Of a DNA stretch of 64,000 bases, positions 1 through 64,000 are shown in pieces (position 1 is the stretch's first letter; the number at the start of each line of letters is the position of its first letter). A model generated the notes under the pieces. It saw only the letters and a program-made list of their open reading frames with translations, made no database searches and was not told the DNA's origin. This DNA is from Cynocephalus volans (Eukaryota; Chordata; Mammalia; Dermoptera; Cynocephalidae). A program made the translations under genes and the position numbers. The DNA is taken from assembly GCF_027409185.1 (NCBI RefSeq), contig NC_084475.1, positions 15,272,130-15,336,129 of the forward strand. The letters run 5' to 3'.

Positions 1-2412
1 GAATTATATGATGGTCATGCAGTGCCACATTAGAACTGCTAGAACTGCAGCCACAATCAGCAGGACGTTTAGATTATTGAATTAAAATGAGACTACTTTC
101 TTTCAACAACAAATCCCTTGTTATAGAAACCAAGACTTGGGTTTCTAGTGTTGGTGTCCCCCAGCAGCTCTGTAAGCCATAGCCCACCTTCTGTGCAGAG
201 CTGTCCCCATTGAGATTTCCTAAAGTCAAACTTCTGGCATGAGTCTATTTGAAAACTTTTGTTGGTTGTCGTCTTGTATCCGGGAGAGTTATGGGTGAAG
301 CCCCCCATAAATCCAAGGCACATCTCAGTCTCCTTCACTGATGTACCGTCTTTGTTCCAAAGTACTTCACCCCTTTGAAAGTTAACGGGGAATATAAAAC
401 GGAGATACTTAGATGTCACAATGAAATAAAGGCTTCACTTTCTCTGACTTGGCGTTTCTTTTTAAGTTTTTTCCTAAAGTAATACATGCACTAGTTTAAA
501 AGTTCGTTGGACTAAACGGCTTCTAACTGCTCCAGGCCTCCCAGAGGTGATCATTTTCCATTCCTTTAACACATTCTTCGAAGTTCACTGTCTCCATGTT
601 TATATGAATTCATAAATGCATGCACTGCTCTTTTTGACTCATCTTGGATCTGGCCTGTTGACTTCCTCTCTGGCAGGTTTGGACCGAGCTCTCCGTGACT
701 ACCCCACTGCCGTGCTCTGGACTTCACTCGGTCTGTGTCATCACGCATGTGCAGAAGTTACCACCACCTGGCACGGGGTATGCACTCTGTTTGCATTTCC
801 TTTTGCTTCCCTCATTTTGTCTTCCTTGGCTTGCTTTCCTTGGCTGGGCTTTCTTTGAACCGCTTGCTAATCTTCCCCACATTTCCTAGTGGCCTCACCT
901 CTTTACACAACGTCAGTCACACTCAGTAATCTGTTCATTTCAATTTTTTCATAGATGAGTGAAAGAAGATTTTTCAGACTAGTTGTGTGTTAAAGTTTTG
1001 TTACAATCTTGTGTGCAAGGGGCAGGACCCTAGAAGGCCAATTCAGAAGTTCTTCATTTTTAAGTAGGGCTATTTTATAGGAAAATATAAAGGCCAGATT
1101 ATTATTGCTAGGCTAGATACGAAAAGAATCACTGGCTAAAGGTCCTGACAGTCAGCTGGGTGGGTGGGTAACTGGTTTCCCAGAAAACTTACAGATCTTG
1201 CCAATCACTTCCCAGAAGGAAGTTATGAATTATAGCAGGTAAAAGGGGCTCTGTCTCAAGCCTGGTTTAGACCAATCTTTTATTTTATAGTCCCTCTATT
1301 TAATCAGTCATAATAACTGTCTTGGTTAAAATCTCTTATTCAGTGCTGGCACATCTTATTGCATTTTTGGTCTAAGAGCATAAATGAATTTCTTACCTAG
1401 TTCATTGCTTCCCAATCAATGTGCAAAGGGATCCCCCGGAAATCTTGTCAGAGTGCAGCTTCTGGTTCAGCAGGTATGGGGTAGGGCCTGAGATTCTGCA
1501 TTTCTCTCAAGGTCCCAGGCCATGCTGATTCTGCTGGTCTGGGGACCACACCTTGAGTGAGGGAGGGCTTTATCATTTCTCTCAGATGGTGGGACTTACT
1601 CAGGTGTGGGCTTGCTTACATGCACAATCCTGACTTCTAGTGGTATTTATATACACATTGGTGTTACTCCTTTACACCCGTTTCCTGTATTAGGAAGAAT
1701 TTGCCAGCACAGTCCCTTCATTGTCATGATTTCTTGTAGTCTATTCACCTGGGCTTCTATGTTACACATGGTGGATTCTCTGAGGCCTCTTATTTACATA
1801 GCTGCAGCAAGAGGCAATGGTTAATATCCTGACATCTCCTTGCTGTTTGCTTCATAAAACTGGAGTCACATATTGGGTAAATAAAATTGAAAACAAAACC
1901 TTCCAACCCATAAAACCCCTCTACAAAGGTAGAAAAGAAAACAATCTTATATAATATTGAATAAACATTAAACCAGAAGGTTGTGAGCATCACAGGCAGC
2001 CCACTAAAGGAACGGCAGAGGTGGAACGAAGGCTCCCTCTTTCAATAGCTAAGTGGGTGCAGCCTGTCCAGTACCTTCAGTGGGTTTTGCCATTTGGAGT
2101 CATGACAGGTGCAGTGGGACCCATCTCCTCCCAGGAAACAGCAGTCATCTTCCTTGATGAGTACAGTTCAAACAGATGGCTCTCAGGTCCCTGAAGAAAC
2201 ATTCCTAAGTTGTGAGACTAGCAAGAGACTTATTTAGCCACTTAAAAGATTCACACACCTTTGGAAATGGCAGAGAGAAATTTTGAAAGAAAAGGGAATG
2301 GGGTGGAGGGTCTCTTCCCTTGTTTTCAACAGGAAGAATTAAACCTCTAATTTCTAGTTTGTATTTGCCCTTGGATACATGAGATGATTTCTAAGGCCAA
2401 ATAGTTAACTTC
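1..2412. other. Intergenic, no supported gene
   Basis: Unique-looking mammalian sequence. The only long frame is 93-419 on the minus strand (108 residues), with no family resemblance I can name. I see no exon with convincing splice sites and no recognisable young repeat. Confidence 0.5.
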
Positions 2413-2515
2413 CAGGGCTGGCCTGTTAGCTCAGCTGCTTAGAGTGCGGTGTTACAACACCATAAGTCAAGGGTTTGCCCCATACCAGCCCGCTGCCAAA
2501 AAAAAAAAAAAAAAG
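2413..2515 (+). mobile_element. CYN-type SINE monomer
   Basis: tRNA-Ile-like body with the A-box region GTTAGCTCAGCTGCTTAGAG, then an A-tail. The target duplication AGTTAACTTC is present on both sides. Confidence 0.88.
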
Positions 2516-2597
2516 AGTTAACTTCTGTCTGGAAGTTTAAAAAGACTCCAGAAAAACAGTATTATCCTAGAATCTTTCTCTCTCTCTCTCTTTTTTT

Positions 2598-2684
2598 TTT
2601 TTTTTTTTGGGTGTCTGGCTGGTACAGGGATCCTCATCCTTGACCTTGGTGCTATAACCACCGTGCTCTGACTGGCCAGCCCCG
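2598..2684 (-). mobile_element. CYN-type SINE monomer, minus strand
   Basis: Poly-T, then the reverse complement of the tRNA-like body ending GGCCAGCCCC. Confidence 0.85.
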
Positions 2685-5075
2685 CTTTTTCTCTTTTTCT
2701 AACTGCCTTTCATCACCCGTGTTCTCTGAGACCATGAGCCAAACACCATTTAACTCATCCCACCAGGTTTTTCCTGCGGTGCATGGCTATTTGGGCTGCC
2801 CTTCTTGGGATTCCCAAACCTTGCCTGGCCTGCAGAAAGTGATGCAACTACCTGTAAGGCTGGGACTCCTTGGGGTCTCATCCCTGGTGTGACACTTCCG
2901 GCGTAAACAAGATTATACATTAGATGTATCTAATATCCTGGCAGGAAGGAGGACAATTGTTACTGAGCCTATGCAAGGAGCTACTTTGCCAGGAACAGTG
3001 GAGGGACTTTGCAAAGACTTTGTGTCACTATGTGATCACCCTTAGGAGGAGTTTTGTGGACAAGACCAATCTTTGTATGTCGTAATTCTAACCAATTATG
3101 ATAGACTCAGAAATACTCCATTCGAAGTTCATATATCGGTTTTGCCACAGGATGGAGTGGGAAACTTTAAGTTACTGCATCTGAGTTTCCATTTTCTTGT
3201 GAAACGGGCTCCCCATCTACCTCCTGCAGTCACTGTGACAACTAAGTAAGACAGAGCATGTGTAATGCTTATCAAAGGGCACGGGGCGTTCACTGAAGCA
3301 CTGGATTACCATCTTCTAAATTTTCCCCTGGAAAGGAAGCTCCTCCTCTGCCTGATTTTCTGTAGGAAACAGCTGGGAAGGAGGGTCCCAGGAGTTCAGA
3401 GAGCGGGGAGGGGGCTGGGGACTGTAGGTTTTGAAGAGAGGTGGGGTGGGGCGCAGCTACTGTGATGAGAGGGACTGTAGGAGAGAGAAGGCTAAAAAGT
3501 GGGTTTTTTAGGATAACATTGAGACATCCATTCAGTGTGGGGTTGTCAGATTTAGCAAATAAAAGGACAAGACACAGTTAAATTTGAATTTCAGAGAAAC
3601 AACGAATAATTCTTACAAGTCCTAAATATCGCATGGGACGTGCCTATACTAAAAGAAAAAACTACCTGAAATTCAAAGTATAACTGGTTATGCTGTGTTT
3701 TACCTGGCAACCCGAATTCAGTGAAATCTAAATGATTTTTCAAGGTTTCCATGGAGAGTTCTGCCCTTGGCTTCCTCTCGGGGCTGAAACGGGCTTTGAC
3801 TGCTGCATAGACGGTCACTGAGGGACTTTCCTCTTGAACAAAAGAGAGAACTGGCAGCGTTGAACAGTAACTGAGCCCTGTGCTCCTGATAAGGGGCGTT
3901 GGTTAAGAAGCACACCTCCACCCTTTCTGTGTTTCTGGAAACTGTTGATGACCTCAGATTTAGACGAGACTCACAGTTGCTCCCCTTTACCTATGACGAG
4001 GACTATCCCAGACCCTCCAAATTCCTATTTGGAACTGCTTGTCACCACTGATCAGTAGGAAGGAAGTGCTTGTTAGTGAAACTTCTGTTAATTTTTTCCT
4101 TCCCCCAGCCCCTGAACCTTGGCCCCACCTCAGGGGGTACCAGCCCACAGCCCTTCCTAGAGGGGAATAGGATCATCTCAGGCTAAGACCTGCACATCTG
4201 CCCCGTCCAGCCACCCATCCCTCTGCTTCTCACCCTGTTCTTCCTAAGCTTTTTCACTTCTGCCCATAAAAGAAATTTTCCTTTTTGTCTGCACACGCAG
4301 ACCTTGCAGTCAGAGTGTTGTCCCCGTTGAGTAGTACCACCCTGTCCTTGCAGGAGTCCCCTTCCACTAAAGTCTCTACTCCTAAGTCAACCTTTGTTTC
4401 TTATCTGACACTGGGCAGTGAAAATGCCCGGCTCTGCTGGGTTACAGGCACATAGCAGCTCAGCAGACAGTGGAAAGATGACATACTTGGGAGTCAGGCA
4501 GCACCAGGTTCGGGTCCCAGTGCCACCACTGGTTATGTCCTGCTGTGTGGCCTTTGTACTTGCTGTCCTGCCACCTGGAATGCCCTTCCCACTCCCTCTT
4601 GTGATTCAGCTCTCAGCTCAAATACCACCAGTGAGGCCTTCCCCCTCCTCCCAACCTAAAGAGGTGATAACAGGAAAACTTTAGGCAAAATAAATTTAAC
4701 AGAGTTCAGTTGAGCAAAGAATGACTCAGGAATTGAGCAACCCTCAGAACAAGAAGAGGTCCCAAGAACGCTGCTCTGCAGCGCAGGCAGTGGGTATTTA
4801 TAAATAGGAGAAGGGCTGAGGGAAGCAGACACAATGAAAAGTGGATTGATCATTTCAAAGTTACTTTCCTTGTAAAGGTTAAAGCCAAAGGCACTTCCTG
4901 GTCATGGTGGCTAAAACGGGCCTGTTTGGAAATTTGGCTATTATCTGTCTCCTGATTTCTTGCAAGGTCAGATAAAGAACTTAGTTTTGGCATAGTGACT
5001 TGGAACTTCAGTGGCCTACCGATTTTATTGAACGATGGGAAAATCATCATCACTTTGTCCCGTGGTCATCAGATC
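2685..5075. other. Intergenic, mostly unassigned
   Basis: Apart from the MIR/L2 fragments at 4470-4660 nothing is recognisable. No coding signal seen. Confidence 0.45.
4470..4660. repeat. MIR fragment followed by an L2 fragment
   Basis: GGCAGCACCAGGTTCGGGTC resembles the MIR tRNA-like head on the plus strand. From 4560, CACCTGGAATGCCCTTCCC is typical reversed L2. Confidence 0.55.
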
Positions 5076-5659
5076 TGTATTAGTCAGGGTTCTCCAAAGA
5101 GACAGAGCCAATAGTGTGTAAAGGTCAAGGGTTCGGATCCGCGTACCAGCTGGCCATGCAAAACAGCAACAACAACAACAAAACCCAATAGGATATGTAC
5201 ATGAATACATGAGAGGGGATCTGTTAGGGGAACTGGCTCATGTGATTGTGAAGGCTGAGGAGTCCCAGCATAGGGTGTCTGCAAACTGGATGCCAGTAGC
5301 GTGGCTCAGTCCAAGTCTGGAAGCCTCAGATCCAGGGAATCTGATGGTGCCATTGGTGTAAGTCCTGGAACCCAAAAGCTGAAGAGTCAGATTCTGATGT
5401 CCACGGAGAGGAGAGCAGAGTGTGTCCCGGCTGCAGGGGATAGAGAGTGATTCGCCTTTTCCTCTGCTTTTGTTCTCTCCAGGGCCCCAGTGGATTGGAT
5501 GGTGCCCACCCATATTGAGGGCGATCTTTCCCACCCAGTCCACTCAGGCCCACATGCTAATCTCTTCTGGAAACACCCTCATGGACACACCTAAAAAAGA
5601 TAGCCTTACCAGGTTTTTAGGTATTCCTTAATCAAGTTGACACCTAGAATTAGCCATCA
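5076..5659 (-). mobile_element. MaLR-like LTR, minus strand, with a SINE fragment inside
   Basis: Begins TGTATTAGTCAGGGTTCTCC and ends AATTAGCCATCA, the reversed ends of a TG..CA LTR common in placental genomes. A partial SINE interrupts it near 5115-5185. The subfamily is not assigned. Confidence 0.6.
5115..5185 (+). mobile_element. Partial CYN-type SINE
   Basis: Only the second half with the B box (GGGTTCGGATCC) and a CAACAACAAC tail. Flanked by CCAATAGTGTGT and CCAATAGGATATGT. Confidence 0.75.
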
Positions 5660-6281
5660 CATCTATCGGGGCATCTTTTCTGTATGCTTTACTTTTGTTT
5701 GTTTTCCTACAACTAGACAGTTTGCTCCAGGGACGCGGTGGCTGTCTTCTTCACCCTGTGTCCCCAGTGCCCAGCACAGGACCAAGTGTGCAGTCAGTGT
5801 GAATGAGGAAGTGAACACTGGCCTGTGGCCTTGGGCAGCTGCTGCCCACTCCCCCACGTAAGATAGAGTTTAAGCAGGTAACTCTTACAAAAGCCTATGA
5901 TAACGTTACCATCCTCTTTCTATAATACAGTGTTTCTTCCCATTCTGCCATATTTGAGAGAACACTCAGATTAACCTGCAAACGATTGAGTGAGGTTAAG
6001 GTAAAGAGATGTGAGCTTGTGTTGGGGAGGAAAAACTTCCTCTACCCTCTTTACGTTCAATATTGGGGCCTGTGAATTAAAGGCATAAACGACAGATTAG
6101 CCAGAGAAGAGACAGATCCTTTTCTTCAAGTTCACAGAAAAACGTGACTGAAGGAAGTGGTTAGAATCTAGTGAATAGAGCTCATATAGCACCTTAGCAG
6201 GGGAAAGGGAGGGGGAGGACACTTATGGGAAAACAAATGACTTTTAGGAAAGATAAACAAGCTCTTAAGAGAACCGATGGG

Positions 6282-6453
6282 GAGCCAGCCTGTGGCTCAC
6301 TTGGGAGAGTGCGGTCCTGATAACACCAAGGCCACAGGTTTGGATCCCTATATAGGGATGGCCGGTTGGCTCACTTGGGAGAGTGTGGTGCTGACAACAC
6401 CAAGTCGAGGGTTAAGATCCCCTTACCGGTCATCTTTAGAAAAAAAAAAAAAA
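6282..6453 (+). mobile_element. CYN-type SINE dimer
   Basis: Two tRNA-Ile-like modules, the second beginning GGATGGCCGGTTGGCTCAC, then an A-tail. Perfect 12-bp target duplication AGAACCGATGGG at 6270-6281 and 6454-6465. Confidence 0.93.
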
Positions 6454-7111
6454 AGAACCGATGGGAGACATGATGGTTTTGCGACAGTGTCTGTTTAGGT
6501 GATTTCTTATCCTGCTAAGTCCAGTGATAGGTGATAGGAGAGTCAGTTTCCTCTGCTTGGAAATTCCCAAATTCCCCCTGGAGAGAATTTTTGATAGTGG
6601 AATTCTTTGGGGAAGCTCTGCTTTTTATTTTTAAAACACCTCTTATTCTGGATCTCTTCACCTATCTTTTTCTTATCTAATTTTGCTTGGATCCACTTCA
6701 GTGTTAGGAGGCAAACAGGCTCTAGACTCCAGTCCTGAGCTTTTCCTCTCCGCTTCGCCCTGACCCCTCCCGCCTGCTGGGTTTTCCCTGTGAATACTTG
6801 CACCCGGCCTCCAAAGCTGCATTTGGTGCAAGAGCAGCAATTTGATCATCACCAGCAACAGTTCCCATATCCCTCAAGGCATGCAGTTTACCATTAAGGA
6901 ATTGCTTATGTGCTAGAGAAAAACACCTGATCAGTAAAGAGTATTAATGACTTCAGATTCTGGGGCAGGGATGAAGAATCTTATTTATTCAGCCAACCAC
7001 TGTAGACCCACCAGAGAAAGAACAAAGAGCTACAAACAAAAAAAGCTTCCACTTTAGGGCCCCTTACCCCATGCTGGGCTCCAGTCTCCGCGCTTTACCG
7101 TCATCTCGTTT

Positions 7112-7258
7112 TTTTTTTTTTTTTTTTTGTCGTTTTTTCGTGACCGGCACTCAGCCAGTGAGTGCACTGGTCAGTCCTATATAGGATCCGAACCCGCGGC
7201 GGAAGCGTTGCTGCGCTCCCAGCGCAGCACTCTACCAAGTGCGCCACGGGCTCGGCCC
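7112..7258 (-). mobile_element. Chimeric tRNA-derived SINE of a second type
   Basis: Target duplication TACCGTCATCTCGTTT at 7096-7111 and 7259-7274. Read on the minus strand, the head GGGCCGAGCCCGTGGCGCAC and the anticodon arm CTGCGCTGGGAGCGCAG resemble an Ala/Val-like tRNA rather than tRNA-Ile. The second half (ACTCACTGGCTGAGTGCCGG) is related to the second module of the CYN dimers. The tail is CGAAAAAACGACA followed by A's. Confidence 0.85.
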
Positions 7259-7274
7259 TACCGTCATCTCGTTT

Positions 7275-7400
7275 AATCCTCAGAACAGATTTCTGAGGCC
7301 GGTATTGTTCTTATCTCCACTTTATAGAGGAGGATGGAGGCACAGGGGTAGTGACTTGCCCAAGTCACAAGCTAGTGCGTGCTGGACGGTACCCGCCTCT
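7275..7400 (-). repeat. MIR SINE fragment, minus strand
   Basis: TTTATAGAGGAGGATGGAGG and GTGACTTGCCCAAGTCAC match the reversed MIR core. Confidence 0.7.
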
Positions 7401-7480
7401 CACGACATAAAACGAAAAGAAAGAGTCTCATGCATGTGGTTTCAAGCTAACAACAAAATATAAAACTACTATAAGTAATT

Positions 7481-7580
7481 TTTTTTTCTTTTGGCAACTG
7501 GCAGGTACAGGGATTCGAACCCTGGACCTTGGTGTTATCAACACTGCACTTTCTAACCAACTGAGCTAACCAGACTACCT
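7481..7580 (-). mobile_element. CYN-type SINE monomer, minus strand
   Basis: Poly-T, then GGATTCGAACCCTGGACCTT (B box in reverse) and AACTGAGCTAACCAG (A box in reverse). Confidence 0.85.
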
Positions 7581-9712
7581 AAAAGTATTTTAAGTACAAA
7601 ATCCCCATTAGATGTTTCCATTCTATGTTATGCCCAGTTAATGAAGACATAGAATAAGAGAAGGGGAGAGACAGAGACAAATTGAGAAAGTCCAGGAAGC
7701 GCAGGAAAGAGAAACAGAGAAACCTGTAGACCAGAGAAGATCTTCACCCCCCCCCCCCACACACACAATGGAAATGAGACTAAATCATGACATTCTCACA
7801 CACTGAGGGTCTTGGCTGATCCCAGTGATTTAAAGGTGTCTTCCTCCGACTTCTTGCTAACAACAACACAGGCATATTTGTAAATATGGGATTCTAAAGG
7901 TTTTACATGTGCTAGTGGTTGAGATGGTTTCAAAGCTTTACTTGGAGTTTATCTGAAAGTCACTTCGAGAAAAGATTTTGTCTACTGGTTTTACTCTATA
8001 GTCCCTGAGTGTGACAATTTGGAGTGATGTTTATGTCATTGTTTTCAGTCCTCTCCATCACACACACACCCGTACACACACACACACACACACACACACG
8101 GACTCACATCTCCCCCATTTAAGCGGTTTTCTTCCAGCCCTTTGGGTAAGTGTGTAGTGGGGATCAAATAGATATGTTCAGTACCATCTTTTGGTGATAA
8201 AGCAGCTCGGCACTGTCTGTGCTTTTCCATTGTCCTCCTCTAGTGTCCTGAGTTTCTGTGTTACACATGGTCATCACAACCTGGGTCTGGCAGGAGGGAA
8301 GCCCTGTTACAGAGCTGAGTCCAGCATGTCTTCTCTGGACAGGTGGCAGGTGGCTTGACCCCATGCTGCCCACAGGTAAATGAAATGAAACAAAGAGCCA
8401 GAGGGATGGGGACCCCAGTTTTATAAGATTATTGTATATACAATTCATTTTATATTCCAAACAAGATATCAGTCCTGTTAAAACTGATCATCCCAAGAAA
8501 AAAATTCTGACAGCTCAGTAGTAAAGGAAGATTAATCTGATTTTTTAACTGCCTCCTTCTGAAAAAGAATTAATTGAAATTAACTGTTCAAAGGTTTATT
8601 TTCTCTTTACTTTCTGTAGCTTTTATTTTGTATGCCTGGTCTTGGATGTATGTACTGTTCCACATATTCTAAACGAATAGAAGAGTCCACAAGTACTTAG
8701 CATCTACTAATTTGCAGCTGTCAAAGAGTCCCCAGCCTTATTGCAGTTCAGCAGACAGCTGTTGCATTAAAGTGCGTACAATGCTAATATCCCAGTATGC
8801 CCATTTTGTGAAAGTGGTGTCATAATTCATCACAGTTTGTAGGCTTGCACATTTTCCTTGGAATACGCTGCGGTCCCCTGTGCTGCTTAATTCTGCATTT
8901 TCTGTGCAAATGACACAACAGTTGGAACTGCAGGCCAACTGCTTTGCTTTTCATGTTCATCATGTTACCCAGAACAGAGGCATGGACTTGTTTGCTTGGT
9001 TTTCACTGAGGAACATTCTTTGTCTTCCAAGGAATACATAAAGAGTTCCTGTCTTAGAACACAAAGCTCTGAACAGTGACTTTTCCACTGAAGTAATTAG
9101 ACTGGTTGACCAAGCTCTGGAGAGGAAACATTCTTGGTTGCCAGGTTGCAGGGAGGGGAAGTAGTCTGTATTGTGGAACTGAAGAAAAATGATTGTTTCT
9201 GCGGGTGATAGTCCTCAGTCTCCCTTTAGAGACCCTCGATTGCAGTGATCAGTTATGGAAGTGGCTCTGGGAATAGCCACTTGCCCCAGTGATAGGTATG
9301 GATGAGGAGCCAGCCAGCGGGCTGTGTCACGGACTTTTACCACTGGCAGACGTACTTCTATGAATAAAAGAAGGCTGATGCATTTGGGCATTTAATTCTC
9401 AAAATTAGCCAAAACTGGAAGCAACCAAAGACAGATAGGGGAAATTAGTTAAGGAAATTATGGTACAGTGGAAAGATGCTTATGATATTTTGATGAGTGA
9501 GGGAAAAGAATAGGCTTCAGCGTAAGAACTCCAGGAATCTGACCTTGGGGCCTTTTCCCAGGCTGGGTGGACACTCAGTCTGGATTTGCCCTGACTAAAA
9601 ACATTTTCCTTTGTTGCACTGAAAATGATTTCATCTTATTTGTTGTACTGCCTGAGATGTCATCAATTGGTGATTAGAGTTGATAGCATGTTCTTAAAAA
9701 TGTGAAACGTGA
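7581..9712. other. Intergenic, unassigned
   Basis: Contains a short C-run at 7747-7758 and the CA microsatellite. No supported gene. Confidence 0.45.
8063..8099. repeat. (CA)n microsatellite
   Basis: About 18 near-perfect CA units with one CGTA interruption at the left. Confidence 0.9.
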
Positions 9713-9881
9713 GGGCCGGCCTGTGGCTCACTTGGGAGAATGTGGTGCTAATAACACCAAGGCCACGGGTTTGGATCCCTATATAGGGATGGCCGGTTAG
9801 CTCACTTGGGAGGGCATGGTGCTGACAACACCAAGCAAGGGTTGAGATCCCCTTACCAGTCATCTTTTAGAAAAAAAAAAA
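9713..9881 (+). mobile_element. CYN-type SINE dimer
   Basis: Starts GGGCCGGCCTGTGGCTCAC, second module GGATGGCCGGTTAGCTCAC, A-tail. Flanking repeats GTGAAACGTG and GTGAAACATG. Confidence 0.92.
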
Positions 9882-11944
9882 GTGAAACATGCAAGGCCCC
9901 CTAGCCCATTAGGAATGGACTGTTTTACTCACCTCGCTTTGCTGCACATATCTGAGTTCATTAGGTGTCTACCTGGGGCATAACATGATGCCATCTCTGG
10001 CAGACGAGGACAGAGCTATGTAGCTTCATGGTCTACCTGCTTGTCCTACTCCCCAAGTAGGGAATGCACCCATAATCGGAGGTTGCCCCAATGTTTTCGA
10101 ACCTTATCTGCACATTCCAATTGAGCATCACTTTTCCAACATAGAAATATACAACCTGCTGAAGTTCAGATACATGATTTAGATTCAAGTAATTGCATGT
10201 TCCTGCAGGAGACTTTGTCTCAGAACTGCTTGTGTGGAGAACAAGGCAGGACACAGGCCATCACTGTGTTGGCATGGATTGTGGCAGAGGGAGTGTGGTT
10301 CTGGAGACAGGAGCCAAGACAGCAGTGTCCTGATGTGGCCCTGCCTAGTCCTGGGGAGGTGGCAGCTCCCTTGGTGAGCCAAGTCTTAGTGTGATTTGGG
10401 AAGCTGGTTGTCCCTGGAAACCTGCCTAGTGCCTGCATCTCTGGCCCTCCCAGCACTTCTGTGAGTTCTCTATATCCCTTCATAAGCCCCTTTTGGGCTG
10501 AATTAGATGGAGTGGATCCTGTTATCTGTACCCAAGACTCCCCTGGCTACTGAAGATGGAGTAAAGAAAGCAGGGGGCAGGGAAAAGAGACATCAGGAAG
10601 AGGTAGAAGTGTACAGAAAGATATGGGATGTTGGCAAATATTTTGAATAATGGTCATCATTTATTGAGGCCGTACCATGCACAGTATCTCTAACCCTTAC
10701 AGTAACTCTGTTAGGCATTATTATTCCCATTTTACAGATGAGGAAATGGGCTTAGAATGGTTAGGGGGCCTGCCCAAGGCCACACAGCCTTTAACGATGA
10801 CTTGGGAAATCTAACCCAGATCCTTTGTGCACAGAGCCTAGGCTCTCCCCACTTTGTTACTCTGCCCAGGTCAGCCCTGCGTGCAGAAAGGAGTGGAAAC
10901 TCCTTCCCCACTGCTTTTGCTCCTCTCAGCTTCCCACTCTGAGGCCAGCCAGCCAGCTAGTATGAGTAACACTACAGATTACCAGTATAGGCTTAGACTG
11001 TTATGTAGGCATTCATTAGTCAGGAACAGCCCATACATTAGAAAACATTGATATACTAAGGAAAAACTCCCAGAATAGATGACCAACTGCAAACAGAGTC
11101 CACCACGAAGGGGACGGGATTACAGGAGCTATTTACTTCCTGCATTCAACAGTTGTGCTGTTTGAATTTTTTACCAAAAGTAGGTGTACTGCTTTTTTAA
11201 TCATCTGTTGCAATTAGTGCCACCAAATCAGTTGTTTAAGAGGGATAGGAAGTCAAGAAAACAAACTGTGGTTATTACTGAGTGGTGGGATTATAGGTGA
11301 TCTTTATTTTTTTTATGCATTTCTGCATTAAACATGTTTCTAAAATGAGCATGTCCTCTTGTTGCTTTTAGAAAACCGTTACTCAAACTGGATTGCCCCG
11401 TGAGACACTGACGAGTTCACATTACTGGGAGTCCAGCTGAGGAAGTAGGGCCCCAGGCATGGCAGGAACAGCAGTGTCACCAAAGACCCTCTTTGCTTCT
11501 TCCCCCTCTCCTCTCTGCAACTTCAGTGTCCTTGCCACCAATGGCCACTTCCCGTCATGGACACAGCATGGCTACAGCAGCCCAGCAATCAGAGTGGACA
11601 CAACAGCATCCACAGGCAAGTGGGGTGTTCTTTTTTGGTGTCTCTTTTTAAAGAGTGTGGAACCCTTTCAGAAACCCCTTAACTGGGTCACATTCCCACT
11701 GAGTCCCTGGCAGGAGGGACGACTTAGACTCTGACCTGCCTGCTGGAGCTGGGGCAGGGGCCAGTTTCCTCTGAGACCCCAGCATGTGAAGGAACGTGGA
11801 TGCCTGAATAAAGTCGGGGCCTGGGGAAGGAAGATGTGGGGAAACCAATGCCATGTACACAGTCTGTGTGTCTGCTAGGGAATGTATTCTTTTTTTAATT
11901 TAAAAAATTTCATCGATTTAAAAACATTTTAAAAATTACCCTTC
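9882..11944. other. Intergenic with one MIR
   Basis: Beyond the MIR at 10640-10830 nothing is recognised. Open frames at 10185-10483 and 11459-11860 lie over each other on both strands and look like chance. Confidence 0.45.
10640..10830 (-). repeat. MIR SINE, minus strand
   Basis: CCATTTTACAGATGAGGAAA followed by GCCCAAGGCCACACAGC is the reversed MIR core. Confidence 0.8.
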
Positions 11945-12048
11945 TGGGCCGGCCTGTGGCTCACTTGGGAGAGTGTGATGCTGACAACACCAAGTCAAGG
12001 GTTAAGATCCCCTTACCGATCATCTTTAAAAAAAAAAAAAAAAAAAAA
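11945..12048 (+). mobile_element. CYN-type SINE monomer
   Basis: A single module ending CCCCTTACCGATCATC plus A-tail. It looks like the outer parts of a dimer with the middle removed. Confidence 0.87.
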
Positions 12049-14086
12049 TATTTACCCTTGTAAAAAGAAACAATAGAAAAAATAAATAAAAAGGAAAAAA
12101 GTAAAAAATAAAATATTACCTTTACTGTGGTTAGAACTGCTGTTGAGGACTTTGGTGGGAGCTGTGTCGATGAGTTCCTCTATGAAACCTTCTGCTCCTC
12201 ATGGAAATAATCATAGCCTAGACAAAACCCTGTCCTGTTTCTGCTTCAGGATGTTGTTCTGTTTCTGGGAACATCAGGAACCAAACAGGTCCCACTTGGC
12301 AGTCATGGGCCCCAAATTTCCTTAGGTGTATATCACATGGTTCACAGGATACAGGCTGCTGAACTGGGGCTCTCTGTCTTGGCTAATTATGTCCCTTTCT
12401 TAAGCTGTGGTGGCTCAAAAATAAGTTTTGTCCTTTGCCATGAAAAATACTAAGCTTTGATCAGACTTTATTTGATGCAGACTTCTTAAACATTTAGGGG
12501 CTTGGCCAAGATAAATGATATGGTCGTAAAGGCGACTCAGATTCCGGCACTGCAAGTCAGGGTTAAAATCAGTAAAGCCACCTGGAGGCAGCTCAGATTT
12601 TACTGAGTTCATAAACTTTCTGTGTTCCTTTCAGCAGGTTGGAACCAGCTGCAGGAGAAATCATTTCTTTCTTTCAGCTTATTGTACAGATGCTTAACTG
12701 TTTAAAGCAAGGGGCACAGAAACTAAGATGGTGGATTCAATGTCTTCCATCAGAGAACAAGCTTTGCTTTGTATTGGGATCCTAATTGACCCAGCTGCCT
12801 TCGCTGCCAGAACATATGAGTAAGTGGATTTAAAGAAAAAAAAGTCCTTCCTATTATTATCACCAAGTTAAGAGTACCTTTAATTTTTGTCAGTGTTCTA
12901 AAACTTGAACTTAATCCCTAGATTCCAAAGTTGCAGGGGTTTTTTTTTTTTTCTCCTTTCCTCTATTATGTCATGTGCGAGGTACTCAGGAGCTAAATTA
13001 TAAATCTCAGAACAATGAACGGATGGTAGAATAAATTGGACATTAAAGAGTCATACAGGTTATTGCCACTTGCTATTTACAGAATTTATGAGTCAAGCCA
13101 ATTCACCTGCTACCCAGGGACCATATGGAAATATTTTAAGGCTAAATGTGCTCTTGGTTTTCCTGCTCACCTGTCAGTCACTCACTCAGGACCTTCTGGA
13201 GCTGGAGGCCACCTGGTCGTTCCACATGTCTATGTGCTTATGGGTGATGGGCTTTTCACCAGGACCCCTGGACATGCAAGTCTTGAAACTGGAGAACTGG
13301 AAGAAAGAACAAGAAGCAGAAAAACTGTGAGTTCAACATAAAGAAATGGATGTAATAGGAACACCACCATGACCACTGGAGTCAGTGTCGGGTGCGGATT
13401 CTCTGCCTGGAAGTCACCTGTTTGTGCCTCAGTGTTGCCATCTCTGAAATGGGTGTTATGAGGGCCAGTGATGACGCATGTAAGTGCCTAGCACCAGGCC
13501 TGATACAGTTGGTGTACAGTTGGTGGAGCAGTTATTAATGTGTGACAATAAATAGGGTACAGTGTTTAGATGTCATATGGGGAGAGAGAAACCATCACCT
13601 GGCTCCAAATTTCCGAGTTATCTGCAGAGATTAAACAGACCTCCTTGTGCCTTGGTTTCCCTGGGTATGGAATGAGCGCAGGTTGCCAGCATCTTAGGGG
13701 TTCCTTGAATGATCCCTGGAGCATTTGTGTGCCGAGCATGTCATGTGAATTGAGTCCAGCTCTTCTCCAGGTGCACATGAACCTTTGAACAACAGAGGCT
13801 GGTCTGTGCCACCAAGGACAACAACATCCTTGTTCTCTGGCTCTTTCAGAGCCGGGGGTCTGCAAAGTGACCAGGCCAGCCTTGCCCTTCCTTTGGTCTC
13901 TCATTGCTTTGACGGCAGAAGTGGTGGGTAGATCAGGTCAGAGTAGGTACGTGTGGGGTCCTGAAGGCCAACCCTGTGGGGTGCAGGCCCCTTCCTCCCT
14001 ACTTTGTGCTTGAAAAGTTTGATGCCAGTGGAAAGAGAGTGGGCAGACATGCGTCCCTTCTCTCCAGCAGGGGCTTGTTTTCTAAC
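12049..14086. other. Intergenic with MIR fragment
   Basis: A-rich stretch at 12060-12115, poly-T at 12941-12952, MIR remnant at 13380-13560. No exon supported. Confidence 0.45.
13380..13560 (+). repeat. MIR SINE fragment, plus strand
   Basis: GTGCCTCAGTGTTGCCATCTC, TGAAATGGGTG and GTGCCTAGCACCAGGCCTG follow MIR order. Confidence 0.6.
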
Positions 14087-14543
14087 TGACTATGGAGGTT
14101 GAATGTGGCCTCCAAAAAGATGCATCCAAATCCTAACCCCTGGTACTTATGCATATGACCTTATTTGGAAAATAGTGTCTTTGCAGATGTAATTAAGTTA
14201 AAGATCTTAATATGAAATTATTGTGGATTTAGGGTGGGTCCTAAATCCAATGACTGTTAGCCTTATAAGAGAAAAAAAAAGGTATTTGACACAGAGAGAC
14301 ACATGGCAAGCGGCAGACACAGAGACTGGAGTGATGTGGCCAGAGGTCAAGGAACCAGAAGCTGGGAGAGGCAAGGAAGGGTCCTCTACTAGAGCCTTTA
14401 TGGGGAGTGAGGCTCCGCTGAGCTGACACCTTGTTGTTACCTCCAGAATTTCTGGCCTCCAGAACTGGCAGAGAATGCATTCTGTTGTTTTAAGCCACCC
14501 GGTTTGTTATAATTTCTTACGGCAGCTGTAGGAAACCAATACA
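14087..14543 (+). mobile_element. MLT1-like MaLR LTR, plus strand
   Basis: Starts TGACTATGGAGGTTGAATG and ends GTAGGAAACCAATACA, with inner landmarks ATGACCTTATTTGGAAA and TGTTGTTTTAAGCCACCC. Flanking CTAAC and CTGAC may be a decayed 5-bp duplication. Confidence 0.8.
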
Positions 14544-16773
14544 CTGACCATGGTGCTTCCTGAGCCTGTGTGGTAAAAAGTCTCCTGTTCTCTCATGTGT
14601 GACATTCAGAGCTGTGTCTTACATCCCTGAGAGTATGCAGGAAGGTCACGCAGGCTCCAGGCTCTTGGTTTTTGCGTCAGTGTGGTTATACATTTCTGGG
14701 GCACAGTAGACCCCCCACCAATGTCCTGCAGGCACCTGGGGGTCAAGCCCAGGCACAAGTGCAGCACCTGACCAGAGGCCACCGTGAGAGGCAGAGCTGG
14801 CAGCCACAGTCCCTTTCAGGCCCAGTTTTACATTCACACTTCAGCATTTTAAAGTTGAGTGAGCTTTCTGAACTTGGAGAGGTATCAGGCTGCTGTGCCC
14901 AGCTAAGCAGGAAGACTATATCTGCAAGAGCCCCCGACCCTGTGGAGTGCATGCAGCCCATGTAGCTCATGATTATGGAAGGTGGTTTACCCGGAAAGAC
15001 CCCTGTATTTTTTTCAGTATGTCTGTGCAAAGAACTGTACAAATGAGCATTGATTTTTTGAACAATTTTCATATTGTTTTGTTTAGGGGAAATTTAAGAT
15101 GGAGAAGGATTTATCTAAATATAGAGGATGATGCTGGTAACCAGCTAGAGGGGTAGGCAGGATGATAATAATAACCTATGACTACAGAACATTCCGGAGG
15201 CAGAGCTGTAGGGTGCTTGGCTGTGGGAAGCATTCACTTAGAGCCTAACCACTTACACGGCGTTTTCATGAACATTTTTTAAATCTGAGCTTAATAACCT
15301 AGTGAGATATGTTCTCTGACACCAAATTCCATCAACATCCAATTTAAAAAAATTTTTTTTTTTCCTTTGAAGGAGATAAACCCTAAATGCTGCTTTGCAT
15401 TTCTGAAATGGCTCAGTCAGGCACACAGGCCCCTGTCTAGGTGAGTGGGATGTGAGATGGAATTTCCAGCGAGGTGTGCGATGAGCAGATGTGTGACTCT
15501 CAGCAGGAGGTCACACTGTGTGTACAGAACTTTCCAGAGAAGGGCTGTAGGATGCCTGGTAGTGGGATGCACCCCAGTAAGGAAACCCTCTGATGGTGAA
15601 ACAGGAGATCTTGGGGTCTGAGTGGTCCCCTCTTGCAACCATGTCAAGGAGAAAGTAGGAGAGCTCTGGCCTCTAATGATGTGTTTGTCTTTCCTGTGCG
15701 GATCAGTCTCTGCCCATAAAACTGAAGGTGAGAAAAGATCAAAAAATGAAAATTAAAAAAAATAAAATAAGTAACCCTGAAGGTAGAAGAGGATTTTCTT
15801 TTCCATAGTTAGCCTTGGGAAGATTGCTTTAAGTAATTGGACTTAATGTGCTCTGCTTTTTATTCCTTATCTGGTCCCCCCTTGTGTTTTTTACTTTCTT
15901 GGTGGCCTGGGCGGACAGAGGGGATCTGACTCTCTTGTTATTAGGAAGCCTTTCTCTGTCCTTCCTTATCCTCCCTTCCTTCCTCTCGGCCTAGTCCAGT
16001 CCCACCTCCAGCTCTGTGGCTGGCAACAGCCCAGGCTATTGCTGGGCTTGCTAACTTAGGTCGTGACCTAGCATAGGGAAGAAAGGGCCACACAGCTGCA
16101 TCAGAGGAGGTGAAGTGAGGACTGTATTTTGTAAAATAAACAAACCCAAAAGAAGTATTAGGTTGGCTATTTTTATTTATCTAAAAGGCCTCAGGTCATC
16201 CTTTGTCAGTCTAAATCTTATCAGATGCACACTAGAAACTCTCCGCCTTCGCCTAGCTGTTTCCCTGGGCTTCATGTCCTTGCTTGATGACACACTGTAG
16301 GGGAGTGCTGTCTAAAGTTGGGGGTGGGGGTGAAGGCACCACTCCAAGGATGCTTCAGCGCAGTCCATGTGATGGCGAGATGTGTTTAATGCACTCAGAA
16401 TAAGGGCCTAATTGAAGGCTCATCTAGTTCAACCCAACTGACATTTAGTGGGGTTCTGGAAAGTGTCAGATGCTGTGTGAAGTGAGGAAAATGAGAGGCT
16501 ATGGTCCCAGTACCCAAGCAACTTGCAATTCAATGCAAGAGACAGACCCAGGACTTTCACAGTCTAGGTTAAGGCAACAGCCTTGTAATGGAGGTGGAAG
16601 GTGCGTGGGCCTGTAGAGAGAGGCATCAGCAGAAGCCTGTGGGAGGAGCAGCGGGGACTTCTGCAGCTTCACAGGCTGGGTCTTCACTGTTTAAGTGTCT
16701 GTCCTATGCAGTGGGCTGTGCACCTTGAAGGAAAATCTGCTTTTATTTAGTGAATCTTCCTACACTCCAGTGC
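14544..16773. other. Intergenic, unassigned
   Basis: No repeat I can name with confidence and no coding evidence; overlapping short frames only. Confidence 0.4.
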
Positions 16774-16880
16774 TTTTTTTTTTTTTTTTTTTTTTGGGTG
16801 ATTGGCATGGGGATTCAAACCCTTGACCTTGGTGTTACAATACCACAGTCTAACTGACTGAGCTGACCGGCCAACCCAGT
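16774..16880 (-). mobile_element. CYN-type SINE monomer, minus strand
   Basis: Poly-T, then the reverse tRNA-like body. Flanked by ACTCCAGTGC and ACTCCACTGC. Confidence 0.87.
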
Positions 16881-16999
16881 ACTCCACTGCTCAATGTGGT
16901 GTCTGAATAAATTAAGGTGTTAAATAAATGTTTGTTGAATTAACAAAAGAGTGAATAAATGAACAGAGTGGAGATGAAATAAAATCATTCTGGACCAAG

Positions 17000-17327
17000 G
17001 AAAGGTGGGGCCTTTAAGAGGTGATTAGATTGTGAGGACTGTGCCCTAGTGAACGAACTTTGCATTAATGGAGTAACAGGCTTGGTTTTGATGGCTTTAT
17101 AAGGAGGGCAAGTGAGAAGGTTAGCTCTCTCTAGCTCAGCCCATTCTCTCACCATGTGATAAGCTGTGTGGCTGTAAGGAGCCACCACCAAGTAGGAGGT
17201 CCTCACCAGATGTGTTACCTGGACCTTGGATTTCCCAGTTTCCAAAATGTAAGAACTAAATTTCATTTATTTGTAATTTGCCCAGTTTCAGGTATTCTGT
17301 TATAAGCAACAGAATCAGACTAATACA
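17000..17327 (+). mobile_element. MaLR-type LTR (MST/MLT1-like), plus strand, 5'-truncated
   Basis: Contains TTAAGAGGTGATTAGATTGTG and ends TTTGCCCAGTTTCAGG..CAGACTAATACA, the usual 3' end of this LTR group. Confidence 0.7.
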
Positions 17328-17328
17328 C

Positions 17329-17330
<2 letters not shown>

Positions 17331-17370
<40 letters not shown>

Positions 17371-17372
17371 CT
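17331..17372. repeat. (GT)n microsatellite with GC end
   Basis: TCTGTGTG.. run followed by GCGCGCGCGC, directly after the LTR end at 17327. Confidence 0.9.
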
Positions 17373-17384
17373 TGCATACATTCT

Positions 17385-18125
17385 TGTCTGGTCACAGACC
17401 ATGCTTTTGTACCTGTATCTTGGTATATATTCCTGAGCATATCTATAGAAAAAATTTCTAACAGTGGAGTATGTGTATTTAAAATTTTGGTAGATATTGA
17501 CAAATCTCCCTTCAAAAGGTCTTGTACACTTATCTTCCCATCAAGAATGCTCAACAGTGCCCATTTTCCTGTGCTCTTGCCAATATGGATATTTCTAGAC
17601 CTCTATTTTTTTTAATCTCATAGGAGAAAATAATATCTCATTATTTTCGGAATTTACGTTCTTTTTTTTTTTTTTTTTTTTTTTTTGCCATTTTAATTTC
17701 TTTCTTTGTGAACTGTCCACTCTGCCATTGAGTAAAATCATTTTCTTTACTGAGTTTCTTGATGACTGCTTTGTCAATTAAGAAAAATTACCTCTTCATC
17801 AAATGCCTACAACATTTCCTCCACAGTTTGACTTTTTTCTTCCTCAGAATTTTTAAGGGTGTTTTCACCCAGAGAAGTTTTGTATTTTTATGAGGTCAGA
17901 CTTCTCAATCTTTTGCTTTATGGCTTATGAGGTTCGAGTCCTCCTTAGGCCGTTCCCATTTTAAGATTCTAATAAATTCACCTGTTATTCTAAAACTTTT
18001 GCAATTTCATTTTGTATTTAAATCTTTGATCCATCTGTATATTATTTTGGTTTACAGAGTGAAGCATGAATATAGAAGTTTGTTTTTGCTAAGACTTAGA
18101 CAGTCAACACCATTTATTGACTAAT
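17385..18125 (-). mobile_element. Ancient LINE-1 fragment, minus strand
   Basis: AT-rich stretch with typical old L1 phrases in reverse (CTTTGATCCATCTGTATATT, TTTGTATTTTTATGAGGTCAG). A poly-T run at 17662-17686 may mark a small later insertion. Confidence 0.65.
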
Positions 18126-20794
18126 CCTCGTGTCCCATGTGTTGTACTAAGCTCTACTGTGCACGATTGGAAGCTCAGGCAGAGGGTTAGGTGACTTGCC
18201 CAGCATTTAAACACAACTCTGTTTAGTTCAAAAGTCCACACACACTTTTCTTGCTGCCTCTTTTTGTTAAAATTAGCCTGTTAATGAGACCTCTGATTTT
18301 TGATCAGTGCTCTTTGATTTATCAAGTGATAGCAAGCTATTAAGGTTTATACTGCCTGGGATGGGTTACCCAGCCTGGGTCACTTGCATTCCAGCAGGGG
18401 CTATGTGCAGCCTGTTGCTTTAGCCTAATGTTAAGAGGCTTTCAGAGTGATGCCACACACGGTAGAAAGGCCTGGAAGGGATATCCTCATTTGAGGCAGC
18501 TGCCTCTGTTTGGTGCTTTCCAAGGGCTCTGAGAAATTCCAGGCCTCAGTATCTCCCCCACCCACCTGTCAAAGGACCTTCACTTCACCTTGGGGGGTTC
18601 ATTTATTTGGATCTACAGACCTCACCAGACTCTGCCAATCTGGGGAGCCACTGGGGCAGGGGAGGTTGGGCCCAGAGTCCTAGTTGAGGCTCAGGATCAG
18701 CCTGAGGGAGTAGGAGGGGACAGCCTGGGCTTGGGTGGGACTTTGGGACTTTCCTCTTAAAGAGGTGTAGGGCTTCTCTTTCTCTTGCCCAATCTAATGC
18801 AGCCAATGGTGGGAGTGGAGGAAAAGGCCTGGGAGAGAAAGAACAGGGATTTAGGTAATGGTCTAGATTCCCCCAAAATCCTAGAGAAAGAAAGAGGGGT
18901 CAGAAGCTTCAAGTGTTCTGGGCTGGCCCATGGCTCACTCGGGAGAGTGCGGTGCTGATAACACCAAGGCCACGGGTTCAGATCCCTATATGGGGATGGC
19001 TGGTTGGCTCACTGGCTGAGCGTGGTGCTGACAACACCAAGTCAAGGGTTGAGATCCCCTTACCAGTCATCTTTTTAAAAAATAAAAAAATTTTAAAAAG
19101 AGCTTCGAGTATTCTAACCCCAGCCTCTGTCATTCACTAGGGGGGGTGGGAGGGGGCAGGGGGCAGGGATTTCATTCTCACCTGGACCCCAGGTTCAAGT
19201 GTCCCACGGTGCTCGCCACATTAGTTAAGGATCTGTGCCCATCGTGGTCAGAGTGGATGTGCTGTGCAGCCTCCATGAAGCCCCTGAGGGACACATGGAC
19301 TCTGGTCACTTGTAGCACTGACCCCGTGGCTTGAGCCACATTTCAGCTGAAGTTCTAGGCTGCTGCTGACACCCCCACAGCCTGGATGTCTCCCACTAAG
19401 GTTAGAGTTACACTGCTCAGCCCATGGAATCACACGCATTGGAGGCCTGGCCTCCATCCTTACAAGCAGAGATGCTGGCTCTGGAACGCCAAACAAGAAA
19501 CAGCCTGGAGAACACAGCAGAGATACATCCTCTTCCTGCCCTGCTCCAGGGCTACAGACCCATGCACGGGGCACAGGCCAAGTTCATGTGCCTGAGGGAA
19601 CAGGACCTTCAGTGTCTGTGTTGGGACCTCCTTGTGAAACCTGCCCAGGAGGGTGGACAAAGGGCAGAACTTCCTGCCTCCCAGTCATCTGCATCTGAAG
19701 TTTGCCAACCCATCACTGGGCCCCAACATTTGCCCCCATCCTTCTCATTGTGAGCATCTTGCCTCCTGGGGACCAGCTTTAGGGCATTGACTTCTTTACC
19801 TATAGATATTTTGAGGCAGCAAGTCCCCCAGTTTTGAATTCTCTGCTGGTACAGGCAGCACAGGCTGGTCAGTGATTAGAATCGCCTGAACTGGGTGTAG
19901 GAAAATAGGCACGAGTCACAGAAACAGGCTCAGAGTCACAGAAAGCCAGGGCTGAACGGAAAGGAGGGAGGTCACACATCATCCATTTCACAGACATAAA
20001 AACAGGCCCAGGCTGGGGAGGAGGTACACCAAAGACCACACCATCTATGCAGAGCCTGGATTCTGGACCAGGTTCTAAATAGACCCGAGTCACCTTATTT
20101 GAGCTGAGCTCCTTTACCAGTGATGTGGATTGAAAATAGCCTTGCCCACAACCCAGAACTGCAGGAAAAGACGGATAAGATGGATGCTGTCAAAGTGGAG
20201 CACTGTTAGCTGAAAAACATGGCAAGTGCATGCGTTACACAGTGTTATTATCATCCCGTGGTCTAAGTTCCCCTTCCCTCCCCAGACTGTCTGCCTATAG
20301 TGGGGTTGAATCTTTCTGACCCCCCTCTCATGGGCTTTTCTCCTTTTCTAGTGAATTTCAGGCCCAGCACAGAGATTTAATGAGGACACGTGGCGGTAAT
20401 TTGGCGTGGGAGTAAAGGACAATGTGTATTGGCAGTGTGAGGGTTGGGGGCCCAGCAGGTGGACAGAATCATATCTGGGGGTTATTCTGCCTCCCAAAGT
20501 GGTCTGTAGAGACCCTGGTTTCATCTGGTTGGACAAATCCCCCCAAGTGCTTTCGAGGTTGATGGAGGTAAGAGGTAAAGCAAAGGTGGTCATTAAGAGA
20601 CATCCTCATGGTCACTTGAATTGACCTGGGTCTGGTCCTCATCCCTGCACATCTGGAACCTGATCTCCGTCCAGACAAGCAGAGAGGTTCACACTCTACG
20701 ATAACTCTCAAGTAGCTTATTTTGGCGACATTCCTTTCCACGGACCTGAATGCCTGTGACCCTCATCCAGCTTTTTGGTTTTAGCTACCTGGGA
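18126..20794. other. Intergenic around a SINE dimer
   Basis: A reversed MIR-like trace at about 18180-18230 and the SINE dimer at 18920-19100. The rest is unassigned. Frames of 108-109 residues at 19248-19753 overlap on opposite strands and show no family features. Confidence 0.4.
18920..19100 (+). mobile_element. CYN-type SINE dimer
   Basis: Starts GGGCTGGCCCATGGCTCAC, two modules, A-rich tail. Target duplication AGCTTCAAGTGTTCT at 18905-18919 and a copy with two changes at 19101-19115. Confidence 0.92.
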
Positions 20795-21140
20795 GGTTGC
20801 CTGAGGAGACACTTCATACAAATGGAATCACACAATATGTGGCCTTTTGTGTCTGACTTCTTTCACTTAGCATCCATGTTATCAAGTTTCAGCACTTATC
20901 AGTACTTCATTCCTTTTTATGGCTGAATAATATTCCACTGTGTGGATAGACCACATTTATCTATCCATGCATCGGTTGAGGGACACTGGTATTGTTTCCA
21001 CCTTTTGGCTATTATGAACAATGCTGCTATGAACATTCTTGTACAAGTTTTCATTCATGTACAAGACATGCATTTTCAACTCTCTTGGGTACATACCCTG
21101 GAGTAGAATTGCTGGCTCATGTGATAACTCAATATTTAAC
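20795..21140 (-). mobile_element. Ancient LINE-1 3' fragment, minus strand
   Basis: Contains GGCTGAATAATATTCCACTG and related end-of-ORF2 sequence in reverse, more diverged than the adjacent copy. Confidence 0.75.
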
Positions 21141-22404
21141 GTTATTGACATTTTTACAAATTGAAACATAATTGATTATACATATTTGTGGGGTACAGAG
21201 TTGAATACCTGAGTACAATATGTGATGATCAAATTAGGATAATTAGTATATTCATCATTAAAAAGCATAATCATTCTTTATGTCCATTAACCAATTTCTC
21301 ACTAAACCACATCCCCCTTCCCCACCTCAAATAACCACAGTTCTGTTCTCTCCTTCTGAAAGTTCAACATATTATTAGGATTGTTTTCTTTTTTTCTTCC
21401 TTCCTTCCTTTCTTCCTTTATTTATTTATTTATTTATTATCTCTCAATTATGAGTGAGGTATTTCTCTTTCTGTGCTTATTGCACTTCTAATTTTCTCTA
21501 TGGTCATCTGTGCTGCTGCAAATTGCAGAATTTCATTCTTTTTTTTATGGCTGAGTAATATTCCATTGTGTAGATACACAGTTTCCTTATCCAGTCATCC
21601 ATCAATGGACATTGAGATTGGATCCATATCTTAGTATTGTAAACAGAGCTGTGATAAACACGGGAGTGCAGGTATCCCTTCAACATGATGATTTCCATTC
21701 CTTTGAGTACGTACTCGGTATTGGGATTGCTGGGTTGTATGGTAGATCCATCTGTAGTTTGAGAAACCTCCATATTGTTTTCCATAATAGTTGTACTGAT
21801 TTACTACTGTGTATAGAGTTCCCCTTTCTCTTCATCCTCACCGGCATTTGTTATTCTCTTTTTTATAATAGCCAGTCTAACTTGGGTGAGGTGATATCTC
21901 AGTGTGGTTTTGATTTGCATTTCCCTGATGATTAGTGATGTTGAGCATTTTTTCCTGTACCTATTGGCCATTCATATGTCTTCCTTTGAGAAATGTCTCT
22001 TCTCCTTTGTTCATTCTTTAATCAGATTATTTGATTTTTTTACTGTTAAGTTGTTTGAGTTCCTTGTATATTCTGGATATTAATCCTCTGTCAGATGTAT
22101 AGTTTGCCCATATTTTCTCCCATTCTGTAGGTTGTCTTCTCACTCTGCAGGTTGTTCCCTTTGCTGTGCAGAAGCTTTTTGGTTTGTTTATTTTTTTCTT
22201 TTCTTGCCTGTGCTTTTGAGGTCTTATTCATGAAGTCTTTGTCCAGTCCTGTATCTTGAAGTATTTCCCCTATGTTTCTCCTAGGAGTTTTATAGGTTCA
22301 GGATGTATATTTAAGTCTTTATTTCATTTTGAGTTGGCTTTGGAAATGGTAAAAGGTATGGGTCTAGTTTCATTCTTCTACACATGGATGTCCAGTTTTC
22401 CCAA
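21141..22404 (-). mobile_element. LINE-1 3' part, minus strand
   Basis: Reverse-oriented 3' UTR followed by C-terminal ORF2. Landmarks read on the plus strand are GGCTGAGTAATATTCCATTG and the stretch before CACATGGATGTCCAG. The minus-strand frame 21504-21785 still reads as L1 ORF2 C-terminus (MEYYSAIKKRMKF). Confidence 0.85.
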
Positions 22405-22522
22405 TAATTATGATTTGTAGCAATATATATGGTAGTAATATTGATTTGATCAACATATCTCAATGTCCAACCCCCAAAATACGTATAATCGATTTTGATT
22501 CAATAAATAAATAAATAAATAA
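22405..22522 (+). mobile_element. Short LINE-1 3' tip, plus strand
   Basis: About 120 bp matching the L1 3' UTR seen in reverse at 26336-26420 (ATTGATTTGATCAACATATC), ending in repeated AAAT units. Confidence 0.75.
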
Positions 22523-22965
22523 AAGAAACTCTACAGTCTAGAAGGAAATGAGATGATATATTAAAAATAATAAAAGAAAAAAACTGCAGGCCAAGAATAC
22601 TATACCTGGAAAAGCTATACTTCAGAAATGAGGGAGAAATAGTTTATTTCCTTGACAAACAAAAACTTAGGGAGTTCACCACCACAAATACGTGAGAAAG
22701 AACAAAACCTGCTGGTAAAACATAAATGCAAATGAGAAAGAGAAGGAAACTAAATCTTACTCCCTCAAAAAAATCAACAAACATCAAAGACAAACAATAA
22801 AAGAGGAAGAAAAGAAAAAAGATATTTAAAACACCCAAATGAAAATCAGTAAAATGCCAGAAGACAATACCTTTCAGTAACCCATAGTGTAAATGGACTA
22901 AACTCCCCACTCAAGACAGACTGATCGTATTAAGAAGCTAGACCCAACTATGTGCTGTCTTCAAG

Positions 22966-24945
22966 GCTCAGGTTCTCTCACTCACCCGCACAGGCTCATG
23001 CTCTGCCTCCTCCCACCACTCCAACACCCCACTCTTCAGCGCCCTGCGGCCACCGCCTCTGCCAACCACAATGGAAGAAGAAATCGCCACCCTTGTCATT
23101 GACAACGGCTCCAGCATGTGCAAAGCTGGCTCTGCTGGGGATGACGCCCCCCGAGTTGTGTTCCCCTCCATTGTCTTGCACCCTCAGCACCAAGGCATGA
23201 TGGTGGGCATGGGCCAGAAGGACTCGTACGTGGGCGATGAGACCCAGAGCAACCGCAACATCCTGACCCTGAAGTACCCCATCGAGCACAGCATTGTCAC
23301 CAACTGGGACAATATGGAAAAGATCTGGTACTACATCTCCTGCAATGAGCTGCATGTGGTCCCTGAGGAGGACCCTATGCTATTGACTGAGGCCCCCTTG
23401 AACCCCAAGGCTAACAGGGAGAAGATGACTCAGATAACATTCAAGAACTTCAACACCCTGGCCATGTAGATGGCCCTCCATGCCACGCTGTCCATGTACG
23501 CCTCTGGTCACACTCCTGGTATTGTCATGGACTCTGGAGATGGTGTCACCCACATGGTGCCCATCTATGAGGGCTAGGCCCTCCCCCGTGCCATCCTGTG
23601 TCTGGACCTCGCTGGGGGGGACCTGACCGACCACCTCATGAAGATCCTCATGGAGTGTGGCTACAGCTTCACCACCACGGCTGAGCGGGAGATTGTGCAT
23701 GACATCAAGGATAAGCTGTGCTATGTTGCTCTGGACTTCAAGCAGGAGATGGCCACCGCTGCATCCTCCTCCTCCCTGGAGACAAGTTACGAGCTGCCTG
23801 ATGGCCAGATGATCACCATCGGCAACGAGTGGCTCTGGGGTCCAGAGGCACTCTTCCAGCCCTCCTTCCTGGCTATGCAATCCTACGGCATCCATGAGCC
23901 CACCTTCAACTCCATCATGAAGTGTGATGTGGACATCTTCAAGGACCTGTATGTCAACACGGTGCTGTCTGGTGGCACCACCATGTACCCAGGCATCGCA
24001 GACAGGATGCAGAAGGAGATCACTGCTCTGGCACCCAGCACTATGAAGATCAATATCATCACCCCCGCTGGACATAAGTACCCTGTATGGATCAGTGGCT
24101 CCATCTTGGCCTCACTGTTCACCTTCCAGCAGATGTGGATCAGCAAGCAAGATTACGATGAGTCAGGCCCTTCCATCATCAACCACAAATGCTTCTAAGT
24201 GGACTGCAAGCTGATACATAGCATTTGTTGCATAAGTTAATTCTGAAGTATAAATTTGCTCTGGCAAATGTATACACCTCATGCTAGCCTCACAAAACTG
24301 GAATAAGCCTCTGAAAAGCAGTTTGTCCTTGAAGTTTGTATCTGATATCAACACTGGATTGTAGAAATTGCTGCTGATTTTGACCTTGTATTCAAGTTTC
24401 CTGTTCCTTTGGCATATGTTTAACACCCTGTACATATCTTTGATTTAAACCCTTAGTACACATGGCTCAGTCACTTGGTGGCTGAGTGAGAACATGGCTT
24501 ATGGAGAAGTCCGTGGCTTGGTGAATCTGCATGACCATCAGTTTGTTGATCTGTGCAGGGTATTAACATGTCAGAGCCGACTATTCCAGGATTTCTCTAG
24601 AGACTGGCAAGAGTTCCTGAATCGGTTGTTGTTTCTGTCTTGCTAGTCTAACAGGGCTGGATGAATCGGAGCCTTAGGATCTATTTTCCTTTTCTTATCT
24701 GATGTTTTCCTGCCAGAACACCACAGGCTGTTACTTGCCTTGAGTTGGAAACTGTTTGCATTTACACCTGTAAATGTATTCATTCTTTTAATTTATGTAA
24801 GGTTTTTGTATGTAATTCTTAATTCCTTAAGAGATGACAACAAATTTTGGTTTTCTACTATTATATTAGAACATTAGGCCCCAGCAACACATCATTGTGT
24901 AAGGAAGAATAAAGTGCTGCAGTAACCCCTCCCCCCAAAAAGAGA
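22966..24945 (+). pseudogene. Processed gamma-actin (ACTG1) pseudogene
   Basis: Intronless copy of an actin mRNA. The reading frame 23071-24198 is exactly 376 codons including the stop, the ACTG1 length, starting [14 protein letters not shown] and ending in the actin KCF terminus. Two in-frame stops break it: TAG at 23467 (codon 133) and TAG at 23575 (codon 169). There are many missense changes but no frameshift. The start MEEE and a 3' UTR that follows ACTG1 through to an AATAAA at about 24910 indicate gamma rather than beta actin. It lies inside the endonuclease-coding part of a plus-strand L1, between CTGTCTTCAAG and AGACTCATCTC, which are contiguous in other L1 copies. No clear long target duplication is seen. 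Confidence 0.95.
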
Positions 24946-26829
24946 CTCATCTCACCTGTAAAGACACACACAGACTAATAGTGATGGGGTGAAAAAAGAT
25001 ATACCATGCAAATGGAAACCAAAAACAAGCAGAAGTTATTCTTATATTGGATAAAATAGACTTTAAGCCAAAGATGATAAAAAAAAGACACAAAAAGCCA
25101 CTATGTAATGATAAAGGGATCTATCCAGCAAGAAAACATAACAATCATAACTACATATGCTCCCAACATCAGAGTACCCAGGTCTATAAAGCAAACACTA
25201 TTAGACTTAAAGAAAGAGATAGACTCCAATGTGATAATAGTTGGGGACCTGAACACACCTCTCTCGGCACTGGACAGATCATCTAGGCAACAAATCAACA
25301 AACACAGGATTAAAACTACACTTGAAACCAGTTGGACCTGGTGGACATCTACAGAACTTATCATCTGACAACTACACAATATACACTCTTCTCATCATAT
25401 GAAACATACTCCAGGATAGACCACATGTTAGGTCACAAACAAGTCTCAAAAATTTTTTAAAACTTGAAATCATTTCAAGTACCTTTTCAGACCACAACAG
25501 ATTAAAACTAGAAATTGATAATTAGTGAAACTTTCAAAACTATAAAAATACATGGAAATTAAACAATAGTCTCCAGAATGACTTATGGGTCAAAGAAGAA
25601 ATGAAAGAGGAAATAAAAAAATTTCTTTAAACTAATGAAAGTAAAGACACATCATGCCAATACCTGTGGGATACTGCAAAAGCAGTACTAAGAAGGAATT
25701 TTATTGCAACAATTATTGCTTTCATCAAAAGAATAGAAAGATCTCAGGAAAACCACCTAACGCTACACCTCAAAGAACTAGAAAAACACGAACAATCCAA
25801 TCCCAAAATTAGTAGGTGGAAAGAAATAATTAAGATCAGAGCAGAACTAAATGAAATAGAGACCCAAGAAACAATACAAAAGATTAATGAAACAAAAACT
25901 TGGATTTTTGAGAAAATAAAATACACAAACCATCAGCTAGATTTAAAAAAGAAAGAAGAGAGAAGTCCCAAATAACAAAAATCAGGAATGAAAAAGGAGA
26001 CATTGCAACTGATTCCACAGAATATGAAGAGTCATTAGAGACTATTATAAACAACAATACACGAACAAATTTCAAAATCTGCAGGAAATGGTTACATATG
26101 AACTACCAAGACTGAACCAAGAAGACGTAGAAAACCTGAACCAACCAATAACAAGCAATGAGATTGAAGCAGTGACCAGCAGTCTCCCAACAAAGAAAAG
26201 CCTAACACCGGATGGCTTTATTGCTGAATTCTATCAAACCTTTAAAGAGGAATTAATACCAATTCTCTTTAAACTATGTCAGAAAATTGAAACAGAGGCC
26301 ATTCTCCCAAACTCATTCTTTTTTCTTTTTTAAATTTATTTTATTTATTGAATCAAAATCGATTATACATATTTTGGGGGTTGAACATTGAGATATGTTG
26401 ATCAAACCAATATTACTAGCATATATATTGTTACAAATTGTAATTATTCTTTATGCCCCTCGTTCAATCTCTCCCGTGCCCCCATTCCCTCCCCCTCCCC
26501 ACTCTAATTACCCTAGATTACTTCTCTTCTTCTGAAAGAATCATGGTTACTCTGTTGATTTGTTGCCTAGATGATCTGTCCAATGCTGAGAGATATGATT
26601 AGGTCCCCCAATATTATCGTAGAGCAGATGCTTCTTCTGTCACTCTGGAATGGACTTTGTGGAGAGAGACATCCTCTTCTTTTCTTTGAGTCTGCTGGTG
26701 ACTCTCCTTGTGTGAATGCACTCCAGTGGTTGGTGGACCATTTGCATGGTGGTTGTGACATCTAGCCGCTTTCACAGCAGCCATGGTTATTGTGGTGACT
26801 GTCATGGGCCACCCACATGGAGGTGCTGT

Positions 26830-27825
26830 TTCTGGTATGCTCCTGGCACTGGCAGTATGCCTGGTTGTGGGGTGTGTCTGATCCCCTTCTCCATGTCTCT
26901 GGTCCCTGGGCAGGCCCCAAGTCACTGGCGCCATGTACCTGGTTGTGGGAGGTGTGTCTGGTCCCCTTCTCCATGCCTTGGGTCACTGGCTGAGACCCAA
27001 GGAGCTGGCTTGGTGTGCCTGGTTGGGGGATGGGGGTCCAGCCCCCTTCTCCATGCCCCAGGTCCCTGGGCAGGCCCCAAGGTGCTGGCACTGTGTGCCT
27101 GGTTGAGGGAGGGTGGTCTGGTCCCCTTCTCCATGCCTTGGGTCCCTGGGTGGGCCCTGAGGCACTGGTGCAGTGTGCCTGGTTGTGGGAGAGAGGTCCA
27201 GTCCCCTCATCCATGCCCCAGGTACCCAAGTGGGCACCGAGGCGCTGGTCTGGTATGTCTGGTTGTGGGAGAGAAGTCCAGTCCCCTTCTGCATGCTTTG
27301 GGACCCCGGGCAGGCCCCGAGGCACTAGCATGGCGTGCCTGGTTGTGGGAGAGAGGTCCGGTCCCCTTCTCCATGCCTTGGGTCCCTGGGCAGGCCCCGA
27401 GGTGCTGGTATGGTGTGCCTGGTTGTAGGAGGAGGGTCCGGTCCCCTTCTCCATACCTCAGGCCCCCAAGTGGGCTCCGAGGTGCTGGCATGGTATGCCT
27501 TGTTGTGGGAGAGAGGTCCGGTCCCCTTCTCCATGCCCTGGGTCCCTGGGCAGGCCCCAAGTTGCAGGCATGGTGTGCCTGGTTGTGGGAGAGAGGTCCA
27601 GTCCCCTTCTCCTTGCCTCAGGTCACAGGGTGGACCCCAAGGTGCTAGTGTGGTGTTCCTGGTTGTGGGAGGGGGAATCCAGTCCCCTTCTCTGTGCCTT
27701 GGGTCCCCGTGCTGGCCCCAAGGCACTGGCACAGTTTGCCTGGAAGTGGGAGTGGGGTCCGGTCCCCGGATCCAAGCCTCTGGCTCCCAGGAAGGCCCCA
27801 AGGTGCTGGTGGTGTGCCTGGGCCA
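26830..27825. repeat. 80-bp VNTR, about 12 units
   Basis: The phrase GGTTGTGGGAGAGAGGTC recurs with period 80 bp at 26941, 27021, 27101, 27181, 27261, 27341, 27421, 27501, 27581 and 27661, with diverged units at both ends. Each unit also carries GTCCCCTTCTCCATGCC and GGGCAGGCCCC. The GC-rich, stop-poor composition opens long frames on both strands; these are not genes. Confidence 0.92.
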
Positions 27826-28042
27826 GAACTAATTTTTTGTCCTTTGCTTCTAACACGGGGGAACTTCCTGTGGGAAACAGTAGTTGAGCTCTGTGGTTGA
27901 GCTAAATTGCTGCTTTGCTGCTGTTTCCCTAGGGAAGGCTTTTTGTGCAGCTCAGGGTTTAATGGTTGATCTTATAGGTATTTCCAGCTCTCCAGAGACC
28001 CAGTGGATCTGTGTTCTGTAGAATATCTGATCTGGCCCTGAG

Positions 28043-28050
<8 letters not shown>

Positions 28051-28074
<24 letters not shown>

Positions 28075-28238
28075 GTTTTAAAAAAGATGACTGGTAAGGG
28101 GATCTCAACCCTTGGCTTGATGTTGTCAGCACCATGCTCAGCCAGTGAGCAAACTGCCCATCCCTATATAGGATCCGAACCTGTGGCCTTGGTGTTATCA
28201 GCACCTCACTCTCCCAAGTGAGCCACGGGCCGGCCCTA
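28051..28238 (-). mobile_element. CYN-type SINE dimer
   Basis: Two tRNA-Ile-like modules in tandem on the minus strand, with the A-rich tail at the left end. Flanked by CCTGAGTTTTTTTT repeats on both sides. It sits inside the 5' UTR of the internally deleted L1, so it is younger than that element. Confidence 0.88.
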
Positions 28239-31200
28239 GGCCTGAGTTTTTTTTATCAAACTGCACCCCATGCAATTCTGCATTCCTGACCATTCTCCTC
28301 TGAGTGGTCCTGTGTTGATTGGGGGTCAGGTCCTCTGTCCTTGCTGTGTCTCAGTGTTCTCCTGGTTTTCCCATCTCGCCCACTGCCCATGCTCCAAACA
28401 CTTCCCATGAGACCAGCCCTGTGCTGGTCCCTTGCAATGACTCACTGGTCTCTGAATCGCTCCCTTTTTTCAGTTGTTCTGGCTCCTTGCTCCCGTGTGG
28501 GTCCACAGGAACCCTATTAGTGGTCTTACTGTCCTCAGGGCTGCCAAGACCCTCTTCTCCCCTGCAGTCTCCAAGTAACTCCATCTGAAGGGCACAGCTG
28601 CGGCTTCTGCCGGCTCCTGCTGCATGCGCTCATCAGCTCCAGACTTAAAGTGGCTGCAGCCCGAAACGCTCAGAGCATCTTTTTCTTTCTCTCATCGTAG
28701 TTTCTCCCACCTTCATGCACTCCATAGGTCTCACCTCCTCTTCCCCTGAGCTCCAGCAGCCCCAGCTTGGCTGATGTTACATTTTTATAGTTGTAAATTG
28801 GTTGATTTGTTGGAGAGAGTGACACTGGGAACTGTTTATTCTGCCATCTTGACCGGAACCCTCTCCTCCCAAACTCATTCTATGAAGCCAGCAACACCCT
28901 GATACAAAAACCAGACAAAGATATAGTAGAAAAAGAAAACTACAGGCCAATATCCTTGATGAACATAGATGCAAAAATCCTCAACAAAATATGAGCTAAC
29001 AGAATACAGCAACACATCAAAATGATTATGCATCATGATCAAGTGGGATTCATCCCAGGGATGCAAGGATTGTTCAATAAACACAAGTCAAGAAATGTGA
29101 TATACCACATAAACAAAATTGAGGACAAAAATTATATGATTATCTCAATAAACACAAAAAAAGCATTTGACAAAATTCAACATCCCTTCATAATAAAGAC
29201 TCTCAGCAAGTTAGGTATAGAAAGAAAGTATCTCAAAACAGTAAAAGCCCTATATGAGAAACCCACTGCCATTATCAGCCTGAATGAGGAAAAGCTGAAA
29301 GCTTTTCTCTTAAGAACAGGAGCAAGAAAAGGATGTGCACTCTTACCACTCCTATTTAACATAGTACTAGAAGTACTAGCCAGAGCAGTCAGGCAAGAGA
29401 AAGAAATAAAGTGAATCCATACTGGAATAGACAAAGTTGAACTGTCCGTGTTTGCAGATGACATGATCTTATGTATAGAAAAACCTAAAGACTCTACAAG
29501 AAACCTCTTAGAGCTGATAAACAAATTTGGTAAAGTTGCAGGATGCAAAATCAACATGCAAAAATCAGTCGCATTTGAAAACTCTAGTAATGAACTAGTA
29601 GAAAAAGAAATCAGGAAAGCAAGCCTATTGACAATAGTCACCAAAAAATAAAATACCTAGGAATAAATTTAACCAGGCAGGTGAAAGATTGCTATAACAA
29701 GAACTACAAATCACTGCTGAAAGAAGTTAAAGAGGACACAAAAAGAAGGAAAGACACTCCATGCTTTGGATTGGAAGAATTAACATTGTGAAAATGTCTA
29801 TACTACCCAAAGCAATCTACAGATTCCATGCAATCATCATCAAAATACCACTGAGATTCTTCATGAAATCTAAAAAACAATCCTAACATTCATGTGCAAC
29901 AACAAAAGACCCCAAATAGCCAAAGCAATCCTGAGCAAAACAAAAAAGAAAGCCTGAGGCATAACACTACCTATCTTCAAACTATATTACAAAGCTATAG
30001 TAACCAAAACACCATGGTACAGGCATAAAAACAGACACTTGGACCAAGGGAACAGAATAGAGAACCCAGAAATCAACCCAGATACTTTCAGCCAACTGAT
30101 CTTTGACAAAGGCAACAAGAACATACACTGGGGAAAAAACTGCCACTTCAATAAATGGTGCTGGGAAAACTGGACATCCATATGTAGAAGAATGAAACTA
30201 GACCTGTACCTCTTGCCTTATACCAAAATCAACTCAAAATGGATTAAAGACTTAAATATAAGACCTGAAACTATAAAACTCCTAGGAGAAAACATAGGGG
30301 AAACACTTCAGGATGTTGGAGTGGGCAAAGACTTTATGAATAAGACCCCCAAAGCATAGGCAACAAAGAAAAAAAATGGGATTTTATCAAACTAAAAAGC
30401 TGCTCCACAGCAAAGGATACAACATAGCAGAAAGACAACCTATGGAATGGGAAAAAATATTTGCAAGCTATGTACCTGACAAGGGATTAATATCAAGAAT
30501 ATATAAGGAAATCAAACAACTTAACAGTAAGAAAACAAGTGCCCCGATTAAAAAATGGGCAAAGGAGCTAAGTAGGGATTTCTCAAAGGAAGATACACAA
30601 ATGTCCAACAGACACATGAAAAAATGCTCAACATCACTAAGCATCAGAGAAATGCAAATCAAAACCACATTGATATATCATTTCACACCATTTAGACTGG
30701 CCATTATCAAAAAGACAGAATCACAAGTGCTGGTGAGGATGCAGAGAAAGGGGAATCTTCCTACACTGTTGGTAGGACTGTAAGTTAGTGGAAAACAGTA
30801 TGGAGGTTCCTCAAACAATAGATAGAACTGCCATAGGATCCAGCAATCCCACTGCTAAGAGTATACCCAAAGGAATGGAAATTGTGTTGAAGGGATACCT
30901 GCACTCCCATGTTTATCACAGCTCTGTTTACAACAGCTGAGTTGGAACCAACCTAAATGTCCAATGATGGACGACTGGATAAGGAAAATGTGGTATATAT
31001 ACACAACAGAATTCAACTCTGCCATAAAAAGGAATGAAATTCTGCCATTTGCAGCAACATGGATGACTTAGAGAGAATTATGTTAAGTGAAATAAGCCAG
31101 CACAGAAAAAGAAATATTGCATGCCCTCACCCGTAAGTGGGAGCCAGAGAGAACCAGAGAGAGAGAGAGAGATACAACAATTACAATAATTCCTTGAATT

Positions 31201-31428
31201 TTCAGAAAGGAGAGAATAGAACTGAGGCCACCAGTGGTGGGAAAGGGGGAGGGAGAGGGAGAGAAATTGGTAAAGGCTACAAAAAATGAATACATTGTAT
31301 AATCATAAATATAGTATTTATCCTGATTTGAGCATTGTATATTGCACACAGGTATTGATATTCAATGCTGTACCCCACAGATATGTACAATCAATTATGT
31401 TTCAATTTTTTAAAATGGAAAAAAAAGA

Positions 31429-32775
31429 CAATATCAACAGAGTAAAAGTGCAACCCACAGAATGGGAGAAAATATTTTCAAGTCATATGTCTAATAAAGG
31501 ATTATATCCAGAATATAGACAGAACTCCTAAAACTCATGAGAAAAAAGCCAAACAGCCCAATTAAAAAATGAGCCAAGGACTTGAATAGACATTTCTCCA
31601 AAGAAGATATACAAATAGCCAATAAGTATGTGAAAAGATGCTCAACATTACTACTTATCAGGGAAATGCAAATTAAAACCACATGAGATATCACCTCACA
31701 CCTGTTAAGATAGCTGTTATATATTTAAAAACAACAACAAAAGAAGAAAAAAACAGAGAAAAGAAAACAGAAAATAATGAATGTTGGTGAGGATGTGGAG
31801 AAATTGGAACCCTTGGGCACCAGTTGTGGGAATGTCAAATGGTGCAGCTGTTATGCAAAAGAGTATAGAGATTACTCAAAAAGTTAAAAATAGAGCTACC
31901 ATATGATCCAGAAATCCCACTTCTGGGTATTTATTCCAAAGAATTGAAAATGGAACCTCAAAGTGATTCACACTCCCATGTTCATTGAAGCATCATCCAC
32001 AATAGCCAAGAGATGGAAACAACCTAAATGTCCGTCCTTGGATGAATGGATAGAGAAATTGCAGTATATACATACCATGGAATATTATTCAGCCTTAACA
32101 GAGAAGGAAATCCTACCATATGCTACAAGATGGATGAACCTTGAGGACCCTATGCGAAGTGAAATAAACCAGTCACAGAAGGACGAATGCTGCACGATTG
32201 CACTTATATGAGGTAGCTAAAATAGTCAAACTCACGGAAGCAAAAAGCAAAGTGGTGGTAGCCAGGGGCTGCGGGGAGGGGATGGGGAGTTGCTGTTCAA
32301 TGGGCCGAGTTTTAGCCACGGAAGATGAAAAAGTTCTAGAGAGCTGCTATACAACAATGTGCATGCAATTAACCATATTCTATGTACTGTGCATTTAAAA
32401 GTTTGTTCTTGGAGAAACTTGTGTTGAGTGAAACAAGCCAGGCACAGAGTGATAAATACATGTCCTCACTCATAAGTGGGAGTTGAGAGAGAAAGAAGGA
32501 AGGAAAGACAGACCTCGGTGGTGCATTGGACTTGCAGAGGGAAAGTGGGATGGGGGAGGAGGAGGGAGGTCAGGGATTAATTGGGTGGGGGACATGGGGA
32601 ATAATCACAGTTGGTGGTGATGAATGTGCTGCTAGTATTGATCTGGCCATCATATCCTGGGCACAAGTGGTGACGGTCAGCTTTGTACTCCATGAATATT
32701 CATAACCAATAATTTTTTTAAAAGTTTGTTGAGGGCAGATTTCATGTTAAGTGTTTTTACCAAGATTAAAAATAA
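31429..32775 (+). mobile_element. Older LINE-1 3' end, plus strand
   Basis: C-terminal ORF2 and 3' UTR of an older L1, recognisable from phrases such as GAGCTACCATATGATCCAG and ATGGAATATTATTCAGCC. It is interrupted at 32409-32723 by a younger L1 tail. The sequence is heavily mutated, with no long frame. Confidence 0.82.
32409..32723 (+). mobile_element. 5'-truncated LINE-1 tail nested in the older L1
   Basis: About 315 bp of L1 3' UTR flanked by the target duplication AAAAGTTTGTT (upstream near 32398, downstream near 32720). It ends in an AATTTTTTTAAAA tail. Confidence 0.75.
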
Positions 32776-32783
32776 AGACAAAG

Positions 32784-32897
32784 AGCTGGCCGGTTAGCTC
32801 AGTTGTTTATAGTGCGGTGTTAAAACACCAAGGTGCAGGGTTCGGATCCCCATACTAGCCAGCAGCCCACTGCCACCCGCCCTTCCAAAAAAAAAAA
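32784..32897 (+). mobile_element. CYN-type SINE monomer closest to tRNA-Ile
   Basis: GCTGGCCGGTTAGCTCAGTT followed by the anticodon-arm region, then B box GGTTCGGATCCCC. The 5' part follows tRNA-Ile(AAT) very closely as I recall it, which supports the family's tRNA-Ile origin. Confidence 0.9.
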
Positions 32898-33116
32898 TCG
32901 GTTAAAAAAGAAGAAAGAACCTTGCAACCCAGGCCCTGGTAACGGGACTGACTCACTGTTACTGTTTTTGTTATTCTCTCTGTTGCCTCCTTCCTGGCTG
33001 GGCTGCTGCTTTTCCTGCCCCCACCCCCACCCCACCCCCAGCACCCTCTGGCTCTGAACTTCCTCTGTGATCAGGAACTTGTTCAAAAGCAAAGGCCCAG
33101 GGGAGGAAGGAAGCCA

Positions 33117-33172
33117 CGGGGAAGGAGAAGTTGTGCTTCTCTCTCGGGGAAGGAGAAGTTGTGCTTTTCTCT
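33117..33172. repeat. 28-bp direct duplication
   Basis: CGGGGAAGGAGAAGTTGTGC occurs at 33117 and 33145, 28 bp apart. Confidence 0.8.
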
Positions 33173-33230
33173 TAAAAGAGCAATCCACCTGCTCTCTCTC
33201 CACTCCTCTCCCTTCTCTAACCTCTGATTA

Positions 33231-33300
33231 CGATAAATGCCAAAATTGGCATGTGCGAAATCCTCGATAAATTCTAAAATTTGCATGTGTGGAATGCTCG
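33231..33300. repeat. 34-bp direct duplication
   Basis: GATAAATGCCAAAATTGGCATGTGCG-like units begin at 33232 and 33266. The second copy has several changes, so it is older than the 28-bp duplication next to it. Confidence 0.7.
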
Positions 33301-34340
33301 TAGTCTGCAGCTATTTAAGGGCATAAGGCCTTCTGCTTCAGCCTCCTGATAGAAACACAATTGCTGGAAAATGCAATCCCAGCTCTAGTGGCTAATTTAT
33401 TGATTTTCGTCTTTCTCCTTACCCCAAAGAGTGGGTGTATTAGGCAAGCTTGGCTTGTCAGCTTTTGTTAGAACCTCAAAGGGTATTTCTCAGAAGTGGG
33501 GGGGGGGCTGGGGGTGCAAGAGCGCGTGTGCTGGGGGTGACATTTCGGACAGACAGGCAATAGATGCCTAGTCTACTCCAGAGGATTCTCCTTAATGCAG
33601 TCTTAAGAATAACAACCCACCTACACCATCCCAAACAGAACACGGGATTCACTGAATTAATATTGAGAAACTGTAGGATAAGCATTGTCAGCAGCTTGGC
33701 AACCACCAATAGCTCCTCACCCATTTGAGCCCCCGCTCTCCCTCCCACAAAGCTGCAGCGTCATCCCTCAATCTGGCCAGATCTTCAGAGGGCTGGATCC
33801 AGGGACATATTCACAGAGGCCTCTGGGGCTGGTGGACTGTGGGTTTTGGTTCCCAACAGAATGACTCAGAGGGTCTTAGTCTGGTCACTTTGTGTCATAT
33901 TCTTTCCTTTCTGGGCACTGTGGAATTTTCAGCTCCATCATAGGCCACATCCTAAACTAAGTTCAAAGTTAGAGACAGTTTGTCATTGACCGAAGCACAA
34001 GACTGGGTTATAGAGTCCCAGTGGGGAGCGGAGGCCCCAGGTACCATGCTGGGACCAGGAGATCCCCTTTCCTTTATCCCCTGCAGAGGCATCGTCCTTT
34101 TGCCCCCTGAGGCTGAGAATCAGGGCCCATCCGTTAGGACAAAGGGCAGGGGCAGGGTGGACACGTCCTCACGATGTTCAGGGGGCGCATTCAGACGTTT
34201 GCATATGTCTGTTTGCGTGGGGGAGGGGGGACAGGCATCGCAAATGGCACTGTTTCTCCTCACATGAAGTGAAACTCCCTAACCCATATGACACAAAGTG
34301 ACCATATTCAAGGGTATTGTTGCTGTGGGTGAGGCATTTG

Positions 34341-34514
34341 AAAGAGACAACATCTTGTCCCTCAGACAGTTTTTATTATTGAGATTATTTAAACAAAATT
34401 ACTTAGAAGAGACAACATCATTTCCTTTGGATGGTTTTCATTATTAATATTATTTAAACAGCATCATTTAAAAGAGACAACATCATTCATTGCCCTGAGA
34501 CAGTTTTCATTACC
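34341..34514. repeat. 65-bp tandem repeat, about 2.7 copies
   Basis: The phrase AGAGACAACATC recurs at 34343, 34408 and 34473, exactly 65 bp apart, and is followed each time by a related GACAGTTTT..ATTATT..TTATTTAAACA block. It lies just past the CD300LB 3' end and matches no interspersed family I know. Confidence 0.8.
34372..34377 (-). terminator. Candidate poly(A) signal of CD300LB
   Basis: The first AATAAA I find on the minus strand downstream of the CD300LB stop, giving a 3' UTR of about 890 bp. It lies inside a 65-bp tandem repeat. A variant signal or another site is possible. Confidence 0.3.
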
Positions 34515-35258
34515 GCCCTCCCCCACCTTGAGGTAGTTTTTGAGGCTCAATGGGGTCTTTGGGGAGAAGTCCCCGCAGTTGTGCTGAGGAGAGAAGCTCA
34601 GATCAGACTCCCACCCTGTGGCCCCCACGAGGTCCCCACCCTGAGAGCCGGGTGGGCCGGGAGCTTGGGGAGGCCCACGGAGGAGGAGAAAGCTCAGCAC
34701 TGACCAGGGAGCCCTGTGGCCTCAGAGCAGCATCTCCCCTGGGGTGGACAGTGTCTAGCTCCTCACGCCCCAGAACCAGGACCTCACCCCAGAATCACCC
34801 TCGCCGTGTGGGGAGAGCATCAGTCACGAACACGAGTCATCCAAACCCAACTTGACTAGCTTGGGAAAAGCAGATTTTTGAAAAGCATGTATATCAGGCG
34901 CTCAGGCAAAGGTGCTGAGCTGGTCTCAGGCGTGACGGGAACCGAGGCCTGGGCGGGCCTCCCTCTCAGTTTCTCTCTCTCTGTTCTTCTGTCCCAGGCT
35001 CTGCACCAGAGTTATTCCAGCAGGGGGGACACGGCTGTCCACAGTTTGGTCTCCATCCCAATAGCTCCCAACTATGAGCCCCAACCCCCATGGGGTGGGG
35101 GTGGGGCATTGGCTCCCTGAAGAAGTGGGAGCAGGGTGCTGGCACCCCAGTTGCTGAGGACAAGCTGTCTGCATCCTGCTGACTCAGGGGGTTTTCTTCC
35201 ACAGCCTGGGTCTCCCCTGGAAATGGGTCCAGGGCAGGAAGGCTGCTCGTCCATCTGT
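34515..35258 (-). other. Presumed 3' UTR of CD300LB
   Basis: GC-rich unique sequence between the CD300LB stop codon and the 65-bp repeats. No repeat family or open frame of note. Taken as untranslated trailer because no earlier polyadenylation signal is visible. Confidence 0.4.
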
Positions 35259-35424
35259 CTAAGGGGCTATGTCTTTGGTAGGAAGTTCAGAGGACAAGTT
35301 CGTGTGGACAGGCTGTTGATACTGCTCCTCGGAGACCTTCTGAGACCCCTTCAACCAGAGGACAGCACCAGCCATGATGAGCAAGATGGGTACCTTCACA
35401 AATACCAGAAGCATGTAGTGGGTC
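35259..35424 (-). CDS. CD300LB: CD300LB exon 4, membrane helix and tail
   Basis: 166 bp from acceptor CTCTCACAG to the TAG at 35259-35261. It encodes THYMLLVFVKVPILLIM, the rest of the helix, then LWLKGSQKVSEEQYQQP and a 16-residue end closing with KDIAP. The helix lysine is preserved. Where human has PIYMNF this sequence reads PVHTNL, so the tail tyrosine motif is absent. Tyr182 lies a few residues earlier in a different context. Confidence 0.94.
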
Positions 35425-38400
35425 CTGTGAGAGGAGACACAGCAATCAGGGCCCTAGTCCCCTTCAGACCCTGCCAGACCCCATCCTGACACTGTGGAGC
35501 CATCAGCCAGCTCGGCAAAGCCTGTGACCCTGGGCCTGGCAGCCCCACTCTGAAGACCCCCATGAACCTCCTCCATGATGCAACCATGAGGGTTTTTCTG
35601 ACAGTAACATCAGCTGATTTTGCACTGGGCCCTTTTTCCTTTCTAATTTTATCTTCTGGGACTCCCCTTAGCCCCATATCTCAGCTCAGTAGAAGCACCT
35701 GGAGGTCACCAAATACAGGTTGTGCTTTACTGCCTCTCTTCCTGCTAATGCCAGTTCCAGGTTGGTAAATCACCCACCCTGTTCTGTGTCGCTTGATATC
35801 TTGCACCATGGAGGTTGGTACTTTATCTCCCCTAGGCACCCCCAAGGCTACCAATGCTTTTTTGTTGACCAGCTGAATGGGTGGATGATATGTGCACAGA
35901 AGAGCTCTGCAGAGCAGTTTTCTGGGGAGAGCTAGAACAGGAAGGTGGTGGTGAGAAGTAATGGGGTGAGATGGAGAATGGGCTTGAAGCCTTGACTCTG
36001 GCTATAGCAAGTGCTGGCATCTGGTGACAGAACACGGACAGAAGTCCCCAGGCTTGGCTTTCCCGTAGGAGGGACCCCAGGTAGGATCAGGAGAAAGGGC
36101 CACAATCACTCACCTCTTGTAGAAGACAGAGGACACCCCCGTATTGTTGCTGCCAAACTGTTCAGAAGGCAGGGTTGCTTCCACTGTGGGCAAAGTCGGC
36201 CACACGTTATTGGCACAGTCGGGGGTTCTCGCATGGCTCACAAGCCACCCCCACCCTGCCAGCCCTCACCAGGAGAAATCCTTCCCCTGGAGTAGGAAGC
36301 TTTGTCTCTTTGGGTAGAGTTCCTTGGGCTTCTGTTGAGTCCTCTGAATCACAACACACAGTCATTTTTCCATCATTTTCAGGTGTGGCAAGAAGAAATA
36401 AAAATTAGGTAGGAGCGAGCACTGTAGTTTATTCTAGGGGGAGAAATAAGTCTTTTCATGCTCTCTTTCCAATTACCCTTGTAAGTGGGACAGATGGGGG
36501 TGGTGGGGAATCCCTGGTCCTTTCCACTTGAGTCGTGTCTGAGCAGGGCTCAGGAACAGAAAGTTCTGAAAATGGGGCATGCAGTTTTTGTAGTGGTAGG
36601 GGGGAGGAGGACTCCGGAAGGCTGGTGAGTAAGATAGTGTATTCTGGTTAAATAGTGAACAATGACCAAGAGGAATGAAACATTTTTATGAGAAACTATG
36701 TAGGCAATTTATGGTGAGCAGTTTGGTCTCGGACTCCTGAGACCAGCTTGGCACTGCGCATCCATGACCTGCCAGTTATCTTATGAGTCCTAGGCTCGAA
36801 GAACTCCTTTCTCAAAGGTCCCAGGCTTTGGTAGCTCCTGGCTGAGCTCCGGGTGATTCCAGTCATAACAGCTCCTCTGGAGACTGCTGTTCATCTTACA
36901 GGCTGGTACCCTGTGGGTCCCCCACCCCAGGCCCTGAAATGCCTTTCTCCCTAAGGCTTCACATTGGGCACATATTTAGCCTCTCTGTCCCTTGCTCTCG
37001 AGTCTTACTCAATCCCTTTTCTTTCCCCACGGATTTTCTTGGCTTCCCCTACTTGGCAGCCCCGGGGAAGTCTTGCTCGGGTGACCCTTTGTGAACTCCA
37101 CTTTCCCCGGTGGCAGCCTCTGTGTCCGATCCTAACAACACATGGGCTTATTCCAAAGCCAGCTTTGTCTGTTTATACATAACCATCCAACATGTCTGAG
37201 TGGACACTGGGTTGAGGAATGACTGGACACACATGTGCTGGGTGGACGTGGAGATGGTCTGTTTCTCAGGCACCAGTGACAACAGCAGGAAGACCCCAGC
37301 ATCCCTCAATGGGGTCTAAGACACAGAGGAGACACCAGGGCAGCTAGAGAGGTCCCTGAGGTTGACTCAACGGTTGAAATCTTTAAGCGTCCACTGTTAA
37401 TCTGTGCACCTCCCTGGGCCTTTCTTACCTTTCTTGCTCTTACAAAGCCAGAGAAAGTAGAGGAGGGGGTGGCTGGGGACCCAAAGAGAAGATGCACTGT
37501 AAAATGCCCAGGATCACTTTGGGTTGGCCAAGTTCCTGGGATTCAAACTGGGACCCTCCGGGCTGCCCCACATCCCCACTACCCCAGGTAATGACAGGTC
37601 CAGGGTGTGAGTACCAGAACACAGACCACTTCCTAGAGTGATGCTCCGGGACCCTCTGCAGACATCTGAGGCCCACTGGGGCTCCAGTGAGGAAATGTGA
37701 GGCTTCCAGGGCTGTCCAACTCCGGAGAACAGGGCTGGGCCATGGGCCACCGAAGCCAAGGTCCACGCCCCTGCCCCCACTCCAAGCCCTGCCAGCCCAG
37801 CTGTGCATCAGCTGGACTTTGGAAAGACCTCAGGCACTGTCATGGGAATAGTAGTGCTGGGCTGCTGCTCTTCCTCAGTTTCTCCCATCCCAGCTCCCCA
37901 TCCTTCTGTCTGTCTCTCTGTCTCTTAGGCTGTCAGTCATTTCCCTTCAGCCCATGCGGAGGAGTGGGAAGAGCGCTGACTTTCTCAGTCCCAGTCACCA
38001 GGGCCACAGCATAGATGAGAAAGCTCTTACCTGGGTCAACAGTCACTTTAACTTGGGTCCCGCAGTCAGTTCCAGTCCTCTCAATCCCACACCAGTAAGT
38101 ATCTGTGTCATCTCGCCTGAGCCCCTTCATGGTCACTGAGAACGAATGGTCTCTGTGATTGTCCCTGATGGACACACGGTCACTCTTCTCCTCCTGCTCA
38201 GACCCTCTGGTTTGAATGAGGATGTTGCAAAATCTCCAGATCTTCCCTCTACACCACCACTTCTTGTAGGTCTCCCAGCCTGGGTTGTAGTGACACTGCA
38301 CGGTCACCGACCCCTGCTCCCGGGCTCTGACGGACTTTGGGCCTTGGATAGAGAAACAGCCTGGAAAACAGAATCTCAAGATACAGACCCCACCACCCTG

Positions 38401-41400
38401 AAACAAGCCAAAGTTCAGGGACTGGATGGGGGCCCCTGGCCTTCCCAGCCACCCCCTAACACCCCTGACTCCTCCCCGCGTCTTCCTCAGCCCAGCCTCC
38501 CACTGGCTTCCTAGAGACGATGCTCTGGCGCCTCCCAGCCTTACCTCCCTAGGCCTGCTTGCAGCCTGTGACACCCTGACACCCTGTCACCGTCTTTCCT
38601 TGTCCTCTCAACAATGTTCTCATCTTATCTCCTCCTTCTCTGACTTCTTTGCCTCCGAATCCTCAACCAATTCCCCTGGCCGTCTTCTCTCTTTAAATCT
38701 AGGTGTAACCAGTGATGTGTTGGTAAATATTTAATGATCAGCCCTCTGGGGGAAAAAAGATCTCTGCCTTGTAACATTTGCCAATTTCTGTAATGAAAAT
38801 CCTCCCACCACAGTTGATGTCAGTGTGATGTCACTGGACTCAGAGCTGGGGGAAGATGCCCAAGACCAGCACTTGTCTGCCAGCATGAGCCTGCTCACGC
38901 ACACAGGGGGTAACCAGGGTCCTCTCTCCAGCCTGCACCTGGTCTCACTTTACATGTGCCCACAGATGGATTCCCTCTATTTCTATGGTTTCAATTGTTG
39001 CCTGTATCCTGTTGATTCCCAAATCCATATTTGTAGCCCAACTTCTCCCCTTAGCTCTAGCCCACCATTTATAAATACACACTGGATATCTCTACCCCAA
39101 ATCCAATAGTTACAGAACTGAATGCACTGCCTCTCACACCCCAAACCTACTCTCCTTCAGCACCTCCTCTCTCTAGTGGGGGATTGGATGTGGACAGACT
39201 GACAAAGACAAGATAGGACTGAACGAGTTAGATACAATGTAAGTTGAACGGGTGTCCTGTCATCCTGTTGGTTGACTCCAGTTAAGCTGACTGTGTTCAA
39301 ATATGCTCTTTCCTTGGCAACAACCACTTATTCCTTAATCATAGGGAAGTGGCTAAAGGGCCAGAGAACCACAGCAGAAGCTTCTCCTCTGACCATCTCT
39401 TGGCCACAGAGCCTCAGACCCAGCCTGGGGGTCTCTGCAAGTGGAGGGAGCCAGGCCCACTGCTCCAGGCAGGTGCTGCCTGCTCCTCACACCTCGGACC
39501 TTCTCCCTGAAGCTATTTTAGTTTAGTTGAGGTTTGCATTTGTGGTTGACAGAATCATGCCCCCCATAGATGCTGATATCCTAATCCTCAGAACCTGTGA
39601 ATATGTCCCCTTACATGGCAAAAGGGACTTTGCCATTGTGATTAAGTTAAGGAGTTTGACATGAGATTGTCCTGGTTTATCTCGGTGGATCCTTATAAGT
39701 AAAAGAGGGTTGAAGGAGAGTTAGATTTGAAGATGTTGTGCTGTTGGCTGTAAAGATGGAAGAAGGGGCCACAAGCCAAGGAAAGCAGATGGCCTCTAGG
39801 CTCTGGAAAAGGCAGCAAGAAAACAGATTCTCCCCTAGGGCCTCCAGAGGGAATGCAGCCCTGTCCACACCTTGATTTTAGTCAGTAAGATCATTTTGGA
39901 TTTCTGATCTTCAGAACAGTAAGATAATGGATTTGTGTTGTTCTAAGCCACTGAGTTTGTGGTGATTTGTTACAGCAGCAATAGGAAATTAATTTAGTAT
40001 CCCATCAGCAGAACCAGCTTCATGCTCTTTGGACCAACAACTCCACTACTGAACCTAACTAGGGAACTTGGTGTGTTCTTTGGTCCTGTCCTCTCCTTCA
40101 CTCTCCACAACTGATTTGTAATCAATTTAGTTAGCTCAGCCTTGGAAATGCTCCTCACAATTACTCTTTTTTCAGTCTCTGCTGTCCCTGTCCATGAGGA
40201 CGGCACACACAATGTAGCAGGAGAATGGCCATGCTGCTTTCTACCCCACAGGTTGTGATAAGATTTGGATGTGTGTTAAACACCAGACACGGTTGCTCCG
40301 TCAGTGGCAGCTGTAATGGGTCAGGACCTCACCTGGTGCCCAGACCATGTCAATAGCATCCAGAGAGGTTTGTGCAGCTCCAGCAGCCTCCCCTCTCCTC
40401 TCCTCCCCATATCACTGCCTGAGGGACGCGCTGAGACTGTCCCTTCTTCCCTCTCTGCCGCACTTGGCTGTGAGCACTTAAAACCCATCAGGGCCTCTTC
40501 TGCAGCCACTCCTCATTGCCTCAAAATGATTTCAAATGCTTTAGTTTGGAATTGAAGTCCTTTTACAGTCTGGGTCCAAGTTCTCTGTCCAGCGCCACCC
40601 CCAGCCCCTCCCTGCCCCTCTCTCTGGACTATAACCCACTTCCGCTTTTCAATTCCCCCGCTCCTGATGTGCCCTCCAGGCTCGTGTACTTCCTTCCACT
40701 GGAACTCCTTCTCCAATGCCCGCCCTTCTGCCCGTCACCTTCGACACCTCCTTCAAGGCTCAGGCTCCTTTGCAGACTTTTATCCCCCTTCCCAGTTGCT
40801 ACCTCCTGTCAACTTTCATGGCACTTTTTACGGAGCCTGAAAGCCACATGGGTATTTTATTACCAGCAGTGGTCTCTCTTTCTGTCTCTCTTGCTAGGAT
40901 GCTCCCTCCCAAAGAACAGAGTTTGTGTGTTTATTTTTCTCTCTCTCTTCTCCACCCTGGTGTCTTGCTCAGTGTCTGGCTCATGGTAGAAACCAAGAAA
41001 GTTAATGACTGTTTTCGAAAAGAAGCAATCGCCATGATTTTGGACATAATCATTTCAATTCTAGGATTAGCTATAATTTCCATACCCATGGACAACAGAG
41101 TATAAGGATGTTAATTGCAGGAGTAATGTAATAGTAAACACTGGAGATAAACTCAAATGCCATCAATGGAGGATTGGGCTAATAAATTATGGTCCATCCA
41201 TAATATGGTTAAAAAGAAAAAGACAAATCTCCAGACAATGATAGGAAAGATGACTAAGATATATTATTATTAGGTTAAAAATAGTTGCCTAACAGAGTGC
41301 ATACAATTCCTTTTTTGTGGTTTTTCTATAGTTCATGCATAGGGAAAAAAATCTGAAAATATGTGTTCTAAACTTTTAAAAATAGTTAGCACTGAGATTG

Positions 41401-44400
41401 GGTTTTGTGGAGGAAATTCTACTTTGTAAATCATATGTTTCTGCTATGTTGAAATGTTTGTAAGGTCATTAACTGATAAAACGACAAGAAATAATTTTAA
41501 AAATAAAAAAGGGGTCAATTAGGAAAAGAGTTGCCAAAAAGACAGCAACTGCTGTAAATTAAAATCAAATGGAGGAGTCAACAGATAGGGTCATTTTCTT
41601 TCTTAAAAGAAAAATAACACAGCTGCCATAGAAAGCAGGGGCTCATATAGATTGTATTTGCCAGACAGAAGGAAAGAAACATGGCTGCATCCCTCAGTCC
41701 CAGCATTAGTGACATACTGTGACTGCAATGCACTTATAATGTGATTGGGCCCATTTTAAAAATATATGAGGGTTTTACAAACACAGAGTATGATGATGGA
41801 AGTATTCATTAGGTCTATATGTATTATCTAGAGTTGGTCAGAGGAAGATGGGGACAGAGATGATCAGAGCAGAACTCAGGGGAATGTGGCTGAAGGGTTT
41901 TTAAAAGTGTAGGCTGTTTAAATTTCAGTTTTTCATTTTTGTGACTCTGAGATGTAGACTTTCTCCTTTGTGTCAGTCCTTTGGGGAAATTTGCCCCAGG
42001 TGCAAAGTCCTTGTGCAAAGGGTCTTGCCTCAGAATTGGGAACATGGTCTGTGATGACAGAGCCAAAGGCAGCAGAGGGCAGAGCTCAAGTTGCAGACAC
42101 TAGAGAGTGGCACCGGGTTTTCCCTGGATGAGGGATGGGGCTTGTGCCCATCTTACTCTGCCCATGGGGCAGGACATCTCTGCTGACATCTGGGTGTGGT
42201 AATGGCAGCTCAGGCTTTGAGGAGTCATTTCTGAGATACATATCTGGCCATCCTTGCATCACTTAACCAGCAGGGAGAACAGAGTTTGTTCTTGCACGGG
42301 CAAACATTGCTGAGCACCCGCTCTCCGCCAGGCCCCATCCAGGTGCCCTGCCTTCCCCTCGGGGTGTTTGGGGATCACGTGACCAAGCAGGTGCGAGAAC
42401 ATCCTGCCAGAAGCTGGGTCATTCTGACTTTACCCCATCTGTTTTGCTCCTTCTTCCACTTCACAGAAATAACTAACCCTAGAGTGGCTAATGGCAATCT
42501 GTTGAGGGAAACTTGCAGGGTGGTTTTTCTTCCACCCTTGACGGACTTCACACCCTTCTCATATCAAGTCACAGAGTTGGATGAGGAGGGTCCCTCTATC
42601 CTGTCTCTGTAGGACCTCACACTCTCCAAGCCACAGAGCAGCCATGGCGTGGCTCAGCCTTCACCTGGGGGAGAGGAGTGTTTGTGCGGGTTGGTGCGTA
42701 TGCAGGGGACCGCAGGAGACTGTGTGTGCATGCCAGTGTGTGTTAACTCTGCGTGTGTGTTCTGAGCGTGTGCGACTGTATGTGTGTGTGTATGAGTGCA
42801 AGTTTGTGTATGAGGGAGACTGTGTGTGGCTGTGTGCAATGACATGTCATTTTGTGTCATGTGTGCAAGTGTGTGAGCATGAGTGTGTCTCTGTGACTGT
42901 ATGGGTGTGAATGCATATGAGAGTGTGACAGTAGAGATGTGCATGGGGTGTGACTGCGTGTGGGCATGTGCCTTTGACCCCACTGTGTGAGCGTGTGGTG
43001 TGCATGCATGTGAGACTGTGTGAGCCCAGGCACAGTTCACCCACACCTTCTCCTTGGCCTCCAAGTGAACTGGATGTTGGGATTAAGAGAGAAAACAGTC
43101 GGTGTCCCTGAACTCAAATAAAAACCTGGAGCCCAGGGGTGATGCCGACATTCAGACTGATGTCCTTTGTGAATTCTGGGCCATGTGGAGTCCTGTCTAA
43201 TTACTATAGCCACTGTTCTAACAGCCAATCTACCACTATCATCCTGGACTTTATCATCATCACTAAAATCAACAGCAGCAGCAATAATTCGGGGCATGCC
43301 CACAGCCCTTATTCACTTATAACCAATCTGAATAGTAGAGTTCTGCAATCTTAGAGCTAGAAAGGACCTCCAGGACTCTTATGTATTTATTCATTTATTC
43401 ATTCATTCATTTTTATTTATTTATTTTGGCAGCTGGCTGGTATAGAGATCCAGATCCTTGACCTTGGTGGTTGTAACATGGCACTTTAACCAGCTGAGCT
43501 AACTGGCCAGCCCTAGAACTTCTAATTCACAACAGAAATCCAGGCTTTAGTACAATAAGGGGCTTGCTCAGATCATGGGATCTCGGAACTCAGGTCTTAG
43601 AACTGGGGTCTTGGAACTCCCTGGCTGTGCTCTTTCCTGCAGTCCCACAAGTAGATCAGTCTATTTGTGCCAGATGGTCAGTCCCCAGGCCCCAGAGAGG
43701 ACTGTATGACTCACACAAATTGTACACTCTGCAAAATTCCAAATTGTCCCCTGATGCTCTCTAGTGTCCACAGAGGTTTCCCACGGAGAGGGAGAGATAC
43801 TCTAGCCTCTCCCATCTCCCATCTGGGTTCCTGAGCAGTTTTCTCTTTGAGAACCACAGTTCCTGGGCGTGGTGTCTAAAGCCCTTCATAATTTTGTCTT
43901 TTGCATTTCCAACCTCATGTCCAACCAGTAGAAGTCATCCTGCACACAGAGAGCTCCTTCTGCGTGAGGGCACCATCCTTTCTAAGCCTCCATCCTCTGC
44001 ACAAGTGGTCCCCTCTCCCTGCAATGTACTTCCCTTTGCTCTGCTTAAAGGCTAATCCTCTTCCTTCAAGACTCATCAAATGGACAACCTCTGTGAGGCT
44101 TTCTCTATCTCCCCTGGCTGGAGCTGCTTTGTCTTCTGAGCATACCTCAGTCAATATCTTATCACAGTCCTGCCACTAGTGTTGTTTAAGTGTGTGTCTC
44201 ACCTACTACACCATCTGGGGTTTTCTTTATGGCTAGTCCTATTTCTCTTTTCCTTTCATGTGTTGGGGGACTGATGCACACCTGGCATGGTGTAGGACCC
44301 CTGTGTGTTTTTGCTGAGTGAATTAACAAAGCTGCTTTTCATTTCCCTGGATGCAGCAGCTTCCCTTGAATCTGGGGCAGATGCCCTCTGCCCCCTGCCC

Positions 44401-44481
44401 TGCCCTGTAGTACCAAGCCCCCGAGGTCCCAGCACACTCACCTGGGAGGCTGAGAAGAAAGAGAGCTGGGGGCAGCCACAT
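35259..44481 (-). CDS. CD300LB: CD300LB (CLM-7, CD300b), complete four-exon gene
   Basis: Activating myeloid surface receptor of the CD300 family. The coding exons are 44442-44481, 38031-38360, 36114-36183 and 35259-35424, all with GT/AG borders. The joined length is 606 bp, or 201 residues plus stop, which is the human length as I recall it. Residues 1-14 are the signal peptide (starts MWLPPALFLLSLPG). About 15-123 are the Ig-V domain, with the main Cys pair 36/104 (in QCHY and YWCG) and the family's extra pair 50/58. About 124-147 are a short stalk with a sequon at Asn136. About 150-171 are the membrane helix, with Lys157 in VFVKVPILL, and the rest is a short tail. The membrane lysine is the known docking residue for DAP12-type adaptors. 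Identity rests on close agreement with human CD300LB recalled along all exons. Two oddities are an extra Cys113 and loss of the tail YxN tyrosine. The next gene upstream, same strand, is CD300C. Confidence 0.95.
36114..36183 (-). CDS. CD300LB: CD300LB exon 3, stalk
   Basis: 70 bp between acceptor TTTGCCCACAG and donor AG/GTGAGT. It keeps the frame from exon 2 and ends in phase 2. It encodes a Ser/Thr-rich stalk of about 23 residues that includes FGSNNTGVSSVFYK and one N-glycosylation sequon. It was located by matching phase and position; the protein matches the human stalk only loosely, as expected for this fast-evolving part. Confidence 0.85.
38031..38360 (-). CDS. CD300LB: CD300LB exon 2, Ig-V domain
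   Basis: 330 bp, phase 1 at both ends, with acceptor TTTTCCAG/GC and donor CCCAG/GTAAGA. It encodes the whole V-type Ig fold from GCFSIQGP to VTVDP. Visible landmarks are VQCHY (B strand), WWCRG, SDRVSIRD (D strand), LRRDDTDTYWCG (F strand) and GTQVKVTV (G strand). No stop or frameshift is present. Confidence 0.96.
39541..40005 (+). mobile_element. MLT1-like MaLR LTR in CD300LB intron 1
   Basis: Starts TGTGGTTGACAGAATCATG, with CCACACCTTGATTTTAG and GTTCTAAGCCACTGAGTTTG inside, ending near CAATAGGAAATTAATT. More diverged than the copy at 14.1 kb. Confidence 0.7.
40536..41010 (-). repeat. LINE-2 3' fragment in CD300LB intron 1
   Basis: TTCCACTGGAACTCCTTCTCC, ACACCTCCTTCAAGGCTCAG and the TGTCTTGCTCAGTGTCTGGC ending are the usual reversed L2 landmarks. 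Long open frames here are by-products of its composition. Confidence 0.7.
42690..43020. repeat. Degenerate GT-rich minisatellite in CD300LB intron 1
   Basis: About 330 bp dominated by GTGTGT interspersed with GACTGTGTG, GAGTGTGA and CATGTG words. No fixed period is obvious. It opens frames on both strands that are not genes. Confidence 0.75.
43381..43514 (-). mobile_element. CYN-type SINE monomer with ATTT-rich tail, minus strand
   Basis: TTTATTCATTTATTCATTCA repeats form the tail, then GAGATCCAGATCCTTGACC and AGCTGAGCTAACTGGCCAGC. It lies in intron 1 of CD300LB. Confidence 0.83.
43860..44260 (-). repeat. LINE-2 3' fragment in CD300LB intron 1
   Basis: TCTCCCTGCAATGTACTTCC, CTTCAAGACTCATCAAATGG and GTGAGGCTTTCTCTATCTCC fit reversed L2. 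Confidence 0.6.
44442..44481 (-). CDS. CD300LB: CD300LB exon 1 (coding part), signal peptide
   Basis: 40 bp from ATG to a CAG/GTGAGT donor, phase 1. It encodes MWLPPALFLLSLP plus the first base of Gly14. The hydrophobic run and length are those of CD300 leader exons. The start is the only ATG in a family-like position. Confidence 0.93.
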
Positions 44482-44616
44482 GGTCCTGCCTCTTCGTCTC
44501 CTTGCCTTTCCAACCTACAACCAGCAGCAAACACAGATCCCAGCTGGATTCTAAGCTCTGCCCGAGCCCTGGCTGGCACCTTCTGCTTGTCCAGACCGCC
44601 TTTGAACTTCTCACGC

Positions 44617-44626
44617 TTTCACTTCC
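44617..44626 (-). promoter_or_regulatory. ETS/IRF composite element (EICE-like) next to the TATA box
   Basis: GGAAGTGAAA fits the known composite site GGAANNGAAA bound by PU.1 together with IRF4 or IRF8. It overlaps the last base of the TATA box. A second GGAA core lies about 20 bp further upstream in AGCAGGAAATAGC. PU.1/IRF control would fit a myeloid receptor, but binding is inferred from sequence only. Confidence 0.45.
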
Positions 44627-44633
44627 TTTTATA
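44626..44633 (-). promoter_or_regulatory. TATA box candidate of CD300LB
   Basis: TATAAAAG on the minus strand about 145 bp upstream of the CD300LB ATG. Transcription would start near 44600 and leave a 5' UTR of about 120 bp, which is plausible for this family. No transcript evidence is available, so the start point is inferred. Confidence 0.55.
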
Positions 44634-46164
44634 GAGTGGCTATTTCCTGCTTTTAATTATTCAGCAAAAAGCATGTTATTCCTTGGCAGGGCAGCGTCAC
44701 AGGGCATGAACATCCTCACTAGGTAGGAAAGAGGAGGCGAGGGGGCTATGCAGAGTGGGGAGGATAAGGGAGAGATGAGCCCGCAGGAATACTGGGGGGT
44801 CCATCTGACCTATCAGGCCTTGGGTTCACAGAGTGCAACACTCCAGGTGTGACCTCCAGAAATGGTTCTACACTATAGTGATGGGTCCCAGCAGAAAGGA
44901 TCCTCCAACTCAGGTGTCAGGTGGGCTGTGCTTGGCATACCTGGAGATGCATGCATTCAGGTGTTATAGCCAAGTGCATAAAAATGAAGACTAGGGGGTC
45001 AGACAGATGCGGGCTCTAACCCCACAAGTACAACTTATAAGCAGTGTTGACTGTGGACAACTTACTTAACCTCCCTCAACTTCAGTTTTTATATCTACGA
45101 ATTGGGCTTATAATAATTCTTGTGAGAATTAAATGAAAAATCGTATGTGAAGTTCTGAGGACAGAGTCCTAGAATAGACTTAGCACTGTATATTATTAGT
45201 AGTACCCTGCCCCAAAACCTTAGCCCCTAGATGAAGAGTAGGTTAAAATAAGCCCAGGGCAAGGAGCCAAAAGAAGGCCAGTGGACTGGATTTCTTCAGT
45301 AGTAATAAGACAAATAACCTAAATGATTTATTTATCTTCATTTATAATCCAACAGCTAAAACTCTTGAAGAACAGTTTTGGGAAGTGGACAAGGGTATTT
45401 CTTTCCAGATCTCCAGAGCCAGCCATGGAGGAAGGGACTCTCCCTGGAAGTTCTGTAGTTGGGGTGACTCAGGACACACATAGGAGAACTGAGGGAAAGA
45501 ACGGGACTCAATCCTGTACTGAGAAAGACTGGGGCACCTGGATAGCACTGGGAAATAGCTAAGAGGTCTGGGACATGAGCCTCACTCAGGTCTTCTCAGA
45601 CAGGTTCAGGCCAGGCCATTGACCCACCATCTTTATTTCTCTGGGAAGCTGGAGCAAGTTTGCTTTAGTATCAAAAATTAATATTATCCATCGTATTAAT
45701 AGAATAAAGGGAAAAAAACACATACTCATGTAAATAGATGCATGAAAGCACTATATAAAATCCATTACTTTTCATGATAAACTAGGAATCAAAGGGTTTC
45801 TGTAAGCAACCAATTACAACCAATAGCAAATTATTAACAGTCTTCCCTTTAAAATCAGGAAGAGTATAAGGATGCTCAAAATACCACTTGGATCCAACAC
45901 TTTGATTAGCCTGCACAATACAGCAAGAAAAAAGAAACAAAACATGAGAATTGGAAAGAAAGAAACAAAACTCTAAATTATTATAGTTGAATTAATAGTT
46001 TATATATAAAACTGAAAAGAATTACTAAGATTTAAATAGGGTTGCTAAATATTTAGCATATATATAAAGAACATACAAAGATCAGTTGTTTATCTACAAA
46101 CATGCAATTACTTAAAAATGCAATAAAAATAAAAATATGTTGAAAGACAAAAATCACATTACTT
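44634..46164. other. CD300LB upstream region
   Basis: Unique sequence upstream of the TATA box, then a MIR at 44985-45190, then AT-rich sequence up to the compact L1 derivative. No exon seen. Confidence 0.5.
44985..45190 (+). repeat. MIR SINE, plus strand
   Basis: GACAACTTACTTAACCTCCC followed by TCTACGAATTGGGCTTATAA and GAGAATTAAATGA is the MIR order of landmarks. Confidence 0.72.
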
Positions 46165-46175
46165 AGAAATTTAAA

Positions 46176-47052
46176 GTGGGTCCCCAGCATCACTCTGTCC
46201 CACAAATCAACCAATTTACAAGTATAAAAAAGCAACTGCAGCCAAGCTGGGGATGCTAGAGCTTAGGGGAAGAGGAGGAAAGACCTACTAGTGCATGAAG
46301 GCAGGAGAAGCCACAGTGAGAGAAAGAAAAGACCGCTCCAACTGTTTCAAATCCCAGTAGCTTCCAGGCTAGAGCTGCTGAGCGCACAGAGCAGGAGCTG
46401 ACAAAAGCCACAGCTGTGCCTTTCGGATGAGGTTGCTTGGAGGTCGCAGAGGAGAAGAAGGCCTTGGTGGCCCGCAGGCCAGCAAGACCTCTAACAGTGT
46501 TCCTCTGGACCCACATTGGAGCAAGGGTCCACAGCAACTGAAAAAAAGGAGCCACTCAGAGGTCAGTGAGTCATCGCAACGGACTGGTGCACAACCTGTC
46601 CCATGAGGAGTGTTTGGAGCATGGGCGGTGGGGGAGCTGTCCCAGAAGAACACCGGGACAGAGCAAGGACAGCTGATCTACCCCTCAATCGGTACAGGAC
46701 CACTCAGTGGAGACTGGTCAGGAATATAGAACTGCAGGGGGTGCAGTTCGCTGAAAAGACTGAGGACAAGACCAGAGTTTCCACACAACCCAGGTGCACC
46801 AGGTTTCACTAGACCTGGAAGTTCCTATAAAGTCAACCATTAAAATCTGAGCTGCACAAAAAGCCTTTCCTAGGGAAGCAGCAGCAAAGCAGCAATTTAG
46901 CTGGGAATGAGGGGGTGCCACAGGCCTCGATCCTGCCCCTCCTCTTCCTCCTTCCTCCATCCCACTTCCTCCCCCTTTCCCCTCTCCCCCTCCCTCCCAA
47001 CTCTGCAACAACATCATAGAATGTAAAAAATACATACATTAATTAAAAAGAA
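46176..47052 (+). mobile_element. Compact 877-bp LINE-1 derivative (5' UTR joined to 3' UTR)
   Basis: Flanked by an 11-bp target duplication AGAAATTTAAA at 46165-46175 and 47053-47063. The left ~720 bp is the same L1 5' UTR as in the element at 26320-28865; compare GCAGCAAAGCAGCAATTTAG at 46878 with its complement at 27900-27925. It then jumps straight to a pyrimidine-rich 3' UTR and a short A-rich tail, so it lacks the VNTR, ORF1 and ORF2. It lies between CD300LB and CD300C. Confidence 0.85.
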
Positions 47053-47504
47053 AGAAATTTAAAATGATATTAATAAAAATAAATTACATAATTCTGCTCA
47101 TATAAAGTTCAAAAATAAGCAAAGCTAAACAATTAGTCTTTGGAAATACACAGGCGGATATATGACAAAACCCTTAAAACAAGGAGATGATGAATATAAC
47201 ATTCAGAATGTGGGTCTCTCAGAGGAGAATAGAAAAAGAAGGCACATATGATCAAGACCACCTTTGGCATTTCATATATATTAATACTGTGGCGGGAAGG
47301 TGGTCACACAAGTGTTGAAGAGTATTCTCGGTTTAATTTGTGTGTATTTAGTAGGTACATTCTTTTGTATGTGTGATACATCGCAGGGAAAAGTCTCCAG
47401 AAAAGTTTACATAGTATTCTGATACAAATAAGGGCTGATTGGACAGAAGGCCATGCCCATACACCAGTGGGGCTGCGTTGCTTGGCTGTCGATGGGCATC
47501 AGGG

Positions 47505-47652
47505 CTACTGGTTCTCACAACCCATTTGACTCTGGCTCCACCTAGAGCGCCTCTGAGGCCTGTTCACCCAGAGGACAGCCCCGAGCATGCTCAGGAGCAG
47601 GGGCACCTCCAGGATGACCAGGAACATGAAACGGACACTGCTGAGCAGGGAC
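47505..47652 (-). CDS. CD300C: CD300C exon 4, membrane helix and tail
   Basis: 148 bp from acceptor CCCCTACAG to the TAG at 47505-47507. It encodes [20 protein letters not shown], then [16 protein letters not shown] and a short tail ending CENQ. The glutamate inside the helix is characteristic of CD300C. The frame is open and the conserved parts are undamaged. Confidence 0.88.
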
Positions 47653-48284
47653 CTGTAGGGGTAGACAGAGTGACATTGAGCTGCCTCCTCACGGGGAGGT
47701 CCTGGTACCCTCCACTTTCCCCCTGTCCCTTATGCCCAGGTCCTGTGGCCCCTACAATGCACATGAGGACCAACCCTGGACAGGGCAGCCCTATATGAAG
47801 GACCACTGCCCATTAACTGTCATCTTAAGAATTGCCCTTGAGTCTTAGAACTGTGGACATAGGAAGGGCACAGCCATGAGTTGATGTGAGGGGACACCCA
47901 GGGATCTTGGCAGGATCTACATCCAGAAGGATTTCTATCTAGACCCTCTGCATTTAGGGGTACTCCTTCTGGAATACAGGAATCTATACTGTGGTCATGC
48001 ATTTATTGTCAGTATTTCCCTAAGGGCAGGGGCTGGCTTTGTCTGGTTCACAGCGAGTAACTGGTGCGTGCCCTGTGCCTGCCCAACATCTTCCTGTAAA
48101 ATGAAGTGGTTATGATGGAATGAATGAATGACCCAGCTGAGGTCCTGCCTTGGAGGAATGGGTTCTTCAAAATGGGGTGACACTTGAGACCAGGGCTGGG
48201 GAGGGAAGCACGGGAGAGTGCCAGGGCCACCAGACCCTGAGAGCATCTGCTCCCTGCCCTTGCCTGGGTGGGGCTGAAGGCTCG

Positions 48285-48685
48285 TCTGCAGGACATCTGC
48301 ACTCTCTCCTCCCTCTGCCTGGAACACCCTTTCCCAGAGCCCAGGGCCTGCCCCCCGCCACCAGTCCTGCAGGTCCCCACTACACATCCTCTACTCAGTG
48401 AGGTCTCCCTGATCATTGTGTGTAAATAGCCAGCCCACCACCCTCCAGCACACACTCTCCCCCAACCCAAGTGGCAAGTATTTTTTACTAGCATTTATCA
48501 CAACTTGCCATATTTATATATAAACTCATGTGTTGACTTGTTCACTGCATGAATCCACCAGTAGAACACAAATTCCATCAGAGCAGGACAGTGTCTGCAT
48601 GGCTCACTGCCATGTCCCAGTCCTGAGAGGAGCGCCTGGCACTTAGTAGAACCTTCCCATTAGGTATGGGATCAATGAATAAAGG
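48285..48685 (-). repeat. LINE-2 3' fragment in CD300C intron 3
   Basis: CCTCTGCCTGGAACACCC, AGTGAGGTCTCCCTGATCA and GGCACTTAGTAGAACCTTCC with a terminal TCAATGAATAAA are classic reversed L2. Confidence 0.75.
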
Positions 48686-48785
48686 AGGGGACAGGAGGAG
48701 GGAGGCACACTCCACACCCCTCACCCCCTTCCTGCCTAGAAGAGAACCCTTCAGGGTGGCAGAGTCTCAGATGCAGGCTGCATAC

Positions 48786-48888
48786 CGGGGGTGTGGGCTG
48801 GGATCGAGATGGGCTGAGCTGTCCCAGGTGCTCACAGGCAGGGACGTGGCAGGACCTGAGGTGCTTGCAGAGCTTCCAGGGCTGGAGG
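48786..48888 (-). CDS. CD300C: CD300C exon 3, stalk
   Basis: 103 bp with acceptor CCCCAATCACAG and donor CG/GTATGC. It encodes ASSPGSSASTSGPATSLPVS, then TWDSSAHLDPSPHP. This parallels the human TASSPQSSMGTSGPP and PSPHPG stretches. The start is three or four codons shorter than I recall for human, which suggests that the acceptor has shifted to a later AG. Confidence 0.75.
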
Positions 48889-50119
48889 CTGTGATTGGGG
48901 TTGAGGGAGAAGCACAGGTCAGGTCTGGGGACCACACCTGTGTCTTCCACTCCCCGTCACCTGTGTAGCTCAGACTCCCACAGAAAAGGCCACTCAGAGC
49001 ATGCTAAACAGATGTCCTGAGTCCCACATGCCCATGGTCACACCCAAGAGTGGCCAGGTCCCTGGGCCACCCTCCCTGGCCCCATCTCCAGGTGTTCTCT
49101 GGCCAGGCAGACTCTTTCAGGTATGAGATTCACCCTGCTAACCGGGGGGATATGAGAGTCTTTGGAAAGAGCATGTGATTCCAGGTCCCACCCCAGCCAT
49201 AGACACACCTTTGTCTGCCCTCCCAGGGAGGGATGGGTAATGTCACTCTACGGAGACTGATCTAGAGCGACTGGGGAGCCAGGCCCTGGGGCAGGGCTGA
49301 TGGCTAGAGTGAGGTTTCACATGAGAACAGGGGCAGTCGGTGGGGTCTGCATCAAATCATGGGACCCTGAGCCCACCCACCGTCTCAGCCCCCAAACTGT
49401 CATCCAGGCTTGTGGCTCCAAACAGGCCACTGAACAATCCTGTCTGGGGAAGGGAATGACCGGGTCTAGAGAGACAGACGCCTGCCAGACCCCATGGGAA
49501 GTGGCCTGTTGTGAAGCCACCTGGACAAAGCCCTTTCCTTCACACATCAGCAACACTGGCTGGATTTTAGTTCTCATGAAACAAGACAGGCTCCTATTAA
49601 GGAAGAATTATTTGCAACACATGGAAGACCGTTGGGTCCATAACAGTCTGAGAGCCCGTTTCTATCCTGCTTGTCCCACTGCCTGCGGGCGGCAGTTTCA
49701 GGGTGTCTGTGGGTTTCCTCCTGTGGTGTAATGTGCCAGAGGAAGAGGGGGAGGCAGGTCAGTCTGCAGGGTGCCCCAGAGCAGGGAAGCCCCTCACAGG
49801 GGTCTGGGCTCCTCCTGGTATCCCTCTTGTGACCACTGCAGAAGTCCCCAGGACAGCAGCTATGAGGCTAGTGCTTCAGGGACCATCCATGACAGGGTGA
49901 TGTCCTCTCAGGGCCCCAGGGTCCTGGCACCCTTTGAGTTAGGGGAGCAGGTGCCCTCGAGGTCCCATTCCCCATAGGGAAGATGCAGGTAGATCCAGGA
50001 GAGACACAGGTCTCCTTCAGAGAGGACACAGCCCTTGTCAGCCCAGGAAGGCAGCAAAGATCCCCACTCAGGGCTGGTCCCACCCCCACCCTGGGAAGGT
50101 TCAGGCCTGAGATGGTCAG
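48889..50119 (-). other. CD300C intron 2, lacking the rest of the Ig exon
   Basis: I searched both strands by eye for the missing end of the Ig domain (a WCG-type motif with the preceding acidic turn) and found none. The stretch otherwise looks like unique intron sequence; a 143-codon plus-strand frame at 49300-49731 has no family features. Confidence 0.6.
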
Positions 50120-50250
50120 TGTATTAGTCCATTTTTTTGTTGCAATAACAGAATACATGGAACTGGGTAATTTATAAAGAAAAATGAAATTTATTGCTTA
50201 CAGTTTCTGACGCTGGGAAGTCCAAAGTCCATCTGGTGGTGGCGAGAGTG
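50120..50250 (-). mobile_element. Truncated MaLR-type LTR end abutting the broken CD300C exon
   Basis: Begins TGTATTAGTCC and matches the copy at 63236 up to GGTGGTGGCGAGAGTG. After that it switches without a gap to CD300C coding sequence, so only about 130 bp of LTR remain here. Confidence 0.8.
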
Positions 50251-50384
50251 TCGGTATGGGGAGGAATATAAGACTTTGAACAAACTCTGGTGCAGAAAAC
50301 CACTTATTTTACTATGTGACAAGATTGTGGAGACCAAAAAGCCAGAGAGAGAAGTGAGGAGTGGCCGAGTGTCCATCAGGGACA
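50246..50384 (+). pseudogene. CD300C: Inverted middle part of the CD300C Ig exon
   Basis: Read on the plus strand this segment encodes CRYGEEYKTLNKLWCRKP, then CDKIVETKK and GRVSIRD. These are the residues expected directly after GGSLSV in CD300C (human has TLNKFWCR, CDKIVETK and GRVSIRD). It is therefore the next ~45 codons of the same exon, flipped in place. The junction at 50383-50385 shares two bases between the two orientations. The other end abuts LTR sequence at about 50246-50251. Confidence 0.85.
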
Positions 50385-50444
50385 CGCTCAGGGATCCCCC
50401 CACGGTGCTGTTCATGGTGCTGGGGCCACTCAGAGAAAAACAAC
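50383..50444 (-). pseudogene. CD300C: CD300C exon 2, native-orientation start of the Ig domain
   Basis: Acceptor GTTTTCCAG at 50445 and onwards, then codons for GCFSLSGPSTMNSTVGGSLSV in the correct phase. The last native codon is the GTG at 50383-50385. From there the minus strand no longer reads as an Ig domain; the frame stays open and ends at a stop near 50191 inside LTR sequence. Confidence 0.85.
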
Positions 50445-51018
50445 CTGGAAAACGCAAGCCTCATCCTGGGTCCTCACCAGACGGGCCTGGGGTGGGGGCA
50501 CCCTGGGTCAGGTCCTCAAGGTCCCTCAGGAGGCAGTGCGGGGAGACGGGCCTCGCTCTGACCAGGACTCGGGACTGAGGGGTGAGCAGCTCCCTCTTCC
50601 CAGAGGTGGGCACGGGGAGAGGGGTGCCCATGCAGACAGGAAGGGCCCAGGATGGGAAAATGCTGTGTGTGTGTGTTTGTGCATGTATGTGCCCACCTGT
50701 TTGCACACCTGTGTGTGAGATAGACCACGATGGTGTTTCAGATTGTGTAACTACAGCAGTGACAGTCACAGGTCCCCTCTCACCCAGGCTTTCTCTGTGC
50801 TGGGCACAGTCAGACTGGACTTACCTGCACTGTGCACTGAAGTCTGGCAGTCACCTGGTGAGGAAGGTGCTGATGGCTCCTGGATTTCCTCTGTCCTCCT
50901 GCCCTCTCTCCACGTCCCCAATTCTCTCTATGAGCCACGCCTTAGCCACCTTCCATCCTGCCCCTGCCTCTCTCCCACTCAGGACAGAGCTTCCCTTGTC
51001 CAGGCTAGCCCAGCTCAC

Positions 51019-51079
51019 CTGGGATATGCAGGAGGAGCAGAACTGAAGGTGGCCATGTGGCCCTGTCCCTCACTGTCAT
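51019..51079 (-). CDS. CD300C: CD300C exon 1, signal peptide
   Basis: 61 bp, 20 codons plus one base, with donor CCCAG/GTGAGC. It encodes MTVRDRATWPPSVLLLLHIP. The alternative ATG seven codons in lies in another frame, so the upstream ATG is chosen. It aligns without gaps with the long human CD300C leader, which starts MTARAWASW. Confidence 0.85.
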
Positions 51080-51358
51080 TTCTCCAATGTTGATGTCACC
51101 TTCAGCCATGCCAGACTCCAGGAGAAGACAAAGTGGAGCCTCCTCACTGAGGGTCCAATGTCCTCGTCACCACTTCTGTTTTTCTGCCCTCCTCTGCTTC
51201 TTCATCCAGTCCTGTCCTGGGTCCAATGCTGGAGCTGGTCAGGGTGCAGGAAGCTCAGGAACAGAAGCCGCCTGCACTGGCACAGACACCCCCAGGACGC
51301 AGTCCCATTAGCACCTCTCAGTCCTGATGACCAGGCATGTCTCAGGTCCTTTGGCTGG

Positions 51359-51743
51359 TGTATTAGTCCGTTTGTGTTGCTATAACAGAAATACCTGAGA
51401 CTGGGTAATTTATAAGGAAAAGCTGGGACAGCTGCATCTGGCATGGGCCTTGGGCTGCTTCTACTCATGGTGGAAAGTGGTAGGCCGCCAGTGGGTACAA
51501 GCAGATCACATGGCGAGAGGAAGCAAGAGAGAGAGAGAAGGTACCAGGGTCTTTTAAAGCATCAAGCTCTTGCAGGAACTAATAGAGCGAGAACTCACTC
51601 ATTCAGCTCCCCTCCCCCAGGGAGAGCATTAATCCATTCATGAGGGATCCGCCCCCATGTCTCAATCAGTTTCCAACACTGCCACATTGGGGATCAAATT
51701 TCCACACGAGTTTTGGAGGTGACAACACATCTAAACTCCATCA
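51359..51743 (-). mobile_element. MaLR-type LTR just upstream of CD300C
   Basis: Begins TGTATTAGTCCGTTTGTG and ends CATCTAAACTCCATCA. Flanked by the 5-bp duplication GCTGG at 51354-51358 and 51744-51748, as expected for LTR integration. It lies about 280 bp upstream of the CD300C start codon. Confidence 0.85.
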
Positions 51744-52989
51744 GCTGGAGATGCAGCCCCTCCTTACAGCCCGCAGCTGATCTCACTGTCTCTCATACAC
51801 CCCCGCACAGCAGAGCCACACTGGGCATTTCCTCTTGATGGGGCGTCCCCTCCCTCTGTGATATGTCACTTCCTGTCATCAGATGACTAATCCGGCAGTG
51901 GAGGCCAGACTCGTCCATCCTCTCTAGTTTGGTGGTGACCACATGGGACTCAGACACCCACAGAGAGCTCTGCTCCCCTGAGGCCCCAAGCTCTTCTTCT
52001 GGCCTCACACGTAGGCACCGTGACCCAGAAACCTTCCACGGCGTTGCATCTTGGTGCTGAGTCCCCAGTAAGGGTGCAAACCCCGCAGACTTCTGCTTCT
52101 CTCCTCTTATTCCACCAACCTGCAGACCCCGACCTGGAGCAGCTGTCACCAACCCTCTGAGACCCTCACTTTCCAGTCTCATCCTCTTGCAAACGCCACT
52201 CCTCACTGAGAAAGGGAAAAGAGAACAAAGAAGGAGGAAGAGCCTTCTGAAACATGAAGACACTGAAGTGGGAAGTTGGGCGCCATGTGGGGCTGAGACA
52301 TTGCCTTTCCCCACACCCAAAGGCACACAGAGAGGGCGGTTTATGACTTAGAGGGCAGATTGGCCTAGAGCTCTGGCTGCTGGCGTCTCTCCTGGACCCA
52401 CAGTGATATCTAGGGGCCTCTTCCCGGACCAGAGATGGGGGACAGACCTTCCCAGGAGGTGAGGACAAGGTTCTGTCCACACTCAGAGTGGCTCAGTCTC
52501 CTGGCATGATGGCTTTAGGGTCAGTTTACCCTGGAAAGAGCAAAGAGGCAGAGTAGGTGCAGGGTCCCCTGACCATCTCTCCTGGGTGTGCCACATTTTC
52601 TCAGCTTTGCCATGCACAAACTGGTCTATGGATTTTCACATCCCTTCCACCCCCCAGGTCTGTTCTTCCATGCTGTCTTTTCAGATCAAATGCAATAACA
52701 TCCCCAAGGGTCCTGCAGCCCAAACCCTTAATCCCGGCTCTGCTCTCCCTCGCTCCATGAGTCCTTATCTACAGCTCTCCAAATCTGCCCCTTTCCCCTG
52801 ACATTACAATAGTCCTCTCTCCTCTCAACACTATGGTGACATCCCTGCTCCCTTCCAATCCCCCTCGCCACCTTCTCTCTCTCTTCTCCACAATGCAGCA
52901 CGAGAGAATTTTAACATACTTCTGTTATAGTCAATGTCACCTCTTTCCCCCATCCTTCAAATAAAACCCACTCTCCAAGTGGACCTGGC

Positions 52990-53445
52990 CACTGGTTGGT
53001 TCTCCAGTGTCATCCTGTTGTGCCATCACCATGTGGTCCTTATGTTCCAGCCACTGTATTCATCCCTCCTCAGGGCCTTAGCCCCTGCTGTTCCCTCTCC
53101 CTGAATCCCTTCCCCCAGATGTCCTTGCCTCTGGCCCCTTCTTATCCTTTAGGTTTCACCTCAGATGTCCCCTCCTCGGAAGGGCCTCCCTGATCCCCCT
53201 CCCCAGGAGTCACCCCTGCTTGTCTCCATCATGGATCCCTGCTAGTTCCTTCCATAGTTCACCAAAGGCTGTTACTACGTTTTCTTTTTGTGGTTTCTGT
53301 CCATCTCCCCCACTAAGAAAAGCTTACATCACGGCAGCATCTGGGTCTGCTCTGTTCACCACAGAATGCCCCAGTGTCCAGCCACAATGTGTGGTGACAA
53401 GTGGTTGGCGTGTAATAAATATTTGCTGAATGAGCAAATGAATAA
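52990..53445 (-). repeat. LINE-2 3' fragment
   Basis: TTAGGTTTCACCTCAGATGTC, GAAGGGCCTCCCTGATCCCC and AATAAATATTTGCTGAATGAG are classic reversed L2. Confidence 0.8.
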
Positions 53446-53489
53446 AAATTGGATGTGGCTGTAGAGTCTGGCCTAGGCAAGTGTGTTCC

Positions 53490-53940
53490 AGCTACCTTAG
53501 ATGTCTACCACTGCATAACAAATTTCTCCAAAACTTAGTGGCTGAAAACAATAAATGTTTATTATCTCATGGTCTTTGAGAGTCACAAATCTGGGAGTTG
53601 CTTAGCTGGGTGGTTCTGACTCATGAAGTTCTAGGTAAAACTTTGGCCAGGGCGTTAGTCATCTGAAGGCCGAGGATCTGCTTCTGAGATGGGGCCCTCA
53701 CAGGGCTATTGGCTGGAGGCCTCAGTTCCTTGTTTGTGTGTCTTCGTGACATGGCAACTAGCTTTTCCTAGAGCAAGTGATCCACGCCATACTATCTTCT
53801 ATGATGTAACCTTAGAAGTCACATACCTAACATACTAAACTTAGAAGTGCATCTACCACATTTGTGGATCACACAGACCCACCCTAATACAGTGTGGAAG
53901 GGGACACCACAAGGGCATGGCTACCCAAGGATATTCACTT
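53490..53940 (-). mobile_element. MaLR-like LTR remnant
   Basis: Contains CACTGCATAACAAATTTCTC and AACTTAGTGGCTGAAAACAA, common in old mammalian LTRs read in reverse. The ends are not sharp and the family is uncertain. Confidence 0.5.
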
Positions 53941-56900
53941 TCTCAGACTTCACTGAGTTGTACCTCTAGGATTTATATAATTTCCTGTTTATATGTTATA
54001 TAGCAATAAAAGAATTTTAAAATCCAAAACCAAACATGAAATTATTCCTCTGAAAGTCTCCTTGACTTTGTATGGTTATTGTTTATCAATCTTTTTTTCA
54101 CATAGCAAAGGGTTTACATATATTAATCTCTTCTCCTCCCAAGTACCTCACCAGCAGCTCAGAGAGAGTAAACAAACTGACCAAAACACGGGAGTGAGGG
54201 TGTCAGGATATCTCTGGCTCTAATGCCCAAGGGTCTTTCCACCCTACCTGGCACTGAAGGGGAGGGAGTGGCCGAGAGACAGCCTAAGGGAAAAGCACGC
54301 TTCAGACCAGGAAACAGAGAGAGGGGGTTTGTTCGGTAGAGGTGGCCATGATAACCCAAGTTGAGAAACTCACCAGGGAGCCACTGTTTCCCAACTCTTC
54401 CGGGCCTTCTATTCTCTCTCCCTTCTCTTACTTCCCCCGTGCATTTTCCTTTTCAGAAAACATTTCACAACTAAAAGCTGTTCCTTCTACCTCCTGGCCA
54501 TGCTGACAGGCTGAAAGATCTAACAGACGGACAGTGCAAAGACAACAGTAATTTGGGAAGTCGTGTTCGGCTTTTGGTTTGAGAAATACCCTGTGGGAAT
54601 TTCTACTGTCCTTCTACTCTTGAGACTGCGCATGAGGACCTGACTCAGGAAGATCCACGTAGGGACTCAACCCAGGAAGACCCAAACCCTTGCCAGCGTG
54701 GCCCTCCTCTCAGTTGGAGAAATGTTTGTGTTTCAAGGGGCTACTGTAGAGAAACAGAGTACACAGTCAACAATCTGGCATTAAATGCCATTGGAGCCAT
54801 CTAATGAGGGAATTGAGTCTTTTTCTCTTTTGCAAGGGAAAAAATGATTAACCAAAGATAAAGTTAAAGACAAATGTTAATGCCTTTCCTTGGGCTGGCA
54901 TTAGCAGTATCTGCTTTATCTCTAGTTGGCTTCCAGGGTCTCTCCAAGGTCCAGAGAGGCTTGGGCCACTTCTGTTTCTTGAAGCACTCAGCATCTTAAA
55001 AAAAAAAAAAAAAAAAAAAAGAGGGAGAGAGATGCCAAAATAGGGTTACAAAAATTGTGGAAGGTTTTAAATATGTGAGGTTCACAGATCAACTTTTTGA
55101 TACACAGATAGCAATAAAGTACAATTAACTGGTATATTAAAAAAAAGACTGCTGGGTTAAAATTTTAATTTACTGGTGGTTTGGTAGGAATGAAACATGT
55201 ATAAATATGTAGGATAAACATTTCTGTCAACGCAGGCCTGCAGTTGTCTAGATAATCCAATTTAGCGACAATGTTTAAGACCAATTATGAGGCCCTTCAT
55301 GGGATGAGAGGCTCCTGCAGCCCGCACCCCTTTCCACCCCGCCACTGCATGATAGGCCCTGCCCCTCCAACCATCACCCCTTTCTTCCAATTGCTCTTGG
55401 CCCCAAGCCTCTTTCTCCTTGTTTCTGAACCCCACAGATGCCTTCCCTCAGACCTTTCCTGATTTTTTCATCCATGTTCATCACAGATATTGGCCTGTAG
55501 TTTTCTTTTTTTGTTGCATCTTTGTCTGGTTTTGGTATCAGGGTAATGCTGGCCTCATAGAACGAGTTTAGGAGAATGGCCTCTGTTTCAATTTCTTGGA
55601 ATAGTTTTAAAAGGACTGGTATTAATTCTTCTTTAAAGGTTTGGTAGAATTCAGTAGTGAAGCCATCCAGTCCTGGATTTATTTACTGATTACTGCTTCA
55701 ATCTCATTGCTCATTTTTGGTCTGTTCAGATTTTCTGTTTCTTCTTGGTTCACTCTTGGTGGTTTTTATGTGTCCAGAAATTTATCCATTTCCTCCAGGT
55801 CTGCAAATTTATTGCCATATAGTTGTTCATAACAGGCTCCAGTGATTCTTCGTATTTCTGTTGTATCAGTTGTTATGTCTCCTTTTTCATTTCTGATTTT
55901 TGTTGTTTGGGTTTTCTCTCTTCTTTTTTTAGTTAGTCTAGCTAATGGACTGTCTACTTTATCTTCTCAAAAATCCAGTGTTTTGTTCAGTTGACTTTTT
56001 GTGTCTTCTTTTGTTCTCTACTTCCTTGAGTACTGCTCTGATCTTAATTATTTATTACAGTCTACTAATTTTGTGGTTGGATTGTTCTTGTTTTCCTAGT
56101 TCTTTGAGATGTAACATTAGTTTGTTTATCTGAAGTCTTTCTATTCTTTTGAAGTAAGCATTTATTGCAATAAACTTCCCTCTTAGTACTGCTTTTGCAG
56201 TATCCTATAGGTTTTGGTATGATGTGTCTTTATTTTCATTGGCTACAAGAAATTTTTCACTTTCCTGCTTAATTTCCTTTTTAACCCATGGGTCATTTGG
56301 GAGCATGTTGTTTAATTTCCACATATTTGTATTATTTCCAAATTTTCGATTGTTATTGATTTCCAGTTTTAATCTATCATAGTATGAAAAAACACGTGAA
56401 ATGATCTCAATTTTTAAAAATTTGTTGTGACTTGATTTGTGACCTAACATATGGTGTCTCCTGGAGAAGGTTCCTTGTGCTGATGAGAAGAGTGTATATT
56501 CTGTGGTTGTTGGATGAAATGTTCTGTAGATGTCTGCGAAGTCCAATTGGTCTAAAGTGTAGTTTAAGTTTTGTGTTTCTCTGTTGATTTGTTGCCTAGA
56601 TGACCTGTCCAATGTTGAGAGAAGTGCGTTCAGGTCCTGTACTATTATTGTATTGAGGTCTGTCTCTTTCTTTAAGTCTAATAGTGTTTGTTTTATATAT
56701 CTGGGTGCTGCCGTGTTGGGTTCATATGTATTTATGATTGTTCTGTCCTCTTGCTGGACAGATCCCTTTATCATTATATAGTGGCCTTCATTGTCTCTTT
56801 TATGGTTTTTGGTTTAAAGTCTATTTGATCCAATATAAGAATAACTACTCCTGCTCATTTTTTGTTTCCATTTGCAGGGTATATCTTTTTCCATCCCTTC

Positions 56901-58165
56901 ACTATTAGTCTGTGTGTGTCTTTATAGGTGAGATGAGTTCCTTGAAGGCAGCATATAGTTAGGTCTAGTTTTTACATCCATTCAGCCATTCTATATCTTT
57001 TGAGTGGGGAATTCAAACCATTTACATTTAGGGTTGTTATTGAAAGGTATTGTCTTACTCCTGGCACTTTATTGATCTTTGTATGGTTGTTTTAAATATC
57101 GTTTGTTCTTTTCTTTCCCCTCTATTGTTTGTCTTCATTGTTTGTTGGTTTTTTGAAGTGGTAAGATATAATTTCTTTCTCTTTCTCATTCACATATCTG
57201 TTCTCCCAGTGGGTTTTGTTCTTTCTACTGTATTCATGGTGGTTATTATCATTTTTTGGACTCCAGATGCAGGACTCCCTGAGGATTTCTTGTATGGCTG
57301 GTCATTTGGTGGTGAACTCCTGCAGTTTTTGTTTGCCTGTGAAATATGCTATTTCTCATTTGCTTCTGGAGGATATCTTTGCTGGGTGTAGTATTCTCAG
57401 CTGGCTGGTTTTTGGTTTTGTTTTTGTTTTTCTTTCTTTAGTACTTTTTGTATACAATCCTATTCTCTCCTGGCCTATACGGTTTCTGCTCAGAAATTAG
57501 CTGTTAGTCTGATGGGGACTCCCTTATAAGTGACTTGATGATTTTCTCTTGCTATTTTTAGGATTCTCTTTGTCTTTGACTTTTAACAGTTTGACAACAA
57601 TGTGTTTTAAAGAGAACCTTTTTGGATTAAATCTGATTGGGGATCTTTGAGCTTCTTGGATCCAGAAGTCCATGTCTCTCCCAATACCTGGAAAATTTTC
57701 TGGTATTATTTTGTTGAATAGGTTTTTAAAGCTTTTTCCTTTCTCTTCCCCTTCTGGAACACCCATAATTCAGATGTTTGTATGCTTAAGGCTGTCTGAA
57801 GCTGTCATGGGTTTTCTTCATTTTTAAAATTCTTTTTTCTTTTCTTTTTTTGTTCACCTGGGTTATTTGAAAAAGCCTGTCTTCTGCTTCCTCCAGTCTG
57901 TTACTTAAGCTCTCAGTTGTATTTTTCATTTTGTTAAATGAATCCTAGAGTTCCATGAGTTCTGCTATGTTCTTTTTAAGGGTATCTATCTCTTTATAAA
58001 TTTCCTCCTTCACATCCTGATTGTTTCTTTTTTTCATTTTGTTGTGTCTTCTATCTGAGTTTTTTTGTATCTCATTGAGGTTTCCTTAAGATTGTGGATT
58101 GACATTCCTTTTCTGTTATTTCATAGGGTTCCTGTTGGGGTCTGGCATTAGAGAATTATTGTATT

Positions 58166-58835
58166 CCTTTGAGGGTGTCATTTTTTTTCTTTTTCTTTTT
58201 CCTTTTTTTCAATATTCCTAATTTTTTTATTTTAGTTTATCAGTGTATAATGTGGTTGATTTTTGTGTCCCTTTATCAATTCTTCTTTCTCCCACCCTCT
58301 CCTCCCCGCCCCCACCAACATCATATCTGTTCGCGTGTCTTAACAAGTTTGAGGGATTGTTGTGGTTGTTGTGTTTTCCTCCCTGCCACCCCCCCCCACA
58401 ACTGTTTGTTTGTATATTGATTGATTGATTGATTGATTTTTGGGTCCCACAAATAAGTGAGAACATGTGGTATTTCTCTTTCTGTGCCTGACTTATTTTA
58501 CTTAATATAATTTTTTCTAAGTCCATCCATGTTGTTGCAAATGGCAGTATTTCATCTTTTTTATAGCAGAGTAGTATTCCATTATGTAGATGTACCACAG
58601 TTTCCTTATCCACTCATCTGATGATGGACATTTGGGCTGGTTCCAACTCTTGGCTATTGTAAACAGTGCTGCAATAAACATTGGAGTACAGGTGTCCCTT
58701 GAACATGAAGATTTCCATTCCTCTGGGTATACTCCCAGCAGTGGAATAGCTGGGTCATATGGTAGATCTCTCTGGAATTGTTTGAGGAACCTCCATACCA
58801 CTTTTTGTTATTTTCTTTCATATTTCTAGTATCCC
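58166..58835 (-). mobile_element. 5'-truncated LINE-1 3' end nested in another L1
   Basis: Reverse-oriented 3' UTR and C-terminal ORF2. The minus-strand frame 58517-58801 reads LPYDPAIPLLGVYPEEW, the standard end of ORF2. The poly(A) appears as T-rich sequence near 58180-58210. No clear target duplication was seen. Confidence 0.8.
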
Positions 58836-59189
58836 TATATTGACGTCTGGGCATCTGGTTGAGCAGTTGCTTCTTCTAATACTCAGGAGTGGTTTTTGAG
58901 GAAAGACTCCCTCCTGTAGATGTGTTTTGTTTTGACCATTTGGTAGGGGGGTTTAGTTTTGGTTCTGGGTAGATGCAGTAGTGTAGTTTCTCTGTGGTTA
59001 CTCTGACCATATTCTGTGTCAGAATTGTCCATGGCCTAGGCACTGGGGCACTCAGCAGTTGCTTGCTGAAGTGAGTGAACTGAGGTCACGGGTAAGATCT
59101 CAAGTTCTCAGGAGAAGCACTTAGATGCCCTGTTGCTCCTTGGCTGAGGTGGGTGACCCTGAGCAGCCTCACTGATATCCTAGCTAGTG

Positions 59190-59820
59190 GCTAATAACCC
59201 TGAGAGGTGCTCTGGGATGATCTAAAGATCCTTGGCTTAAATGGGTGACCCTGGGTCACCCATTCTTGAGGGTCAGGATTAGGACCTTAGGCTTTTTGGG
59301 GGACAATGGGAGGGTTCTCAGCAGACCCTCAGCTACAGTGGGGGACTCAATAATGTCACTGGGGCTGTGGACAGAGCCCAGTACCATCAAGGGAGGTATT
59401 GAGGTACCTTGTAGCTTTGCTGTTGAAGTGGGCAACACTGAGTGCAGTCATTGGATTTGTGTGGGGGACCCTGTACTCTCAAGAGGGACACTAGGATGAT
59501 CTACAGCACCACTGTTGAAGTGAGGCACTCTAGGAGAGGTGACAGCAGTTTGGTGTAGGAACTTTCATCCCCAAGAGGGTTGTTGGAGCCCTCTATAGCT
59601 GTCCAGCTGGAGTGGCCACTCTGGGCAAGGACACTGGAGTTGTGGACAGGCCCCTGAGACCCTAAGAGCATTTCCAGGACACTCTGGATCTTCTCAGCTG
59701 GTGGACTGCCCCATAGAAGGTCACTGAGGCTGTGGGTGGGGTGCTGCATCTCCAAGAGAAATGCTGGATCCCTCTGAAGCCCCTCGCCAGGATGGGAAGC
59801 CCTGGGCAGTTTCACTCAGG
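59190..59820. repeat. Degenerate ~91-bp tandem monomers in L1 5' UTR
   Basis: The motif CAAGAGGG or a close variant recurs at about 59388, 59480, 59572, 59663 and 59753, a spacing of 90-92 bp, with related text around each. Units are strongly diverged. The family differs from the 80-bp VNTR at 26.8-27.8 kb. Confidence 0.6.
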
Positions 59821-61429
59821 CTACAGGTGTGTGTCTGTGCCTGAGAGAGGCATATGAGTCCTCAACTACCTCTTCGTGGCTGCCTGAATTATAAGGCACC
59901 TCACCAAAGAGACGCGGCATTGCCAGCAGTGGCTAGACACCCCAATTAGGCAGTTTTCTGACTCTGTGAAGTGTCCAGGCTGACCTCCTGCATCCTGAGG
60001 GTGACACTTTTGCTGCACTGGACCACCTGTTCCCAGGGCACAGGACACCACGTGGACATAGACGTGGGCAACGTGGTACAATGATATGGCCACAGGGAAG
60101 TGAAACAGCTGCTGGGGCCTGTGAAAAGTGGTCCTGGGAGTTGGGGCCACTCTCAAATCTACCACTACAGATACCAGGGGCCCAGGGGGTGGGGGCAGTT
60201 TAGTGTGTGGCCCTCCCCAGGTCAATTCAGTCATGTGTGCCACCAGGAGTTCCCAGCTCCATGCACATAGCCACAGAGGCTGCCCCTGGGAGAGTTGTGT
60301 GGGTTCTCCTCCCCTTCCTAATGGGTACAAGTATTATATGGGCATCCCAGCAACATAGGCAGTCACCGGGCATGGGCACCAGACCTGAAAAAGCTGCTTC
60401 CTAGTTCTGGAGGGTGTGCACATCGACCACCTCCATCCTAAGAGTAGCACCCTTGATGCACTGGACTGTCTGTCCCCAGGGCACAGGGCCAAAGCCAAAT
60501 CGAGGGTTTTGGGACTGGTCACAGTCCCAAGCTTGCTGCAGCAGTCTGGGACCTGGGAGGTAAGGACAGTTCCGCACATGTCTCTCCCCAGGCCAGCGCA
60601 GTCATTTGTGCCTGCAGCAGTTCCCGACACCAAGTGCACATCTGCAAGGGCAGCACAGTCTCCCCCGTGTGTTGGGCTGCCAGTCTACTTACCTTCCCAT
60701 GGTCGGAAACTCCTCCTGAATCCCAGCCACTCTGGGTTGGGGGATGGGGTGGTGTTGGCCAGGAGTTTTCTGTTCTCTTTGTGACTATCTTGAGTTTCTG
60801 TACTCACTAATGTCTCCGCTGCTCCCTCAGTGTGTTCCAGCACCCTCCTTTCATTTTTCTAGTCGAAGTGTAGCTACACATTCAGTGTATTCTCTGTCAT
60901 TGTGGGAGAGATGAGCAATGTCTCCTTCTAGTTGGCTATCTTGCTTTCCCCCTCCATGGCCATTGTTCAATATCAGGGATGTAAATCTCACTTTATTAGG
61001 AAACTCTCCAACAAAGAAGAAAGAAAGCAGGAAGGAAGGAAAGAAAGAAATTCAGCAGAGCATTATGTGTGTTGCTTTTCAATAAAGCTGAAGTCTTGGA
61101 CTGGAATCAGATGTGTCTTCTTCTTTACTGCTTGGTCCCACCCCTTCTCCTGAGCAGTCATCTTTTGGGACTTGACTCGCTCCAGTCTGAACTGCCCATT
61201 GGACTCTAGACCCCTGGTTGCTCCTGGGGCCTGAGTCTGCATTTGGTTGGCTGCAGGGAGCCATGGTGATCCCTACTCATATAACTCAGACTGATGTGCA
61301 GGGTGGGGCTGGGGGTGTAGACCAGGCTGGAGGACTCACCCTGGAGAGGAAAGGCCATCAGGGGATGAGGGGTCTAGTCCTAATCTGTGCAGGAGGGACC
61401 CAGCAACTGAGAAGCAATCCTGTTAAAGT

Positions 61430-61602
61430 AGAGTTATTGATAAGTCCTTTAAGAGGTCCAAAGCGACTGCCTATCTCCTTAATCAATGGACATAAAGTTT
61501 CAGTTAAGCGAGGTAGAGATGTTCTGTGCAACATTGTACCTATAGTCAACAATACTGTATTGTACACTCAAAAACTTAAGAGGGTAGATCTCAGGTTACA
61601 TT

Positions 61603-61637
<35 letters not shown>

Positions 61638-61860
61638 AAGATGACCGGTAAGGGGATCTTAACCCTTGACTTGGTGTTGTCAGCACCATGCTCAGCCAGT
61701 GAGCTAACCGGCCATCCCTATATGGGATCTGAACCCGTGGCCTTGGTGTTATCAGCACCGCACTCTCCCGAGTGAGCCACGGGCCGGCCTCCCAGGTTAC
61801 ATTTCTTACCACACTAAAATAATTTTTTAAAACAACAACAACAACAACAACAAAAAACAC
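61430..61860 (+). mobile_element. LINE-1 3' tail with a SINE inserted
   Basis: Phrases such as AACAATACTGTATTGTACAC and GAGGGTAGATCTCAGGTTAC are typical of an L1 3' end. It is split by the SINE at 61607-61792 and ends in AACAACAACAAC. Confidence 0.65.
61607..61792 (-). mobile_element. CYN-type SINE dimer, minus strand
   Basis: Poly-T, then AAAAGATGACCGGTAAGGGG and two reversed modules ending GTGAGCCACGGGCCGGCC. Perfect 15-bp target duplication CAGGTTACATTTCTT at 61592-61606 and 61793-61807. Confidence 0.94.
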
Positions 61861-62159
61861 ATCCAAAGTGAAGCTCTGCAAGTGCCCTATGTCATCATCT
61901 GTTTGTGACTTGAAGAACTGCCACAACTGTGCTCTGGTCATTGCTTTTTTTATAACCCACAAGGATGGGAAGTAGAAATACTTCTGTACTTGAGTCTCTG
62001 GCTGTGTCACTGATCCTTCCAGATACCTCCAGACAGGCTGAGCTTGGAGGAAAGGTTCCAGCCCCTTGGAAAGAGGATTTTGGGTCTTCAGGAAGATCAA
62101 GCTCAGGATTTGACTCTTATTTTGGGCAGGATGCTATGCAAGGATGGAAATCACAGAAG

Positions 62160-62375
62160 CAGAGGTGCTCTCGGGTGACTATAGCTGATAATATCTTATT
62201 GTATATTTTAAGATAACCAGGAAAGAGGATCTTGAATGTTATAACCACAAAAAAATGATAAGTGTTTCAGTGATAATATGCTAACTATTCTGATTGGATC
62301 ATTATACAACATACTCATGTTTTGAAACAACAAACTGTACCCCATAAAAATGTACAACTTAAATAAATAAATAAT
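62160..62375 (+). mobile_element. LINE-1 3' end, plus strand
   Basis: Contains CTGATTGGATCATTATACAAC and ACTGTACCCCATAAAAATGT, then an AAAT-rich tail, the usual end of L1MA-like copies. Confidence 0.7.
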
Positions 62376-63230
62376 TAATTACTTTAAGTCACAGAAAGAG
62401 AAATAAGGCAGTACCACCCAAGGAAGAGGCCTAAGAATGCTGGGTGCAGAGATTCAGGGGTATTTGGGTTCCCAGGTGTGCAGGACATGAGACTTGGCCT
62501 AGAAATGCCTGGCTGGCTTGGCTGAGGGAATAGCTTTACATGCTTCCTGCACAGCTGGGACTTCTCAGGCTGTTGCTTCCCTGCCTATCTAAGAAAGAAC
62601 TGGTTCTGGATCTGTGGTGGCACTGAGCCCACAGGTAGTTTTATAGAACCAGGGGTGAAACTGAGAAAGCACCAAAAGGACAGTGGGGCTCACCCCTCTC
62701 CTGCACACCCCACCTGTTAACGACTTCCCAGCTCCATGTAACAAATCCATTTAAACATAAGCTAGACAATGACAGCTGGAGGACAAGGGACAGGCATGGG
62801 AGGATATAAGGGGTCCGGCCTAGGGAAGAGGTGTTAAATTCTAAGACTAGCTTTAAGTCTGTCTTCAGGTCAGCTCCTCTTGAACCCCCTGGTTTACTAA
62901 TGTCCATCACCCTTTCCTCAGCTTCACCACCCTCCCCCATCTGGACAGAGGTCCTTTCAGTGCATGAGAGCTTGCTTATCAGGCTTCCTGTCACTGGCCT
63001 CTTTCAGCAAGCAAAGATCTCAGCTCCATGACTGAAGTGAAGTCTCAGTCTCTTTGAGGAAGTTTTCTGTGATGCTACAGTAAATATATACCATAATGGT
63101 TTCCCCACTCCTTCCCTTAAAGGTCATACAGCTGTTTATTGGAATAACTACAGCAAAGACAGGGAAATATCCAGATCTTTTTAAGGCTGTAAAGGTTCTC
63201 AGACTGTTGGATTTCAAGTCTGGGCTGTCT
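62376..63230. other. Intergenic, unassigned
   Basis: No repeat or gene recognised. Frames of 117 and 66 residues overlap on opposite strands near 62641-63031. Confidence 0.4.
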
Positions 63231-63235
63231 GATAC

Positions 63236-63662
63236 TGTATTAGTCCATTAGTGTTGCTTATAACAGAATACACAGAACTGGGCGATTTATAAAGAAAATG
63301 AAATTTATTGCTTACAGTTTCTGAGACTAAGTCCAAAATCCACCTGGTGGTGGCGACAGTGACTCAGGGGTCTCACATTGCAAAACAGTGGAAGCAGAGA
63401 GAGCAGAGAGAAGGCAGAGAGAGACAGACTCTCCTCTTCTTTTAAAGCCCTCAGAACCATGCCCCTGACCACCATTTTTAATCCATTCACTACTGCATGG
63501 TCCTACAATCCAATCACCTCTTCAAGTCTCCACCTTTCAATGACCATAATAGGATTTTCTACCCTCTGTACAGTCACAGTGGGGACTAAGTTCCTAATAC
63601 ATAAAACTTGAGGGATACAACTCAAGCTTCAGTGAGTTATGGGGGGACATTAGTCCACTACA
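63236..63662 (-). mobile_element. MaLR-type LTR, minus strand
   Basis: Begins TGTATTAGTCCATTAGTG and ends ACATTAGTCCACTACA. Flanked by the 5-bp duplication GATAC at 63231-63235 and 63663-63667. Confidence 0.85.
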
Positions 63663-63814
63663 GATACTAAGGAAAGCCAAAACACCACCATCTCTGCTAG
63701 GGTGGGGGATGCACAGAAGCAAAGTGATAAATGGTGTGCTAGCCCGAGTCTGCCTCACAGCATGTCTGATAAGCCTGTGACCTTCCCTGTGGCCACATCC
63801 CAAATCCATGATTA

Positions 63815-64000
63815 CATAATTGGGATATTTTTTTGAAATATTTTAACATTTACTTGTACATATCTGTGAGGTAGAGTGTGTTGTTTCAATACATGCATAT
63901 ACTGCTCAGTGATTCACTTAGGGGAGGTAACAGAGTTTTATACCCATTAGTCTATCATTTTTCCTCCCTACTCCCCCCACCCCACCCCACCCAGTCACTG
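63815..64000 (-). mobile_element. LINE-1 3' UTR fragment reaching the window edge
   Basis: Reverse-oriented L1 3' UTR: AACATTTACTTGTACATATC, then the pyrimidine-rich CTCCCTACTCCCCCCACC stretch. It probably continues beyond the window. Confidence 0.55.

Follow-up and report, generated by a model that had tools for sequence, protein, structure and literature searches.

The CD300C gene and its neighbours

The window analysed here is the whole 64,000-nucleotide stretch of the genome of the colugo Cynocephalus volans at C27:15272130-15336129 (C27 being contig NC_084475.1; one assembly, 2.81 Gb in 130 contigs), and the local CD300 region used for comparison is the 264 kb around it. The minus strand of the window carries the exons of a gene whose signal-peptide, Ig, stalk and transmembrane (TM) exons start at 51079, 50444, 48888 and 47652, which is the order of CD300C (Table 1). 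Against human CD300C queries, exon 1 reached 57% to the signal peptide (tblastn), exon 3 63% to the stalk and exon 4 71% to the TM segment and tail. The TM exon encodes a glutamate and a short tail without ITIMs. The gene and CD300A are on opposite strands; a CD300LB-like gene flanks the former on one side, and more members of the CD300 cluster follow on the other. This CD300LB-like gene, on the minus strand between CD300A and the broken gene, has its Ig exon at window 38029-38361 and presumably sits at the place of CD300LB in the human gene order; the presence of CD300A at 15.21 Mb and of the CD300LB-like gene between the two argues that the broken gene is CD300C. In a PDB search, the best match of its inverted Ig piece was 9z0m, CMRF35-like molecule 6 (E 5e-14), with 54.1 bits versus 51.6 for CMRF35-H (CD300A), scores that are too near to separate the two, and the intact CD300A exon likewise scored best with CMRF35-like molecule 6 (158.4 versus 155.5). 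Judged by its content of signal-peptide, Ig, stalk and TM exons and by their order, and not by Ig sequence alone, the gene is CD300C, and on this basis the assignment made in an earlier, sequence-only reading of the window holds.

Table 1. Exons of the broken CD300C gene and the adjoining LTR (positions in the window)
Feature	Position	Strand	Remarks
CD300C exon 1, signal peptide MTVRDRATWPPSVLLLLHIP + 1 base	51019..51079	-	donor GTGAGC; ends and phase checked
Ig exon (exon 2), first part GCFSLSGPSTMNSTVGGSLSV, native place and strand	50383..50444	-	acceptor TTCCAG directly before
Ig exon, second part CRYGEEYKTLNKLWC..GRVSIRD, inverted in place	50247..50383	+	alignment to CD300A exon
CD300C exon 3, stalk ASSPGSSASTSG..PSPHP, open	48786..48888	-	acceptor TCACAG picked by frame, uncertain; donor GTATGC
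CD300C exon 4, TM with glutamate (VILEVPLLL) and short tail ..GCENQ-stop, open	47505..47652	-	acceptor CTACAG
MaLR-like LTR, terminal ~130 bp	50120..50250	-	86-94% identical to 16 genomic copies, a count that leaves out a further partial match, 81% identical, in L005

The intact reference for the Ig exon comes from the same genome. The plus-strand gene at 15.21 Mb has four ITIM-like tyrosine motifs, recognised by eye, from which we take it to be CD300A, and its Ig V exon at C27:15210777-15211121 (+) is complete, with CAG as acceptor and GTGAGT as donor; this exon was used to approximate the ancestral CD300C exon. As judged from its sequence, CD300A, the inhibitory partner of CD300C, retains both a collinear Ig exon and its ITIM-like exons. 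Across the 264 kb, CD300A and five other CD300 Ig exons each form one collinear piece over at least 112 of 115 query residues, indicating that the inversion described below is the derived state.

Several other observations were made in the region. One of the collinear Ig exons, at C27:15404576-15404926 (-), has an in-frame TGA directly after NKYWC, and a TM-like CD300 exon at C27:15364318-15364431 (-) has an in-frame stop after WVNRS. About 5 kb past the end of the window, a CD300-like gene at C27:15341300-15343317 (-; L031) has signal-peptide and TM exons, and no recognisable Ig exon was found in the ~1.6 kb between them with six Ig exons as queries (best blastn E 0.028), so that two neighbouring CD300 genes appear to be without a working Ig exon. 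Within the window, a tandem array with an 80-bp step occupies 26802-27741 (of the nine overlapping 300-nt copies listed, one served as reference and eight are 64-78% identical to it), and ARAGORN marked five tRNA-like SINE heads at 6359-6434, 7499-7575, 9790-9864, 18997-19071 and 61640-61714, four as tRNA-Val(gac) and one as tRNA-Ile(gat); these heads resemble those of colugo SINEs.

An inverted segment within the Ig exon

Alignment to the CD300A exon divides what is left of exon 2 into two blocks of opposite orientation. On the minus strand, window 50383-50527 aligns to CD300A 15210839-15210688 (152 columns, 84.9% identity, E 1.7e-36), a match that also takes in the edge of intron 1, consistent with the earlier view that the exon begins normally on the minus strand from 50444 to 50383. 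On the plus strand, window 50247-50383 aligns to CD300A 15210841-15210977 (115/137 positions identical, 83.9%, E 1.7e-33). The two pieces are adjacent in the intact CD300A exon; in the window they face each other head to head, 1-5 bases having been lost where they meet. Exon 2 is thus split after ..GGSLSV and its next ~137 bp are reversed in place. The second half scored 93 as it stands and 9 when reverse-complemented, with at most 17 in 1000 shuffles, and the first half (50384-50446) scored 55 and 10 on the minus and plus strands, respectively; these strand controls and shuffles exclude a chance match, and they bear out the reversed, adjacent continuation of about 140 bp proposed previously. 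The overlap of the two blocks was measured as 1 base (C, 50383), and not as the 2 bases at 50383-50384 given before; a second shared base at the inner join would require that the ancestral exon, here approximated by that of CD300A, had an A following GAC.

LTR matches dominated a genome search with the 135-aa reading frame that spans the junction; among the 150 of 18927 candidates that were scored, C27:15210716-15210980 was the only match besides the junction itself and the LTR copies, and its two rows, of opposite strand relative to the query, amount to one collinear exon. When the inverted part alone was searched, 11 matches were obtained from 12 candidates: in 2.81 Gb a single match was 100% identical (the piece itself), CD300A followed with 73% of amino acids over 45 residues, six paralogues of the cluster reached 40-44%, and three weak matches lay outside the cluster (E 0.97 to 4.7). 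A scan of 49800-51000 for inverted repeats with arms of at least 12 bases returned two pairs, neither of them at the flip.

The two halves differ in their divergence from CD300A, with 4/64 mismatches in the first and 22/137 in the second (Fisher p 0.07), a gap that could reflect a first half converted by CD300A or a foreign second half. The latter would be in keeping with an insertion of the plus-strand piece into a deletion junction, templated by CD300A or by a duplicate since lost, and gene conversion between CD300A and CD300C has been reported in primates (PMC12447643, in the part of that study drawn on here). Yet the piece starts 1-5 bases from the end of the native half, a position that a flip predicts and that an unrelated donor would be unlikely to hit, and its nearest other match in the genome is the CD300A exon at only 73%, which indicates that CD300A was no recent donor. 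We therefore regard a templated insertion as decidedly unlikely.

The lost exon half, the outer join and the origin of the rearrangement

The remainder of the exon appears to be gone. In window 44500-55000, the best score for the missing half of the Ig exon was 17, and no match went beyond chance: a first set of 20 shuffles reached at most 15, and in a second run 5/200 reached 17. The segment behind this score, 44692-44735, was accordingly rejected as a candidate for the missing half and is a chance match (equalled by 5/200 shuffles, after 0/20 in the first run). Genome-wide, 18 candidates were obtained with the CD300A version of the missing half, and 17 of them matched: one was CD300A itself, six lay at C27:15.31-15.50 Mb (47-51% identity) and the other ten were weaker. 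The loss of the rest of the exon, claimed from the sequence alone, was thus confirmed both around the locus and in the genome, where the search recovered only CD300A and more distant matches. A complete CD300C Ig exon elsewhere had been named as the finding that would speak against a genuine lesion; the genome-wide searches recovered only the piece itself, CD300A, paralogues and weak matches, so that this one assembly yielded no second CD300C Ig exon. We also aligned the CD300A locus with window 48000-53000 to size the deletion, and intron 2 gave no alignment.

The far end of the inverted segment runs into a MaLR-like LTR. Its remnant corresponds to positions 1-130 of copy L008, no more of which matches here, in agreement with the truncated MaLR LTR previously noted at this end. 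The aligned lengths of other copies (L003, 403 bp; L008, ~439 bp; L005, 464 bp) indicate ~400-440 bp for a whole element and hence ~270-310 bp lost at the junction. What disappeared in the rearrangement is thus the last ~140 bp of exon 2, some intron and these ~270-310 bp of the downstream LTR. The copies continue with ..GTGAC in 7/7 aligned cases (AGTGAC in 6, GAGAGTGAC in L007), and at the corresponding point the window reads GAGAGTG followed by TCGG, which belongs to the exon. AGTG (50247-50250) is common to exon and LTR, and the boundary is ambiguous over these 4 bases. The join cuts through the LTR and therefore postdates its insertion, for which the 86-94% identity to 16 copies would suggest, at a mammalian rate and very roughly, an age of some tens of Myr or less, at best an upper bound for that of the rearrangement. 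Another member of this LTR family, a 427-bp copy that matches L008 positions 1-439, is present at window 63236-63662.

These results make it very probable that the CD300C gene was inactivated by one small complex rearrangement, consisting of a flip and a deletion within the Ig exon; the adjacent blocks on opposite strands, the missing half and the cut LTR each uphold the flip plus deletion that the sequence-only reading had suggested. The inversion, the deletion and the cut in the LTR would be products of one repair event, with microhomology of 4 bases at the outer join and 1 base at the inner join. A single event is favoured because the flipped piece starts almost where the native piece ends and the deletion starts where the flip ends. 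Such an event could have taken two routes. In one, a stalled or broken fork would switch template at AGTG, copy the exon piece backwards and switch back (MMBIR/FoSTeS-like); in the other, end joining would reseal the breaks after the small piece had turned round and its neighbour had dropped out. Homologies of 4 bases and 1 base fit replication-based switching and end joining equally.

A two-step origin is conceivable, in which the LTR was brought up against the middle of the exon by an initial deletion, and a 137-bp microinversion between short inverted repeats at its edges followed. GAGAGTG (50244-50250) and CACGCTC (50383-50389) indeed form a 6/7 inverted repeat at the exact edges, where only 3/5000 random pairs are as good (8/5000 with the left edge set one base off), and the human-chimp microinversions have flanking inverted repeats in 59/59 cases (PMC8755829, in the part drawn on here). 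However, once the edges may shift by -5 to +4 bases, as in published work, 520/5000 random pairs reach 6/7 (555/5000 with the left edge one base off), so that the edge repeat is weak, and the published microinversions measure 17-33 nt versus 137 here. Two steps would, in addition, require an extra loss of 5 bases (CAGTG), and two events are less economical than one; we consider this origin unlikely.

It may also be asked whether the animal carries a collinear exon after all, the altered one being an assembly artefact or a change on one haplotype. The data do come from a single assembly, but its contig is 74 Mb long, the 264 kb contain a single run of N, which lies beyond the window at C27:15181474, the other exon half was not found elsewhere in the assembly, and the junctions carry short homologies. 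This explanation appears very improbable, and the single complex rearrangement is the reading followed below.

Consequences for the receptor and comparison with known systems

In the altered exon, the minus-strand frame is open for 84 codons (window 50194-50445) and then meets a stop within the LTR. The 84-aa sense reading matched no Pfam family at E up to 10, and the intact CD300A exon scored 61.1 bits with the V-set family (PF07686); this test is soft, since the first 66 residues of the CD300A exon alone give 20.8 bits, under the cut-off of 26. The two halves are short for such a test: in Pfam they gave no V-set match and one sub-threshold match to another family, and a PDB search with the 22-residue first half found no match at E up to 10. 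The inverted piece carries its cysteines in antisense, and the deletion removed the distal Ig cysteine; we infer from this that the V-type Ig domain of CD300C cannot be made. Retention of exon 2, with its stop in the LTR, would give a truncated product, which is probably degraded.

The three remaining exons had been described as good, and this stands for their frames and for the splice dinucleotides at the chosen ends; less certain is the acceptor of the stalk exon, and the position expected for a human-type acceptor has no AG. Exons 1, 3 and 4 add up to 312 coding bases (61 + 103 + 148), and skipping of exon 2 stays in frame if TCACAG is used. It is conceivable that CD300C is alive in this form, as a small Ig-less TM protein that would pair with adaptors through its TM glutamate, and if this were true the receptor would have turned into an adaptor-binding decoy; on the present sequence this is extremely improbable. 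CD300C has a disabling change, with no functional copy found elsewhere in the genome of this one assembly, and is probably a unitary pseudogene, with the activating receptor probably dead. That exons 1, 3 and 4 are open may mean that the loss of function was recent or partial; open frames neither prove nor exclude constraint. Since both halves and the altered exon are open, the latter over all its 84 codons, screens for pseudogenes that rely on stops could miss a break of this type.

A literature search found no paper on CD300 together with colugo, and none of the papers retrieved on exon microinversion and gene loss in mammals concerned CD300, judged by title or beginning of abstract. As far as this search goes, the present CD300C case looks unreported, although the kind of event is known. 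In primates, CD300C is pseudogenised or missing in several species and CD300A is present in 33/33 species, according to the part of the study of Dias et al. 2025 (PMC12447643) drawn on here, and the main text of that study contains 0 mentions of colugo, Dermoptera or Galeopterus. The colugo case would add a likely loss of CD300C outside primates, again with CD300A kept, and it bears on whether the activating half of the CD300A/CD300C pair is dispensable. The two situations are alike in that an activating member of a birth-and-death cluster is lost and CD300A is kept; they differ in their routes, which comprise premature stops, missing domains and absence of the whole gene in the primates covered by that part of the study (PMC12447643), and here an inversion and a deletion in the Ig exon.

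The lesion itself is legible to the base, both junctions included. Small inversions are documented between human and chimpanzee, where in one strict survey 59 microinversions of 17-33 nt comprise one that is exonic and lies outside the coding part (Potapova et al. 2022, PMC8755829, in the part drawn on here). They resemble the colugo case in that a short segment is reversed in place, whereas that set is flanked throughout by inverted repeats and the segment described here is ~137 bp long, coding, coupled to a deletion and bordered by a weak edge repeat (PMC8755829). What the colugo presents is a new and unusually legible case of probable CD300C loss by another route, of a kind already known. 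Short template-switch rearrangements of the MMBIR/FoSTeS type leave a copy on the switched strand that is joined through short homologies, and the colugo exon would resemble them in both respects, although here end joining fits equally well.
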